Shown here one piece after another: positions 1-64,000 of a DNA stretch of 64,000 nucleotides. Positions within the stretch are counted from its first letter, which is position 1, and each line of letters opens with the position of its first letter. Below the pieces are notes generated by a model, which saw only the letters and a list, made by a program, of their open reading frames with translations, ran no database searches and was not told the DNA's origin. The DNA comes from Antrodiella citrinella (lineage: Eukaryota > Basidiomycota > Agaricomycetes > Polyporales > Steccherinaceae), in contig SGPM01000014.1 of the NCBI GenBank assembly GCA_004802725.1, positions 124,001 to 188,000 on the forward strand, read 5' to 3'. Position numbers and translations under genes: made by a program.

Positions 1-720
1 AAGAACTTACTTGAGCGCGTACCGACCAGCGTAGTGAGATGGGTTGATGGGAAGGTTGCCGTTCTTGGATTCTTGGAGAAGGGAACGGATGAGAATGTCC
101 GCTTCGTAGTCGAGAACGTGGGCATAACCGCTGATGGCCTTCGGGGTGAGTAACTGCATGGCGATCTTCCTATGCTGCCTCCTGTGCAATGACACGCGAT
201 GTCAGAAGCCCGACACAATCAAACAACTAAGTGGCTCTTCTTACCAGGTGTCGTCATACTCAGAAGCGGTGATAGCCCGACCTCGGAGAATGGTCTGGTT
301 CTTCATGAAGTATCGCTTCCGGCTGGAGAAGATAGCGCCGTTGGTGACAAGGAGGTCCTTCGCGACCTTGGGGTCGGATATCACGACGAACAGCTGGTCT
401 CCCATGAAGATGGAGAAGAGAGGACCATACTGCTTCGCCCACTTGTACAAAGCGCGTTCAGGGTACTTCCTGAGGAATGCGTAGCGAAATAAAGGACCGG
501 GAGGGATGGAATGTCCCTCGGCATTGCTAATGTTCTTCCGAACAAAGAAGGGTAGGACGTAGACGAGTGTGGCGAGCACAAGCGCAAGGATGGTAACGTT
601 GGCGGTAGGAACCTGCATCAAATGACAATTAGTGACGCAGTTCGAGAGTGAGAAAGTTCTTGGGATGGCACCCACATTGAGCAACGACGAGGCCATGAAG
701 GGGTTGACAACGGAAGACAT
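1..720 (-). CDS. Cytochrome P450, N-terminal part, cut by the left edge
   Basis: This is the first part of a microsomal cytochrome P450, a haem monooxygenase of the endoplasmic reticulum. The N-terminus has a membrane anchor (about 20 hydrophobic residues around ILALVLATLVYVLPFF), then the proline hinge (IPPGP) and the usual start of the fold (YGPLFSIFMGDQLFVVISDP, then the helix-B/C region ending in W-RQHRK). One exon ends at 245 (donor GTAAGA); the next is 181-11 (acceptor CACAG) and ends at a perfect GTAAGT donor, so the gene continues beyond base 1. The haem-binding Cys region is off the window. The start is uncertain: 720 is one in-frame ATG, 759 another, and an intron with acceptor near 613 probably separates the first codons from the anchor. 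Substrate and CYP family cannot be told from this part. Confidence 0.85.
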
Positions 721-759
721 GGCGAGCACCGAAGGTGTCGACAGAACGGCGACACACAT

Positions 760-3445
760 CGTACAGAGAGCTGCTTTTAAATTGGATCCTCAACTAAGGC
801 GTGCACGATCAAATCTGACTGCAGATCGCCCCGAGAAATTCGTGCTTGATGCGAGATGCCCCAAAGACCGACGAGATCTGCTGAAGTTCCAATATACCGG
901 ACGCAAATTCGGGTCCCGGACAGTCGCTGCTGGCATCATGATTTGGAAATAGCACAGACGTTACATCGAGACACGATCTGACACGATGCTGAAGCAGTGA
1001 GAGAGACGACAGCACACTGAGCCTAGTGCCCGGCGGTGTCGTCACAAGTCGTCACAGCTGGACCACGCGACAGAAGGATGTCTACCATTGGGGAGAAATC
1101 ATTTCGGGCAGACCTAATAAGTTCAATTTCGGGTTATACGTTCATGCACTCCGACAATCTGTGACAACTCACGGCTATTCGGAGCAGAAAAGTGACTTAA
1201 CGAATTCTGTTGCAAGTCTTCAGATTTGCGTGGCATAACCTTAGTCTGGTGCGCACATCAGGTCATTGTCTGATCTCGAAACACACCCAAAGAGCGTAGT
1301 AATACACGAGGACCATTGATAACGAGGGAGATGATTAGCAGATGCCAGTTGAGCATATAGGCAAAGGATGAACGTACACTTGAGTAAAATGTACCATCGG
1401 AAAAATCTATCTTCGGCACGTGTAGAGCGGTCCCCATGATGTCGGGAAATCATTGGAACCGTGACTAAAGAGAGGTCCTGACCAGGAAGTCTCCCTTCTG
1501 TAAGTCCCAAATGGCTGTCGAACATTGAGGAGAGGCACGATGGGGAGGTTTAACAAGCTGTTGTAACGCATCAATCGTTAGGCGCCTGATGGCACATTCT
1601 ATACGCTCGTCACGGTCACCAGCAGTCATCAATCAGCTCATACTTACAGTACTAGTCAAGTGCCTGAAATACACTACTTGTCTAAGCAAGGGCGTCTAGG
1701 TAACCGCGTACATCAGTGACGAGGTATTATTACATAGTGACTGATCTGTGGAAGACTCACGCAGCGAAGAGGTCCTACAGTATCTGGTCCTATAGAGCCG
1801 CTATAACCCGGATGATCTGCAAGAAAGTGAAACTTGAGACCTGTGGGTGGTTCTGAGATCTGAGATTTGACGAGATATAATTGGATAACAGGAAAAGGGG
1901 CTCCGAGAGGATTTGAGTTGGCAAAAACTGAGCCAGAGATTTCGACAGTTATTACAGTTTGCGTTTCCTGAGCCTGGAATCGATAAAGCGATCCGAGGAC
2001 CCTCCTGCGGCGAGCCTTCTGGGACCTCCGGATATTAAGTATGTTGGGAGAACCAGCACTGGGATGGTAGAATGTTTTCGGGACGACTCCCGAGCCTCTG
2101 GAGTGCGATCGAGAGAAGAGATTTTGGAAGAGATCTGATTGATGCCATGTCGGCGTCTCGAACCTGTCTCGAGTGTTGGTACTGTGTTGGTCCACCGCGT
2201 TCCAGCTGCTCCAGGTCCAGGTGAGTGAACGTTTAAGACATATGAAATGATCAATGTAGATCTGAAATCTCGCAGAACAGGACGTATCAACCTCTCCATT
2301 GAGCCGGCATTCGCATCTTGACAGATGTCGGGATACCGATTGAGAGAGTGTTGCGTCCGATTCAGAGTGAAGTCACGCGATTTGAGTTCAGCCTGGTCAC
2401 TAGAAACAGACAGGTTGACAGTCCAACACCGTTGAAGGGGAGTCGATTGAATGGTCAACGTTCAACAATTCAGGCTTTCAATCGTGACAACGAAAACGTC
2501 AAGAGCCTGTTGGATATTCCTCACTCGCACCAGTGATATCAATTCGGATCATGAAAGGGTGCTTCACCTGTCACCTGCAGCTCGACAGGTCAAAAAAGCA
2601 GAGGAACGTTCGCGACTACAAACAAGCCGAAACGACATGCTCGAAGACTGCGGGAGAGTATTTGAGAATGTACTATTTGAGTAACGCATTATACACGTGC
2701 TCTGATGGCTCATGGAATCACAACACAATATTTGCACAATGACCGAGGAGGTTGTTTGTCAACGTTCAGAACGTTGAGAGCCATAGCAGTTAGACCAAAT
2801 CTGAGAATCCTCGGCGGTCAGCAAGCACATATACTACTGTGATGCATTCAAAGACTCACGGTGATCCACAAAGGTAAATTTTGCATCGCCACAAAAATCA
2901 TGATATGGGGGGCGGTCTTTAAGCCTTTGTACACGGTATGGAGGTGACAAGTTCAAGTTTAAGCTGGAGGAAGAGTCCGAGTCGGTCGATGATCGATGAT
3001 CGATGATCTTTTTCGCGGGCTACATCGGACAAATATGCCTGCGCTGGGCGGCGATCTTGGACTCGCAAACGCCGGTTGGATAAGAGTTTGGTTATCCCGA
3101 AATTTGTCAAAGACACTTTAACACAAACCTTGCAGTCGTCTTCAAGCGATGGGATTCTTCGCGGGGAGATTACGACAGATGAGGATGGAGGAACCGCGGT
3201 CATCGGCCTTGCGAAATCTCGCAACGCCCTGCAACGCCAGGGTGTAAGCTTGTAACTTGAAGATTCTGATTGCTAAATCTTTAGTCGGCTTGGTCAACGA
3301 GAGGACCTTGGTAACCATCGATTAATCATCGTTGAAAGCACTCGATAAAAGACAGGGGACTAGTATCATCATGAGCTAGTACTGTATCTCCCCTGCCCTT
3401 TTCCTATTCACTCATACCATCCCACTCCAAATCCATCTATTCAAC
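760..3445. other. Long intergenic stretch, no convincing gene
   Basis: Two overlapping minus-strand open frames (about 1713-2195 and 1952-2458) use different frames and show no recognisable motif, so I do not call them. A short tandem array of the unit GATCGAT lies near 2985-3010. The last 100 bp, rich in CT and ending with CCACTCCAAATCCATC before the ATG at 3446, looks like the promoter and 5' UTR of the oxidoreductase gene. Confidence 0.5.
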
Positions 3446-4963
3446 ATGCCCATCGTGAAGAACGGTAAGGTCTTGTACATCGCTCATCCCGAGGGCGCGT
3501 ACGAACCAGGCGTCCACAGCAAATACGTCGAGGAGGACTTTGACACCGGTGCTGTTGTCCTCAAGGGCGGCGTGCTCGTGCGCTTGATCGCGATGAGCAG
3601 TGATCCCTACATGCGCTACAGGATGCGTTCGCCGGAAGTCCCCATGTTCGTCCCCGTCGTGCCCATCAACACACCGTGCGTATTTCGCCTTTACTCCCGC
3701 AGTAGCGCTCATTCATATTCATTCCCCCTCGCAGATTTGACAACTTCTCTGTCGGACAGATCGTCCGCAGCGAAGACGCAACCCTCGCCGTCGGAGACTA
3801 TGTCGCTGGATACTTCCGTACGTTTGTTTCAAGGGGTATCCCGTTCTGATTGATCGTGTTTTAACGCGAAGAATCTGTAGCATTCGCCAACTACTCTGTC
3901 TACCCCGACGGCAATGAGCACATGTTCAAGCACTGTGTCAAGGTTCCCAAAATTCCTGGAGTTCCATTGTCCGCTTTCGTCGGTGTTCTTGGTCTGCCAG
4001 GTATGTTGCTTTGGCAAGATGTTAGGAGGTATTATTAATCCACGATTTAGGAAAAACCGCGTACACCGGCTGGGAGTTGTACGGGAAGGAAAAGGCTAAG
4101 ACGGTACGTCTGCACGCGCTGTAAAACTTCGGCCTTCTCGATGACTGTCGTCCATAGAGCAAGACTCTCTTCGTGAGCGGAGGAGCAGGATCAGTCGGAC
4201 TGTGAGCATGCTGCCGATCTTGCGTCGATCTGCTTCTGACAGGTCTTCGCAGCTTCTTGATCCAATATGTCAAACTCGTGGACCCCCACCTGAAAATCAT
4301 CGCCGCGGTCGGATCGGCCGAGAAGACTGAGCTGGTCTTGAAAGCTGGTGCCGATGTCGCGTTCAACTATAAGGAGGTAAATGTTACGGAGGAGCTTGCC
4401 AAGCACGGTCCCATTGACATGTATGTGGGACATCTCAGTTTGGGACCAGCTATGTGATCTGATCGTGTTTCGCCATAGCTACTGGGACAACACCGCAGGC
4501 CCTATCCTCGACGCCGCCCTCGAGAACTTCAGCTTCTTTGGTCTGATCATCGTGCGTTATATCTGCCTTTCTAAGGTTTCGGGATCTGATATCAAGTGCC
4601 ATGTAGGCCTGTGGCGCGATCAGCGAGAGCGGGAATGACCCCGCTGCCTACGTCAGGGTGAGCACACGACATAGCGCTCAGAACTCTATTCAACTACGAG
4701 ATACTGATTCGTCACTTTGACAGCACTTCGGGATCATTTTCCAACGTTGCATCACTGTCAAGGGCTTCCTCTTCCGCTTTGGACCTGAGGCCGAGGCTGC
4801 TGCCGTCGAATTCGACAAGACGATCCCACAGCTTGTCGTGTCTGGCAAGATCACCCACCTGGAGGACCGCTTCATCGGTCTGAAGGAAGCCGAGCGGGCT
4901 CTCGAGAGCGTGCACTCCGGCAAGAACTTCGGAAAGGCCGTCGTCATCGTTGGAGATGAGTGA
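3446..4963 (+). CDS. NAD(P)H-dependent MDR-family oxidoreductase (alkenal/double-bond reductase type)
   Basis: The spliced product (353 aa) is a medium-chain dehydrogenase/reductase of the zinc-free leukotriene-B4 12-hydroxydehydrogenase/alkenal reductase group, which reduces activated C=C bonds with NADPH. Exons: 3446-3675, 3735-3817, 3881-4000, 4051-4103, 4158-4201, 4253-4420, 4479-4551, 4607-4657, 4724-4963; all joins keep the frame (1062 nt). Visible signatures are the N-terminal SSDPYMRYRM, the substrate-domain GLPGKTAYTG, the Rossmann glycine motif VSGGAGSVG, and the C-terminal ACGAISES...FGIIFQRCITVKGF. No catalytic-zinc Cys/His set is seen. Length is normal for the family. It stands alone between long gaps. 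The physiological substrate is unknown; a role in aldehyde or enone detoxification is only inference. Confidence 0.93.
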
Positions 4964-6680
4964 ATTGGCATGAGACTTTTCTGCCTACTGTATTTTTGTG
5001 TCTAGGAAACCAACTGTTTGTACGCATCTCACGACAAAGTAGAATGAATACATAACAATGTAAAACATGATCTTCTCTACGTGGAGGGAGCACCCGTCAC
5101 GGTGGAGTGAATACTAGTTCTGAAGTTTGCAAGAAGCTTCTCGAGCGACGTCCAGGGCCATGCGCAGATGCAATACATGCTATTGAGTACTGAGAAGATG
5201 GTGAAGATCTTGGGGTAAAGAAGCATCATAGAAGGTGAGGATCGAGTATCCAGCGGTGATAGAATACATCAGGGATGTACCTAGATCAGGCATGTGCTTC
5301 TGTGCGCGTCATCCAACTGTACTTGACAGCTGTTGCGACGATCCTACAGAGCCGGAGCGCCGATGGCTGAAACATTCGCTGGTATTTCATGGCCTTGCGA
5401 GACCTTTCGTCGTTGTTGGATGGCGTGCGGGAGTTGCAATACACATTGCGGACTATGCTCTGATTTTGGAATAAAGTGTGATGCTTTCCCAAGATCTCAA
5501 CCACGGTGGGTGCCACCGTGGTGACGAAGCAGGTCAGCCGGTTCGGAGTCCAAGACCCTCAGTTCACAACCCGTGACGAAGTGAGTTGACGGTACATTCT
5601 ACCGGAGCAAGAAAAACCCACCAATGATAATAAGAATTCCAGCTTGGCGTGTGGCCGGTGTCCTGGTCTCTGAGGAGGAAGCCGAGAGATGGTGTTTCTC
5701 GTCCAACGGTCCGTGGTCCATCGCAGCGCCGAAGACGAATCAAATCTAATAGGTAGCCAGATGGGTTATGGATGCTTTGATTCTGATCTTACGAGGCTGA
5801 TGAGAGGATTTGTCTATGACAAGGCACTCAGGCTATGAGCAAACGATAAGGCTACGCTCGCATAAGTACGTACGCGTAGGAAAGGATGGTCTGTGCATAG
5901 GCAGGGCGATTGATTGCCAACGTATCATGTGAAGCCATGCGAAGCAGAACAACCGGTGCGTGGCGCACTATGACTTGACTATCAGAATGTCCCTTCACCA
6001 ACTTGAACCTCGCTCGTGGCGAAGGTCGGCGTTCATGTGGGTCGGATGACCATTACCCCAAGCAAGAACATCAGCGGCTGGTGAATGACTAACGGCTCAC
6101 TTCGCGGCGACCTTGGGATACATATTTTCAGGTCGTAGTCAACAACATGCGGTGTTCGCGAGTTCACAAGGACCGACGCGATGCCTGATAGACCATCATA
6201 GCCCGAGTTCGCCATCATAGCAGGGACTAGACGGACATGGACCACACCAAATAGTCACGCTTGAGTGTGACCACATGTCCATGAGAGGATCGAACGCCAG
6301 AAATCGCACCGAATAGACGTCGCAGTAAGTTGATGTGTAGGCATATATGGCGTCCTTGACTCACTTTGAGTTTCTCACGACAAAGACTTCGCAAACACGT
6401 TTGAGTGGCATCAGACGCAAGGCAAGTATCAGTGCCTGGATAGCAACTAGAGCCCTCTAGCAAGATATGAACGTTGAACGTCGCTCAAAGACTCGGCCAA
6501 CGCAGGCGCCACAGCTGAAACGAGCGCCTGTCGAATTTGCTGATGTAAACAACCGCTTACAACTTGAACGCCCAAGCTCAACTTGGACTACGACCACGAC
6601 CACGACCACGACGCCCAATTTCTGTTGACATGGTGTGTAACAGTTCACGATTGGCGTGATATACTACTGATTTTTTGATC
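4964..6680. other. Intergenic stretch without a supported gene
   Basis: Short open frames here show no family motif and no coherent splice chain. A small low-complexity run of the hexamer GACCAC repeated about three times lies near 6591-6614. The downstream 100 bp should contain the RPB9 promoter; no clear TATA box is seen. Confidence 0.5.
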
Positions 6681-7308
6681 ATGGCATGCTGTGTATCGTC
6701 GCAATGGCCTCAGGCCTCACTGCACTTTTGTTCGGAATGCAACAATCTTCTGTACCCAAAAGCAGATCAGTCGCGGAACATCATGGTGTACGCCTGCCGG
6801 ATTTGCACGTTTGATGAGATAGGAGAGAACCAGTGTGTGTACAGGAATGATTTGTTGACGGTTACAAAGTGAGTCACGATTCCTTTCCGCGCGGAGCGAC
6901 GGGTGCGCACACCTGGATGCGTTGTGAACATATTTGGTTGCCAGACGGACGAGTCTGACTTCTGATTTACAGAGAACAAGTTGGAGTAACCCATGATCTC
7001 ATGACAGACCCCACGCTGGTGCGTTACGTTGTGTATAGGGTCTCATTCGGAGCTGACACCCTGCTTTCCTCTTCAGGCGCATTCCGACATATCATGTCCA
7101 GCATGTGGCAATGACGAGTGAGTACAGTTCCCCTCTATCCCTCCGTTGAAACACATTGAGCGCGTGCCCGTGTGCTCGCAGCGCTGTCGTCTTCCAGGAT
7201 CAGTCGAAGCGAAAGGAAACTAGGATGATTCTCTTCTACGTCTGCACAAAGTGCAATCATAATTTCACGGATCCTTCACTACCTACGGACAATAGACCCG
7301 AGACATGA
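6681..7308 (+). CDS. RPB9: RNA polymerase II subunit Rpb9
   Basis: Rpb9 is a small zinc-ribbon subunit at the tip of the RNA polymerase II jaw; it helps start-site choice, proofreading and TFIIS response. Exons 6681-6868, 6973-7018, 7077-7117 and 7182-7308 give 133 aa. The first zinc ribbon begins FCSECNNLLYPKAD with the second Cys pair in YACRICTFDE. The linker carries the conserved THDLMTDPTL. The C-terminal ribbon has CPACGNDDAVVFQ and YVCTKCNHNFTD. All eight zinc cysteines are present. The usual family N-terminus is very close to the SLHFCSEC block, so the first dozen residues from the ATG at 6681 are unsure; a short unseen 5' exon is possible. Nuclear. Confidence 0.95.
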
Positions 7309-7900
7309 TGCTTGATGTCCTCACAGCCCTCTTGGAGGCTATTTATGACAGTAGTCGTTGTGCCTGGCTTTTGTATCGATAATTCCTGAATCCTGGTTGC
7401 AAATCCATGCATGCTGCTGGTTGGTCTGACTCTGACGAGGTGTGATATGACCGGAAGATGGCTAGGTTGTGGTATTATTGAAGCCAGATAAGGGTAGTAG
7501 TGCCAGAAGGTGACCGGTGACCAAGTACTATTGAAGTACAGCAACATTCCAAAGTATAACGACCTTGCATATGCACTGCCTCGTTCGCTCACCCAGAGTG
7601 GGTTCAGTCGTCCGTCAAATTACCCCGCAGTCATTGAAATAGTAGCACGCAGGAATGGCAGATCATAGCGAGCAGCGTTGAGAAACATCTGAGATTCAGA
7701 AAGGCTGAGCGAGGTTCTGCCTGCCGTATTCGTGCGGAGTTACAAAGCGCTGCGGAGTCTGAGAAATATCACGCAACTAGGCAGTACATCCGGCATCTGC
7801 CGGGTGGCTGAATGAGCGTCAGGTGAGAAGTTGTGCTGCTCACCGGGAAACGAGTCTCAAAGCACACGGTAAGAAAGACCCACCTCGTCCTCACATCAAG
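7309..7900. other. Intergenic region between RPB9 and RPL27
   Basis: No coding frame is supported. It should contain the RPB9 3' end and the promoter of the ribosomal protein gene. A pyrimidine-leaning 5' UTR (CACCTCGTCCTCACATC) precedes the ATG at 7901, as is usual for ribosomal protein genes. Confidence 0.5.
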
Positions 7901-8560
7901 ATGGTCAGAGGTATGTTCGTCGTGAATCCACGCCTCCGCATCGTTCTGACCGTTGTTTGGACAGTTTACAAGCCCGGAAAAGTATGTCAACAACTCTCGC
8001 AATTGGATTGATTATGACCCGAGGAATTGGCTGCATTCTTAGGTTGCGATCGTTCTCGCTGGCCGTCAGGCCGGAAAGAAGGTCGTTGTGATCAAGCAAT
8101 TGGACGAGGGCACCAAGGAGCGACCATACCCCCATGCTATCGTCGCCGGTGTTGAGAGGTACCCCTTGAAGGTCACCAAGCGGATGGGTGCGAAGAAGCT
8201 TGCGAAGAGGAGTAAGGTTAAGCCTTTCATCAAAGTGCGTTTGCAAATATTCTCAGTTGTCTGGCAGTCTCTGACATACCCTTGGCTCTACTAGTCCATT
8301 AACTACTCCCACCTGTTCCCTACCCGTTACGCTCTGGAGTTGGAGGGTCTGAAGGGAATTGTCGGTGCGGATACCTTTAAGGAGCCCTCACAGCGAGAGG
8401 ACACCAAGAAGCAGATCAAGAAGCAGTTGGAGGAGAGATACACCAGCGGGAAGAATAAGTGGTTCTTCACACAACTGCGGGTACGTCATATTTTATTATG
8501 TATTGCCACCATGCTTTGCTCACGACTTTCACTTTCCTTCGCGCGAAACTGTAGTTCTAG
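7901..8560 (+). CDS. RPL27: 60S ribosomal protein eL27
   Basis: This is a structural protein of the large cytosolic ribosomal subunit. Exons 7901-7910, 7965-7981, 8043-8234, 8295-8480 and 8555-8560 sum to 411 nt and 136 aa, the usual eL27 length. The product reads [20 protein letters not shown] at the N-terminus (a KOW-like fold), then [20 protein letters not shown] and the C-terminal block [12 protein letters not shown]. The first coding exon has only 10 nt and the last holds just one codon plus the stop (TTC TAG), so naive gene finders are likely to mis-end it. The reconstructed ends match the family exactly, which supports both tiny exons. After the stop the DNA is rich in TACATG/CATATAC-like repeats (about 8603-8685). 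Confidence 0.96.
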
Positions 8561-8904
8561 GTGTTGTGCGAGTTGCGATGTCGGTCATGACCTGATTCCA
8601 AAACATCTACATGTACACCATACATGTTCATTCCATATACATGATGTTCGCTATGCATATTACTCAAGTTATGTACATGATCTTTTCCCTCTAATTCTCA
8701 CCTGGAGCAGCCGAAAGCCTGTCGTGTTGAAAAGTGTACCCGCTTGCAATCTCGAACCGGAGATTGAGATGACAGATAATCACAAGAGAAATGTTTGATC
8801 TGGACAGGACCGAGTCAAACTTGCACTTCAGATCTTCAGATCTTGCTTTCTGCTCTTGCGAAACCTCTAACGTCGTGAAAGATTTTGCCCGAATCATCAT
8901 ATGC

Positions 8905-10220
8905 ATGGAGCCTACTTGTATCGTTCGCGGTTCAATCAGTCAGCGAGCCGTAACCTCTAGTCCTTTTGACAAAGACACTCATTTGCAAGCTAGACATTGA
9001 CGAATTTTTCCATGGTGCAGCACATTTCACGCGTCCAATGTCTGAACGTCTGAAGTTGACACCTTCTCTAGTTCCGAACATTGTGAACCCGGGGCAGACA
9101 CTCTCCTCGACCAAGTTCGAACGTCGGGCAGGCGGGAAAGGTGCCAACCAAGCTGTCGCCATAGCCAAAGCAGGCGGTCGCGTCGCGTTATGTGGCGCGG
9201 CTGGCCCTGATGGCCAGTGGATGCTGGATGATATGAAGAAAGCAGGCGTACAGGTGGAAGAGCTAGTACCTACTGAAGTGAGTAACAATACGTGTCTATA
9301 TGTCTGAAATTCAAATGCTGAACTACCGGTGCCATAGGGCCCAACTGGCAGGGCTATCATCCAGCTGTCTCCGGACGGCGAGAACAGCATCGGTACGTGT
9401 CTGCTTACACTCATACAAATATGAACCTGACGCACTTTTGTGTCAGTCCTCCTCGGAGGCGCAAACACAGAACCCTCCACCCAATCCACATGCGACACCC
9501 GCCTCAGCTCCGCGTCCTACACCCACCTGCTCGTGCAGAATGAGATCCCTTGGGCGTCCACCCTGCACGCCCTCCAAACCAGCCACACGCGTTCCCCGCG
9601 CGCATGGACGTTCTTCAACCCCTCGCCGATGCCCTCACGCGACCAGCTCCGCGTCCTACCCTGGGACGCAGTGGACTGGCTGATCGTGAACGAAGGCGAG
9701 GCGGAGGAGCTGTACACCGCGCTCACGGACAAGGAATATACTGCTACTCGGGTGGTGCTACCGCCGAATTGGCCTAGCAACACTACGTTGGCCGGCGCAC
9801 ATTTGCTGTTACACTGTCTTCGGGACTTAGATTCCTTCCCGTCGACTGTGAGCCTGGTATGCACGCTGGGTAGCCTCGGAGTCGTGGTTCTCCCCGCGAG
9901 AACAGACGCTGAGGCGATCTACGTTCCCGCTGCGAAGTTGGCTGGCCCTGTGGTGGACACCACCGGTGCTGGCGATTGTTTTGCGGGATACCTCGTTGCA
10001 GGATTCTTGGAGCGTGGACACCAGGATCCGGTTGGATTGTCAGCGGCTGAGTTGGAGGGTGTGGTAAAGGTAGCAGTGAAGGTAAGCCAAATCGTGGTGC
10101 CTAAATCTCAGTATACCGCTTTATCATTATCTGACATTGGAACGCTAGGCTGCTGGGATGTGCGTGACGAGGCACGGAGCATCAGGGAGCATCCCTTCTC
10201 GACGAGAACTAAACATTTAA
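8905..10220 (+). CDS. RBK1: Ribokinase (PfkB family)
   Basis: Ribokinase phosphorylates D-ribose to ribose-5-phosphate with ATP in the cytosol. Exons 8905-8938, 8994-9014, 9072-9277, 9338-9392, 9447-10081 and 10149-10220 give 340 aa. The N-terminus reads CIVRGSINIDEFFHV, followed by PGQTLSSTKFERRAGGKGAN (the first PfkB signature with the ribose-binding GGKGAN), GPTGRAIIQL, the mid-domain WLIVNEGEAEEL, and the catalytic second PfkB signature DTTGAGDCFAGYL with its catalytic Asp and anion hole. The C-terminus TRHGASGSIPSRREL is typical. The 34-nt first exon and 21-nt second exon are needed to restore the N-terminal strand, and their joins keep the frame. It ends 70 bp from the end of the convergent DUF6533 gene. 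Confidence 0.94.
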
Positions 10221-10290
10221 AATTGACCTGTCCGTTAAGAGAAAGAATACAGATTTACAATACCATACTAAGCCACCCAAACGTGTGATA

Positions 10291-12065
10291 TTACGGTGAC
10301 ACCTTCTGGCTGGTCTTCAGCCCCGCCTCTGAGACGTCCAGCACCAGCCCATCCCACCGCTGTGCGATAGACCTTTCGACGTCCACCGAATTGCGAGTCG
10401 TGTCGAATGAGAGGTGCTGTAGGGGCGTTGAGTTGAGGCTAGTGGGTCGGGTCTCACGTTGACGGGCTTCGCGGAGATTGAGCAGGACACGTGCGCTTAG
10501 GCATGAATGCAGTACGTGCTGGAAGCTATACGAATGAAGGAATGTATGATGTCAGTATACTGGACTCGCTGATATGAAGGATAGGCATACATTGCCAAAA
10601 CATCTGCTAGCTCGTGCTGCAAAGGTATTCAAAAATTATCTTGAAACGCCTTGCGAAAAATCACTCACTGGTGCTGTGACGATTACAACGAGATTCACCA
10701 GCGAAATCACTGTCGTATCCAGTCAGATAGAGTTCAAGGAGCCAACTTCGTCGACGAGTACTGACCGAGTAGGTAAACGTAGAACAATATGCCTGAAGAG
10801 GTACATGTTAGACATTCTCTTGTTCAATATGACCGAGCACAGCAAGACCTACCGTCACGATATAACACAGTGACAAATCCACGGTGTCCAGCAATCTTAT
10901 CTGCACAGTCGCATGAGTACATCAGTCTCATCTCTTCGTTTACTGGATGTGTGCCTCACAATCTCGGATGCCTTTGATGAGAGTGAGAATAAGCACAACT
11001 ACACGATATCCATCATCGTCAGCAAAACGCACACACGCTTTCCAAAGTTACTCACACGTCTCAAAGATGATAACTATGATAAAAGAAATTGCGATCATAG
11101 GGCTAGCTGCGGTTATAAGACACCTGCCGCATTGCAAGAATCTCGTCAGCCAAGATGTCAATCAGAGTCAAGAATCAAGACGAAGATATACCCGGGTGTA
11201 GCAGGGCTGGGGAACGGAGAGACTGTCAACAGGAGATCAGCGATTCCTCTGAAGGAATGGAAGTTGGAGCACTGACAGACTAAGGAATTCAGGAAATAAT
11301 GCTCGATCACGAGAACAGGGATTAGCGAGGTCGCGCCTGCGACAGCGAGCAGTATTGCGACCTTCTGACTTCGCCCCCATATTGCCCATGTACGGACTAC
11401 AAGGATGACTGCATGGTGGGGTCGACATAAATACGAAGAATCAAAATGACAGTGACGAGATGAAAACCGTACCTTCTGCAACGACAATCCCAATGACAAT
11501 CAGCCCTGCTCGACCACGTAAGCAAACCAGATGAAGAGATAGTATATTCAAACGCACATCCAGCAGGATAGTATGTCTTCTGGCACATCTCCACGTCGAT
11601 GTTTTCCTTCGTCTGATCTACAATGAAGTGTCAAAAACGATGAAAATGAGAGTTATTCGGAACGTACAAAACAAGACCAAGCACATATTGACGAAGGGCA
11701 GATACCTTGTGAGCACGAACAGTACTTTCACAGGATTCCATTGGGAGGGCCATATCAATGTGACTTCGGAGTGAAATGTCAGGATGAAGTCGTATACCTA
11801 GAGAGACAATTGCGTTTGTCAGTTGACTAGGATGTACCTAGATACCATCCAGAACGCACGAGCAAAGCTGCAGATGCCACTAGTTTTCAAGTCAGGGGTA
11901 GTCATTATGGACGTGAATGCTCGTGCAGCTCACCATCTAGATACTGCACCATATCAAAGGAGTCAGATCCATGTCACGCTCAAATAATGTTGCAAAACAT
12001 ACCGTCTCCGTTCTGAGGATCTCAAATCCACTGATAGACACATACGCAGGAACACGGTTAGACAT
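10291..12065 (-). CDS. DUF6533-domain multi-pass membrane protein
   Basis: This is a fungal membrane protein of unknown function, of the DUF6533 type found in large numbers in agaricomycetes. First exons on the minus strand: 12065-12003, 11943-11934, 11879-11860, 11797-11668, 11617-11558, 11505-11473, then from 11407. They give TYLDVASAALLVYDFILTF, then the family hallmark LIWPSQWNPVKVLFVLTRYL, a second helix WLIVIGIVVAEVILVVRTW, the short AIWGR loop, and another helix ILLAVAGATSLIPVLVI. Further exons downstream include a VLILTLIKGIRD segment, a TVLYRDG motif and the closing LLNLREAR; the stop is at 10293-10291. I did not fix every exon in 11250-10500. About 11 exons; plasma or internal membrane. 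The tiny 10- and 20-nt exons are required by frame. Confidence 0.85.
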
Positions 12066-13578
12066 ATTACCACTCGGGGTGATAGCGCATCGAGGCTCCC
12101 TCTTGCAATGCTAAAAAGCTTTGAAAAGAGGGTCTCTAGTATTCCGCTTCAAGTGTGCTTTTGAAGGAGAATCATAAGCATTTTGAACCCGGAGTAACCG
12201 AGTGATGGACAGGTGTCAAGGCTTTCGGGATAAACCTAACCGTTGCTTCGTACTGTGTTTGGGATTATAAGCATTTGGGTAACTGCTCGATGGGAAGAAG
12301 AAGACATGACACTGTGAATTACCGCCCAATAAGGGCCGCTCAACCAATGAACCATCCTTTGACAAGGAAAGCATGGAAGGGATGAGCAAGGCAGTTCTGA
12401 GATGAATCGAAGAACTCCGCGAAGGGAGACCTTAAGTCTGCCTTATGCCGCCAGCTTCCATCGACGCCGCTCCGCACGAGCTCATTTATCTGACTATCAC
12501 CGCTTGGTGGCAGAATGAGCTGTTCGATGCTAACGTCAGCATCTGAGAGGTCTTGCATGCTACAAGCCCGCAATATCTTCCGTTGACTCTCATGAAAGAC
12601 ACTGCTTATTGTCACTGGGCCGTGACGACTGAATTCATGAGGCTAATATGACTTCTGCTGTATTTGTGAACGACGCTAGTCAATGACGATGATGACAACT
12701 TGACAACGTACATACCATTGCGCTACTGCATTGATTCTGCAACTCTGTATGAGAACACAGCCACCCACTCACTTGCGTATTGTGCGCCACATCCCGACGG
12801 CGCTGGTGAACAGTGAATCCCTCTCAGAAAGACTTCGTAAAGACTTATGTATGACTGGTGGCAGATGTTGAACGCAAGATTCTTGGGATGAAGAAAGTGG
12901 CCACGTAGCCTTGTTGAGAGTTACTACGTAGGCCACGACATGCGAAGCATCGGAAGCAAAGTGACGGCGGCGTTTGCCGATTCATCCGCATTTGGGACTT
13001 TCAAGTTCGGCGATCTTGAAGTGCTAGGGATGCTGCTGTTGCTAAAACCGCGGACTTGTTTATTGCGCATATAAATACAGAAGTACAGCTTCCCATTGTG
13101 AAGCAATTGATGCATTGTACATCTCAGCAGCTCACCCTGAACATGTCATCCAGCCACAACGCGCGCGCCGTCTGTCGTATACGGACAGCTTGAAGCGATC
13201 CTCCTTTCATTTAGGATGTCCAGGAGCACTTCCAGCGAGAAATTGGAGTGACAGTTCGACCCAGGAGCTGCTGGAGGCATGAGTGACAACTTTCTTGTCG
13301 GATCTAGACCCTTCCCACACCACAAAGTAGGTGCTCCGAGTCGGCCCTCTCGGACGAGCTACCAAAAGAACATGCTTACGGGGAGGATGCTCTGAAGTAG
13401 ACTTATGTGGACACAGACCGTCGGACATCGTACGAACGAACACAAACACATTCTCCCTATATATATATATGTACAGATAAGTATACATCTTTTCGCAATG
13501 ACCATAGCCAGCCCATAAAACCAACAGAGTCTAACATTCAATACTCCATATAATCCACCGTGTGGTATCGCCGACATT
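12066..13578. other. Intergenic stretch downstream of lac1
   Basis: No gene is supported. It holds a copy of a motif also found in both laccase promoters (12972-13010), a TATA-like CATATAAATACAG near 13068, and a short (TA)n microsatellite at 13459-13473. The TATA is followed by an ATG at 13143 whose frame closes quickly, so nothing is called. Confidence 0.5.
12968..13015 (+). repeat. Third copy of the laccase-promoter motif
   Basis: The core GCCGATTCATCCGCATTTGG followed by a TTCAAGTTC block matches the copies at about 16832-16880 (+) and about 25440-25495 (-). Those two sit upstream of lac1 and lac2; this one lies about 600 bp beyond the 3' end of lac1. Confidence 0.6.
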
Positions 13579-15750
13579 TTACGAACCAACGGTGGTGATG
13601 TTATGAGCCTGATCGTAAGACGGGCACAAATCACTCCACGACGCTGTAACATTGTCGTGAGAATCTGCACATTGTAGCGAAATCATAAAGGCACTCACTT
13701 GGAACCGGGTTGGCAGAGGCTACATCAGGAATATCTTCAGCAAGGACGACAGCAAAGCCGGCCTCAAGATGCCAATCAATATGGCAATGGAGGAACCAAG
13801 GGCCAGGGTTGTTGGTCTGGAGAGAAGGCGTGCGGTGAGACACAACGACGTTGGTCATCTGTATATCAACTTACCTCGAACCGGATGGTGACGTTGTCGC
13901 CTGTACCACCGATGTTGACGGTATCACGGAAGATAGGATCGATGTAATTGCGAGTAGTGTTACCAGCGCTCTGAACAACGGCGAAGTTGTGCTAAGGCAA
14001 TTGGTGTAAGTACACGTGGGCAGGCCCACAATGACGGATCAACACTCACGCCATGCAAATGGAAGGGATGGCCTCCACCCACGACACCACCCGGTAAGGA
14101 AATCTCAATCACTGAGTTACCGGGAAGAGAAATGACGCTGCCGGTCGGGAGGAGATCTTGGGCACTTGATGCGCCGCTGAGGATCTGGAGGAGCACAGGG
14201 ACGGTGGGTGGGACGAAAGAGACGTTGTCAATCATGAAGCGGGCGTTCTACACAATAAAAATATATTAGCGTGGCATATCACAGAAAATTCAATATAACT
14301 GACAGCGAAGGTCAATGAGAGCGACTTCACGAAATCAGCTCCTCCAGGGATTGGCTGTCCTGGCTACGAAATAAGCTTGATTTTAGCGACCTTCAATCGA
14401 TCCACATAAACAGCCTACGTACCACAGGCATGGAGGTGAGAGGATGAAGAGATTGCTCCAACAGCAGGTTGAAGTCTGTAGGTGCAGTCGTAGTAGGATC
14501 CTCGACGGCTGCGCCTTCATAGCGCAGGATGGCGGAGTTGATACCACCGGTGAAATCTTGACCTCCGCTGTTGGGAAGGGCGCGGATCCAGTAGTTATCG
14601 ACAGGTTGATTGGCCTCGAGCTGAAACGCTGAGTCAGCCAAAATGTCGCGGAATGTCTGACGAAATAACATACCACGAACGAATAGCGCTGAGCGGCGAA
14701 GATCTGGATTTGGTTGACACTGAGAGCCTGGCTGTTGACACTGTCGACCTCGATGACAGTCATATTGTGGTTGTCAATAGAGAACAAGTAGTTGGGATCG
14801 CAAGAGATAGCGACCAGGCGCATTCGGTAGCTAACAATAATGTAAGCTACCTTCCTCACAGCATTCAGGTTGTCACTTACCGTTTACCAGCTTTAACGCT
14901 GATCACCGCCAGATCGGTTGCAGTGGTGTTCGTGAAAGCGCGACCCAGGCCGTTGATCAACGTCGCATCGGCGGTGATGGCGGCACCAATGGGCTCTTGC
15001 TGAGCCAACGTGTGGTACCAGTCTGCGAGCGTGATGATAGTGGTGTCTGTGAACCATGAGTATCAGTCAACCTGTGGCATCAGATGTATTCCACTGGACC
15101 GTACCGTCGTCGACGTCGTACAGACTTGCGTTCGGGTCATCCGGGTCACGTACGACGAATGCACCACGAAGACCATCGCAATACTGGGTGGACAGATGAC
15201 TGTGATACCAGAATGTACCTGATATTTACTCAGCACAATAAACGGCGATACAACATAAGCTGAACGTACCCGCTTGGTCTGGAACGTTGAAGTTGTAGTC
15301 GAAGGAATTTCCGGTGATGATGGGACATTGCGTGACGAATGCAGGTCCATCTGCCCAGTTGGTGCCCTCCTGGAACAAGCCATGCCAATGCTGTAGAAAC
15401 GGATTCTCATGAGTTGACAGTCCGATGAAGGAGGGAAATGCTCCGTACAATGGAGGTATCAGTGAGCATGCTGACGTCGGTCAGCTGGTTGACGACAGTG
15501 ATCTGAAAGTTGTCTCCCTGTATGGAAACCAAGTGAGCAGGGGGGGATGCTGGGCGTAGGGCTGCTGCCGCACCTTGTTTCCTGAAATCACAGACCCGGG
15601 GAAGGTGCCTCCAGCCAAGACGGCGGGGCGGGAGAAACCGTCGGGCGAGATGTTTGCATTGGTGATTTGCAACTGGGTGACGGGGCCAACGCTAGCGTGC
15701 ACAGAGACACTGAGCGCAACCAAGGCCGTAAGAGTTTTGAAGAAAGTCAT
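13579..15750 (-). CDS. lcc: Laccase (multicopper oxidase), copy 1
   Basis: Laccase is a secreted blue copper enzyme that oxidises phenols with O2 and acts in lignin decay. The product starts with a signal peptide ([20 protein letters not shown]). It carries all four copper signatures: [42 protein letters not shown] (split by an intron) and [14 protein letters not shown]. The residue ten after the signature Cys is Phe, the class III axial position often linked to high redox potential. The first exon is 15750-15574; about 12 exons in all, with the same layout as copy 2. The final exon codes [20 protein letters not shown] and stops at 13581-13579. No frameshift or premature stop was seen. The closely related copy 2 lies head-to-head about 10.6 kb away. 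Confidence 0.95.
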
Positions 15751-16960
15751 CTTGCTGTGAAGTCAATCGGTAGCGCAGCACAGGGATACTGAACTGTCTT
15801 TCTGTGAATAGAATACTCTGGCTTTTATACTGCAGATGAGCGAGCGCATAATTCGAGGGTATCGAGGCATTTCTGCGACATGTATCGGCGCTCGGAGGCG
15901 CCCGAGTGCATCGGCCGTTGTTACTAGGAACACTGTGAAATAAGCACCGTTGGTACATATGTACAGCTTGTCGGGTGATCAAACTTACTCTGCTCTGACC
16001 ACGTCAATCGGAAGGACTTGATCGACCAACGCAAGGCACAATTGGCCTGCGAATTCCAATATCCAGGTATGGGTATACACACACCTACGTGAGAGCTGCT
16101 TTCGTCTACTTGACCACTATTGCCTCATTCACGATCGTATGCACCGTATATCTGGGTTGATTCCACGCATTCGTCGCACGACGTTCGCGAGCATGTATAC
16201 GGAGACCATTTTCTGCGACCCGGTAGGGCTCCTAAACGGACAAGGGTCACCTCAATCAAAATGCAGACCGTACGAGCGGAATCACTCACAACGCTTAAAA
16301 TGCACGGTGCCGGTCGCACGCTGTCGCATTATTATCAAGCCCGGTGTGCTCCTCATACAGAGCAAAGATGTTTCGGAGTAGGGAGCGCGTACTCATTACG
16401 GCGCGCCATCACTGTGTATATCGCTGAGTCGCTCTCTTCCAATAATCCGACGCTCGTTCTGGTCTGCGACAATGCCCAATTAGTCTCACAATTCCCTAGA
16501 TGTGAAATATACTCAACGGAAAATTTCCCGCTGTGCATTCTCAGCACATTCAGCATGAGAAGCGTATCGCGGAGGAGGACTGAAAATGCTTCAATTGTCA
16601 CCATCATAGCAGCGGGCCAAATCCCACGGTTGTACATCAATGGAGTGTGCAGTGCATATCGAGACGTTAGCGCAAGCTCGTGTGTTTTGAATATTTGCAA
16701 GAAGGGATCCGGAAAAGAGTTCATATCGAACTGCACGGGGAGCAAAATGCATTCAAGTTGTTTAGGAAGTTGTTTAGGAATAAGGTGTCTGTAAACGGAG
16801 GTACAGGTTGCAACCGGTTGACAAATGCCGGCGTTTGCCGAGTCATCCGGATTTGGGAAACGCGTTCAAGTTCGACCGTCCGAGCATCTAGTCCTGAATC
16901 ACCCTCGCTGTTTGATCGGCCGACTTCTACTTTCAAGTTTTCACTTGTTTGTACAGATAT
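15751..16960 (-). promoter_or_regulatory. lac1 upstream region, homologous to the lac2 upstream region
   Basis: Read on the minus strand, this 1.2 kb aligns in patches with 25430-26346 (+). Shared blocks include TGATGTACAACCGTGGGATT, CTTCTCATGCTGAATG, ACAAGCTGTACATA followed by GTACCAAC, GAGCGCCGATACATGTCGCAG (GCGCCGAT-ATGTCGCAGAA in lac2) and the distal GCCGAGT-ATCCGGATTTGG block near 16832. Their order and spacing relative to the ATG are kept, so the promoter was duplicated with the gene. Confidence 0.75.
15821..15830 (-). promoter_or_regulatory. TATA box of lac1
   Basis: On the minus strand the sequence reads GTATAAAAGC followed by CAGAG, about 75 bp upstream of the ATG at 15750. The same ATAAAAGCCAGAG block is found at the same distance in front of lac2, which supports it as the core promoter of both. 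Confidence 0.75.
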
Positions 16961-17149
16961 GAATAAAATCTATTTTCTCAGACTGAACGTTCTGAACCAG
17001 TGCAAGTGAACAATGCTACGAAGTTGACGCTTCCGGGCTCATGAGGATCCGAGATTGTGCTGAGTCAAGTTTGATACCTGTCAAGGAATGTTGAGCTGGA
17101 GTTTGGTAGAGGCATGTCATAAGAGCGTTTGTCTTCCGCAGTGACATGC

Positions 17150-18540
17150 GGCTTCAATCAAGCTTTCCCGTATTGAGTCCGGTGCGCGGGAAGGTCGTGT
17201 ACACAAAGTTGAAGACTCTCGCACGACGACGATGGCTGGGGGAGGAATGGATCACAAACGTGCGTAGGACACTACATCCTGTAGGTACGGAAGCAAATGT
17301 AACAACGGTAGAGTTTGCATACTTATCTTGTAAGTAGCTAAACAGTCCGAACCTTGAGAATCCCATACATACCTGCGGCTATGATCATACTATGAGGACC
17401 TCCACGGTTTTCGGCTCCGAGATGAATGGGTATGTAGCAGCCGTCCCAGACTCCGAAATATCGCCTGAAATATACTTTTCTGGACTTCCGGTACTCGCGC
17501 TTTGGTGTTCCGGGCATCAGGCCCCAGGACCGCAGCTATTTACTGATCGTTCTCTGTGAACTCAGGAACGGAACAGGAACCCGTTTAAACGATGATATTA
17601 TGGGAGCCACTTGTTCCCCGTTCCGCCCATCGAGAGCGACTGGTGACAACCCTCAAATTCACAAGAGATGAGAAGTGGGTAAACGCAATACGTGTACACA
17701 AGGCCCGACATCTAGAGCTACAGAGACAAGGTACGCACTCAGTAGGTTTCGAAATCCCGCGGGGAAGGCTGCCCTCAGTCTGCACATGCTACTTCTCGAC
17801 GTTCTCACTAAGCTCACGAGCGTAGCCACAATGACCAACAGATCCTTGACGGACACAGCTGGATGACAGGTCAGACTGTATCACAAAGCACGGCGAACAG
17901 ACAGAACAACACTATACCTGGAGCAGTCGACGTTACTAACAGAATTTCGGATGGTCGTTGTCCGAGATCTGGACTTGATGTCTCGGTACCACGTACAACT
18001 GAAACCTGGGCTCCGAAAAGTCTGTCTATGTCCTTCAGTACCCACCGGTGTGAGCGATAGTACATGCCTCATCGACGGTACTGATAATACTTCACGAGCG
18101 TCAAGGCAAACTGAACACACGTCAGACGGATTCATGGACTGTGAAGATTGGATTACTCACGTACTGTAGACGCAACGCGGTAGTGTTGATGACACTAGGA
18201 CCGATGATCGCATTCCGACTGCACGGATTCCTTGTGTCCGGGTTGGAAATAACCACGGTATTGACAGGACAGGCATGAACTGACCGATGGGAGGTCTGTT
18301 TGTCCATCGGAAACAAGGGAACAAGGGCTTTAGAACGCCAAACTGTTCTCAGCAGTCTGCATCCTCTGAAACAGTAGAAGGGTAGAGGCTCACAGTGTAC
18401 TCTCAGATATACCGATGATACTCACCAATTTTTAAGGTTTGAACGTTATCAAACGCATTGACAGCCAAAGCCACTGCGACGCAGCTCACTCCACATGGGG
18501 GCGCCCTGCCCGACAATGGTATAGATAATTACCCTGCAGC
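17150..18540 (-). CDS. Putative multi-helix membrane protein gene A1, exon structure unresolved
   Basis: Several minus-strand segments look coding, but I could not build a full model. They include VVISNPDTRNPCSRNAIIG (near 18260-18190) continuing to TTALRLQY before a GTGAGT donor, a segment ending SVSNVDC at 17917 with donor GTATAG, and a hydrophobic stretch VSVKDLLVIVATLVSLV near 17860-17800. The last two are clearly related, at DNA level and in the same frame, to plus-strand DNA at 24370-24580 (gene A2). That gives an exon ending in SS and a following SLTxHxxVxVxxLLVIVA helix in both copies. It lies upstream of lac1 as A2 lies upstream of lac2. The family is not recognised; it may be intact or decayed. 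Confidence 0.35.
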
Positions 18541-19098
18541 AAGAACGACAACATTTACCAGGGATATATTCCTAGATGAGTCCGTGTGGTGGCGCGCACT
18601 CGGACTCGAGGCTGTAGCGTAGCCTTGCTATATCGTGAGTATCATGGGGATAAAGAGACACCGACCCGGCCTTCTTTATTGTTCCTTAGCTACCTTGAAC
18701 AGCGAACCAGCTTTCCTTGCCATGCCGCGTGAATGGGAGGTATCCTCTTTGACCGGACCTCTTATCCTGTGGTACTAAGTAGTCGGCAGTACCTCTCGAC
18801 ATCAGCCCGTACATTTGAACAGGATTCGTGTATTTCACTTGTCCATCAAAAACCACAAGTGGACGTCTTTGGCAGGTGACTTGGGGCGTAAGAGGGCACC
18901 GTCGGGTCCACGGTATGCCACCTGGCTCCGATTCCCCGAATTCCAAACCGCTCGATGATGAAGTGAAGAGTCCAATTACTTCGGTGAGGTCGTCGAGACG
19001 TCTAAGGAGAACATTTCTGCGGCGGTCAGCATTCGAATTTCTAAGAAGCTGACAGTCTTTTCATACCTCGTTCCTCCTCCTCCATTTTAGGCAACGCC

Positions 19099-20045
19099 AT
19101 GTTCAACAGGTGGCTGGCACGCCACAGTGGCCACGCATCCTCCTTTTCTCGCGACGGATTCTCCTGGTTGTTTCACCGAAGTTCTTCACCATCCTCGTCG
19201 TTATTCTCGTCCGACGCGAATCCTTATCGTAGAGACAGTCACAAATCCTCGAAATCAGCGAAATACAACCGCGAATGACGCAGCAGGCGCCGGATATTGC
19301 CGGTGGAGCGGTTGCTAGCCACGCAAACTTCCCACCGCCTCTTGACTCTGCTCATCATCTTCTGGTCGCTGCTCGTCGTCGTCCCCGACTCGCTCAACAG
19401 TCTCGCTTTCAACAAGCAGGCTTGGTCGCCACCCCGGCTCGGTCCTCAGATCCTTCGTCGTCGTCCACCATGACAATGACTGATCTGTTGTCGCTTTCGG
19501 TTTTCCAGCTTCTCTCCATCTTATCGTTCGCCACCTCCGTCTTTGCTGTTTTCCGCATGGGCGCTGGACCTCTCCATCGACTATCGCACAAGTTCGAGAC
19601 CAGCACCGTTCCGCAACCTTCGACCACTATGACGACGAAGCCATGGAGTTGGAGTGGCCTACCTACGTCGTTCTCGCTAAACGCGCTGATAGGAGAGGAC
19701 GAGGAGGTTCGGGATACAGAGAAGGAATTGGCAGGGTACTCGGCGGGCTCGGAACTCGTGCGCATGGATTGGAGATCGGACAAGTCTCTCTCAGGTATGT
19801 GAGCGAAGTCATGAAATGCTGTTTGTTTTTCCGACTCTCTCTCCAGCGCCTCCAGTACCGTACGCCCAGCCTCCATTATCTATGGCGAAAATAATCATGT
19901 CTCGCCACGTATGTTCTTTCACCTGCTGACGTTTACAATGGTCGTTGATTCCTCGGCAGTTACATCGGAAGCCCTACCGGATACCTCGTCGCTCACTCGG
20001 CTCTCCCCGCGCAGTACCGCCGTCGCGGCTCACGCAATCCCTCGT
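19099..20045 (+). CDS. Hypothetical protein, gene model uncertain
   Basis: Coding-like plus-strand segments run from an ATG at 19099 (MFNRWLARHSGHASSFSRDG, Ser-rich). A later open stretch from about 19275 holds a hydrophobic helix (LLSILSFATSVFAVFRMGAG) and an acidic VRDTEKELAGYSAGSELVRM. From there frame-keeping introns lead to APPVPYAQPPLSMAKIIMSR (from 19851) and a final basic exon from 19961 ending RLTQSLV with stop near 20045. The two parts are in different frames; a weak splice between 19230 and 19500 or a lesion must join them. Another hydrophobic stretch (LLTLLIIFWSLLVVVPDSL) is open in the frame of the first part near 19340-19400. Probably a small membrane protein; function unknown. 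Confidence 0.35.
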
Positions 20046-20643
20046 CTGAGCAACACATACACATATACCAAAGCAACGTAATTCACGAATATCTATCGAA
20101 ACATCGAACGAGCAGCATGGATGCCACGACCTCCGCGCACCCACACCCATGATCATCGCGCCTATCTATATCTCCATTTTCATGTCCTTCGTCTTCGCAC
20201 GGTGTTTGGTTCGCTGCATCTCTCACATCGGACTATCCTATTTTTATTTTTACAGCTTGCATTCGCTGTGGACTTTGCCACTTCTTTCGCCTCCCCGTTT
20301 GTTCCTCGCCTCATCTAGAGTATCATCCGACTTTCTTGCCAATCCGCTTGTTTACGAACCGTAGCCATGTTCTTTGTGGTGTAGTTCTATGTTGTATTTG
20401 TGGGAAAATGAACCCTTGAGATGCCTGACCTAGATGCGACGATCCCCCACGTCTGTTCAGTGTTCCATTCCATGCTTCGTAGGCTTGTGTTGCATAGGCC
20501 CGTGGGGTTTGCTCCCTGCGTTCCATGGAGTCCTCCACTAGATGCACTTGGCATATCTGCTAACACCGTCTAATCACAGCTCCGTCAAACAGCGCTGGTA
20601 GTGGCTCAATATGACGGTATGCATGGTCTGCATGATGGAGAGC

Positions 20644-20651
20644 GTATAAAA
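20644..20651 (+). promoter_or_regulatory. TATA-like element
   Basis: GTATAAAA lies about 40 bp upstream of the ATG at 20687 and is the best core-promoter candidate for the weak coiled-coil gene that follows. Confidence 0.4.
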
Positions 20652-20686
20652 CGCGGTGAATCCTATCTGACGTCTGTCCAGTTGCG

Positions 20687-21722
20687 ATGTCTGTCTTCGA
20701 TTCTCTGCATGATTTGAAGAACGCGCTGCAATGCGAGTCCGAGCACCCCGTCCCAGCAGGCGCGCACAGGGACCAGGAAGAGGTCCGCGACGAGATGAAC
20801 GGAGAGGCACAGAGGGAGGAGAGGATCCAGCATAAATAAAGCTGGTCTGAGAAGGTACGTCGCTTCGATGGCACCAGTTGTGATGTTGCGTGAAATCAAG
20901 TCTGACCTGCCGATCATAGATGAAGGACGTGTTAGATGGCGGCGACGCCAGGCGGAAACGCGAGGAAGAAGAAGAACGATTGAGGGTGGAGAACGAGAAG
21001 ACGGAAGCAAGGTCGAAGGTTGAGACAGAGAGAGGGTGGACAGGCAAGGTGCGTCTCCAGTTCGCGCGGGTAGAGTGGCTGTTCTCATCGGAGCACACAG
21101 CTGCAAGATGCGTTGGAGCTCGAGGACGCCAAATTTCAGCGCATCGACCGGGAAGTGCAGGCCGCCGCCCACCAAGGCGCACGAAGGGTTGTCCGATAAG
21201 GTATGTTCGCCGCCGCACCACATGCCACGATCCAAACGGAGCTGATTGCAGTGCCCGCCGCAGCTCAGGGATGTCTTGGACGATAGCACGAACGAATTTG
21301 AAAATAAAGTGCACGAGATCACCGGGAGTCATCATGCTGGGGAGGCAATTGCGTAGGAGCGGGCGGACTAGCAACATCTGAGCGACAAGGTCCAGCATTT
21401 GTGGCGCGACGCTCCCGCAGGTGAACGCTCGGAGCAGGATGCACACCGTCGTGTGAGAGAACATGAAGGGCGGGGACCCGCTGGTGATAAACTCGGAGTT
21501 GGAGAGCCCAGGTGCGATTCACAGTATTCTACGCGCATCGTTCGGAGGCTGAACCCGATGTGTAGCTGCGAGCGTTGGCCGACGGGGGTCACAACCCGGT
21601 CGTGGCTGAAAGAGAAGGTGCGCTCGAAACTGATAGCATGGAATTGGGCGTTGTATCTGACATCGTTGCTGCAGTTAAACAACATGACCGGGGGCGGTGC
21701 AGCTGGTGAAACGTCCGTCTGA
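20687..21722 (+). pseudogene. Possible coiled-coil protein gene, broken or unresolved
   Basis: From the ATG at 20687 a 50-codon frame (MSVFDSLHDLKNALQCESEH onward) rich in Glu/Arg ends at TAA near 20839, just before a GTACGT donor. Further plus-strand pieces continue the same highly charged style: MKDVLDGGDARRKREEEEER from 20920, LQDALELEDAKFQRIDREVQ near 21110, and LRDVLDDSTNEFENKVHEIT near 21270. Their frames cannot be linked by good splice sites without crossing stops. The composition indicates long coiled coil. It may be a decayed gene or one with non-standard splicing; no family recognised. A long open frame on the opposite strand here is taken as a shadow of the repetitive composition. 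Confidence 0.3.
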
Positions 21723-22229
21723 GGTTTTCTCTCCTCCAGACAAAAGTATGTGTGATCCGATCCTTTTGCGTCCCAACTATCTATTATTGACTGCGTGCCA
21801 CAGCTATCGACTTTGTCCAAGAATACATTCTTCATCAAGCTTCAAGCTTCAAGGCGACCAGTCTGACGAAATCCGTGTCGGAACGCTATAGTCGTGTGGT
21901 GGATTAGATAGTTGTTCGGACATCTCCGGACAGTAGTAGCCTGAGATCACACGGATATCGGCTTTTCCCGCTCAGTTACCGTGACTGTCACCCTGCCAGT
22001 GGTCGCGTTCACCTTTCAAATTTCAAGCTTCAAGTTCATGCAAAATGTCGAACAGTGCAGTGACCATGATAATCTTCAAGAACATCAAGTAGTCTGCTTA
22101 TCCCTTGCCCCTTGCACTGGTTCGCTTCCTCGGCAAGGGTTTGCTAGGTGCAAACGTATCATCTCAATGATGCTATGATGCCACGATGTGAGTCCACTGC
22201 TATTCCAATCAACCTCAGGACTCAGTTAT

Positions 22230-23990
22230 CTATGCAAGTCTTCTACCTCAATATTCTGTTCGCAGTCACCGTGACAGCAACCAACTAGAATGTCTCATTC
22301 TGTCTTCTTCAAAGCACACGCAGGCTCTCGGTCACCTATCCTGGTCTGCCTTGGGAGACTACGACTCGTCCGAGTCCTACTCGTTCAAGTTCAACGTTCA
22401 TCGACGGTGACAGCTCGAAGTTTGTTAGGCCGTCTCAAAGCTCCGGTGAGGTCTATTGCATACTGTTAGATCTAATTGCAATAGATATATCTTGTCAGCT
22501 TGCATCGAACGCATCATGTACGCCCAATTCTGAGGGAAGTTTGCAGTGATCAACAAGGAAGCTACATGCGGTTTTACGTTGTATCGTTTGCAGGTCGGCC
22601 GATGCCTCCGCCATCCTATTCTACAAGCTTCACGTCGTCGCTGCCCTCTGCCGTATGCACCGTGGATTACGTCGCGCTGGCTTCTATTCAAGTTGCTGTC
22701 GACGTTTGATTGATATTCCCCAGCTTGAAGCTTGGCCGCCATCCAAAATCCGTCATATCATAGATATCGCGCTGTCTTATTTTGGCTTGACTGCACACGT
22801 CGTGGTGCGGGATCCCATCTCAACCTTTGAGATTGGTGGGTGCCAACTTTCAGAGGCCAAATGACATCTAACTCTGTTTTCTTTCCTCTTAGGGCTTGTT
22901 TTTTGCAGGAACGGTACATGTACATCTTACATGTGAATTTTTAAGTGTCTGGGACGATAGGTCTACTACTCGTCTTGGCTGTTCGCAGCGGCCACTCCGA
23001 AGCCTACCAATCGGACCAGACTAATCCCGTGCGCTGCTTTGTGTTCCTCGTTTTCACCTGTCATGACACTAAGCTTGCTCACACAGGCGGTGAATTGACC
23101 CTTGGTGCCATTACAGACAGACACGGAGGCCAACCTAAACTACTCACCCCGAAATTTTAGTGTGGCGGCGGCTGATACCCTTGTCAGGGCTTTAGTTGGC
23201 ACGGCGTTGCCAGTCATCGTGGTCCCGATAGAGCATGGATCATCCACTTACAGCATGTGAGGAATTGTAACGGCTCGTAATACTGTGGGCCCGTTTCGAT
23301 CCGTTCTCAAGCAATATGTATGACTGATCCGGGTGATGTAGTCGTTGTTGCGTGCCAGTACGGACGTCTCACTGACTGAAGACATCGATGACCATGATTC
23401 TCCCTACCGCAAACCTCGATGCGTCGTCGTTGGTCCTGTCGGCCATCGTTTGCTCCTCTTCCGTGACTCCCGCCCGACTTTCATATGACATCCGAAGTGG
23501 ATCTGTTAGTGTGCCTATTCTTGTTCAATGGATCCCTGCCCGCCTGTAAACGATATGTGTTGGGTCCTACACGGTGCGTCATCATCTTCGCCTTGCCGCA
23601 AACGTACGTACTGTGACATCCTTTGTACCGGTGTAGAGCAGGTAATGGTGCATTCCTCCATCCCTGCATACGCGCCACAAGTAATGCCGCTAGACGCACT
23701 GCATCCGTGCCAACCGGCGACCCCCACGAATGCCGGGGATGGTTGGTGGGATCATCGCGGCAGGAGGTAATATTCAATCATGATCGAGCGTTATACTAAC
23801 GATATGTCAAGGATCCTGGGATGTGACATGAACCTTATGGACTTACTGTGGCGCTTACCCTGTTATTTGCAGTGGCTTCTTTCCGATACTGACCAGAAGG
23901 CGACTATCTGAACTTTCTTGTTTGTAAGATTCAACACTTCACCCATTCTGCGCCGCAGGTCAACGGCTTTGCTGTTCAGTGGACTTGTTT
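22230..23990 (+). other. Unresolved stretch with scattered coding-like pieces
   Basis: No reliable gene model. A short frame starting at 22233 reads MQVFYLNILFAVTVTATN and resembles a signal peptide. A segment after acceptor TTTGCAG near 22593 reads SADASAILFYKLHVVAALCR, and another reads IDIALSYFGLTAHVVVRDP near 22770. I could not connect them by good splice sites. It could be the upstream part of gene A2, a separate decayed gene, or chance. Confidence 0.25.
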
Positions 23991-23999
23991 CGCAGAAAT

Positions 24000-25270
24000 C
24001 TCCGGATGAACAGCACAGTGAGCCGTGATGCTTTTTGCCATTCCGATCGCCTACCGGGTCTTGTGATCATCGGTTCAAGTTCCGGTATCGACATTGTCTC
24101 GAGACGTGTGTGCGAGCGGCGAACCCTTCGGCCTTCGTGCCTGTTGCCTACACACGGCTCTTACTCGACGTCCAGTAATATTTAGTAGGTCTCTAGTGTC
24201 GACCCTTCGACGGACATCAGCAGGGGCAGAGTGAGTTGGATTGGAATTCATCATTCACGTGCTGCAATACTGAACTGACCTGAATAGAAACCTTTGACAT
24301 TAGGGCCTTGCGCCTACGTCATATCATGTCCCAGATGCTGAGTGTGGAATAGAGGCTGCGATCGCTCGAAGCCGTGTGGGTAATCTCGACTTGGCCAGGC
24401 ACAGATTTCGTTGGAGTGGGTACGCATATATCCCGCACAATGCATATTTGTCAGTTTGACCGGCCATTCCGTTGTCACCGTTCTGAGCTTGTTGGTCATT
24501 GTGGCTATACCAGAAGACGTCGTAGCATGCGGCTACTGATCTCAGCGTTCCCAGGCGGGAGTTGCCATCCTAGACTCTAGCGCGCTCTTCATTCTTCACA
24601 GCTCAATCCTACCAGTGGTTCTGGGATTCTTGACTCAAGCTCCGAGCAGCGCGCAAGAGGAAACGAGAGAACTCCTAAAGTACCAGCGTCGGACCCTTGG
24701 GTTCTCGGCCTCTCATGATCACTGTCACAGCGGAAGATTATCAGCGAATAGCTGTAGCGATGACGTTCGGAGCGCTCACTTACTCGGGTGCCATTCCGAA
24801 GTCTCGACTTCTACGGTACTCATCAAGTTGCCAGACGAGACCCACCTAGTATGATGACTCTCAGACTTGTATCTCGTAGGTGTTGTCCTATGATCGTCCG
24901 ACCCCCGAGGTCGGTTTAGAGAAATGTGCGCTGATCTGCGCAGAGGTCGCATTCCCGATTGTATGGCAGTTACAGATCATGTCCGTGATAATATTTACTG
25001 CCAACTCTCTGTACCCTGGTTGTATGTGAGTCTTAGATTCACATACTGTTCTTCGTGTTCACGACTCAAGACGCATCGCGAATCTCAAGTCCCGGTTCGG
25101 TTAGCGAGACGCTTAATCAACAAGACGTGTCAGACCAGAGAAGCCTAAGGTCTTACTACATGCGTCTACCAAACACCTCCCTCGACGTTCATTTTCAGGA
25201 ACTACTCACTACTAGGGAAACACACGGAATCGTCATGAGAGCACTGGCATCCAGTGGAATGACTTATGGG
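24000..25270 (+). CDS. Putative membrane protein gene A2, partner of A1, exon structure unresolved
   Basis: Plus-strand pieces parallel A1: an exon ending SRVGNLDLA at about 24398, then after acceptor GTCAG a helix SLTGHSVVTVLSLLVIVA (24450-24505), then AGVAILDSSALFILHSSILP (from about 24556). Further on, a segment reading EVAFPIVWQLQIMSVIIFTA (24950-25010) is followed by a GTGAGT donor. At the first junction A1 has a normal GTATAG donor whereas A2 has GCACAG, so A2 either uses a GC donor or is damaged. The reading of multiple hydrophobic helices is inference. Family not recognised. It sits upstream of lac2 in the mirrored arrangement. Confidence 0.33.
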
Positions 25271-25429
25271 CAGTGGTAATCGGAGTTATACAATTACTGC
25301 AGTAATTGTTGTGAGAGCAGAGCTGAGTGAAGACATATACATATGGCCCATGTCTGTGAAAACAAAAAGAAGGGAGAAAGCAGGATGTCTCAGTAGCGAG
25401 GGCGAACCCGAGGTCGGGCGGTACCTGAG

Positions 25430-26346
25430 AAACCAGGAACGCTGAACTTGAAAGCATTTTCCAAATCCGGATCACTCGGCTAGCTCCGACCAATTGGAGC
25501 CAATTCGCCAGCAGGCTCCGAGTCCCTTCGACGCCTCGTACGCTGTACTTTCAAGCTGCTTTGTCTTTGCGCATCGCGTTTTCTTTGAAAATCATGCGGC
25601 AGGGAGTCAAAACTTCACAGCCTGCCCTCACATGTCGGCATCGACTGTTGATGTACAACCGTGGGATTACCCCGCTACTTACGACGGCGACAATAGAGGG
25701 ATTGCGTCCTCCGAAGAGGTTCTTCTCATGCTGAATGTACAACGATCTTCTCTCAGGTAAGCACCTCGTATGCAGGGAATTTAACAACTTATTGAGTAGC
25801 TTTGCAGACCAGAGCGCGTACGCCGGAATCATGAGCGACTCGGTGATTCATCGTACACAGTGTCTTTGCCGCCGTTTTGTGCGTCCACTTTGAAGCCTGA
25901 AACATACCGCGCTATGAGCAGCGCACAGATCGATGGCAGGGATGCACCACTCAGCATCGCATGATTATGTACGTCTCCATGTCGTACAAAGCGTCATAAT
26001 TGGCAGTTGGCAGTTGGCAGTCGAGGCCAGCTCTCGCGTTGCTACTGCACCTGGAGAGTCGGATCCCAGGTCGGCGGTACCTTAGTGCTCGACTAAATTC
26101 ATTCCGGTCGACAGAAGACATCGGCAAGTCGATCATACAAGCTGTACATACGTACCAACATTGTTTATTTCACATTCTTTCTAGTCGCTGCCGGTGCAGT
26201 TGAGCGCCCTTCAGCGCCGATGGATGTCGCAGAATTGCCTCGTCGCTACATAAGTATGTGCTCTTTCACAGCATAAAAGCCAGAGGCTCGTTGACAAGTA
26301 CACCTCATCACTACGGATCTCCACAACCGACCAGCTTCACTGCAAC
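25430..26346 (+). promoter_or_regulatory. lac2 upstream region, homologous to the lac1 upstream region
   Basis: Shares ordered blocks with the lac1 promoter read on the other strand (see 15751-16960). The distal motif core, CCAAATCCGGATCACTCGGC, lies at 25465-25484. A short triple repeat of TTGGCAG lies at about 26000-26020 and is not seen in lac1. Confidence 0.75.
26271..26280 (+). promoter_or_regulatory. TATA box of lac2
   Basis: GCATAAAAGC followed by CAGAG lies about 70 bp upstream of the lac2 ATG, the same element and distance as for lac1. Confidence 0.7.
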
Positions 26347-28517
26347 ATGCCTTTCTCCAAATCTCTAGCAGCGGTCATTGCGCTCAGTGTTTCCGTACAT
26401 GCAGCCATAGGTCCGGTTGCCGACTTGCACATCACCAATGCCAATGTCTCGCTAGACGGGTTTTCTCGCCCCGCCGTCTTGGCTGGAGGCACATTCCCCG
26501 GGGCTTTGATCACTGGCAATATGGTGCGGCAGACGTACTACTGCTAATTGATGTGTCGCTCAACTGACTGGGTTTGTTGCAGGGCGATAACTTCCAGCTC
26601 ACTGTCTTCGATGATCTGACCGACGCTAGCATGCTCACGGGTACCTCCATTGTATGAGACAATGACTGCTATTCTTTCAGCGAATTGCTTGCTTACGAGG
26701 ATTTGACTTGATAGCATTGGCATGGATTTTTCCAGAAAGGAAGCAATTGGGCTGATGGAGTCTCTTCCGTCACCCAGTGCCCTATCATCTCCGGGAACTC
26801 CTTCGACTACAACTTCAACGTTCCGGATCAAGCAGGTACGTTCTTCACCCAATCATTTTTCGCTTTTGTCCTGACCGTACTCTTAGGCACCTTCTGGTAC
26901 CACAGCCATCTGTCTACTCAGTATTGCGATGGTCTTAGGGGTCCCTTCGTTGTCTATGACCCGAACGATCCCCAGGCTAGCTTGTACGACATTGACAATG
27001 GTGTGCACAATTGATTAATCACTCAAGTCTTCACGACAAACATCGACCTGTTTTTATTAGAGGACACCGTCATTACGCTTGCAGACTGGTACCACACTTT
27101 GGCCCAACAAGAAACCATCGGTGCTCCAATCACAGCCGACGCGACGTTGATCAATGGTCTGGGACGCAGTTTCACGAACACTGTTGCATCTGATCTGGCA
27201 GTGATCACCGTCCAATACGGTAAACGGTGTGTGACAAGCTCTTCATGGCGAAGAGGCCAACTAATATTGTGTGTAGCTACCGTATGCGACTCATCTCTAT
27301 ATCGTGCGATCCCAACTACATGTTCTCCATTGACAACCACGACATGACCATCATTGAGGTCGACAGTGTCAACAGCCAACCGCACACTGTCGATCAAATC
27401 CAGATCTACGCTGCTCAACGCTATTCGTTCGTGGTACGTCTCTTTTCCCCAGATGTTTCGCGGCATTTTCGCTGACTTCGACCTCCAGCTCAATGCCAAC
27501 CAGTCCGTCGGTAACTATTGGATCCGCGCCTTGCCCAACAGCGGCGGTTCCGACTTCAGTAATGGTATCAACTCAGCCATCCTCCGCTACGAAGGCGCAC
27601 CTGTCGAGAATCCTACGTCGACCGTCCCAGATCAGTACAACCTACTTGTGGAGACCGACCTCCACCCTCTTACCCCTATGCCCGTGGTATGTAGGTTCAC
27701 AATATGGCTTGGTCATGTCGCTTCAATTTCAGTTTTTTTGTAGCCAGGACAGGCCTTCCCCGGAGGAGTTGACTTCCACAAAACACTTGCGTTGGGCTTC
27801 AACGTCAGTTAACTGGTTGCCTACTGCCATCTACCACGCTGATACTCTTTATCGTATAGGGCTCCCGCTTCACCATCGATAACGTCGCTTTCGTCCCCCC
27901 TACCGTACCTGTGCTCCTCCAAATCCTCAGCGGTGCTCAGACTGCTCAAGATCTCCTCCCGAACGGTAGCGTCATTTCTCTTCCCGCGAACTCGGTAATC
28001 GAGATTGCGATGCCCGGTGGAGTCGTAGGCGGCGGTCATCCTTTCCATTTGCACGGTGTAAGTCTTCCCTTGATTCTGATACGCTTCGTGTGCTTACACG
28101 AGTCATCCTAGCACAATTTCGCTGTGGTCCAGAGCGCCGGTAACAGCACTCCCAACTATATCGATCCTATCTGGCGTGATGTCGTCAACATTGGCACTGA
28201 GACCACTGACAACGTCACGATCCGGTTTGAGGTGAGCAATCCTTGAACAGCATTCAAAACCTCTGACGTCTCATGCTGGAATCTCCACAGACCAACAACC
28301 CTGGACCTTGGTTCCTCCACTGTCACATCGACTGGCATCTTGAGGCTGGTTTCGCTGTTGTCTTTGCTGAAGATATCCCCGGCGTGGCTGCTGCCGACCC
28401 GGTGCCTCGTAAGTGTCTTTGTCGTTCACTACAATGCACCGGTTCTTACATGATGTTACAGAGGAATGGAGCGATCTATGCCCCGATTATTATGCTGCTA
28501 ACAACATCACCGCCTGA
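26347..28517 (+). CDS. lcc: Laccase (multicopper oxidase), copy 2
   Basis: Secreted phenol oxidase, paralogue of copy 1. Exons 26347-26523, 26583-26651, 26715-26835, 26887-27000, 27061-27226, 27277-27433, 27489-27686, 27744-27803, 27860-28057, 28112-28231, 28291-28408 and 28462-28517 give 517 aa, normal for basidiomycete laccases. Signal peptide [20 protein letters not shown]. Copper motifs [41 protein letters not shown] and [14 protein letters not shown] are complete, with Phe at the axial position. It differs from copy 1 near the first copper motif (VSSVTQCPI against AFVTQCPI). The C-terminus reads [17 protein letters not shown]. Its 3' end faces the F-box gene, about 275 bp away. Confidence 0.96.
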
Positions 28518-28792
28518 CGTTGAGTGGCACGCTCCTAGTGATGATTTCGAAATGAGTCGACAAAAGGTCGATGTTCTGGGATGTTGGAAGTCTGACTATC
28601 GGTATTATATGCTTTTAATTGTTACTTATCATGAAAGGGATGTGTATACGCGGATACTTGCAATATATTCTGGTTTACCCTTGAGATCCCTTATGCGAGG
28701 TAGTAGATGCATGAGAATACACACGAAGCAAACGGGAAGCACAACAAATACAAATGCCTCATCTGACATTCGGCTTTTCATCGCCTTCATCG

Positions 28793-30371
28793 CTACATAC
28801 TCTGTTCCGATTCCGAATCCTCTTCACTTCCGCTCCCGCTCCCGCTCTCGCTGCTGTCATCTTCGTCATCCTCATAGTTACGCCACATTGTCTTGTCTTT
28901 CGTCGCCTCTTCGGCCAGCCAAGACCGGTCTGGTTGTCTGTTCCACGCGAACAGCGCAGTGAAGCCCACCCTTTCCAACTTCCACGCATTCCCACGCATT
29001 TCCCCTGCCATATTTCTGTCCCATCCCTCCAGGATTTGTTTCTGCACGGAACTGTCCACGGCGTACTCGAATCGACCCCAATTATCGTCGACGTATTTGA
29101 ACCTCGGAGCGTCACTGAGCAGAAAGGACTTCAGGTTTGGAAGGTGGACGAATACCAGCGGCGCAAGCGCATCCAGTGCAGACTGTACCTGTTCAATCAG
29201 CGATAGCTCCCGAAAACCATGTGCTTCATGCACTCACCCAGCTCTCAGCCAAGTAAATTACCAGATGCTCCACGGTCTTCATAAACGGCACGACTCCCGT
29301 CAGGGAATCTAGAGACAGCTTTTGCATGTACATAGAGATACGTTTGACTCTCGTACCCTGCATTTGCGTCAGAACACCTGCGACGTGCTCCCAAGGGGGA
29401 GCTTGGAACCTAAGACGAGAATCTGCACGGTTACTGGCGTTGGTATCGCCAATAATGGTGTTGTCCATCTCAACGCATTCCAGTAGGGGCCTGCCATCCA
29501 GCAAACGTGTTTGAGACAAGACTTGAGAAGGACCAGAGACGCGGGTCAAGCGCGGAAGGAAGTTTGGAGGGATGTAGACAACTTGAATTGACGTGACGAC
29601 GTGGAATGGTTGATGTATAATGAGTGAAGTCACGTTCGGCGTGTGTTCAAAGAATGAATTGGTTGAAAAGGCCGTGAAGCGCAGCTCCAGAGTCGTTAAT
29701 GCAGGCCAATGAACCCCCGAGTGCATCAAGCCCCATTTTTCCGCGTTTCTGACATCTAAAGCTAGCACCTGCAGCTGTTCTGCGTGTCTGTCGCAGAGAC
29801 CGCTCAGATATTTTTGAAGCGGATCCGGAACGATAGAGCCCTGGGAGAGTTGGAACGTCTTCAAACTTGGCATGGGAGGCGCGAGCGTTTGCTCGAAAGA
29901 TGTCCAATCAGCTTGAATAGAGCCATTTCGTGTCCCGGTTTCGTCCAGCGAATCGAAAATTGATATAGATCGGAGAAGTTTCTTGTTGGCCAGAGCAAGG
30001 AAGATACGTGGAGTAATGGGGAACCCTTCTGTCATGGAGAGATGGAGGTCTTGCAAGCCTACCATTCCCTCGAGGCATTGGAGGAATCTCTTCTCGTGTT
30101 CTGCGTATCCCGCCTTGGAGAAATGGAAAGTGCTGTATCTCTCGGTTCGGATGGTGAGCGATCGAACCATGCCAGGAAGATTGAACTCGGTGGCTTTCGA
30201 CATGGTCCGGAAACACTTGCGCACAACTGACAAGTCGAGCAGCTCGATTTCAGCGTACACCAGGGGAGTGAATACATGTTGAAAGCCATCGGAAACGCGA
30301 CAAATTCGAGCCAGATCTTTCTTTCGCAAGTAACCAGCTATGCGGTGCAAGATCTCGACAGGCAGGTCCAT
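28793..30371 (-). CDS. F-box/LRR-type protein
   Basis: Likely substrate receptor of an SCF ubiquitin ligase. Exons 30371-29238 and 29188-28793 (49-bp intron) give 509 aa. The F-box is at the extreme N-terminus ([20 protein letters not shown], then [10 protein letters not shown]). It is followed by leucine-rich stretches such as [11 protein letters not shown] and [11 protein letters not shown], typical of the degenerate LRRs of agaricomycete F-box proteins. The C-terminus is strongly acidic and Ser-rich ([20 protein letters not shown]). The ATG at 30371 is the first in the frame; the frame is open a further 51 bp upstream, so a short 5' exon could exist. The target is unknown. Confidence 0.88.
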
Positions 30372-31004
30372 GCCAGTGGGGGAGAAGCTGTCGTTCGTTT
30401 GAGTCGTTTGGAGTGCTCGCAAATCTAAACTAGAGATACATCAGAAAACACATCTTGAGTAAAAAATGGTACTCACTTCAACAACTGGACGTACTTACTG
30501 AACAGAGTTGAAAGAAATTGAAGAATCAAGAAATGCGCATCATGTTTAAGCGCGTGTGCGTAAACATGACCAAATATATTAGCTAAAACCTCACTGTCAG
30601 CGTTGCTCGTCAGACTCACTGCTCTGCTGCAAATTTAAAATCGTTCTGAAGATTCAATATTCAATATTCAATCGAAGTCTCAAAATGCACACGGAGTCCA
30701 GGTTCGTTCATTCTCTTCATTATGTGTGAACAACTGACAGCTAAACGTCTTGTCATTCAGAGAGACCTGTGTTCTGTATGACGCCCACTGGGTCAATGGA
30801 ATGGGTACATAATGCCTGAGAATTGCGTGATTCTCCAATCGCACCGCGAAGTTATGGTCATTTGGAATTCAAGTCAGCAGGGGCTTACGCCATTCCCGAG
30901 AGGGACCACTGGCACGACTGGATATATAGCAGGAACGACGGAAGCCCCTACCTCGCTCTTGCCTCGCTCTGTCTGCGACAGTTGTGCAAACCTCGCCTTG
31001 AAAA
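30372..31004. other. Divergent promoter region, F-box gene and 2OG oxygenase
   Basis: AT-rich with a triple repeat of TTCAATA (about 30654-30672). A possible tiny upstream reading frame starts at 30684 (MHTES, splice, then ETCVLYDAHWVNGMG), but it is too short to call. Otherwise nothing. Confidence 0.4.
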
Positions 31005-32609
31005 ATGACCATCGCCTCTCCTTCTGTCAGTGTCAAGTTTCCGTCGATTGATCACTATGTTCCTGCCCCTGAGGCCCCTGAGGAACGTGAGTGATTCGAG
31101 TATCACAGAGGCCACGGATCTGAACGTTCTGAACTTTGGCAACAGTCGATTATGCAGAGCTGGCTATAATCGATCTTGCCAAATTGTCGACGCCTTCTGG
31201 TAAAGCTGAGCTTGCAGCTCAAGTCAGAGACGCGATGAGACAGCAAGGGTTCTTCTACGTCATCAACCATGGATACACTCCGGCACAGGTGAGTATTTGC
31301 TACCACAACTCGAATGCAATGTGTATGACGCTGACGGTTGTGCAGACTGAGAGAATGTTTGATGTTGCAAACGTAGCGTTCGCAAATGTCACTGATGAGG
31401 AGAAGCAGAAGTACAACGGCAAAATGCTAGAGACTGGTTCGTATCAGGGGTACAAGCTACGGCAATACTGGGTGAGTCTCACAAGTCGCTTCTTCCATCC
31501 CATTGCCTGACCTTATCCATGATGCAGCACATTGATGCCGGCGTGCATGATCAAGTAGAGAACTACAACGGTACGCAGTCGCTTATGGTGGCAATCAATA
31601 TGTCTCAAGTTCAACATGATCTCCAGTCAACCGCGACGTAACGAAAAAGGAGCATCCTGAAGCACTCCGAGCGCTGCTCCCGGAAATTCGTGAATTTGCG
31701 AAGCAAAGTCACTTCAACGTCTTGCATCCAATTCTCCGGTAAAGACCCTGTATTTGAACATCAAATGGCCACTCAACATTAAATCAACAGACTTCTCGCT
31801 ATAGGCATGGAGTTACCAGAAGAAACATTCGTTAACATTCATGGATATGATGCTGTCGGTGAAACATACGGTGCGTCACGAAATCATGCTTGATATGTCC
31901 TAGGCTGACCCCAACCCTCACTATAGTACGCTTCATGAAATAGTGAGCGGTTTCCCATTGTATGAAGTGTCAAGAAATTCAAACCGGACAACAGCTACCC
32001 TCGATCGGCCGAGGAAGAGGCACAAACAAACAATGTATGGTTGAAGGGACACACCGGTACAAGTTATCTGAAGTGCTTGGTGTGACGCATTACTGAAAGG
32101 CTTTTCCTACCGCAGACTTCGGCAGTATCACGATATTGCACTCGCAGCCGGTAGCAGCACTCCAAATTCTGTCACCCGACGGGAAATGGCGTTGGATCAG
32201 GCACATCCCCAATGCACTCGTACGTTCTGCCTGTGCCATTTCCCCCGTGTACAATTGAACTAACAGCACGCAGGTTATCAACGCCGGAGACGCGCTCGAG
32301 TACCTGTCCGGTGGGTTCTACCGCGGAACCATCCACCGCGTGGTCCAGCCCCCGCCATCCCAGCAAGGCTACACTCGGCTCGGCCTCTTCTACTTCGTCA
32401 TGCCAGATGATAACGTCAAGCTCGCTCCGTATCTCTCGCCTGTCAACCCGGTGTGGGTGGATAGGAAGTTCAAAGACGAAGACGCGCCGTCGATGGAGGT
32501 GCATAGGAAGGGGCGCACGTCCGCGTATGGGAAGAGTGTTTTGAAAAAGACGGATGAGAAGGTGGAAGAGGAGGTGATCAATGGGGTTGTGATCCGACAC
32601 TACAACTAG
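31005..32609 (+). CDS. 2-oxoglutarate/Fe(II) oxygenase, isopenicillin N synthase-like
   Basis: Non-haem iron oxygenase of the IPNS/gibberellin-oxidase-like group. Exons 31005-31086, 31146-31288, 31346-31471, 31528-31570, 31627-31738, 31791-31870, 31927-31942, 31995-32056, 32116-32219 and 32274-32609 give 367 aa, normal length. The N-terminal DIOX_N domain has IDLAKLSTPSGKAELAAQVR and QQGFFYVINHGY. The double-stranded beta-helix shows the iron ligands in WLKGHTDFGSITIL (H-x-D) and GTIHRVVQPP (distal His), with RLGLFYFVMP after it. One exon is only 16 nt; all joins hold the frame. Substrate unknown: in fungi such enzymes hydroxylate small metabolites or flavonoid-like compounds. Its 3' end converges with P1 (158 bp). 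Confidence 0.92.
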
Positions 32610-32767
32610 CTCGGGGTCAGTCGGTATCTGAGTTGTGGAAAATGGACAACGAGTTTAAGGATGTATGGAACCGCAGAGTCCGCGAGACACGTCAGAGAAC
32701 ACTGGATGATGTGATATATTGCGTCTTGGTACAAACAATGGAAATATGGATGACAGGGCAAGTCGCT

Positions 32768-33832
32768 TCAAGTTGGCACCACGTTGGTGGTTGTGAAATT
32801 GACAGTGGAAAGCTAGACCCACTTCAGACACGTTGTAGAACAAGATTCCTGAAGGAGCTCCTTACCTGGGTAAGCATGATTGCAGCGATACTATAATCAC
32901 TGTTCCCCGTCTCCTTGTACTCCGCCAAAACTCTTGGCAAGTCCTTACATCGTCGTCAGCCAATGCATGCAAGGCACCTACTACAAACTCACAATAACTG
33001 GTCCGGCACCACGAGTTTGTCCGGCCCAAAGCAGCACCGATGAGACATCTTCTGAAAGTCTGGACTTGTACTCCTTCAGATACTGGAGAGAGTTCGCAGC
33101 AGCTGTTGTAAGGGCAGGATATGCGTCTAGATCCGTCTTTGCTCCATCAGAGGTACCGGCAGCTGCAGATGCAGCGTCGTAACTGGTCGCATACGACTGG
33201 GTAGTGATGAGAAATTGGGTAAAGGCTGCTTCGTATGTGAAGAATGCTGTAGTGACGCTCTGTGTACAGATTGCAGATGAGTGAGATTTGACGGAGTGTA
33301 TCGAGATCATAAAACGTACTGTGAGTACAGTCCATACAGGATCAGTTCTGGCACTTTCGGACGTTGCATTCAAGACGGTACCCATGGCGGTCACGAACGC
33401 TAGAAAAACGTAAGTATGAGTGTAAGGAAAGATCGTGTCGTCTTACCATTGCTTATTGTAGCCAGTGTCACAAGGTCTGCGACGGCCGCATTCACGGGAA
33501 CTTGCCATCCCTAGCAGCCCAGCACAACAGTCGTGAGCATACTATCAGTTGATCAGAAATTTGGTGTACTTACAGTCTGAGCGACAGTCCAGTCCACGCT
33601 GGTGTTCTGCAAAGGGCCTGGGCCACCCATTGCAGATAGAAAACTGGATATCGCAAATGCATTGGCCTGTTCTCGGGCCTCAGTTTCATGTCATTACAGG
33701 TACAGAACTGCAGTGGTCACTCACAGACAGCTTCTTGAACGTTGTAGTGGTATTTGCCACACCAACTTTGAGGGCCGGGAGGGGAGAAGAGGACTTTAAC
33801 CGGCGTCCGACGATGGGAGGAGACTGATACAT
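32768..33832 (-). CDS. P1: member of an unrecognised four-gene family of small Ala/Ser/Thr-rich proteins
   Basis: I do not recognise the family. Exons (minus) 33832-33725, 33666-33574, 33510-33447, 33399-33320, 33259-32993, 32943-32866 and 32812-32768 give 244 aa. Exon sizes 108, 93, 64, 80, 267, 78, 45 and phases match P2-P4. Shared features: exon 3 begins Gly-Trp (GWQVPVNAAVADLVTLATIS); exon 4 ends with SARTDPVWTVLT; exon 5 is a long, probably helical, segment ending SEDVSSVLLWAGQ; exon 6 reads DLPRVLAEYKETGNSDYSIA. No signal peptide or zinc motif is seen. The start at 33832 is chosen by similarity of exon length; the frame is open farther upstream. The last splice (TCTAG at 32813) is less sure. 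It is the only copy on the minus strand and stands 6.9 kb from P2. Confidence 0.8.
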
Positions 33833-34842
33833 GGCGGCGATAGATTTGATGACCTGTGTCGAGCACTTATACGCTGTTCCATGACACGGACAATGGCGCG
33901 TCCGGACTTGGAAGACATCTAGTGCACATTCTGCAATCTCCTGACTGCAAGCCGGATCTTGTGCGCTTGGGAGAAGACATGGATGCACACTGACGTGCCT
34001 CGGTATCGGGAGAGTCATCTACGACCTTATACAAGTTCAAGTTGCGAACAGAGTAAAAGGCATTAATGGAATGGCCCTGCGGCCTGCGTCAGGAGAGTTG
34101 AACCGGATCCGGGGATTTGTGATGTCCATGGGGTGGAGAGGAACCGCCGAAAGCGCGAAGTCGCTTATCTGCATCAATGGTCGCCCAGATGATTTGTGTA
34201 TAGCTGAGCTTTCACCGAAGGTACTGTACAAAGGATTGTACATTCGAATAAGACGCGTACGTGAATACTTCTGCTCCAACACTGACGATCTAGAAACGGG
34301 AGACCCCAGCTACGACCGAAGCTGACAATGTTCTGTTTGGGTAAGAAAGGGTTTTCACGATCCCGACTATTCGAGTACTCATGCGAGACTCACCTGGATG
34401 TTTCTCCCTTCCTTAATGGTCATTCTCGACTAGGTATGGTGTGAGTCCTGGCTCCCAGTTACTCCCGAGTCCTCTGGGATTACAACGAGAAACACGCATT
34501 GTACATAGTCGGTCCTAGGATCTTGCTTCAGAACTGTTGCACTTGTACCACAAGGCCAAACGTCTTGGCTTTGTTCAAGTAGGAGTAGGATGTGAAAGAC
34601 TGGCCAAATATTCGAACGACTCGAACGAGAGAGCGGACGAGAGCGCTAGTCGCCTAATTCACGGTGCGCTGCTGGAGGCGACGCGTTCTTCTCTTCCTGA
34701 GTCCTCCTCGTTTGTTCATCGTGCCAAAGAGCTCAACGCTGATTTTTCGTACGTCGAACATATCTCAATGTCACGACGGGATTGATCAACGCGTTGTGCA
34801 CCTCAGGAATCTGCAAATCGTGCTGCCTAAGCTCTGCCCAGC
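33833..34842. other. Intergenic stretch upstream of P1 and the MYND gene
   Basis: Shared divergent promoter region. Short open frames (34071-34325, 34537-34785) show no motif and no splice logic. Nothing else supported. Confidence 0.45.
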
Positions 34843-36498
34843 ATGATGCCTCGCCTCACATCCAAGCAATACTTCGGCGCATTGACCTCTGCAGCGCAAG
34901 AGTTGACATTGGCAGAGAAAAGTGGTCTTCCGATCCCAGCGCGTTTTGACTTTGGCACCAAGGAGGTCTGCGCCTATTGTCAGCAGAACATCGAGCCACC
35001 CAAAAAGCCTTTGCGCTGCTCTGCCTGCAAAGCAATCTTGTACTGTAGCAAGGAGGTGAGTAATTTGTTTCACTCTGTGTGAATCCGTTGTAACACCATA
35101 AAGTGCTCCAAAAAAGGTTGGAACTATGGAACTGCCAATGCCCCGCCCAATGCGCCAACTCATAAACAACTCTGCAAGGAGAACGCAGTACGTGTTTTAC
35201 GCATGTTTGAAGATGTGTGCTTGACCAGACTGCCTTCAGCGCCATATGACGCGTCTTCCCGATACACAGGCCATCCTGACGCAGTTCCCCTGGGGCCGTC
35301 TTGAGACGGACGGTTCTTTCAATCGCGACGTTGCCCGTGGTCGATACCGCGTGCTGGGCGGCGATGACATGGGATTCTGGAGTCACAAAGGAGGACCTGT
35401 TCCCCATCAGAACAGTGGTCCATTCTCGGCTGTCGCTTCAAGCATGGGGTATCAGACTGTCATGGCGCAAATGATAGAGGCGTTTGATCACTTGGATGGA
35501 AAGGACCTGCTTAAAAGTCGGCATCTCAGTGACGAAGATGGCTGGAAGCTTCCCTCGCGTCTCATTCCCTACCGCGAGTTTGCATCTGCATCATCTGCAG
35601 ACAAACGACCTGTGCTCGTCACCAATCTTGACGAACCTGTCAAGGACTGGGAATCGTGGTATCGATGGAGGAAGCTTCCGTTGGAGTCTCCAGTTGCTTT
35701 GATCATGGATTTCCCAATGAGCGTATACCAGCTGGTCACCAATTGCTTGCAGATTACGAACGCAACGAGGGGGAGCCCTGACAAGCGCATCCCGATCAGC
35801 CTCCAGATGCTTGGTGTTGAAGTCGAGCTGAATTGTCTTCCTATGTATGTCATTCTGTAGGGTCAATGTCGATTTCATCACTGACTGTTATTATGATGGA
35901 CAGATTCTCTGAACTTGCTCTGCTGCTCCCCTACCACGACATCAAAATTGTCATGGTCGGCTTTTCTGTCCATAAATTGTGCGTAGAGGCTCGCAAGCAC
36001 CCAAAATCTATCGCCGCCCAAGCATCCATCACCCAACCTACCTTCTCTTACACCGCACCTCAGGAATGCGGCTCTGGTTCCTTGCAGATCTTCCTCCACG
36101 GCGAGTCCCCGACCTGGGCCCCAGACAACTTTCCTTTCGGCCGCCCCGACGCGCTCATTGCCTGCAACGCCGGGCTTGGCTCATATCCAGACTGGGTCCC
36201 CGTCATACAAGCGGTACACATGTACGACATCCCATTCGGAGTGACGGAATACGCGGAGCAGTCTGCAGAGCACCAGCGGGCGGCGTTCCCCACTATGTTG
36301 GGATGGAAGCGTATATACCCTAGGAGCGATTATCCGATTGCTCTGAACCCCTTCCAGAGCCCTGGTCAACGAGGTATTCCGATGTACAAGCTGCCAAATG
36401 CGATCAATGGGTTTACGTTGGTGGTCGTGAAGCACGAGAAACTTCCGGAGCCGGCGGAACACCTCGCGGCCAGGATTGCAGAGCTTGATCTAGACTGA
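34843..36498 (+). CDS. MYND zinc-finger protein with Mss51-like C-terminal domain
   Basis: Exons 34843-35055, 35104-35187, 35270-35844 and 35904-36498 give 488 aa. The N-terminal MYND finger holds all metal ligands: CAYCQQNIEPPKKPLRCSAC, then LYCSKECSKKGWN and a final HKQLC. The rest resembles the conserved C-terminal domain of Mss51 and related proteins, with ESPVALIMDFPMSVYQLV, the LNCLPIFSELALLLPYHDI core, DALIACNAGLGSYPDW and GVTEYAEQSAEHQR. Yeast Mss51 controls COX1 mRNA translation in mitochondria, but the MYND plus Mss51_C architecture is widespread in fungi with mostly unknown roles, so a mitochondrial role is only a possibility. There is no obvious targeting peptide. The two adjacent ATGs at 34843 and 34846 are both possible starts. 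Confidence 0.9.
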
Positions 36499-36698
36499 TG
36501 TTCTTGCTGGCACGCCTTCAGACTTCCGTGCAATTGTGTCTTCGTATGTGACTGATGTATCGATACCTTCACTGTGCTGCATGTACGTTACCACTTGAAC
36601 GCAACTTTACACTACTGTACAATCTGAGATCTGAGAGGTTATAGTTACATTCTTCTGCAAGAAATCATATCAAGGTGAACATTGAATAGGCCCGACAC

Positions 36699-39669
36699 TC
36701 AATCGACTAGAGTCTTCGCTTGGTCGACAAGAGCAATGAAATCCAACCCGGCCGACCCACCGACTCTCTCAAGATACTCCATAGCCTTTTCCAGCAAGAT
36801 ATCCAACAACTCCGGATGGGAAGCAAGATGCTTCTGATAATACGCGACTGCAAGGACTGTTGCCCATACTGGCGGGTCCACCTGCGCTGGACGCGATGTA
36901 GGCTGCAAAGCGGCTTGCCCCACGATCAGGCCAAGCATGGAATTGAGAGAGAAGGACCCATCGAAGGACGACAGCTTCACGAGATCGTAGACGGCCTGAG
37001 GAATCTCAGAGGGTGGGCTTTGATAAACCGGCTGTGAGAGTGACGTCGAAGCATTTCCAGCTTGTTGTCCGTCACCACCACCGGACGACGGCGTGTGGTG
37101 GATCTGGGGAGAGGGACTTCGCGGTCTTTGGTCGTCACCAGTCCGGCGGCGTCTGCGAGAACGAGCGTCCTCATCGCCAGAGTCTGAGTCGGAGTAACTC
37201 TCCAGTGTACTGATCGTCGTGAAAGTTCTGTCGGAGCCGTATCCTGGGTCATCATCCCTATCAGAATCACTTGTGTCGGAAGGGTAGGCACCTGGGAAAC
37301 GCGGGTCTGCGTCCCTAAGAGGAGCCTTGAACAGAAGATTTTTGTACGGTTCGGTGAGATACTCGGTAAAAACGGTCAGGAAGGTGGCAGTATAGTCCAC
37401 CGCCGACATGACAAAGGAGCCTATGCCAAGAGCAGCGGCTTCAGCGTTCGCTCTCATAAGGCCGATCTCCTGCCTCCCAGCACGTCTGCGTCTAGGAAAC
37501 CGCGTGAAGGACGATGAGCGACGCCGAGTGTCCAACGCGAGCTCCTGTTGCTCACATTCCACCGCGACGAAGGAGGTGTAACGACTGGCGAGCTGGTACC
37601 TCTCCCCGAGTTGGACGATAGAAGCTTTCTTGTCGGGTTCTGGGATATCAAGACTGTCTTGGATCTCCGTGATGAGTCGACGAGCAGCGAGGGTATGGAT
37701 GAGAGGGATACGGGGTTCATCGCTGGTGAACCTTACTTCCTCCACCGGAATCTCGATCTCCACCTGATCTGCATCTGCATCCCTCTCAGCCTCCAACGTG
37801 ATGAACTTCGGGGCGACGAAGTTGTCGACCTTGATCATGGCAAAAACAACGAAGCGGTAGCCTGGGGAGATCGACTTGATCACAGATGGAGTCTGTCGCA
37901 GTGGGGCCGCGTGTCCACTGAACCTGACCGAGGACCCTTGCATGGTGGCAGAGTCCACGATCAAGTCTTGCGGAACGCCCCAATCGATAGACACCTTCTG
38001 CAGAACGCCTGTTCTCCCAGCTCTCATCATTTTCATGCATTTGGGCAAAATCGCATGTGCGTTGGGAGCCATAAGACAGTCACCGTTACCAGCCCTGGCT
38101 ATGTTCTCGCATGCGGCGCTGGATGCGGTCTCTCCTATTCCAAGAGTGAAAATGCGAAGACTGGCTGTATCAGATGCTTGCTTCACCGCCGAAGATACAA
38201 TTTGGATTGACTCGTCTAGGTCTTCGAATACCTGTACATTTTGAGTGAGTGAAACGAAATCGCCAGAGAATTGGATATGCGCTTACTTCGCCGTCTGTCA
38301 GCACGAACATCACAGTGGGGACGGAACGCCTACGACTGCGAACAGCGTATTCTAATGCTTCCCGGATTCGGGTCCCCCCTCTAGTCTGGATCCCCTCGAC
38401 TCGATCAGCCTTTGAACATGCAACACAATTCATTATGTCTCCATAAAACAACGAAGGAAACTAATGGACTTACGACATGCCGAAGACTTGTCTGGTCGTA
38501 TCGCTGGCTGCGAGGGTACACCGCCTCGACAGTATCGTCAAAGGCAATGACGTTGAAAATTGTACCGTCCTGAGGTAAGGAGTGGAGAAGGATGGTCAGG
38601 GTCCGCTTTGCGATACCGATACGTGATGTGGCCGGGTCCCCGCTCATGCTGCCGCTGCGGTCCAAGATGAAAATAAATTCTTGCTCCTGTATACGAGGAC
38701 GGTCATATTTGGGCACCATGGTCAGTTGCATAGCGACCGATTGTGGGTCTTTGGGATCGCGCTCCACAAAGGACCGCGGTTCGTCCAGTCCTTCTGCACT
38801 CACACAGAGCACGAAGTCCTGCGTGAGGTATTCCGTGGACGAAAATTCCGCCGTAGCTCGCCGCCGTGAGATCGAATCACGATATCGGTACGGCTTCACG
38901 GTCAACGCTGAGTGGGTGGGGCTGGTGATGTCCTTGATATCGCCTTGCATTTGGATGTTGACCTTGATGGAGACCCTGGTCTTCGTGCTCACGGTGGAGG
39001 CATTCACCATTCCTTCTGGCATACGTCCATATCGTTGGCCGATAGACATGGGTAGTTGAAAACGTACCCCGTCCGTGTAATCGCCGGTCATGAGGTTCAA
39101 CGTGTACTGCGATCAAGTGAGTTTGCGGACAGTATGCAAGACCAATGTAGACTGACCGTCAACACAGTAGTGACCATCGCGTTTCCGGGAATGGGGCCAA
39201 TCGATATTGTGAACACTACCGCAGGTTCTTCAGTTAAATCAGCGAGAGCAGGTATCATCAGAATGACATACGATCATCAGTAGCCCACTCCACCAGACTC
39301 GTCATCTTCCCATCAGTTAGAGCTTGCTGGTGGTCCTGTTCAGCCTGTTGACGTTCCTTGGCGACCCCATAAATGATCCGGCCATCGCAGATCATCTCGA
39401 ATGCGCGTATGGCTGCACTGGCAGGCAATGGGAAAACATACTTCGCCCTTGGACTCGAGTCATCCGACGAGTTATCGAATAGTTGCGTCAGTGTAACTCT
39501 GGCCGATACTTTGAATTGCATCAGATACAAGCGGACCAACATCATGTTCAAGGGGTTTACCGTCAATGACAAGGGCTTGGACCACGACGCTCATCAACGG
39601 GATGTTGACAAGATGGCCATCAACATCGGTATGGACTATACCATGCGTAGGGGTGGACGGGGAAGCCAT
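36699..39669 (-). CDS. VIT plus von Willebrand factor A domain protein
   Basis: Exons (minus) 39669-39561, 39508-39272, 39227-39157, 39106-38474, 38409-38287 and 38231-36699 give 901 aa. The N-terminal VIT (vault/inter-alpha-trypsin) domain has VSARVTLTQLFDN and AKYVFPLPASAAIRAFEM. The vWA domain has a complete MIDAS start, FIFILDRSGSMSG (DxSxS), then GGTRIREALEYAV and VMFVLTDGE. The long C-terminal exon ends in a linker rich in Ser, Asp and Pro (around residues 760-830) and a short helical module. Proteins of this layout are common in fungi, slime moulds and animals and are thought to mediate metal-dependent protein binding; the partner here is unknown. No signal peptide or TM segment seen, so probably cytosolic. 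Confidence 0.9.
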
Positions 39670-40745
39670 GGTGGAGAGGATACTGAGAGATTTTGCCCGA
39701 GTTCAAGTTTAAAGCATCGATATCCCACTGCTGCGTAGCAATCAACTCCCATAATCGTTCGCGCAGCTGGCACGATAATTCTATAACCGGAGCGGGCACC
39801 CAACTCCAGAGAGCAGACTGGTGACCTACAAACAGGAAACGCTGACGCCGCAGGACACGGGGTGAGAAACCTGTATGCCACCGTTGCCCAAGACGTCAAT
39901 AGACAGCGCACGAATTGCAGGTCTTGTGACTGACCATTGCTGCATACTCGTCGAGCACTATTCCCCGACTGACATGTTTGCTGGCACCAGGAAATCCCAG
40001 TATATGGCGCAATTGATCTACGTCTCTCAAGAGAGGTAGGATTGAACGTTGAACCCATGAACGATCTGCAGGTCGTCGTCGTCAAGTCTTCCTCCAAAGC
40101 TCGGCCGCTTGCCTTCCGACTCCCTGGTTTCCACCTCGATATTCTCCAACAGGCGTTTTTGGAAGGATATCGGTATGGTCCATGACAAGATATTATAGGT
40201 GCTGGCACACAATCTATACATGTCCGTTCGAGTGCAAGTCTCGACTCTCGAGCGATTTGTAAGTTATTGACAAAAACGGTTATCGGAGTGTCAAATTTGG
40301 GCTCCGGGCCGAGGGTCACGGTTGCACCGCTGCAGCGCTTTGGATGATCGATCCTCGACGGTAGACCTACCGTGTCCAGACTCCAGAGTATTGATACAAG
40401 CTGGCGGCAGTACGAACTCGGAGCGACAATATTCTAAAGCTAACTATCACCGTGACTGGAGAGACGTACCATTCGTAACGGTGGCACACATCCGCGAAAT
40501 CAACCTCAGATCCGGCGAAATGTTCAAAACTTCGTACTGCAGACAAACTCCGAGAAATTTTGAGTCATCTTCCTCCGGCGACACTTTAAATGATTACAGA
40601 TGAACCTTTCTGCGATACCTGACATCGGGAGAAGTCATTGTCTCGCTCAATCTCCGACTAGACATCCTTCATTTAAGAATCACCACCGCGACGGACACAG
40701 TCAAGTTCTACTATTTTGCGTTTCTCCTCTGTATTTTCGATTGTC
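39670..40745. other. Intergenic region between the VIT/vWA gene and P2
   Basis: Divergent promoter region. A 227-codon minus-strand open frame (39636-40319) crosses it and the start of the vWA gene but shows no family features. CT-rich DNA precedes the P2 ATG; no clear TATA box. Confidence 0.45.
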
Positions 40746-41812
40746 ATGTCTAACGATACGTTCAGCCTAACCGTGGGGACGATTAAGCTGGGTTTGGAGC
40801 TCATAGTGGTGAGTCGGCAGAATGTTCGCTCCAGACTGCAAGCTGATCTTTGTAGATCGCAGCTAACGTGGCTGTCGTCATGATCGACATTCCGCTCAAT
40901 ATCAGTCCCACTGACCGAGTGATCTTGTTGAAGACCGTAAATTGGACGATAGTGACCGGGGTGAGTAATTTGATTAGTCCAGTGTCCTTCAGGCTTGAAA
41001 GTCTGACTTACTCGACATACAGTGGGCCGCCCTCACCGCACCTGTGACTGCATATTTCCAAGCTTTGCAGAACATGTTGGCAGGTATGTACACAAATATC
41101 GCTTCTGCATTTCAGGCATATCTCATTCTGCTCAGGCCTTCAGAACAGCTTAAGCATTGCGCTGAACGGTACCACTGGAAGTGCTCGCACCGATCCGCTC
41201 TGGAGTATCGTCGCCGTACGTCTTGTGCATGTCACCGTACTCCTGCAGACGCTCATACCTTGCATCATCGTACAGAACAGCCTTAGTGCCAGTAGCTCAT
41301 TCCAGACCGCACTGCAGGCCCTTCTCACTTTTCAACAAGCAGCGACGAGTGCAGCTAGCGGCTTCCAAGCGGCTGTTGAAGCAACGGGCACTGGCACTGA
41401 TTCGACAACAGCCGCCACGTTGGCTGCGATGCAAAATATGGTTTCGTACATTCCAACAGTGATCCAGTCTTTCCAGTCTATGAAGACGTATCAAAACACT
41501 CTTGCTGAGACTGTAGCTGGGATCATGATGTGGGCAGCCAAAGACTCCTCCGGCTCGGATTCAGTATACTGCGTTATTTCTCACCGTATACGAATGCTGA
41601 TGGTGCTTGCTTGTTAGGACTTTCCGTTCGTGCTGAAGACGTTCAAGTACACTAACACAACACAGTATGCGGCTGACCTTTCTGTGACCACTGCAGTGAG
41701 TTCAAGGGCTTAGCGTCCAGATCGTCCAAGATTGACTCTGCCATTTCAGTACGTTGCGCTCGATTGGTCAAAAGTTGTTATGACACCCCAAGGGCCCACC
41801 TTTACGAGCTAG
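40746..41812 (+). CDS. P2: member of the unrecognised four-gene family
   Basis: Exons 40746-40808, 40856-40960, 41023-41083, 41136-41215, 41276-41563, 41618-41695 and 41750-41812 give 245 aa (exon sizes 63, 105, 61, 80, 288, 78, 63). The N-terminus MSNDTFSLTVGTIKLGLELI leads into an amphipathic, hydrophobic exon 2. Exon 3 starts with Trp (WAALTAPVTAYFQALQNML). Exon 4 carries the family motif SARTDPLWSIVA. Exon 5 is Ala/Ser/Thr-rich and probably helical, ending ETVAGIMMWAAKDSSGSD. Exon 6 reads DFPFVLKTFKYTNTTQYAAD and exon 7 closes with LDWSKVVMTPQGPTFTS. No signal peptide, Cys pattern or catalytic motif seen. First of three tandem copies; closest to P3 in the exon 5-6 region. Function unknown. 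Confidence 0.85.
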
Positions 41813-42248
41813 AACATGGGACAGGCTATGCGATACACTGGACAGTTTCGCATACGGCGAGTTGGTGGACTCACTGAAAGAGCCGAACGCGTGTACACGA
41901 AAGCAATTGTTGTTACCTTGTTCTGAATATATGCTCCATCGCATTGAACGCGGCTCAGCGCTCAGGTCTAAGACTGAGCGATCTCGTGTGATCATACTCA
42001 GACTTGCTTACGAAGGATCTTGGTCTTACTTCGTAAAGGACCTCCATCTTGCAGACCTGAATTTGTACCGAACAATGTCCCACTAGTACGTACATAGATC
42101 ATAATTCCTCTCGCTCACTCGGAATTTGACATATCCGGACAGCAGTTACAAACGCCGAGTCGGCGAAACGTTTCGAGTGCGAGCTTGTTCTACGCTCCGG
42201 AAAGGCACATATCAGCATTAAAACTATTGAGATCATCGCTAGTATTGC

Positions 42249-42256
42249 TATATATG
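42249..42256 (+). promoter_or_regulatory. TATA-like element upstream of P3
   Basis: TATATATG lies about 140 bp before the P3 ATG, in a 577-bp gap with no other gene. A plausible core promoter; distance allows a 5' UTR of about 100 nt. Confidence 0.4.
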
Positions 42257-42389
42257 AGGCACCGATTCACGTCGAGCGTCGGGATTTCCTACGCAGTTAT
42301 TTTACCTTTCGCCAACGAAGTTGCTTCATTCCACTGACTCCTTCACTTGAAACGCACTCGGACGTCTCTGTTATCTCATCACACAGGCC

Positions 42390-43447
42390 ATGAGTAAGTC
42401 AGTAGCGAATGTGCCGGCTAATCTGGCCGCCTTGAAGACTGCGTTTTCCGGGATTCTGGTGAGCTCAGTTTAAATAGATCTTATACTCATCGTTCAGCTC
42501 ATCTCCCGTTGTCAACGCTTTTCTAGGTCGGCGCAAACGCACTCGCTGCCACTGAGCCAAAGATGCTTGCTGCTGGGTACATCACCGCTGCCGAGGCCAG
42601 TGTAGTTGACTGGGCCACAGCCAGCACGGTATGCCTATCGCATCTTGTAGTAGTATTCTTTGACTGACTTGTATCATGTGCTAGGGATGGGTCGCACCTA
42701 TAGCAGCCATCACTGCTCGTATCAACGCGTTAGTGGCATTGTCGAATGGTACGTTGACTAGAACCCAATCATGAGTGATCGTGGTATCTCAAGTGGTTTC
42801 GTTCCGCGCAGCATTATCCGCTTGCTTGACCGTAGTGTTGGCTGCTACCTCCGAACCCGTTCGCACCGATCCTTTATGGACCTTGATCGCGGTATGTTTT
42901 CTTCCGTTTGACCTCTTCTCGCCGGGAACTCATACATCCCTGAAGAACATCAGCAATACACAGCGCACATCCACGCAAGCACTCGTCTCACTCCAACAGA
43001 ACGTATCTACTTCTCTCACCAATTGGAACGCGGCGTTGACAGCTGCAAATGCGAACACCGCCGGACCTGTTTCCGCCATCACGTCTTGCTTGCAAACTAT
43101 AGTCGGGGCGATCCCGAGTGCTATCCAAGTCTTGCCGTTCTTGGATCAGTATCAGGACGCGCTTGCTGCAGATGTGGCTGGGATAATGGTTTGGGCAGCG
43201 AAGGATACTGCAGGTTTACAGGCTGTACGTGTCAGCTCCCGATCCTGGCTTGCTGAAATCTAACGTTGTTCCATAGGACGTGCCGTTCGTTCTCAAGACA
43301 TTTGAATACACCAACACGACTAGTTACGCTGCTGATGCTGCTGCTATGACTGCGGTGAGTGTGACATACATTTCGACATCCAGTTACTTACCTTGACTCT
43401 TTCAGTTCACTGCTACCAACTGGGCGGCGATACAATCCGTCCAGTAA
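42390..43447 (+). CDS. P3: member of the unrecognised four-gene family
   Basis: Exons 42390-42458, 42527-42628, 42685-42748, 42812-42891, 42946-43224, 43277-43354 and 43406-43447 give 237 aa (exon sizes 69, 102, 64, 80, 279, 78, 42). The N-terminus is MSKSVANVPANLAALKTAFS. Exon 3 begins GWVAPIAAITARINALVAL. Exon 4 ends with VRTDPLWTLIA. Exon 5 (from NISNTQRTSTQALVSLQQ) is long, Ala/Thr-rich and probably helical, ending ALAADVAGIMVWAAKDTAG. Exon 6 reads DVPFVLKTFEYTNTTSYAAD and exon 7 FTATNWAAIQSVQ. The exon 5 acceptor (CTGAAG at 42945) is chosen by alignment with P2; an alternative CACAG lies 17 bp farther on. No recognised domain. Confidence 0.85.
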
Positions 43448-43541
43448 GGACCAAAGTAATGTCAACTATAATATCTCTCTCTATCATACGGCTTGGAATA
43501 AACTGCAATGGATTAGTTAGAACTACGGAACGACCCCCGAC

Positions 43542-43564
43542 GCCCCGCTCGTCATGAGCGGGGC
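43542..43564. repeat. Perfect GC-rich hairpin
   Basis: GCCCCGCTC and GAGCGGGGC form a perfect 9-bp stem around a GTCAT loop, 16 bp before the tRNA-like sequence. It could be part of a small mobile or tRNA-associated remnant. Confidence 0.7.
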
Positions 43565-43579
43565 TCGGTGGCTTTCACT

Positions 43580-43676
43580 GCCCGCGCCTAGCTCAATCGG
43601 ATAGAGCGTCAGACTCTTAACGAGAGTCCCAGCGGGCACAGGCTGCGAGTTCGACGTCCGACCCTCGCGGTGGGCT
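43580..43676 (+). pseudogene. Disrupted tRNA-Lys(CTT) gene with intron-like insert
   Basis: The 5' part reads as a good tRNA: acceptor strand GCCCGCG, D-arm TAGCTCAATCGGATAGAGC, and an anticodon arm GTCAGACTCTTAA with anticodon CTT (Lys). After the anticodon comes an insert where an intron would sit. The expected 3' anticodon strand TCTGA is missing. The T-arm GCGAGTTCGA...CCCTCGC carries a 7-nt duplication-like insert (CGTCCGA). A TGTTTTT pol III terminator follows at about 43684. I read this as a relic; a functional tRNA would need very unusual processing. Confidence 0.65.
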
Positions 43677-44357
43677 ACTAGCTTGTTTTTGCTCCGCTCC
43701 AATGTCCCGGTGCATGGGGTCCACGGAAATTTTCGTCCGATCATTTCAGCGGTTTTCTTGGCACATGTTTGTGAGTTGCGTGCCTCAGACATCGGTTTCC
43801 ATTGTCAGTCTTGTAATATGATAAACACTGAGAACAGCATAAAGAGTGGAACAAAGTCTGGCAATGTCGTCGCTTACGCGTCCGACGGAGGTCGAACAAA
43901 CTGCGACGCGTCATGCACGTGACCTAAGCGTGACCGTGTGCCGTAGACGCCAGCCAATGACCATCCCTTGGGCCTTGGGGCTACCTCCCGGGCTTTCTTC
44001 CTGCCTTCGCCCAACCTCTCTCAGTTCTCATCAAACTCATCATTACAACGACCGGTGATATCTGTGCTCGGATGTCTGATAGCAATGTGCCGCGACCACA
44101 ATACGCACAGATAATTAGCAGGAAAACGCGCCGGAGCTGCAAGTTGCAGCGCTAATGACATGCAGTCTCCGGTGCTATGTCGTGACAAGGGGAACTGAAT
44201 ATTCTCGTCCAGGGGTGCCTAAGACCGGGGGCTCGAGATCAACTGCGTGTATACATTTATATGTGACTTGGAAGGTGAGTTTCAAGCTTACTCACTCCCT
44301 TCTCCACTTGTTCCCCCCTACTTACGTCGACTATATCTGTATTGTGATAGTGCTATT

Positions 44358-45461
44358 ATGCCAGCTCGCATCAGCCGTGGAAACCCAGACGGAGAGGTGA
44401 CTACGGGAGTGACTATTGGTGAAGTGTCCATGGATGTCAGACCAGGCGTTGCCGGTTGTACGTCCGCTATCCAAGCTCTCGTCGTAAGGACATGACTTGC
44501 ATCTTGCATGCTACGTTTCCTGACCAGAATTCGCAGACCAACGCAACGTTGATCTCTCTCTTTAATCAGACTACCTTGCCCGCCAGCACGAGCACTGCAG
44601 CCGTTGACTTCAATGCAGCCATTACCGTGCGTATCTACCCTTGAAACCCGGCACCGACGACTCACATTGTCCTGTGCAGGGCTGGAAAACACCAATCGCT
44701 GCTGTAATGACTGACGCTACTACCGTCGCCAACCTCTATTCTCGTACGAGGTTCCTTTAGTCTGGTCATGCATTAAACTAAAAGCGGGGCACAGAATTCG
44801 GCTCTACTCTGGCGATTATCCAGTCCGGTCAGCGAAGCGGTGTCCGAAAGACAGCTTGGGCGTTCATGAACGTATGCATACTCTCCCTTATTATACAACG
44901 CCTTGAATTACAACTGACTTTGCGATGGTACCAGACTGTGAACCGAACCATCCTGACAAGCGACCAAGCCCTAGCGACGTTCCAGCAGACCACAGAAAAC
45001 AACGTCAATAACCTGCAAGCTCTTCTGACTCAAGCCAGCGTCAAAGCACCCATCTTGAACAACTTCAGGGACTACGTCGTGCAAGTGGAGAAAGTCCGCT
45101 CCAAGGCGAAATTCTTGAAGGACTGTCTCAAGTCGCTCGCTATGGACGTGTCGGACGCTGTGATGTGGGCGGGGAGGGATGATGCCGGCGATGCCGTAAG
45201 TTTTGAACATCTACATCTGGTGTCTGGCGGTGGTATCTAATATGTTGGGATGCGTGTGTAGCAGCTACCCAGGGCGATCAGGCAGATCCAAGGGACTGAC
45301 TCCAACAGGTATACCGACAGTGCGGCTGTGCTCAACTCGGTGAGTGTGCAACTTGTTGTTTGTTGGCAATTTGCGGGAGGTCGCTGATGTGTTTCTGGCA
45401 TCAGTGGACGACTCTCAATTGGCCTTCGACTGCCGTTCTGCCCCCATCCTATCTCATATAA
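44358..45461 (+). CDS. P4: most divergent member of the unrecognised four-gene family
   Basis: Exons 44358-44483, 44537-44626, 44680-44743, 44795-44871, 44935-45195, 45262-45339 and 45405-45461 give 250 aa (exon sizes 126, 90, 64, 77, 261, 78, 57). The N-terminal exon is longer than in P1-P3 (MPARISRGNPDGEVTTGVTI onward). Exon 3 again begins with Gly-Trp (GWKTPIAAVMTDATTVANLY). Exon 4 ends VRKTAWAFMN instead of the RTDPxW motif. Exon 5 is a long helix-like segment ending MDVSDAVMWAGRDDAGDA. Exon 6 reads QLPRAIRQIQGTDSNRYTDS, and exon 7 WTTLNWPSTAVLPPSYLI keeps the x-L-N/D-W motif of the others. Identical intron phases show common origin despite low identity. Function unknown. Confidence 0.82.
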
Positions 45462-45701
45462 TGGCAGCGATAGTAGTGAACAGAAGTGTTAAGGTCTCGG
45501 AACTGTTACGAAACCTCTACTGAATATGATGTTTGTCACTCGAAGGCGTAACTTGCTATCGAAGCTATCGAAGCCTTCACCTTGCTACAACCTTTCAGTT
45601 TGTAATCGTCTAAGAACCTATAAAATCAAGCCCATAAAATACATAGCAGCCATAACATGAAACAACAGTCTGCACTTGGTTATCCAAACACAAACCCACA
45701 A

Positions 45702-46547
45702 TCAAGCCATAATCCATTCTCGGACGGCCTGACAGCCACCAATGTCCGGGTGAAGTAAGATGGAGGAAAGCCAGTGCTCAAGCAAGCGGCGGCGGCTCTC
45801 GAGAAATGTAGGACGGAATTTGGAGAGGGGGGACTTGGGAGGCATCGCTGCGAGGAAGCGTTGTTGGTATTGCTGTGGGTTTCGATGTGAGGATCGGTGT
45901 ATGCGAAACTGAATGAGAAGGAGCGTACAGGGAGGGTCGCACGAAGTCGAGCATGAAGTGCTGCGAAGTCGCTATATCGCTTGTGTACGTGTATCGCAGA
46001 TCCCTGGTGGGTACAGGTCAGACGATCAGAACAGACTACTCTGAAGGATGCTAGCACTCGTACCTCCTTGGTAGATATCGCACAGTCATATACTGAATCC
46101 AGAAGTCAGACCGACGTGTACAGGGCATTAAATTAAGTCATTGCGCACCAATGTATGCTCCCTCTCGTTTATCCCCAACGCTGTTCCAGCCACTGATCTG
46201 CACGTCACGAGCAAACCCAGCACTCTGACCGGTGCTTTCTCCTAACCAGATATCATTTGAGAATATCGACGGTGCACCGACCGCCGACTGCGGAGAAGCA
46301 GAGCGGACAATCGTGTCTCCCTCTGCTGCCTAGACGTAAAGAAGGCGATAACACAGACTCAGTCAGTAATCAGACGACAGCAATGCAATATTCAAATAAT
46401 TGAACTTACGTCGCAAAGTTCGTCGTACAAGCGAGCCTCCTCCTCCACGTCGATGTCCGGAACCACCACGACCAGGTTCTTGCTATTTGCAAACGGGTGG
46501 GCCGGTCGTTCGGCAGGAGGAGACTTGCGCTGTACTGCGTCGGCCAT
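45702..46547 (-). CDS. PX-domain protein (Ypt35-like)
   Basis: PX domains bind phosphoinositides, mostly PI3P on endosomes and vacuoles. Exons (minus) 46547-46410, 46329-46149, 46092-46064, 46003-45929 and 45872-45702 give 197 aa. After an N-terminal region with an acidic stretch (VVVPDIDVEEEARLYDELCD), the PX fold begins around VQISGWNSV. It shows HVHKRYSDFAALHARLRATL (the basic R-Y-S/D-F phosphoinositide motif), the Pro-rich loop LAAMPPKSPLSKFRP, FLESRRRLLEHWLSSILLHP and a closing REWIMA. Small size and domain order fit yeast Ypt35, a vacuole/endosome contact-site adaptor; that assignment is by resemblance. Starts 303 bp from divergent NOSIP, so the two may share a promoter. Confidence 0.87.
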
Positions 46548-46850
46548 GCTTGAAATTCGTTATGATAGAGCTAAGCTCGGCAAAGCACGAGTGTCTTCAG
46601 CACATTAAACAATATCTTCGTTTTTCGGTATAAATGAGGTGGGTTAGATAAAGAGGATGGTGGCAGCACGGGAGGGAGGAGTAAAAGCAATCGGAATAAA
46701 CAAGGACTCGCCGAAGGACTCCAAGGAGGGAGCGGGCGGGGCGCGCCTGTCTGCTTCAAGTTTCTCCGAAGTTTCTCTTGTTCTCAACCACTTCTCGACC
46801 TCTACCATCTTGAACAAAAACGAGCTCCTACTCTAGCGGAATATCCAGAA

Positions 46851-48131
46851 ATGACAAAACATAGCAAGAACAACACCGCGTCCTCGATATTCTCTTATGC
46901 CGAGCACAAGAAATTGGACTATGGCACGAAACGAGTACGAGTCCAGCCGAATGACGTGCATGCAGTCTGATTTGATATAGACGATAGCAACGTCTAGGAA
47001 ACGAGTCTATGCGTGGATTCGATGCCTGCACACTATGCTTACAACGGGCCAGAGAGCCGGTGTCGTGTGACAAGGGACATCTGTATTGCAAGGAGTGTGT
47101 ATATACCGACCTAAGTCTGTCATTCTGCAGCTCATATTCACGGAGAAGCAGTTGTTGACTCTATTGCTTACAGTTACACAACTATCTGATATGAAGAAGC
47201 AGAAGGCCCGTCTCAGTGCACTGAAGAGGGAGGCCGAAGAGGAGAAAGAGAGAGCTCGTGAACAGGCCCGGGAAAGAGTGTTGCTGGAATTCGAGAGGGG
47301 ACAGCTGGGTCTTGCTGCTCCAACAACCGTCTCGACTACCTCCGGTGCAGAGTCCAAAGATTGTGAGTGACCCAAGATGTGTTCGTGAGACAAATCTGAA
47401 CGTAGGGTCATCGTCCTAAGCCAGAGGGATAAAGCGCAAGTTTGCCTTCGACTCCACCACAGCAGAGACACTGGCACGGGAAGCTGAAGAGACTGCATTA
47501 CGGGAGATTGAACGTGAACAGGCTGAAGCACTCAAACACAAGCTGCCTGATTTCTGGCTACCGTCCCTCACACCTACTTACACGACATCGGGGCCTCCGA
47601 CGTCGCTATCGGACGTCAAATTGCAAACGACGTGTCGTGCTTCGAGGCCAAGTCATGCACTCACGTACGTGGACTTCTCCTTTATCCAGCGTGTAGGGTA
47701 TGTACTGACAAATGTGGGCAGTCGGAAAAATTTGATTGAAGTCAAGTTTACACTGGATACATCTGGCTCTGAGTCGGGATCGGCTTCCTCGGAGTCAACA
47801 CCGACGACTTCCCAACACAAAGAAGAAGACGCAAGCCCTATGTGCCCGTCATGTAAGAGGGGATTCTCAAATAGCACCCTGATGTTCCGTACGTGCTTTC
47901 AACACAGTTCATTACCCGTCCCTTTTTGACCTCGTCCCAGTCATGAAGCCCTGTGGACACGTCACCTGCAAGACATGCACAGACTCCTTGGTCAAACCTG
48001 CCAAACAATGCATACAATGTGATGCGATCTTGACGGACAAGGATATCATACCATTGGCGCGAGAAGGCACGGGATATGCTGCTGGTGGACTAGCAGAGAC
48101 ATCGAGGAAGGGCGTGGCTTTTCAAGGATAG
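46851..48131 (+). CDS. NOSIP: NOSIP-like E3 ubiquitin ligase
   Basis: Nitric-oxide-synthase-interacting-protein homologue, a U-box/RING ubiquitin ligase also found in spliceosomes. Exons 46851-46934, 46988-47114, 47174-47362, 47427-47664, 47722-47888 and 47941-48131 give 331 aa. The N-terminus is MTKHSKNNTASSIFSYAEHK, then the first (split) U-box part FDACTLCLQRAREPVSCDKG and YCKECVYTDL. A charged coiled coil follows (KKQKARLSALKREAEEEKER). The C-terminal RING-like half has MCPSCKRGFSNSTLMF, LMKPCGHVTCKTC and QCIQCDAILTDKDIIPL. Two junctions (donor GTCTGT at 47115; acceptor CCAGAG at 47426) use weaker sites but are the only ones that restore the family sequence. Nuclear. Confidence 0.92.
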
Positions 48132-49150
48132 ATGCGCCTTGGGCACCCTTTTCATCAGATTTGTATTGTGCTCTCTAGATGATGGTAAGATCTGTACCTC
48201 TTGTCTTGATGAATTCATCTAGTTTCGACGTGGCCACTTTTCGTTGCAGATCTTATGCGGCCAGATAATGAGAGCACTGAAGGTACAAGTGGTACATAAG
48301 TATGATCGGAGCTGCATCATGATAGAGGATCAGGACGCGGGGCCAACGACACTCCTGGAAGAACGCGGAGCGACCAAACAGAGGACTTCTGTGTCGCTTA
48401 TGTATGATATCAAGTCAAAGGAATCTGTACGTGACGAATAAGTAGTGATTCGAAGGTCAGACGCCGCCACCTTGGACGTGAACGCGTGAACATGAGGTTC
48501 TCAAGGTACCGAAGGTCATACCCAATCCTCCATCAACGAGATGTAGTACCTTGAGAAGGCCAGTTCAGCTCTGGTCAGCCGCCTCCTTTCAATGGACCAA
48601 AGTTTCCGGAGCTCCCGCGTCGTGCAGGTTGCAGCGACGTCCTTGCTCCATCCCTGCGGCCTCACTGGGCCATCGTAGATGGTGCATGTGTTGATATGAG
48701 CTCAAAAAAAGTGGTGAAGAAGGGCCCGGCGATGACTACGCTTCGCTTAGCGGGGAAGTCATGCCGCCTCAAGGTGTGTAGCACCCCGAAAAGCTGCGCA
48801 CGCGCCCAAGGAATCCCCAAAGCTATATAAACGGACGCTGCAACTCATGGCGCAGGCCTCTCCCTGTCCCTGCGCTAAAAGGCTTGTACATCATAACACC
48901 CTCGAATTCCGTCCTTCACCAAAAAAACGACATCTTGCTAGCGCTAGAGCGTCACTCAGACGCATAAATACGCAGCGGGGTCCCCACACTCTCACTGTCA
49001 GAGTCCGCAGCATCATCGCTCACACTGCACACACGCAGATCCTACGCATTACACTGCCACCCCAATAAGTAGAGCTTGAGCTTCGTATGTTCTTGAACTG
49101 CGTCATACTTGAGTGGAACTCACTGACGCCACCCCTGCAGACCAATCGCA
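48132..49150. other. Intergenic region with TATA box before a small secreted protein gene
   Basis: No coding sequence supported up to 48800. GCTATATAAACGG at about 48822-48834 is a strong TATA box. The transcript would start near 48855 and have a 5' UTR of about 300 nt, perhaps with an intron, before the ATG at 49151. A competing short frame from 48847 (MAQASPCPCAKRL...) has no motif. Confidence 0.45.
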
Positions 49151-49351
49151 ATGCGAGTGCTCAACATCCTCACCTTCATGGCGGTATGCGCCTTCGGGCT
49201 CACACCCTGCGCGACTACACCAATAAACGCCACAGCACTCGCACCAGAGTTGCCACCATTACGTTCGACAGAACACCCCCTTGTGGTTGACGACGTAGCG
49301 AGTCACCATAAACCCCATCCCCGTCAGCGACGGGCACGAGCACATCCATGA
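49151..49351 (+). CDS. Candidate small secreted protein
   Basis: A 66-aa single-exon frame with a good signal peptide (MRVLNILTFMAVCAFGLTPC, Ala cleavage context after it). The mature part is about 45 aa, Pro/His/Arg-rich, and ends in a very basic tail (PHPRQRRARAHP). No CaaX end, so not a lipid-modified mating pheromone. It is downstream of the TATA box at 48825. I do not recognise it. It could be a small effector-like or cell-wall peptide, or a spurious frame; codon use is plausible but the length is short. Confidence 0.45.
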   Translation: MRVLNILTFMAVCAFGLTPCATTPINATALAPELPPLRSTEHPLVVDDVASHHKPHPRQRRARAHP

Positions 49352-49678
49352 TTCTTCACGATCACAAACGTTTTATATTCTGCACATAGACTTTCCTCAT
49401 AGACTTTGCGATGACGGACCATATTCAGCACAAAATAATCTTAAGACTTTTCGAACTTGTAGCTTACAGATGCTGGGACGCGCCCGGACTGCTGTACAAC
49501 TATCTTCATGGACTTCTGACGATATTGATGCTGGTCATGACAATGCGTAGGAACGAGTGAAACCTACGATTGAGTGAGCGTCACGAACAAGACTGAGCAA
49601 CAAAATTGGGGATCACAGGAAGTGATCTTGACGCACCATTTCAATAACATTGGTAATCTTTGGGGGTCATTCACACCC

Positions 49679-51422
49679 TCAGCGGACCACAAGAAATTGC
49701 TCGGGCAACTCCGGGTGCTCGTAAGGTGCTAATACCGGTTCCGTGACCAATTCACCGGAAGGCAAGGAATTGACCTGACGTTGGACCTGAAAAAAGGGCA
49801 TGTTTCGTGCTCAATAGACACGAAAAGGTATTCCGAATGAATACTCACCTGCCACACGCGTGTACTGAACCCAATCTGTCTGAGCTCTGACCCACTTTGC
49901 TTCACGAGAGCCACAATCCTCTCCGGTTTCACGAACGGAATATCGTCCGTGGATTCTATGGGCCTATTTATATGCAGGGATCGTAGGTTGCGCGTGAACT
50001 CAAGGCAAGGGCCAATATCGTCCTAGAAGGTCACGATGTAAACGAAGATCGTACCGTGACAGGCGTGAGTACTTACGATGTCATCAAGATCGACAACTAC
50101 AAACAACTCTTGTAGGTCTGAACAGCGTCGGCATATGTCCTCGATGGCAATCATGCTGATGTGTATTCTCTGCACTGAGAACCGCTTGAGTCGACGTCCG
50201 TGCGCAGAAACCAATTTCTCCACGAAACCATCCGTGAGAGCCCGTCCGACGTCGCCTCCTGCGGTAGAGATATGAAACATCTCTAGTGGGCACAATTCTA
50301 ACATGTCCAGCACATTTCCCATCCACGCTGGCAAGTCAGTGTGTTGATTGACTGTAAGCGTAACCGACCTCAAATTGTTCAGCGCGACCGAGTCACGACA
50401 ACGCTGACTGAACTCTGCCATATCCTGAAGTAGTAATTGAGCAAACGATATTTAGTCGATCAGACATGGAATGACATACGAAGGCAGGAGATAGTGCTTC
50501 AAGTCCCAAAGAGACAAGACCGCGTTTGGTTTTAGAAACCACTTCCCATAGGCCACTGTGTGTGACCTTTGTACAACCAAGCAGATGCAAGTGTTCCAAA
50601 TTGGACAAATGAGGAGCAACGATACCCAAGAGCTCGTCGTTGATGCGAGGGGATGTCTTGAAAACAGGATCATCAACGAGGGAGTGTTACTTCGAAAACT
50701 CGACGGCTTGCCTGGCACAGAAAAGTCAAACGTTGAAGAGTTGCGCCGGTCTGTTCGAGCCATTGAGGTAATATTTCCACGACGGGTGCGCCAGGCATGA
50801 TCAAGCAGAGTTTCTGCAGACGATCAAACTTGGGTAGCGTCTTCGGGCTGTATTGCCATACGTTGTTGCCGTTGATCTCGAGGCTGGTGAACGACGGCAG
50901 CTGATACAACGCCTGGAGAATATCGTCCGACAGGGAGCCATCTCGAGTCCATGTGCAAGCACGAAGATTGCGACAATTCTGTATGCCTTGCAAACAGACT
51001 CGTAAGACCTCGTTGCGCTCTCCCAGAAGCAAAGCTCTCGGGAAGTCGCGTATCGCTGGATGCGAAACAAGGACAAGACATACTTCAATTGACATGCAGC
51101 TACAACTGAGTACTGAATATTCACTGAGCTCTTCAACAAATCTGGCAAGATCTGGGCTGGCAGCTAACGTCCGGAACAGCTTGACGAACTGTATCACTTG
51201 GGATCTTAGCTCCGCCGTGATAGTAACTGATGTGTTCAAACGCACCCTCGTCTTCACATTTGTATGCCATGCGTAGATGAAGACTCGACGATAGAGCTGT
51301 CCCACTGTAAAGTTGTAGAAGTCCTTACTGACCAGACAGGCCTGCGCAACGTGAGCGGGTCGAATGAGATGTTGCACAATCAGCGGTAGCAGGTCCATGG
51401 GCAGATCTAAGAACGAGACCAT
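49679..51422 (-). CDS. F-box/LRR-type protein with a GC-AG intron
   Basis: Likely SCF ubiquitin ligase substrate receptor. Exons (minus) 51422-50712, 50656-50480, 50424-50077, 50022-49849 and 49786-49679 give 505 aa. The F-box is N-terminal (LDLPMDLLPLIVQHLIRPAH, ACLVSKDFYNF). Degenerate LRRs follow, for example LPSFTSLEINGN, LSNLEHLHLLGCTKV and LNNLRSVTLTVNQH. The C-terminus reads PVLAPYEHPELPEQFLVVR. The first intron (50711-50657) begins GCAAGC instead of GT; the frame on both sides and the standard acceptor TTCAAG support a true GC-AG intron. The start codon region faces SPT5 (322 bp between ATGs). Different in sequence from the F-box gene at 28.8-30.4 kb; not a recent duplicate. Confidence 0.9.
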
Positions 51423-51744
51423 GATGCCTTATGTGAATAAGCATTCTACAAAACAAAAAAGTTCGAGCGGGAGTACTGCTGTAGCAGAGGCCAGTGACAA
51501 TGAATATCAGAAAGTCAAGACGGGTCGCTCAGGCTGATACTGTAGGAAAGTTCAATTATTTTGTCGAGCGATCAGTACCAATTCTAAGCTACGTAATTAT
51601 GTAGTTTGTCACAATCAATAAAAGTTATAAGCTATTATTATTGACTGAAATCAATATTATCCGGAGATGCGCGTCTACAGACGTGTTGCATCTTGTCTTC
51701 GGACTCTCATCTCGTTGTATTCTGATCCCAAACGTCCACTCTGC

Positions 51745-54700
51745 ATGATGGAGGATGACCGTGAGCCGGATAGTGGAGGATTTGGAGAAGAAGAGGAGGA
51801 AGTGGAAGAGGAGCAGGAGGTACAAAGGCCCAAGGGCAAGAAGGTCCAACGGAGGGATTACGACGAGGACGAGGACGAAGAAGAGGAAGAAGAAGAGGAA
51901 GAGGAAGATGCAGGTGAAGCAAGGGGTCGTAAACGTCCCAAGGTATGTTCACGCGCATTGCTGTACTGTGTTGTTTTCTTGACTCGCGCATTAGCACCGG
52001 CACAAACGTCCCGCTGTGAGCCGTTTCCTCGATGTGGAGGCCGAGGTAGAAGAGGATGAGGAAGAGGACGAAGATGATGAGGAGTACGGCAAGGGTAAGC
52101 CAATCCTCTCGCATTGTTGTATCGCGGCTAATGCGCTTCCACAGACGAGTTCATTGCTGACATTGGCGGTGAGGGCGACGACGACGATGTGGCGCGACGA
52201 GCTGCGGATCATGCTCGACTGGACCGACGAGAACGAGAACTAAATGACCAGGATCTGGCCAAAATCGCTGCGGACGTCAGCGAACGTTACCGCCGGACCG
52301 CTGTCCGTTACTCTGGGGACATGAATGAAATCCCTCAGAGACTGCTCATGCCCTCTGTGCACGATGCCAATCTTTGGCAAATCCGTGTCAGAGTAAGTCT
52401 TGCTAGGTTTTGCCATACAATACACCTCGATGCTCATATCTGTGTTATTTCAGCCGGGTAAAGAGCGCGATTTGGTTTTCAGTCTGATGCGGAAGGCTAT
52501 AGACCTGGAGTTCTCAGCTCGTCCACTTCAAATCCTATCGGCGTTCCAACGCGATTCGCTACCCGGGATGATCTACGTCGAAGCTCGCAGTGCGAAGCAG
52601 GTCAGCGACGCGTGCGCCGGTCTTGTCGGTATCTATCCAAGTAGAGGTATCATCCTTGTGCCGATCGAAGAAATGGCCAGTCTCTTGCAGATAAAGAAAC
52701 AGGATCTCACTGTCACTCCTGGAAGCTGGGTACGTATTCGCCGCGGCAAATATCAAGGAGACCTGGCCCAGGTCATGGATATCACGGAGAATGGCGAAGA
52801 GGTCGGACTCAAGTTCATTCCTCGCATTGATCTCAATCCTCGGGACGAAAATTCTGTCGATGGGAAAAAGCGCAAAAAGATTGGGGCTGGTCTTTCTTCG
52901 TTCTCCATGCGGCCTCCTGAACGGTTCTTCAACTACGAGGAAGTGGCCAAAGTGTACGGTCGAAAGGCGGTGTCGAAACGTAATCAGGTCTACGTCTTCC
53001 AGAACGATACTTACAAGGATGGCTTCATCGAGAAGGACTTCAAGTTGTCCGCTCTCCAACTTGATAACGTCAATCCCACTCTCGACGAGATTACTCAGTT
53101 CACACGCGGTCAGGACGGTACGGAGAATGAAAGCAATGTCGACTTGTCCATCATCGCCGAGGCATCACGGAAAGCTGCTGTCTCCGTCTTGCAGCCTGGT
53201 GATCACGTGGAAGTCTTTGAAGGCGAACAGGCTGGTGTCCATGGAACTGTTCATTCAATTGAACAAGACGTCGTCACAATACAACCGGTTGGTGTCGAGT
53301 TCGACGGTCAGCGCGTCCAGATTCCCGCCCGCAGTGTCCGGAAGAGATTCAAGCCCGGAGACCATGTGAAGGTCATGGCTGGTCAGAATGCAGATGAGAC
53401 GGGTCTGGTTGTCTCCGTGGTTGACAATGTGGTCACGTTCTTGTCAGATATGTCGCTTCAAGAGGTATAGTCTTATCTCTAGCATATACAATTCGATTCG
53501 CTCACTGGTGCAAATAGGTCTCTGTTTTCTCCAAAGATCTTCGGGAGGCTGCTGAGGTCGGAACCGGGACGAACATTATTGGCAATTACGAGCTGCATGA
53601 TCTGGTGCAATTAGAGTAAGTCGTGACTGCCACGATTCAACATTTCTATCCTGCTCACAAACGTGCAGTCAGCAAACCGTTGGTGTAATATTCAAGACGG
53701 ATCGAGACTCGTTCCGTGTGCTTGACCAGAACGGTCAGGTTCGTCTTGTACAACCGCACCAGATTTCCATGAGACGAGATTCACGCCGTGCGATCGCTAC
53801 TGACTCCGGGGGACACGAATTGCGTGCGGGCGACAACGTTAAAGAAGTTGACGGCGAAGTGAGTGCAGTCAATTCTGTGATCATGTTTCAGAGGTCTGAT
53901 CTGAATGGACGGAATACTACAGGCTCGCAAAGGACGGGTGCTACATACTCATCAGTCATTCTTCGCATTCTTGCACAATAGGGATTATGCCGAGAATGGA
54001 GGAGTTTTCGTGACTCGCGCTCGCTCGTTGGCTTCACAGGCTCCCAAGGGCAATATCCTTAAGCTTGGCGCTACTGACTTATCGAAGATGAATCCGTCTG
54101 CTGCTGGAGGAAGTATGGCCGCACCTAACATGGGACGAGGACCTCGTGACCGACATGTTGGGCTCACTGTTGTTATCATTCAAGGGACAACCAAAGGCTA
54201 TGTGGGGACTATCAAGGATACAAATGGGACGTTAGCCCGTGTGGAGCTACTCACTGGCCAAAAGGTCATCTCGATCGACAAGTCGAAACTGCGCAAGAAA
54301 AAGTTCGGTTTTGTGTTTAATCATTTGTTCATGCATGGACTAACGCTTCTGTGTAGCCCTGACGGCACGATTGAGCCGCTACCTTCATTCGGCACTATGG
54401 GTCCCCCCAAAGGCGGCGCACCTCATACTTCGAACCCGTACCAGATCGGAGGTAATCGTACTCCAGGTTGGGGCACAGGACGGACTCCCAATCCCTACGC
54501 TATGGATTCCTCCAGAACACCTGCTTGGACATCCTCTCGGACACCCAATCCATATGCAGGGGACGGTGGGAAGACCCCAGCATGGAATACATCAGCTCGT
54601 ACACCAAACCCTTACGCCGCCGACGGCGGGAAGACTCCTGCGTGGAGCGCTTCTTCCAGAACACCCAATCCGTACGCTGGCGCGGGCAATACAAACAATT

Positions 54701-55575
54701 GGGGGGGCGCCACCCCTGTACGACCAAATTGGGGCGGGGCGACGCCCGGGAGACCGACGAATGAGTCCCCGTCAACATCGTGGGGAGAGAGTAGACAGGC
54801 TAGTTGGGGTAACTCCGAAGCACCTTGGGTAGGTACTCATGCAATGCAAAGTTTCAGATCTTCTGACCTCTCCACAGAGTGGCGAATCAATAGGTGCTCC
54901 GACGCCTGCCTGGGCTGCCCCAACACCGGCATTCCCACCGACACCTGCCGCATACGGTGCACCAACACCAGCACCGTATGGTGCCCCCACACCGTACTAT
55001 GAGACACCGAGGGATGCGTTCAGGGACGGTGGAACCGTGCCACAAACTCCTGGCGCTCCGGGGGATTTCGGTCTCACTGACGTGGAGTCGGACGGTGCGT
55101 AAACCCTTAGCAAATTCTGCTGAGTATCATTGACCAGGTCACTTTAGAGGTGCCGGAGAAATGGCTTCTGGACTCAGTGGTCTCGTCGAAGAAGGGGATT
55201 CTCGCAGAGATCAAACGGACTTCAGATGGCCGCGACTGGCAAGAGGGAAAATACGACGGGGAGAAGGTCGTCGTGCGGTCTGTTCTCGACACTCGCGACA
55301 CCAATTTCTCATCCACCGCAGAGGTCAAATTCCTCAATCCTCATGTGCCGTACGAAAACCCAGTCATACCCGTGGAGTTCCTCTATCCTGTGGAACCTGA
55401 GCGGACAGGCGATGCGATCGTCGTCCTCGAAGATGGCCCGCACAAAGGTGAAGCTGGAAAAGTGCGGGAGGCCGACCCTGACTTGACTAAATGGGCCGTA
55501 TCTATCGCGAATACACACCTCATCGTCGAGATCAAAAGGCGCATGCTTGTGAAGCTCCATCTCCCGGCACCATAG
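51745..55575 (+). CDS. SPT5: Transcription elongation factor Spt5
   Basis: Spt5, with Spt4, forms DSIF, which clamps RNA polymerases on DNA during elongation; nuclear. Exons 51745-51942, 51995-52094, 52145-52392, 52454-53464, 53518-53615, 53669-53858, 53923-54302, 54357-54828, 54878-55094 and 55148-55575 give 1113 aa. Order: acidic N-terminus (long Glu/Asp runs), NGN domain (LWQIRVRPGKERDLVFSLMR; SAFQRDSLPGMIYVEA), several KOW domains (TPGSWVRIRRGKYQGDLAQV; QPGDHVEVFEGEQAGVHGTV; FKPGDHVKVMAGQNADETG), and a C-terminal repeat region with TPNPYA and TPAW-like units. A C-terminal KOW-like end follows (DAIVVLEDGPHKGEAGKV). An in-frame ATG also exists at 51667, but its extra codons lack the acidic character, so 51745 is preferred. 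Confidence 0.95.
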
Positions 55576-57423
55576 CCGTTTTAGTCTACTTATTACGGGT
55601 GTCCCTGCTCCCTCGCTCCTGTCTTGCCTCAGTCGCTCTTCATGCTGTCTTGTAAGCTTATCAGTTGAATACATTGTTTATTTCGTCAGGTCGCAGCTCC
55701 TACTCCGGCTATGGGATACCAGTCCGACGATCCGTTGTCTTCGATCATTACGCCAAGCCAACCTCATCACGTTTGTATCGGTGCAAGTTAGCTCAGGATG
55801 GGTTGCAGCTATACTGCGGCGTGTGATTCTTGATGGTCGAGTGAAAGCATCCGTGAGTACCTAACACTATCGCTACTCGGGCTGACAAGTATTTGAAGCT
55901 TAGGGTACTCTTGCTCAAACTGCTCGTGCGATTCGTCTAGAAGGAATGTCATTCAACCCAGAACAAGACGGTCACCCTTCCCTTTGGAGACGAAGACAAT
56001 CACGGATTTCTCATCGGCGCCAGAATCAACGGTAGCTTTTTCTTGCCATAACGGCAGGTGTGATGTCTTCGCAGGTTCTACAACGCAAGGGTTCTGTCCT
56101 CGCCGTTGATACAGTCGACACAAAAGGCAACTGTGGCGACTACTGAGCCTACCCACTTATTCACAGGCACACGTGGACATCAGTGGCCGAGGGCTGAACC
56201 GATATCACAAGTCGACGTGGGTTCTGCGGAAAATCTTTTGCTGTGCTACTATGGCTTTAACAGACACTATCTTACACGCTGATGCCGCGAGGCATCCAGA
56301 AGATCTCTATCATGTGCCATACCTAATTGCCATTTCACTATAGCTGCGAACGCACAGCAATGTTTCCCCTGGATCACTTCTTCAAGAGCTATATTCTTGC
56401 TAGCAGTTAGCTGCACACTAACAGATAGAACGAGTATTCGGGTGAACTTGCATTTATGACCGTTCTTGCTACGGTAAATGCTCATTTTACGTTTGCTGTA
56501 GTAGTTGACGTACTGACCCTGTCTTCAGTTTAGACTCTTCGCACAACACTCTATGCGCTCACCTATACATTCATTTGTACTAGTGCCCTGGCAGGGGAAG
56601 AAGAGATTCGCACTGCCAGTGGCACGTTCCAGCGATGTGCGCCCGACAGTCACAGTCACAGTCACTACTAAACAAACCGTGTCATCGGTTAGCATGGCGT
56701 CGCTAGCCTTCTAAGTGCAGAATTCTTAGAGTTTGCTTGCAGGTACGATTGCAGGCTTGAACGCAAACGCGCCACTCACCCCAATTTCCAGACGCTCACT
56801 TGGAAAAAATAGCATCATTCATCGTGCTCCTGTTCCTGCGCGGTTCTTTGACTCAGTATCTCGGATACCGCGCTGAACTTCCGCAGGCTTTACGAGACCA
56901 CTGGCTGTTATCTTGCTGAGACCTAGAGGGCCAGCATCCCGCATTCAGACGCGCAGAGCAGAATCCATTGCATTTTTTTGGGCCTACACGTGTTAGTCGA
57001 CTAGGTGATCACATCGGGCATTGTGGTACCTTGGGGATCTCTTTCCCCCGATGCATGTAGACTTGCAGTACCGAACACAGTTGAGAGTTTCCGATTTTGA
57101 TCGCTATCTGATACTAGACTAATTTTCGATCAGCATGCGCTCTCCCAGGTCTCCCGGCCGGATTTACTCCAGGATTTACCGTCGTAAATCGTTTCTTTGC
57201 ATTACGTCGGACAACAGAAACGAATGCTTCGCGTTGACCACGTTCAGATCAGTCTACCCGGGTGCATGCTGGTGCACGCCCCGGTATACTGTTATTGACG
57301 CCAGGAGATGTTTTTAACCAGCGTATGTTCTTCCCTTTGTACCAGGCGTATCCTCTGCGAGCAACCCTCCCCCCTCTCCATTCTTCATCTCTCTTCTCCC
57401 TTGTACATTCTATCTTTTCAGTC
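55576..57423. other. Long intergenic stretch before the terpene synthase
   Basis: No gene supported. A short repeat of CAGTCA (about 56646-56665) is present. Just upstream of the ATG at 57424 there is a CT-rich 5' UTR-like stretch (57360-57420). Confidence 0.5.
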
Positions 57424-59067
57424 ATGAATCTCGAGAAACTCCAGCCATTCCCTTCTCAGTTTGTTCTTCAAGACCTCACGAGCATCACGGGTACGGTCTT
57501 CAAGCTGAAGATCAACCCACTACAGGAAAAGGCGTATGAGTTCACTCGAGCTTGGTTTGTGAAGTGAGCGAAGATCTCCGCCGTTCTGTTTCTCAACTGA
57601 CCCTTGATATAGTCTAGGTGTATATTCGGAACCTAAACAAAGCAAATTTCTTTCGCACCGTTTCGATCTCTACGCGGGCCTGAGCTTCTCGGACGCCGAC
57701 CTCCAACATCTCGACACATGCATAGCTTTCTTCCTTTGGGCTTTCTCCGTAAGTTTCCACTTGCGTTGCGCGTGTAAAGTCTTATCTTACTCACACCGAT
57801 TCCTTAGTTCGATGATTTGTCGGACGAGGGAGAACTGCAATCGAAGCCGGAAAGGGTGCAAATTGGAGTAGACATCACCATGGGCGTCCTAAACCATCCC
57901 GACGCGCCTGCACCCCAATTCAAGTATGCTGCTATGTTGCACGAGTAAGTCTGTCGATTGTCTACTGAGCGTCAGGAATTTATTTCGTTCCGTCTCATAG
58001 CATCTGGAGGCGCTTCCGTGCCACTGCGAGTCCAGGTGCATGCAATAGGTAAGCCAAATCAAGCCCCGTCAAGCTCTCTACTTATCGATTCCCTTGTGTA
58101 GGTTCTACCGAGCCGTTGCCAGTTGGATGAAATCCCAGGTTGAGCAAGCTCAGCTGAGGTCGGACAACAGGACACCGTCTGTGGAAGAATTCATCCTGCT
58201 GAGGCGGCGTACTATTGGTGGAGAAATCGTTGAAGGTGCGCGTTTTATGTTCTATACATTGGACCAACTGCTTATCATTCTTCTCTGTCAGCTATGGTTG
58301 AATACTCGCTGGATCTCAAGATCCCCGAGTGGGTGTGGGACCATCCAATTCTGGTGGGCATGTCGCACGCGGTCATCGACGTCATGACCTGGCCAAATGT
58401 CAGTTTGGAATTCATCAACTGTAATTCATAGTACTGATTTCCGCTGTCTCAGGATCTGATCTCATTCAACGTCAGTCCTACTGTTATTGCTTTCACGACT
58501 CGTTACTCACACTTCTACGAATTGCAGAAGGAACAGTCGGACAATGATTATCAGAATCTGGTCGTCTGTGTCATGCTAGAACACAATACAGACCTCCAAG
58601 GCGCCGTCGATATCGTGACGAAGATGCTTGCTCAGCGAGTCGCTGATTACGCCAACCTCAAGAGTAGACTCCCCTCGTTCGGTCCCGAGATCGACGGCGA
58701 ACTCTCCCGCTACCTCACAGCGTTAGAGCAATACACGCAGGGGACCGTTGTCTGGTACTACGATTCTCCCCGTATGTTCTCCATATCCTCCTTCCATCCT
58801 CTACTCTCGCTCATTCTATCCACAGGTTACTTCCGTGGCATTGACCTCTCTAACAAGCACAACTTGCTTATCCCTGTATATCCACCTTCCACCGACGCCT
58901 CGCGTCCTTGGGCTGTAACTCGTCAGAAAGTCGTTGATCGGCTTGTGCTTCAAGTTCCTGTTGTTGTTCGCATTGCCCTCGCAATAATTGCTATCGTCAG
59001 TCTGTTACTCTGGCAATTTGTTGTACCATCTGCAACCCGACTCCACGTTGGTCCTCTCTCTCTATGA
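57424..59067 (+). CDS. Sesquiterpene synthase (class I terpene cyclase) with hydrophobic C-terminal tail
   Basis: Cyclises farnesyl diphosphate to a sesquiterpene using Mg2+. Exons 57424-57563, 57613-57748, 57808-57944, 58001-58048, 58102-58235, 58292-58398, 58453-58470, 58528-58771 and 58826-59067 give 401 aa. The aspartate-rich motif is in AFFLWAFSFDDLSDEGELQS. The NSE triad is N-D-LISFNKE, with the 18-nt exon 7 coding exactly DLISFN. The R-Y pair is in YYDSPRYFRGIDL. Normal fungal enzymes end soon after; here about 60 more residues follow, including a helix VVVRIALAIIAIVSLLLWQF that looks like a membrane anchor. A further open stretch after a TTTTAG acceptor near 59115 (TPLNEILSGATVDLPESAQR) could be a last exon, so the 3' end is uncertain. 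The product terpene cannot be predicted. Confidence 0.9.
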
Positions 59068-61150
59068 TGTCTTACGTCTTTATGTCTTTATGCCCCGAAC
59101 GTATTTGTATTTTAGAACTATAACGCCTCTGAATGAGATCTTGTCTGGCGCCACAGTAGATCTGCCGGAGTCTGCACAACGTCCACCTTTCACGGACCCT
59201 TCTGATCTCGATCTGTCTTTCCGTTCTTCATGAAAATCAGTAAACCGCCGAGCTCTTTACCATTCTGTGCAACAGTAATTTCTACGATTGTGGGAAATTA
59301 CGTAAGGCACACGCTCTGAAAAGTCGTGCAGTTCGTTCTTCTCTACTATGCCGCGAGTAACCAGAACTACTAGTAATACACGCACTGTGGCGTCACTGCA
59401 GTTTCTTTCTTCTCGTCTATCGTGCCGCGAACAATACTACCGGTCGGCTTGAGCCGCACTACGTTATCTTCTTGCAAGATGGTCGTCGCGAGTAATAGTA
59501 TGGCCGTACTATATGGCAACCCCGAGACTAATTTGGCGAAAGGCCTGAGGACGGCTTCTAACCTTGTCTTCTGACCAAGGCTTCGTCAGTGTGAGAAAAG
59601 AATCTCGCATATAGAGAGGATTCTCAAGAACTGACATAAGATGTCAGTTGTTTCCGACCGCGGATACTGGCAACAGCATTGAACGTGTTCGTGGAACAGC
59701 AGTATCCCCGAACAGGCATGTTTTTTTTCGTTCTTTTTCTCTTGTCAATGTTACATTCTCCCTCGTCATGTAGGTAGATCTAGTATGCACATGTCATGGC
59801 CAATGTCATGACCACAAAACATGTGGACGACCCACTGTTCCGTCATGATTTTGCAAAACATGGATTAGTCCCGATAGTTGTACCACCCACTGCACTATCG
59901 TTTCGACCCCGAGTTATGACGAAACTTTCCTATCTCTTTCTATTCAGACATCCTCAATTGATCACGCAGGTTGCATATTGGGTGTCCATCTCTGTGCACC
60001 CTTTGCGTCGCTGTCGACGCTCTCTCTCAAACACACAAAGCGATGTCGGTGTCGTAGTCGACTCGGACCACTCAAAACTGAAGTTGTGACCCCATGATGA
60101 GTGCATCTGTCCTTGTTTACTCCATTTGACGCGTCCAAAGGCTGGCCAGTAGTCGCATTTCTCTGCCGCGAATAAATTCAGGCTCACCAAGCTTTTAGTC
60201 TTGCAGGTTTGCTGAAAACCTCGTGCAGGTCTTGTGCCTTCATGAGGATCTCCCATCAAACACGCTGCAAACCAAGTCTCTCACTAGCCCAATCATTGAC
60301 AATGCCACCGCCTTTCTAGATCTGTAACCCCAAACGTACGGCAATTTCACCGATGCTTGCACGCTCTCGGGCTGGATCAATCCTTTGTACTTTGGAGGCG
60401 GAAAACGGCCTACAATCCCGCATGCTAAGCCCACCGATTTGAGTATCCACCACTGATCCATTGTGGCGCACGTTCCCACGTGAGTTGTAATCAATCGCAG
60501 TTCGGGTTCCGGAAGAACGGACCAGCGACCAGCGACCCGCCCCTCCGCTTGACGAGTCGTAATCGATGATCTAAAATCAAAGATAGGTTTTTGACCTGTC
60601 CAGCAATGACCAGCATCATGGCGTACAATGCGGCAAGATCAATGAGACGAACATGAGGCAACCCTTCCGACCCGTCTTACTGTAATAACCGGAATACGAG
60701 GGAACTGTTCATTCACTTCCTTTCTTCTCATACGGACGCCCGTCACCCGGGCAAAGAATCGAATGTAGATCCACTATAAATCCTCATCCATGTCAACCAC
60801 GACTTCCGCTTCGGAAGGAAGAAGTCGCCGATGACCGTAGCATTGGAGAACGACCCGGTATTCCGAGGATGGTAATAACATAGTACCAGCTAGTGAGTAA
60901 GTACAGGGCACCATGATGTCGATACAAGCAGGGTCGCACTGATGCAAAGGAGCACGACTAGTATACAGAACGGGGTGTGAAGTACAGACAGGAAAATATG
61001 AAAGTGAATCCGCGGTGTTCTGAGGATGATTCAAATATGGCGTGAAGTGAGGTAACTCGGTGAGCAGAGCGATGAAGCAAATATTGACAGTAAAACGAGA
61101 AGAGATACGACATACGATAACAGCATGATACAAGGGCACCGTCCTGCGAT
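59068..61150. other. Long intergenic stretch
   Basis: Besides the possible extra terpene synthase exon at 59116-59234, nothing coding is supported. A run of eight T lies at about 59720. Short frames at 59796-60089 and 60240-60494 have no motif. Confidence 0.45.
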
Positions 61151-63005
61151 TCAAATCCTGAACTTTGCCAGGACGAAGCCAAGCCCGAGTCCTGCGCAGA
61201 ATGCGCTAATGACGTAGTGCACGTTGAAACCTTGGGCTCGACCTTTCTCCGAGTAGGGAGAAGATGTGAATCCCGAGACGGAGAACATGCTGACAAGTCG
61301 AGAGCGAAGTGGCGCGAGTAGGGAGCAGGAGAACGCGATAAGGGAAGGGAAATGTAAGGGATCGAACGAAATGGCGGGATTGTTAAGCTTCCGACCTTGC
61401 GTGAATGTATCTTCTGTGCCACTAGGAACGCGCCGATGGTGATCAGGCGAGACGCTATGTTCAGAAAGTGGGAGCGACGAAGGCGAAGATGTCGTGAACG
61501 GAGTCAGAGGAAAAGCTGACATCGTAGGTCGCGTCTTCGCCGTTACAGTGAGTCTCCTGTCAATTTTCCTCCGGCCTCTTCGTTGTCGCAGCGCTTTCGA
61601 CACGTCAGAGCTGAGCGATCCTTCCCAATCTGCTTCCCATCTCGCCTTGTCCCATCGCATGATGTCAAGAGGCCGGGATCCTGCAACATCCGCAGCGTCA
61701 GAATGCAGCTTCCAATCTCGTAATGCCTTTTCAACGCCTGAAGCTTCGGGACCACCTCTGCTAAGCGCGTTCTCCACGCTTCTTTCGACTTCTCGCCATC
61801 TCAAGAAGCGTTCCGCGGCTTCTAAACGAAGAGTTGACAGTGTGCCTGACGATCTGAGTATGGCAGTTCGTAGGTCATGCGGAGAGGATGGACGTATGGA
61901 GGATGTATGAGGTATTCGGCGGACGGATGCATAACTTGACAAGGCCGATGCAAATGGTGGGAGTACAATGACCGGAATGTGAGGGGCAAGCTCCTTGATC
62001 AGCGCCGCCTCATACTCCAAAGGAGCTAACATGAATCGTGAACTTGGTTCAAGACAGTAGATGACCAAGGTACTCACGAGTTGGTAACGCGAAGATACAA
62101 ACAGTATACAGCGGTGTTGTCGGGGACGATAGAAGCGAGGCGAGTAGATTATTAGGGGGGTAATCCGCCTTCAGGAGTGAATGCAGCTTGTGAAACGGGG
62201 TATGAACAACACTAAGGGCTGTACGAATCACTTCGGCCGGCTACATGAACGAGTGTACAGGTCATGAGTGTTGGTTGTAACAAGTAGAAAGCAGAGTATA
62301 ACACACGTTCATGTCAATGGAGTAATCAGGAAGGCGAACAAGTTCCATGTTCTTGGTACCTTCGTACTTCTCCAGCCCGTGTGCGTCTCGGTGTTCCAGC
62401 CAATCCGTAGAAACTCGCAATACCTTGGGTTTCTCCAGAGATGGTGTTTGGGGATGTGCCCATTCGAATTCGACCTCCTCCCAACGTCCCACGTCGACAT
62501 AGTCCTCACAGCTCTCATCCGCTAACACCTTCAGAACCTCCTCCGCTGCTTGATTTGAATTCGACAGCACCAGCAGCTTCACATCTCCAATGGTCTTCCC
62601 CTGAGGAGTAGATCGTTTGAGAGGTGAAGGGAGCATCAACGACGGGATTACAAGTTCGTGGGGACTCTCACGAGGTGAGTGAGTCGTGTGGTGCGTCGCA
62701 AGTTCCAAGTCCACATGAGGGGGCGTCTCTGGATTCGATGAGAACAAGAACGACGAGGACACAGAGGGGAACGACGACACCGAATCACCAGAGGGGCTCG
62801 ACGGGGACGGCCATGAGCTATGTGGCGATGGAGGACGTGATGAACCCGAAGCTGCGCCAGGAGGCGTGTAGGGGCGACTACCGCTGTCGGACATCGCAGA
62901 TGTCAAAACTTCGAGCTCTGGTGGAAGTCCGCGAAGTGTTTCTACACTGGAACTGCACGACGGTGTAAGGTCTTTTGGCATCGTTGACAACGGTGAGCTC
63001 GACAT
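61151..63005 (-). CDS. Protein with Ser/Pro-rich N-terminus and C-terminal membrane anchor, function unknown
   Basis: Exons (minus) 63005-62307, 62240-62078 and 62025-61151 give 578 aa. The first 120 residues are Ser/Pro-rich and disordered-looking. Then a domain starting IGDVKLLVLSNSNQAAEEVL, with KVLRVSTDWLEHRDAHGLEK and VRLPDYSIDMN, alternates strands and helices like a small nucleotide-binding fold, but no GxxxxGKS/T P-loop is visible. The middle holds HTPFHKLHSLLKADYPPNNL and a helix ELAPHIPVIVLPPFASALSS. The last 25 residues form a single hydrophobic anchor (YVISAFCAGLGLGFVLAKFR), so the protein is probably tail-anchored with the bulk in the cytosol. A relation to septin-like or other GTPases is a weak guess. 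Long single C-terminal exon. Confidence 0.75.
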
Positions 63006-63229
63006 GGACGACGACGACGAAGAAGGCTCAGGAGTTCACCAGAGAGATCAGAAACGCGGAATATGGCGCGATATCGTGATAAGATAAGATGCGAAATATA
63101 CTGATCTTATCTAATCATCAAGATCCTTCTCGCGCTCATGCGCCTCACAAAAAAACTCAACTCGACACCTACGTGTAGGTCCATCTCGTGGAACTTCAAC
63201 GTCTCCGTGTCTCTGGACCTTACCATCTG

Positions 63230-64000
63230 AACTTGACAATGAGATCGCCAATCGATCCGCGACCCAATCTCATGAGATGCCCGTGATCACCAACCTTGCG
63301 ATGTCGATAGAGTTCGATAGAAACAGGCTCATCCTCGATCTGCTGATACTCCGCCTGCTCTCAATGTTGAAAACAATTAGGTAAGATTAGAGAAATTGGT
63401 AAAGAGTGACGATGCATACTACGATAACACTGAGCATGATGCAATACACGGGGAAGCCGACCCACAGTAACGTACAACCCCCAAAACGATCCAGATGCGT
63501 TGCCAAAGGTACCTTTCGAGCAGCCTCAACCCAGCAAGTTCTCATCAACGACCACTGAAGCGAGCGTGGGCCATGAATCCCTCGTGGCCACCCATTTGAC
63601 TCTCCTGAACCTCTCCCGCCTCTCCTCCTTCGGATGCAGCATCTCCAGCCTGGCTTGCCCCTCATCGATGATTCGGAACGCCGATGGTGGGATACGCATG
63701 GGACGATGCACGTACGAGAGCGAGTTGCCCATACGCGAGATCGCGAACAGTTCGTCAAGCCGCCTCGACGCACGATGTCCGATGGACTTGCGGGAGTAGA
63801 GGCCCGGCCGGACATTGAGTGGCGGAGTTTGTGCGAGCTGCACCGGTTGCTCGTACGAGTACTGGTGTTGGTCTGGGCAAGGATATTGATGATCTGGATT
63901 CTGATATTGATACTGCTGCGGGTTGAAGTCGACGTCGTCTAGGTCAATTATAGGGACATGGGTCAAAGCTGGAGAACCCCCCACGAGATTTCGATGTCTC
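63230..64000 (-). CDS. Hypothetical protein, 5' part cut by the right edge
   Basis: The frame is open to base 64000, so the start lies outside. The visible part has a Gln/Tyr/Pro-rich segment (DVDFNPQQYQYQNPDHQYPC), then LYSRKSIGHRASRRLDELFA, RIPPSAFRIIDEGQARLEML, and a basic KEERRERFRRVKWVATRDSW. A frame change near 63540 suggests a short intron, followed by a hydrophobic TLLWVGFPVYCIMLSVIV. After an intron (donor GTATGC at about 63417, acceptor GAGAG near 63361) the last exon codes QAEYQQIEDEPVSIELYRHR and GHLMRLGRGSIGDLIVKFRW, stop at 63232-63230. I do not recognise the family. Confidence 0.65.

Follow-up and report, generated by a model that had tools for sequence, protein, structure and literature searches.

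Small orphan gene families arranged in local clusters are common in fungal genomes. Two groups of proteins with known structures are relevant to the family analyzed here. The bacterial α-pore-forming proteins of the ClyA/HBL/Nhe/Mak/Ahl/Smh group have a five-helix bundle as their common frame and, in the ClyA/HBL type, the head which forms the membrane-inserting region is located between helices α4 and α5 (both as described in an excerpt of PMC6162564). The second counterpart is PsPCP, the pink-colored protein of the Agaricomycete Pleurotus salmoneostramineus (PDB 8ii8). According to the title of its PDB entry it binds a natural chromophore, and an excerpt of a review gives the prosthetic group as an indolone.

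The window, a stretch of 64,000 nucleotides from the wood-decaying polypore Antrodiella citrinella (Steccherinaceae), comes from a 202 kb contig in a 30.0 Mb assembly and contains four related genes, P1 to P4. The four members are already public as hypothetical proteins. Their recognition as one family, the kept intron frame and the predicted fold are new.

Gene structure and homology of P1 to P4

The four genes are listed below with their window positions, their exons and the score at which a profile of the other three members finds each protein (leave-one-out; 1000 shuffles each).

32768..33832, minus strand: P1 (g1353), 244 aa; leave-one-out 103.4 bits, shuffles at most 7.5; exons 33832-33725, 33666-33574, 33510-33447, 33399-33320, 33259-32993, 32943-32866, 32812-32768
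40746..41812, plus strand: P2 (g1356), 245 aa; leave-one-out 125.7 bits, shuffles at most 12.1; exons 40746-40808, 40856-40960, 41023-41083, 41136-41215, 41276-41563, 41618-41695, 41750-41812
42390..43447, plus strand: P3 (g1357), 237 aa; leave-one-out 157.7 bits, shuffles at most 1.9; exons 42390-42458, 42527-42628, 42685-42748, 42812-42891, 42946-43224, 43277-43354, 43406-43447
44358..45461, plus strand: P4 (g1358), 250 aa; leave-one-out 85.3 bits, shuffles at most 12.0; exons 44358-44483, 44537-44626, 44680-44743, 44795-44871, 44935-45195, 45262-45339, 45405-45461

Each gene presents an open frame across seven spliced exons with a stop codon at its end, and GT...AG borders delimit all 24 introns, which are 47-68 nt long. 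The outer coordinates, the seven exons per gene and the phases 0,0,1,0,0,0 proposed in the initial annotation were reproduced, together with the lengths of exon 3 (64, 61, 64 and 64 nt in P1 to P4), exon 4 (80, 80, 80 and 77 nt) and exon 6 (78 nt in all four) and the product range of 237-250 aa. The acceptors of P1 intron 1 and P3 intron 4 were picked after the paralogs and the public models had been seen; a first reading with other acceptors at these places gave 248 aa and 234 aa, respectively. A 231-aa version of P3 served as query in Pfam, in the assembly and in one protein search.

With the chosen acceptors, the public models g1353, g1356 and g1358 are identical to P1, P2 and P4 letter for letter. 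The public g1357 comprises 243 aa and differs from the 237-aa P3 solely by six extra residues. These are added by an earlier exon 4 acceptor (window 42749-42811) than the 80-nt family pattern, which is probably a mis-annotation. All four models (EUX98_ prefix, Antrodiella citrinella) are labeled ‘hypothetical protein’. They appear to be the annotation of the genome paper, in which genes were predicted with AUGUSTUS and in whose main text the term ‘RNA-seq’ occurs zero times (PMC12878558).

P1 to P4 are four paralogs of one gene family. A profile of any three members detects the fourth at 85.3-157.7 bits and no shuffled sequence exceeds 12.1 bits, while the pairwise protein identity is 22-36%. 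The introns were compared on a protein alignment built without intron information. The identical architecture initially claimed holds for introns 1, 3, 4, 5 and 6, which agree in column and phase across the four genes, but intron 2 agrees in three genes only, as that of P2 lies one codon later than in P1, P3 and P4. In 20000 trials that scattered six introns randomly over either of two genes, no more than two coincided. Furthermore, codon position 2 is the best conserved and position 3 the worst in each of the six pairs which, at the sequence level, is a coding signature. The dS values are 2.3-4.2 in four pairs and not computable in the other two; since synonymous sites are saturated, no dN/dS ratio is given.

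The family arose by duplication, with P2, P3 and P4 in tandem and an inverted P1 about 7 kb off, and its sequences have drifted far apart on an intron frame that stayed. Six introns held in place despite strong divergence point to an old family and not to a recent de novo origin. That P1 to P4 could be pseudogenes, or artefacts of gene modeling in non-coding DNA, as the ab initio public gene prediction reported in the genome paper might allow, is highly improbable and largely refuted by the four intact seven-exon frames, the GT-AG borders of every intron, the common intron positions, the leave-one-out scores of 85-158 bits and the codon position pattern of all six pairs.

Searches for relatives and genomic neighborhood

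The earlier view that P1 to P4 belong to no named family stands, as none of them reaches a family threshold (the curated cut-off, else E ≤ 0.001) in Pfam, NCBIfam, PADLOC or PHROGs. The best Pfam match of the four proteins reaches 17.1 bits (E 0.0075), the cut-off being 27. In NCBIfam and PHROGs the best E values are 0.018 and 0.044, each in one of the four proteins, and PADLOC gives nothing up to E 0.1. Matches to capsid-, fusion-protein-, tail- and holin-like proteins among families and PDB sequences are weak, differ between members and are treated as composition or coiled-coil noise. A search of a viral structure library returned nothing at E ≤ 0.001.

To date, the family has been seen only in A. 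citrinella. The four-member profile matched three proteins, all of this species, and was scored only against the 7996 candidates with the largest number of words in common; P3 matched two, again both of this species, among 7998 candidates chosen in the same way. We think that Ala-rich words fill both lists. The C-terminal part of the public P3 gave one A. citrinella match among 118 candidates; this search missed the paralog P2 too, and its silence about relatives is weak evidence. Together, the protein searches, which have limited sensitivity, returned the four A. citrinella proteins only. In viral contigs 48 stretches fitted a pattern of the family profile, and in prokaryote genomes, searched with the public P3 alone, 78 did; none was confirmed in either set. 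A literature search on A. citrinella and related themes found no paper on these genes.

A translated search of the 30.0 Mb assembly (33 Mb in the genome paper, PMC12878558), which may miss very diverged copies, yielded four family copies only. All matches of P1 (7), P2 (11) and P3 (12) and seven of the eight of P4 fall inside the cluster. A weak match of P4 at C161:4405 (E 0.06) was considered as a fifth copy and rejected by eye, as it contains a stop and has a short frame.

Two genes unrelated to the family separate P1 from P2. They span 35225..40319, their ends being approximate, and from the numbering they should be g1354 and g1355.

About 35.2-36.5 kb, plus strand: gene with an MSS51_C domain
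36700-40320, minus strand: gene of a VIT + VWA protein (VIT E 2.8e-21, VWA_2 E 4.7e-7)

Farther out are parts of a 2-oxoglutarate oxygenase, two F-box genes, a PX gene, a pfkB kinase and SPT5. The C-terminal parts of a multicopper oxidase (28273-28959, plus strand) and of a terpene synthase (58522-59064, plus strand) are also present. Among the 28 open frames scanned, the neighbors in the window indicate no single pathway. Between P3 and P4, the stretch 43580-43675 (plus strand) resembles by eye an intron-bearing Lys-type tRNA gene; ARAGORN returned nothing there, nor did Rfam at the gathering score, and the stretch may be a decayed tRNA gene or no tRNA.

Conserved residues and predicted fold

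The proteins are rich in Ala, Ser and Thr and poor in Cys. Nineteen columns of the alignment are invariant, among them (P2 numbering) T55-G56-W57, R94, W99, W189-A190, P202, T211 and Y216. Several of these residues refine the motifs listed in the initial annotation. The Gly-Trp at the opening of exon 3 is part of a T-G-W present in all four proteins; in P2 the Gly codon is the last one of exon 2, which explains why P2 had been described as carrying the Trp only, and at the protein level it is no exception. Where R-T-D-P-[VL]-W was described for P1 to P3, P4 has R-K-T-A-W. W-A-[AG] is indeed encoded in exon 5, but near its end and not at the end itself. For exon 6, the proposed Y-x-x-[TG] then Y/A pattern is to be corrected to P202, T211 and Y216, the only invariant residues there.

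AlphaFold2 models were built from the four family sequences alone. In agreement with the helical bundle first suggested from composition, the P2 model is predicted to be all-helical and is fairly confident (mean pLDDT 78.1, pTM 0.80; two of the five models score below 51). Its helices (3-31, 39-48, 52-55, 58-86, 92-140, 146-195, 198-209 and 213-227) form a bundle with one helix at the N-terminus, one in the middle and a pair of long antiparallel helices connected by a very short, 5-residue loop, after which come small helices at the C-terminus. The P4 model is poor (pLDDT 55.6, pTM 0.53) and has long helices in a similar order (28-54, 67-104, 111-152 and 158-198). The segment that opens with the first of P2's two long helices and closes with the second measures 95-104 residues across P1 to P4, so that none of them has an inserted domain there.

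R94 and W99 lie at the start of one long helix, W189 at the end of the next, and P202 to Y216 in the small helices of P2. From this helix order, rather than from coordinates, these residues should meet at one pole of the predicted bundle.

Candidate functions and known systems

Our best guess, a possible but doubtful one, is that P1 to P4 are bundles which bind a hydrophobic ligand. The proteins would be soluble and a small hydrophobic compound, either a pigment or a lipid, would sit in the bundle, perhaps close to the pole at which R-T-D-P-x-W, W-A-[AG] and the Pro and Tyr motifs should converge. The pink chromoprotein of Pleurotus, a protein of similar size, would be the parallel. The roles first suggested (self/non-self recognition, membrane-active defense or a structural protein) are speculative. 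A different role which the fold does not reveal, such as that of a structural or fruit-body protein or of a protein-protein adaptor in an orphan family with generic bundle matches, has a little less than an even chance and is likelier than either ligand binding or membrane activity. However, the three invariant Trp and the invariant Arg, Pro and Tyr, set in a sequence that is Ala-rich and variable elsewhere, would suggest a preserved site and not mere packing. We put ligand binding first because a different role of this kind names no mechanism.

It is unlikely that P1 to P4 are membrane-active proteins, fungal relatives or look-alikes of the ClyA/HBL-type α-pore-forming fold used against other fungi. 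The proteins of the ClyA/HBL/Nhe/Mak/Ahl/Smh group occupy ranks 1-14 of the structure matches of the P2 model, and this pore-former-like frame hints at membrane activity. The N-terminal helix of P2, which is hydrophobic (a feature not common to P1 and P4), points the same way, as does the habit of A. citrinella, described as a mycoparasite of Fomitopsis pinicola (PMC12878558). In contrast, the head is absent: from the helix order, the long hairpin would take the same place as α4-α5, yet the 5-residue loop of the P2 model, with no extra residues in P1, P3 and P4, leaves no room for a membrane-inserting head. The chains are also shorter (237-250 residues versus 285-365 for most matches of the group; AhlC chains 177-259), simple hydropathy, the only method applied, indicates no signal peptide, and no sequence match to the group was found.

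For the ligand-binding bundle, the comparison with PsPCP is closer in size. Its 225-residue chain is nearly as long as P1 to P4, the P2 model superposes on 8ii8 almost end to end, and 8ii8 recurs among the matches of P4. At 12%, the identity to P2 over the superposed residues is background. 8ii8 did not come up in sequence searches of the PDB at E values up to 10 (one of them with the C-terminal part only), nor in another up to E 1, an absence that proves little at such distance. The 2024 structure paper reportedly names the chromophore as a polyene of the laetiporic acid type.

A pigment of the laetiporic acid type is not supported for A. citrinella. Five ketosynthase matches are present in the assembly, and four of them belong to a single synthase on C161 (L044 7080-9999 and L045 683-3825). 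Its order was read as SAT-KS-AT-PT-ACP-ACP-TE, with PT deduced from dehydratase-type Pfam matches; judged by these domains, it is of the non-reducing type, and no other type-I polyketide synthase was seen in the genome. The fifth match, on C601, was read by eye as a fatty acid synthase. None of the 14 KR matches lies on C161 or C601, and no reducing polyketide synthase was seen in the assembly. With one non-reducing synthase and no reducing one, a polyene of that origin is therefore unlikely and the ligand would be something else.

A more specific form of ligand binding is a long shot. In it, P1 to P4 would add a second group to the mushroom chromoproteins, or would carry pigments or lipids, as ClyA-type bundles that lack the head and hold the pigment of the lemon-yellow pore surface of A. 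citrinella. If this is correct, fungi would bind ligands with the frame of bacterial pore formers. Ligand binding in general, if true, would link orphan fungal genes to the fold of one mushroom color protein and of bacterial pore formers and would offer a directly testable source of protein-bound color. If it is false, the genes would still show cleanly how, in an apparently taxon-restricted family that diverges fast, the intron frame has outlasted most of the sequence similarity.

The description of this locus as the best candidate for a new system was too strong for a small, locally clustered family of orphan genes. P1 to P4 resemble the lineage-specific tandem gene families of fungi in their tandem and inverted copies within one cluster, in their high divergence and in having no known domain. 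They differ from such families in the six introns, kept in place despite this divergence.
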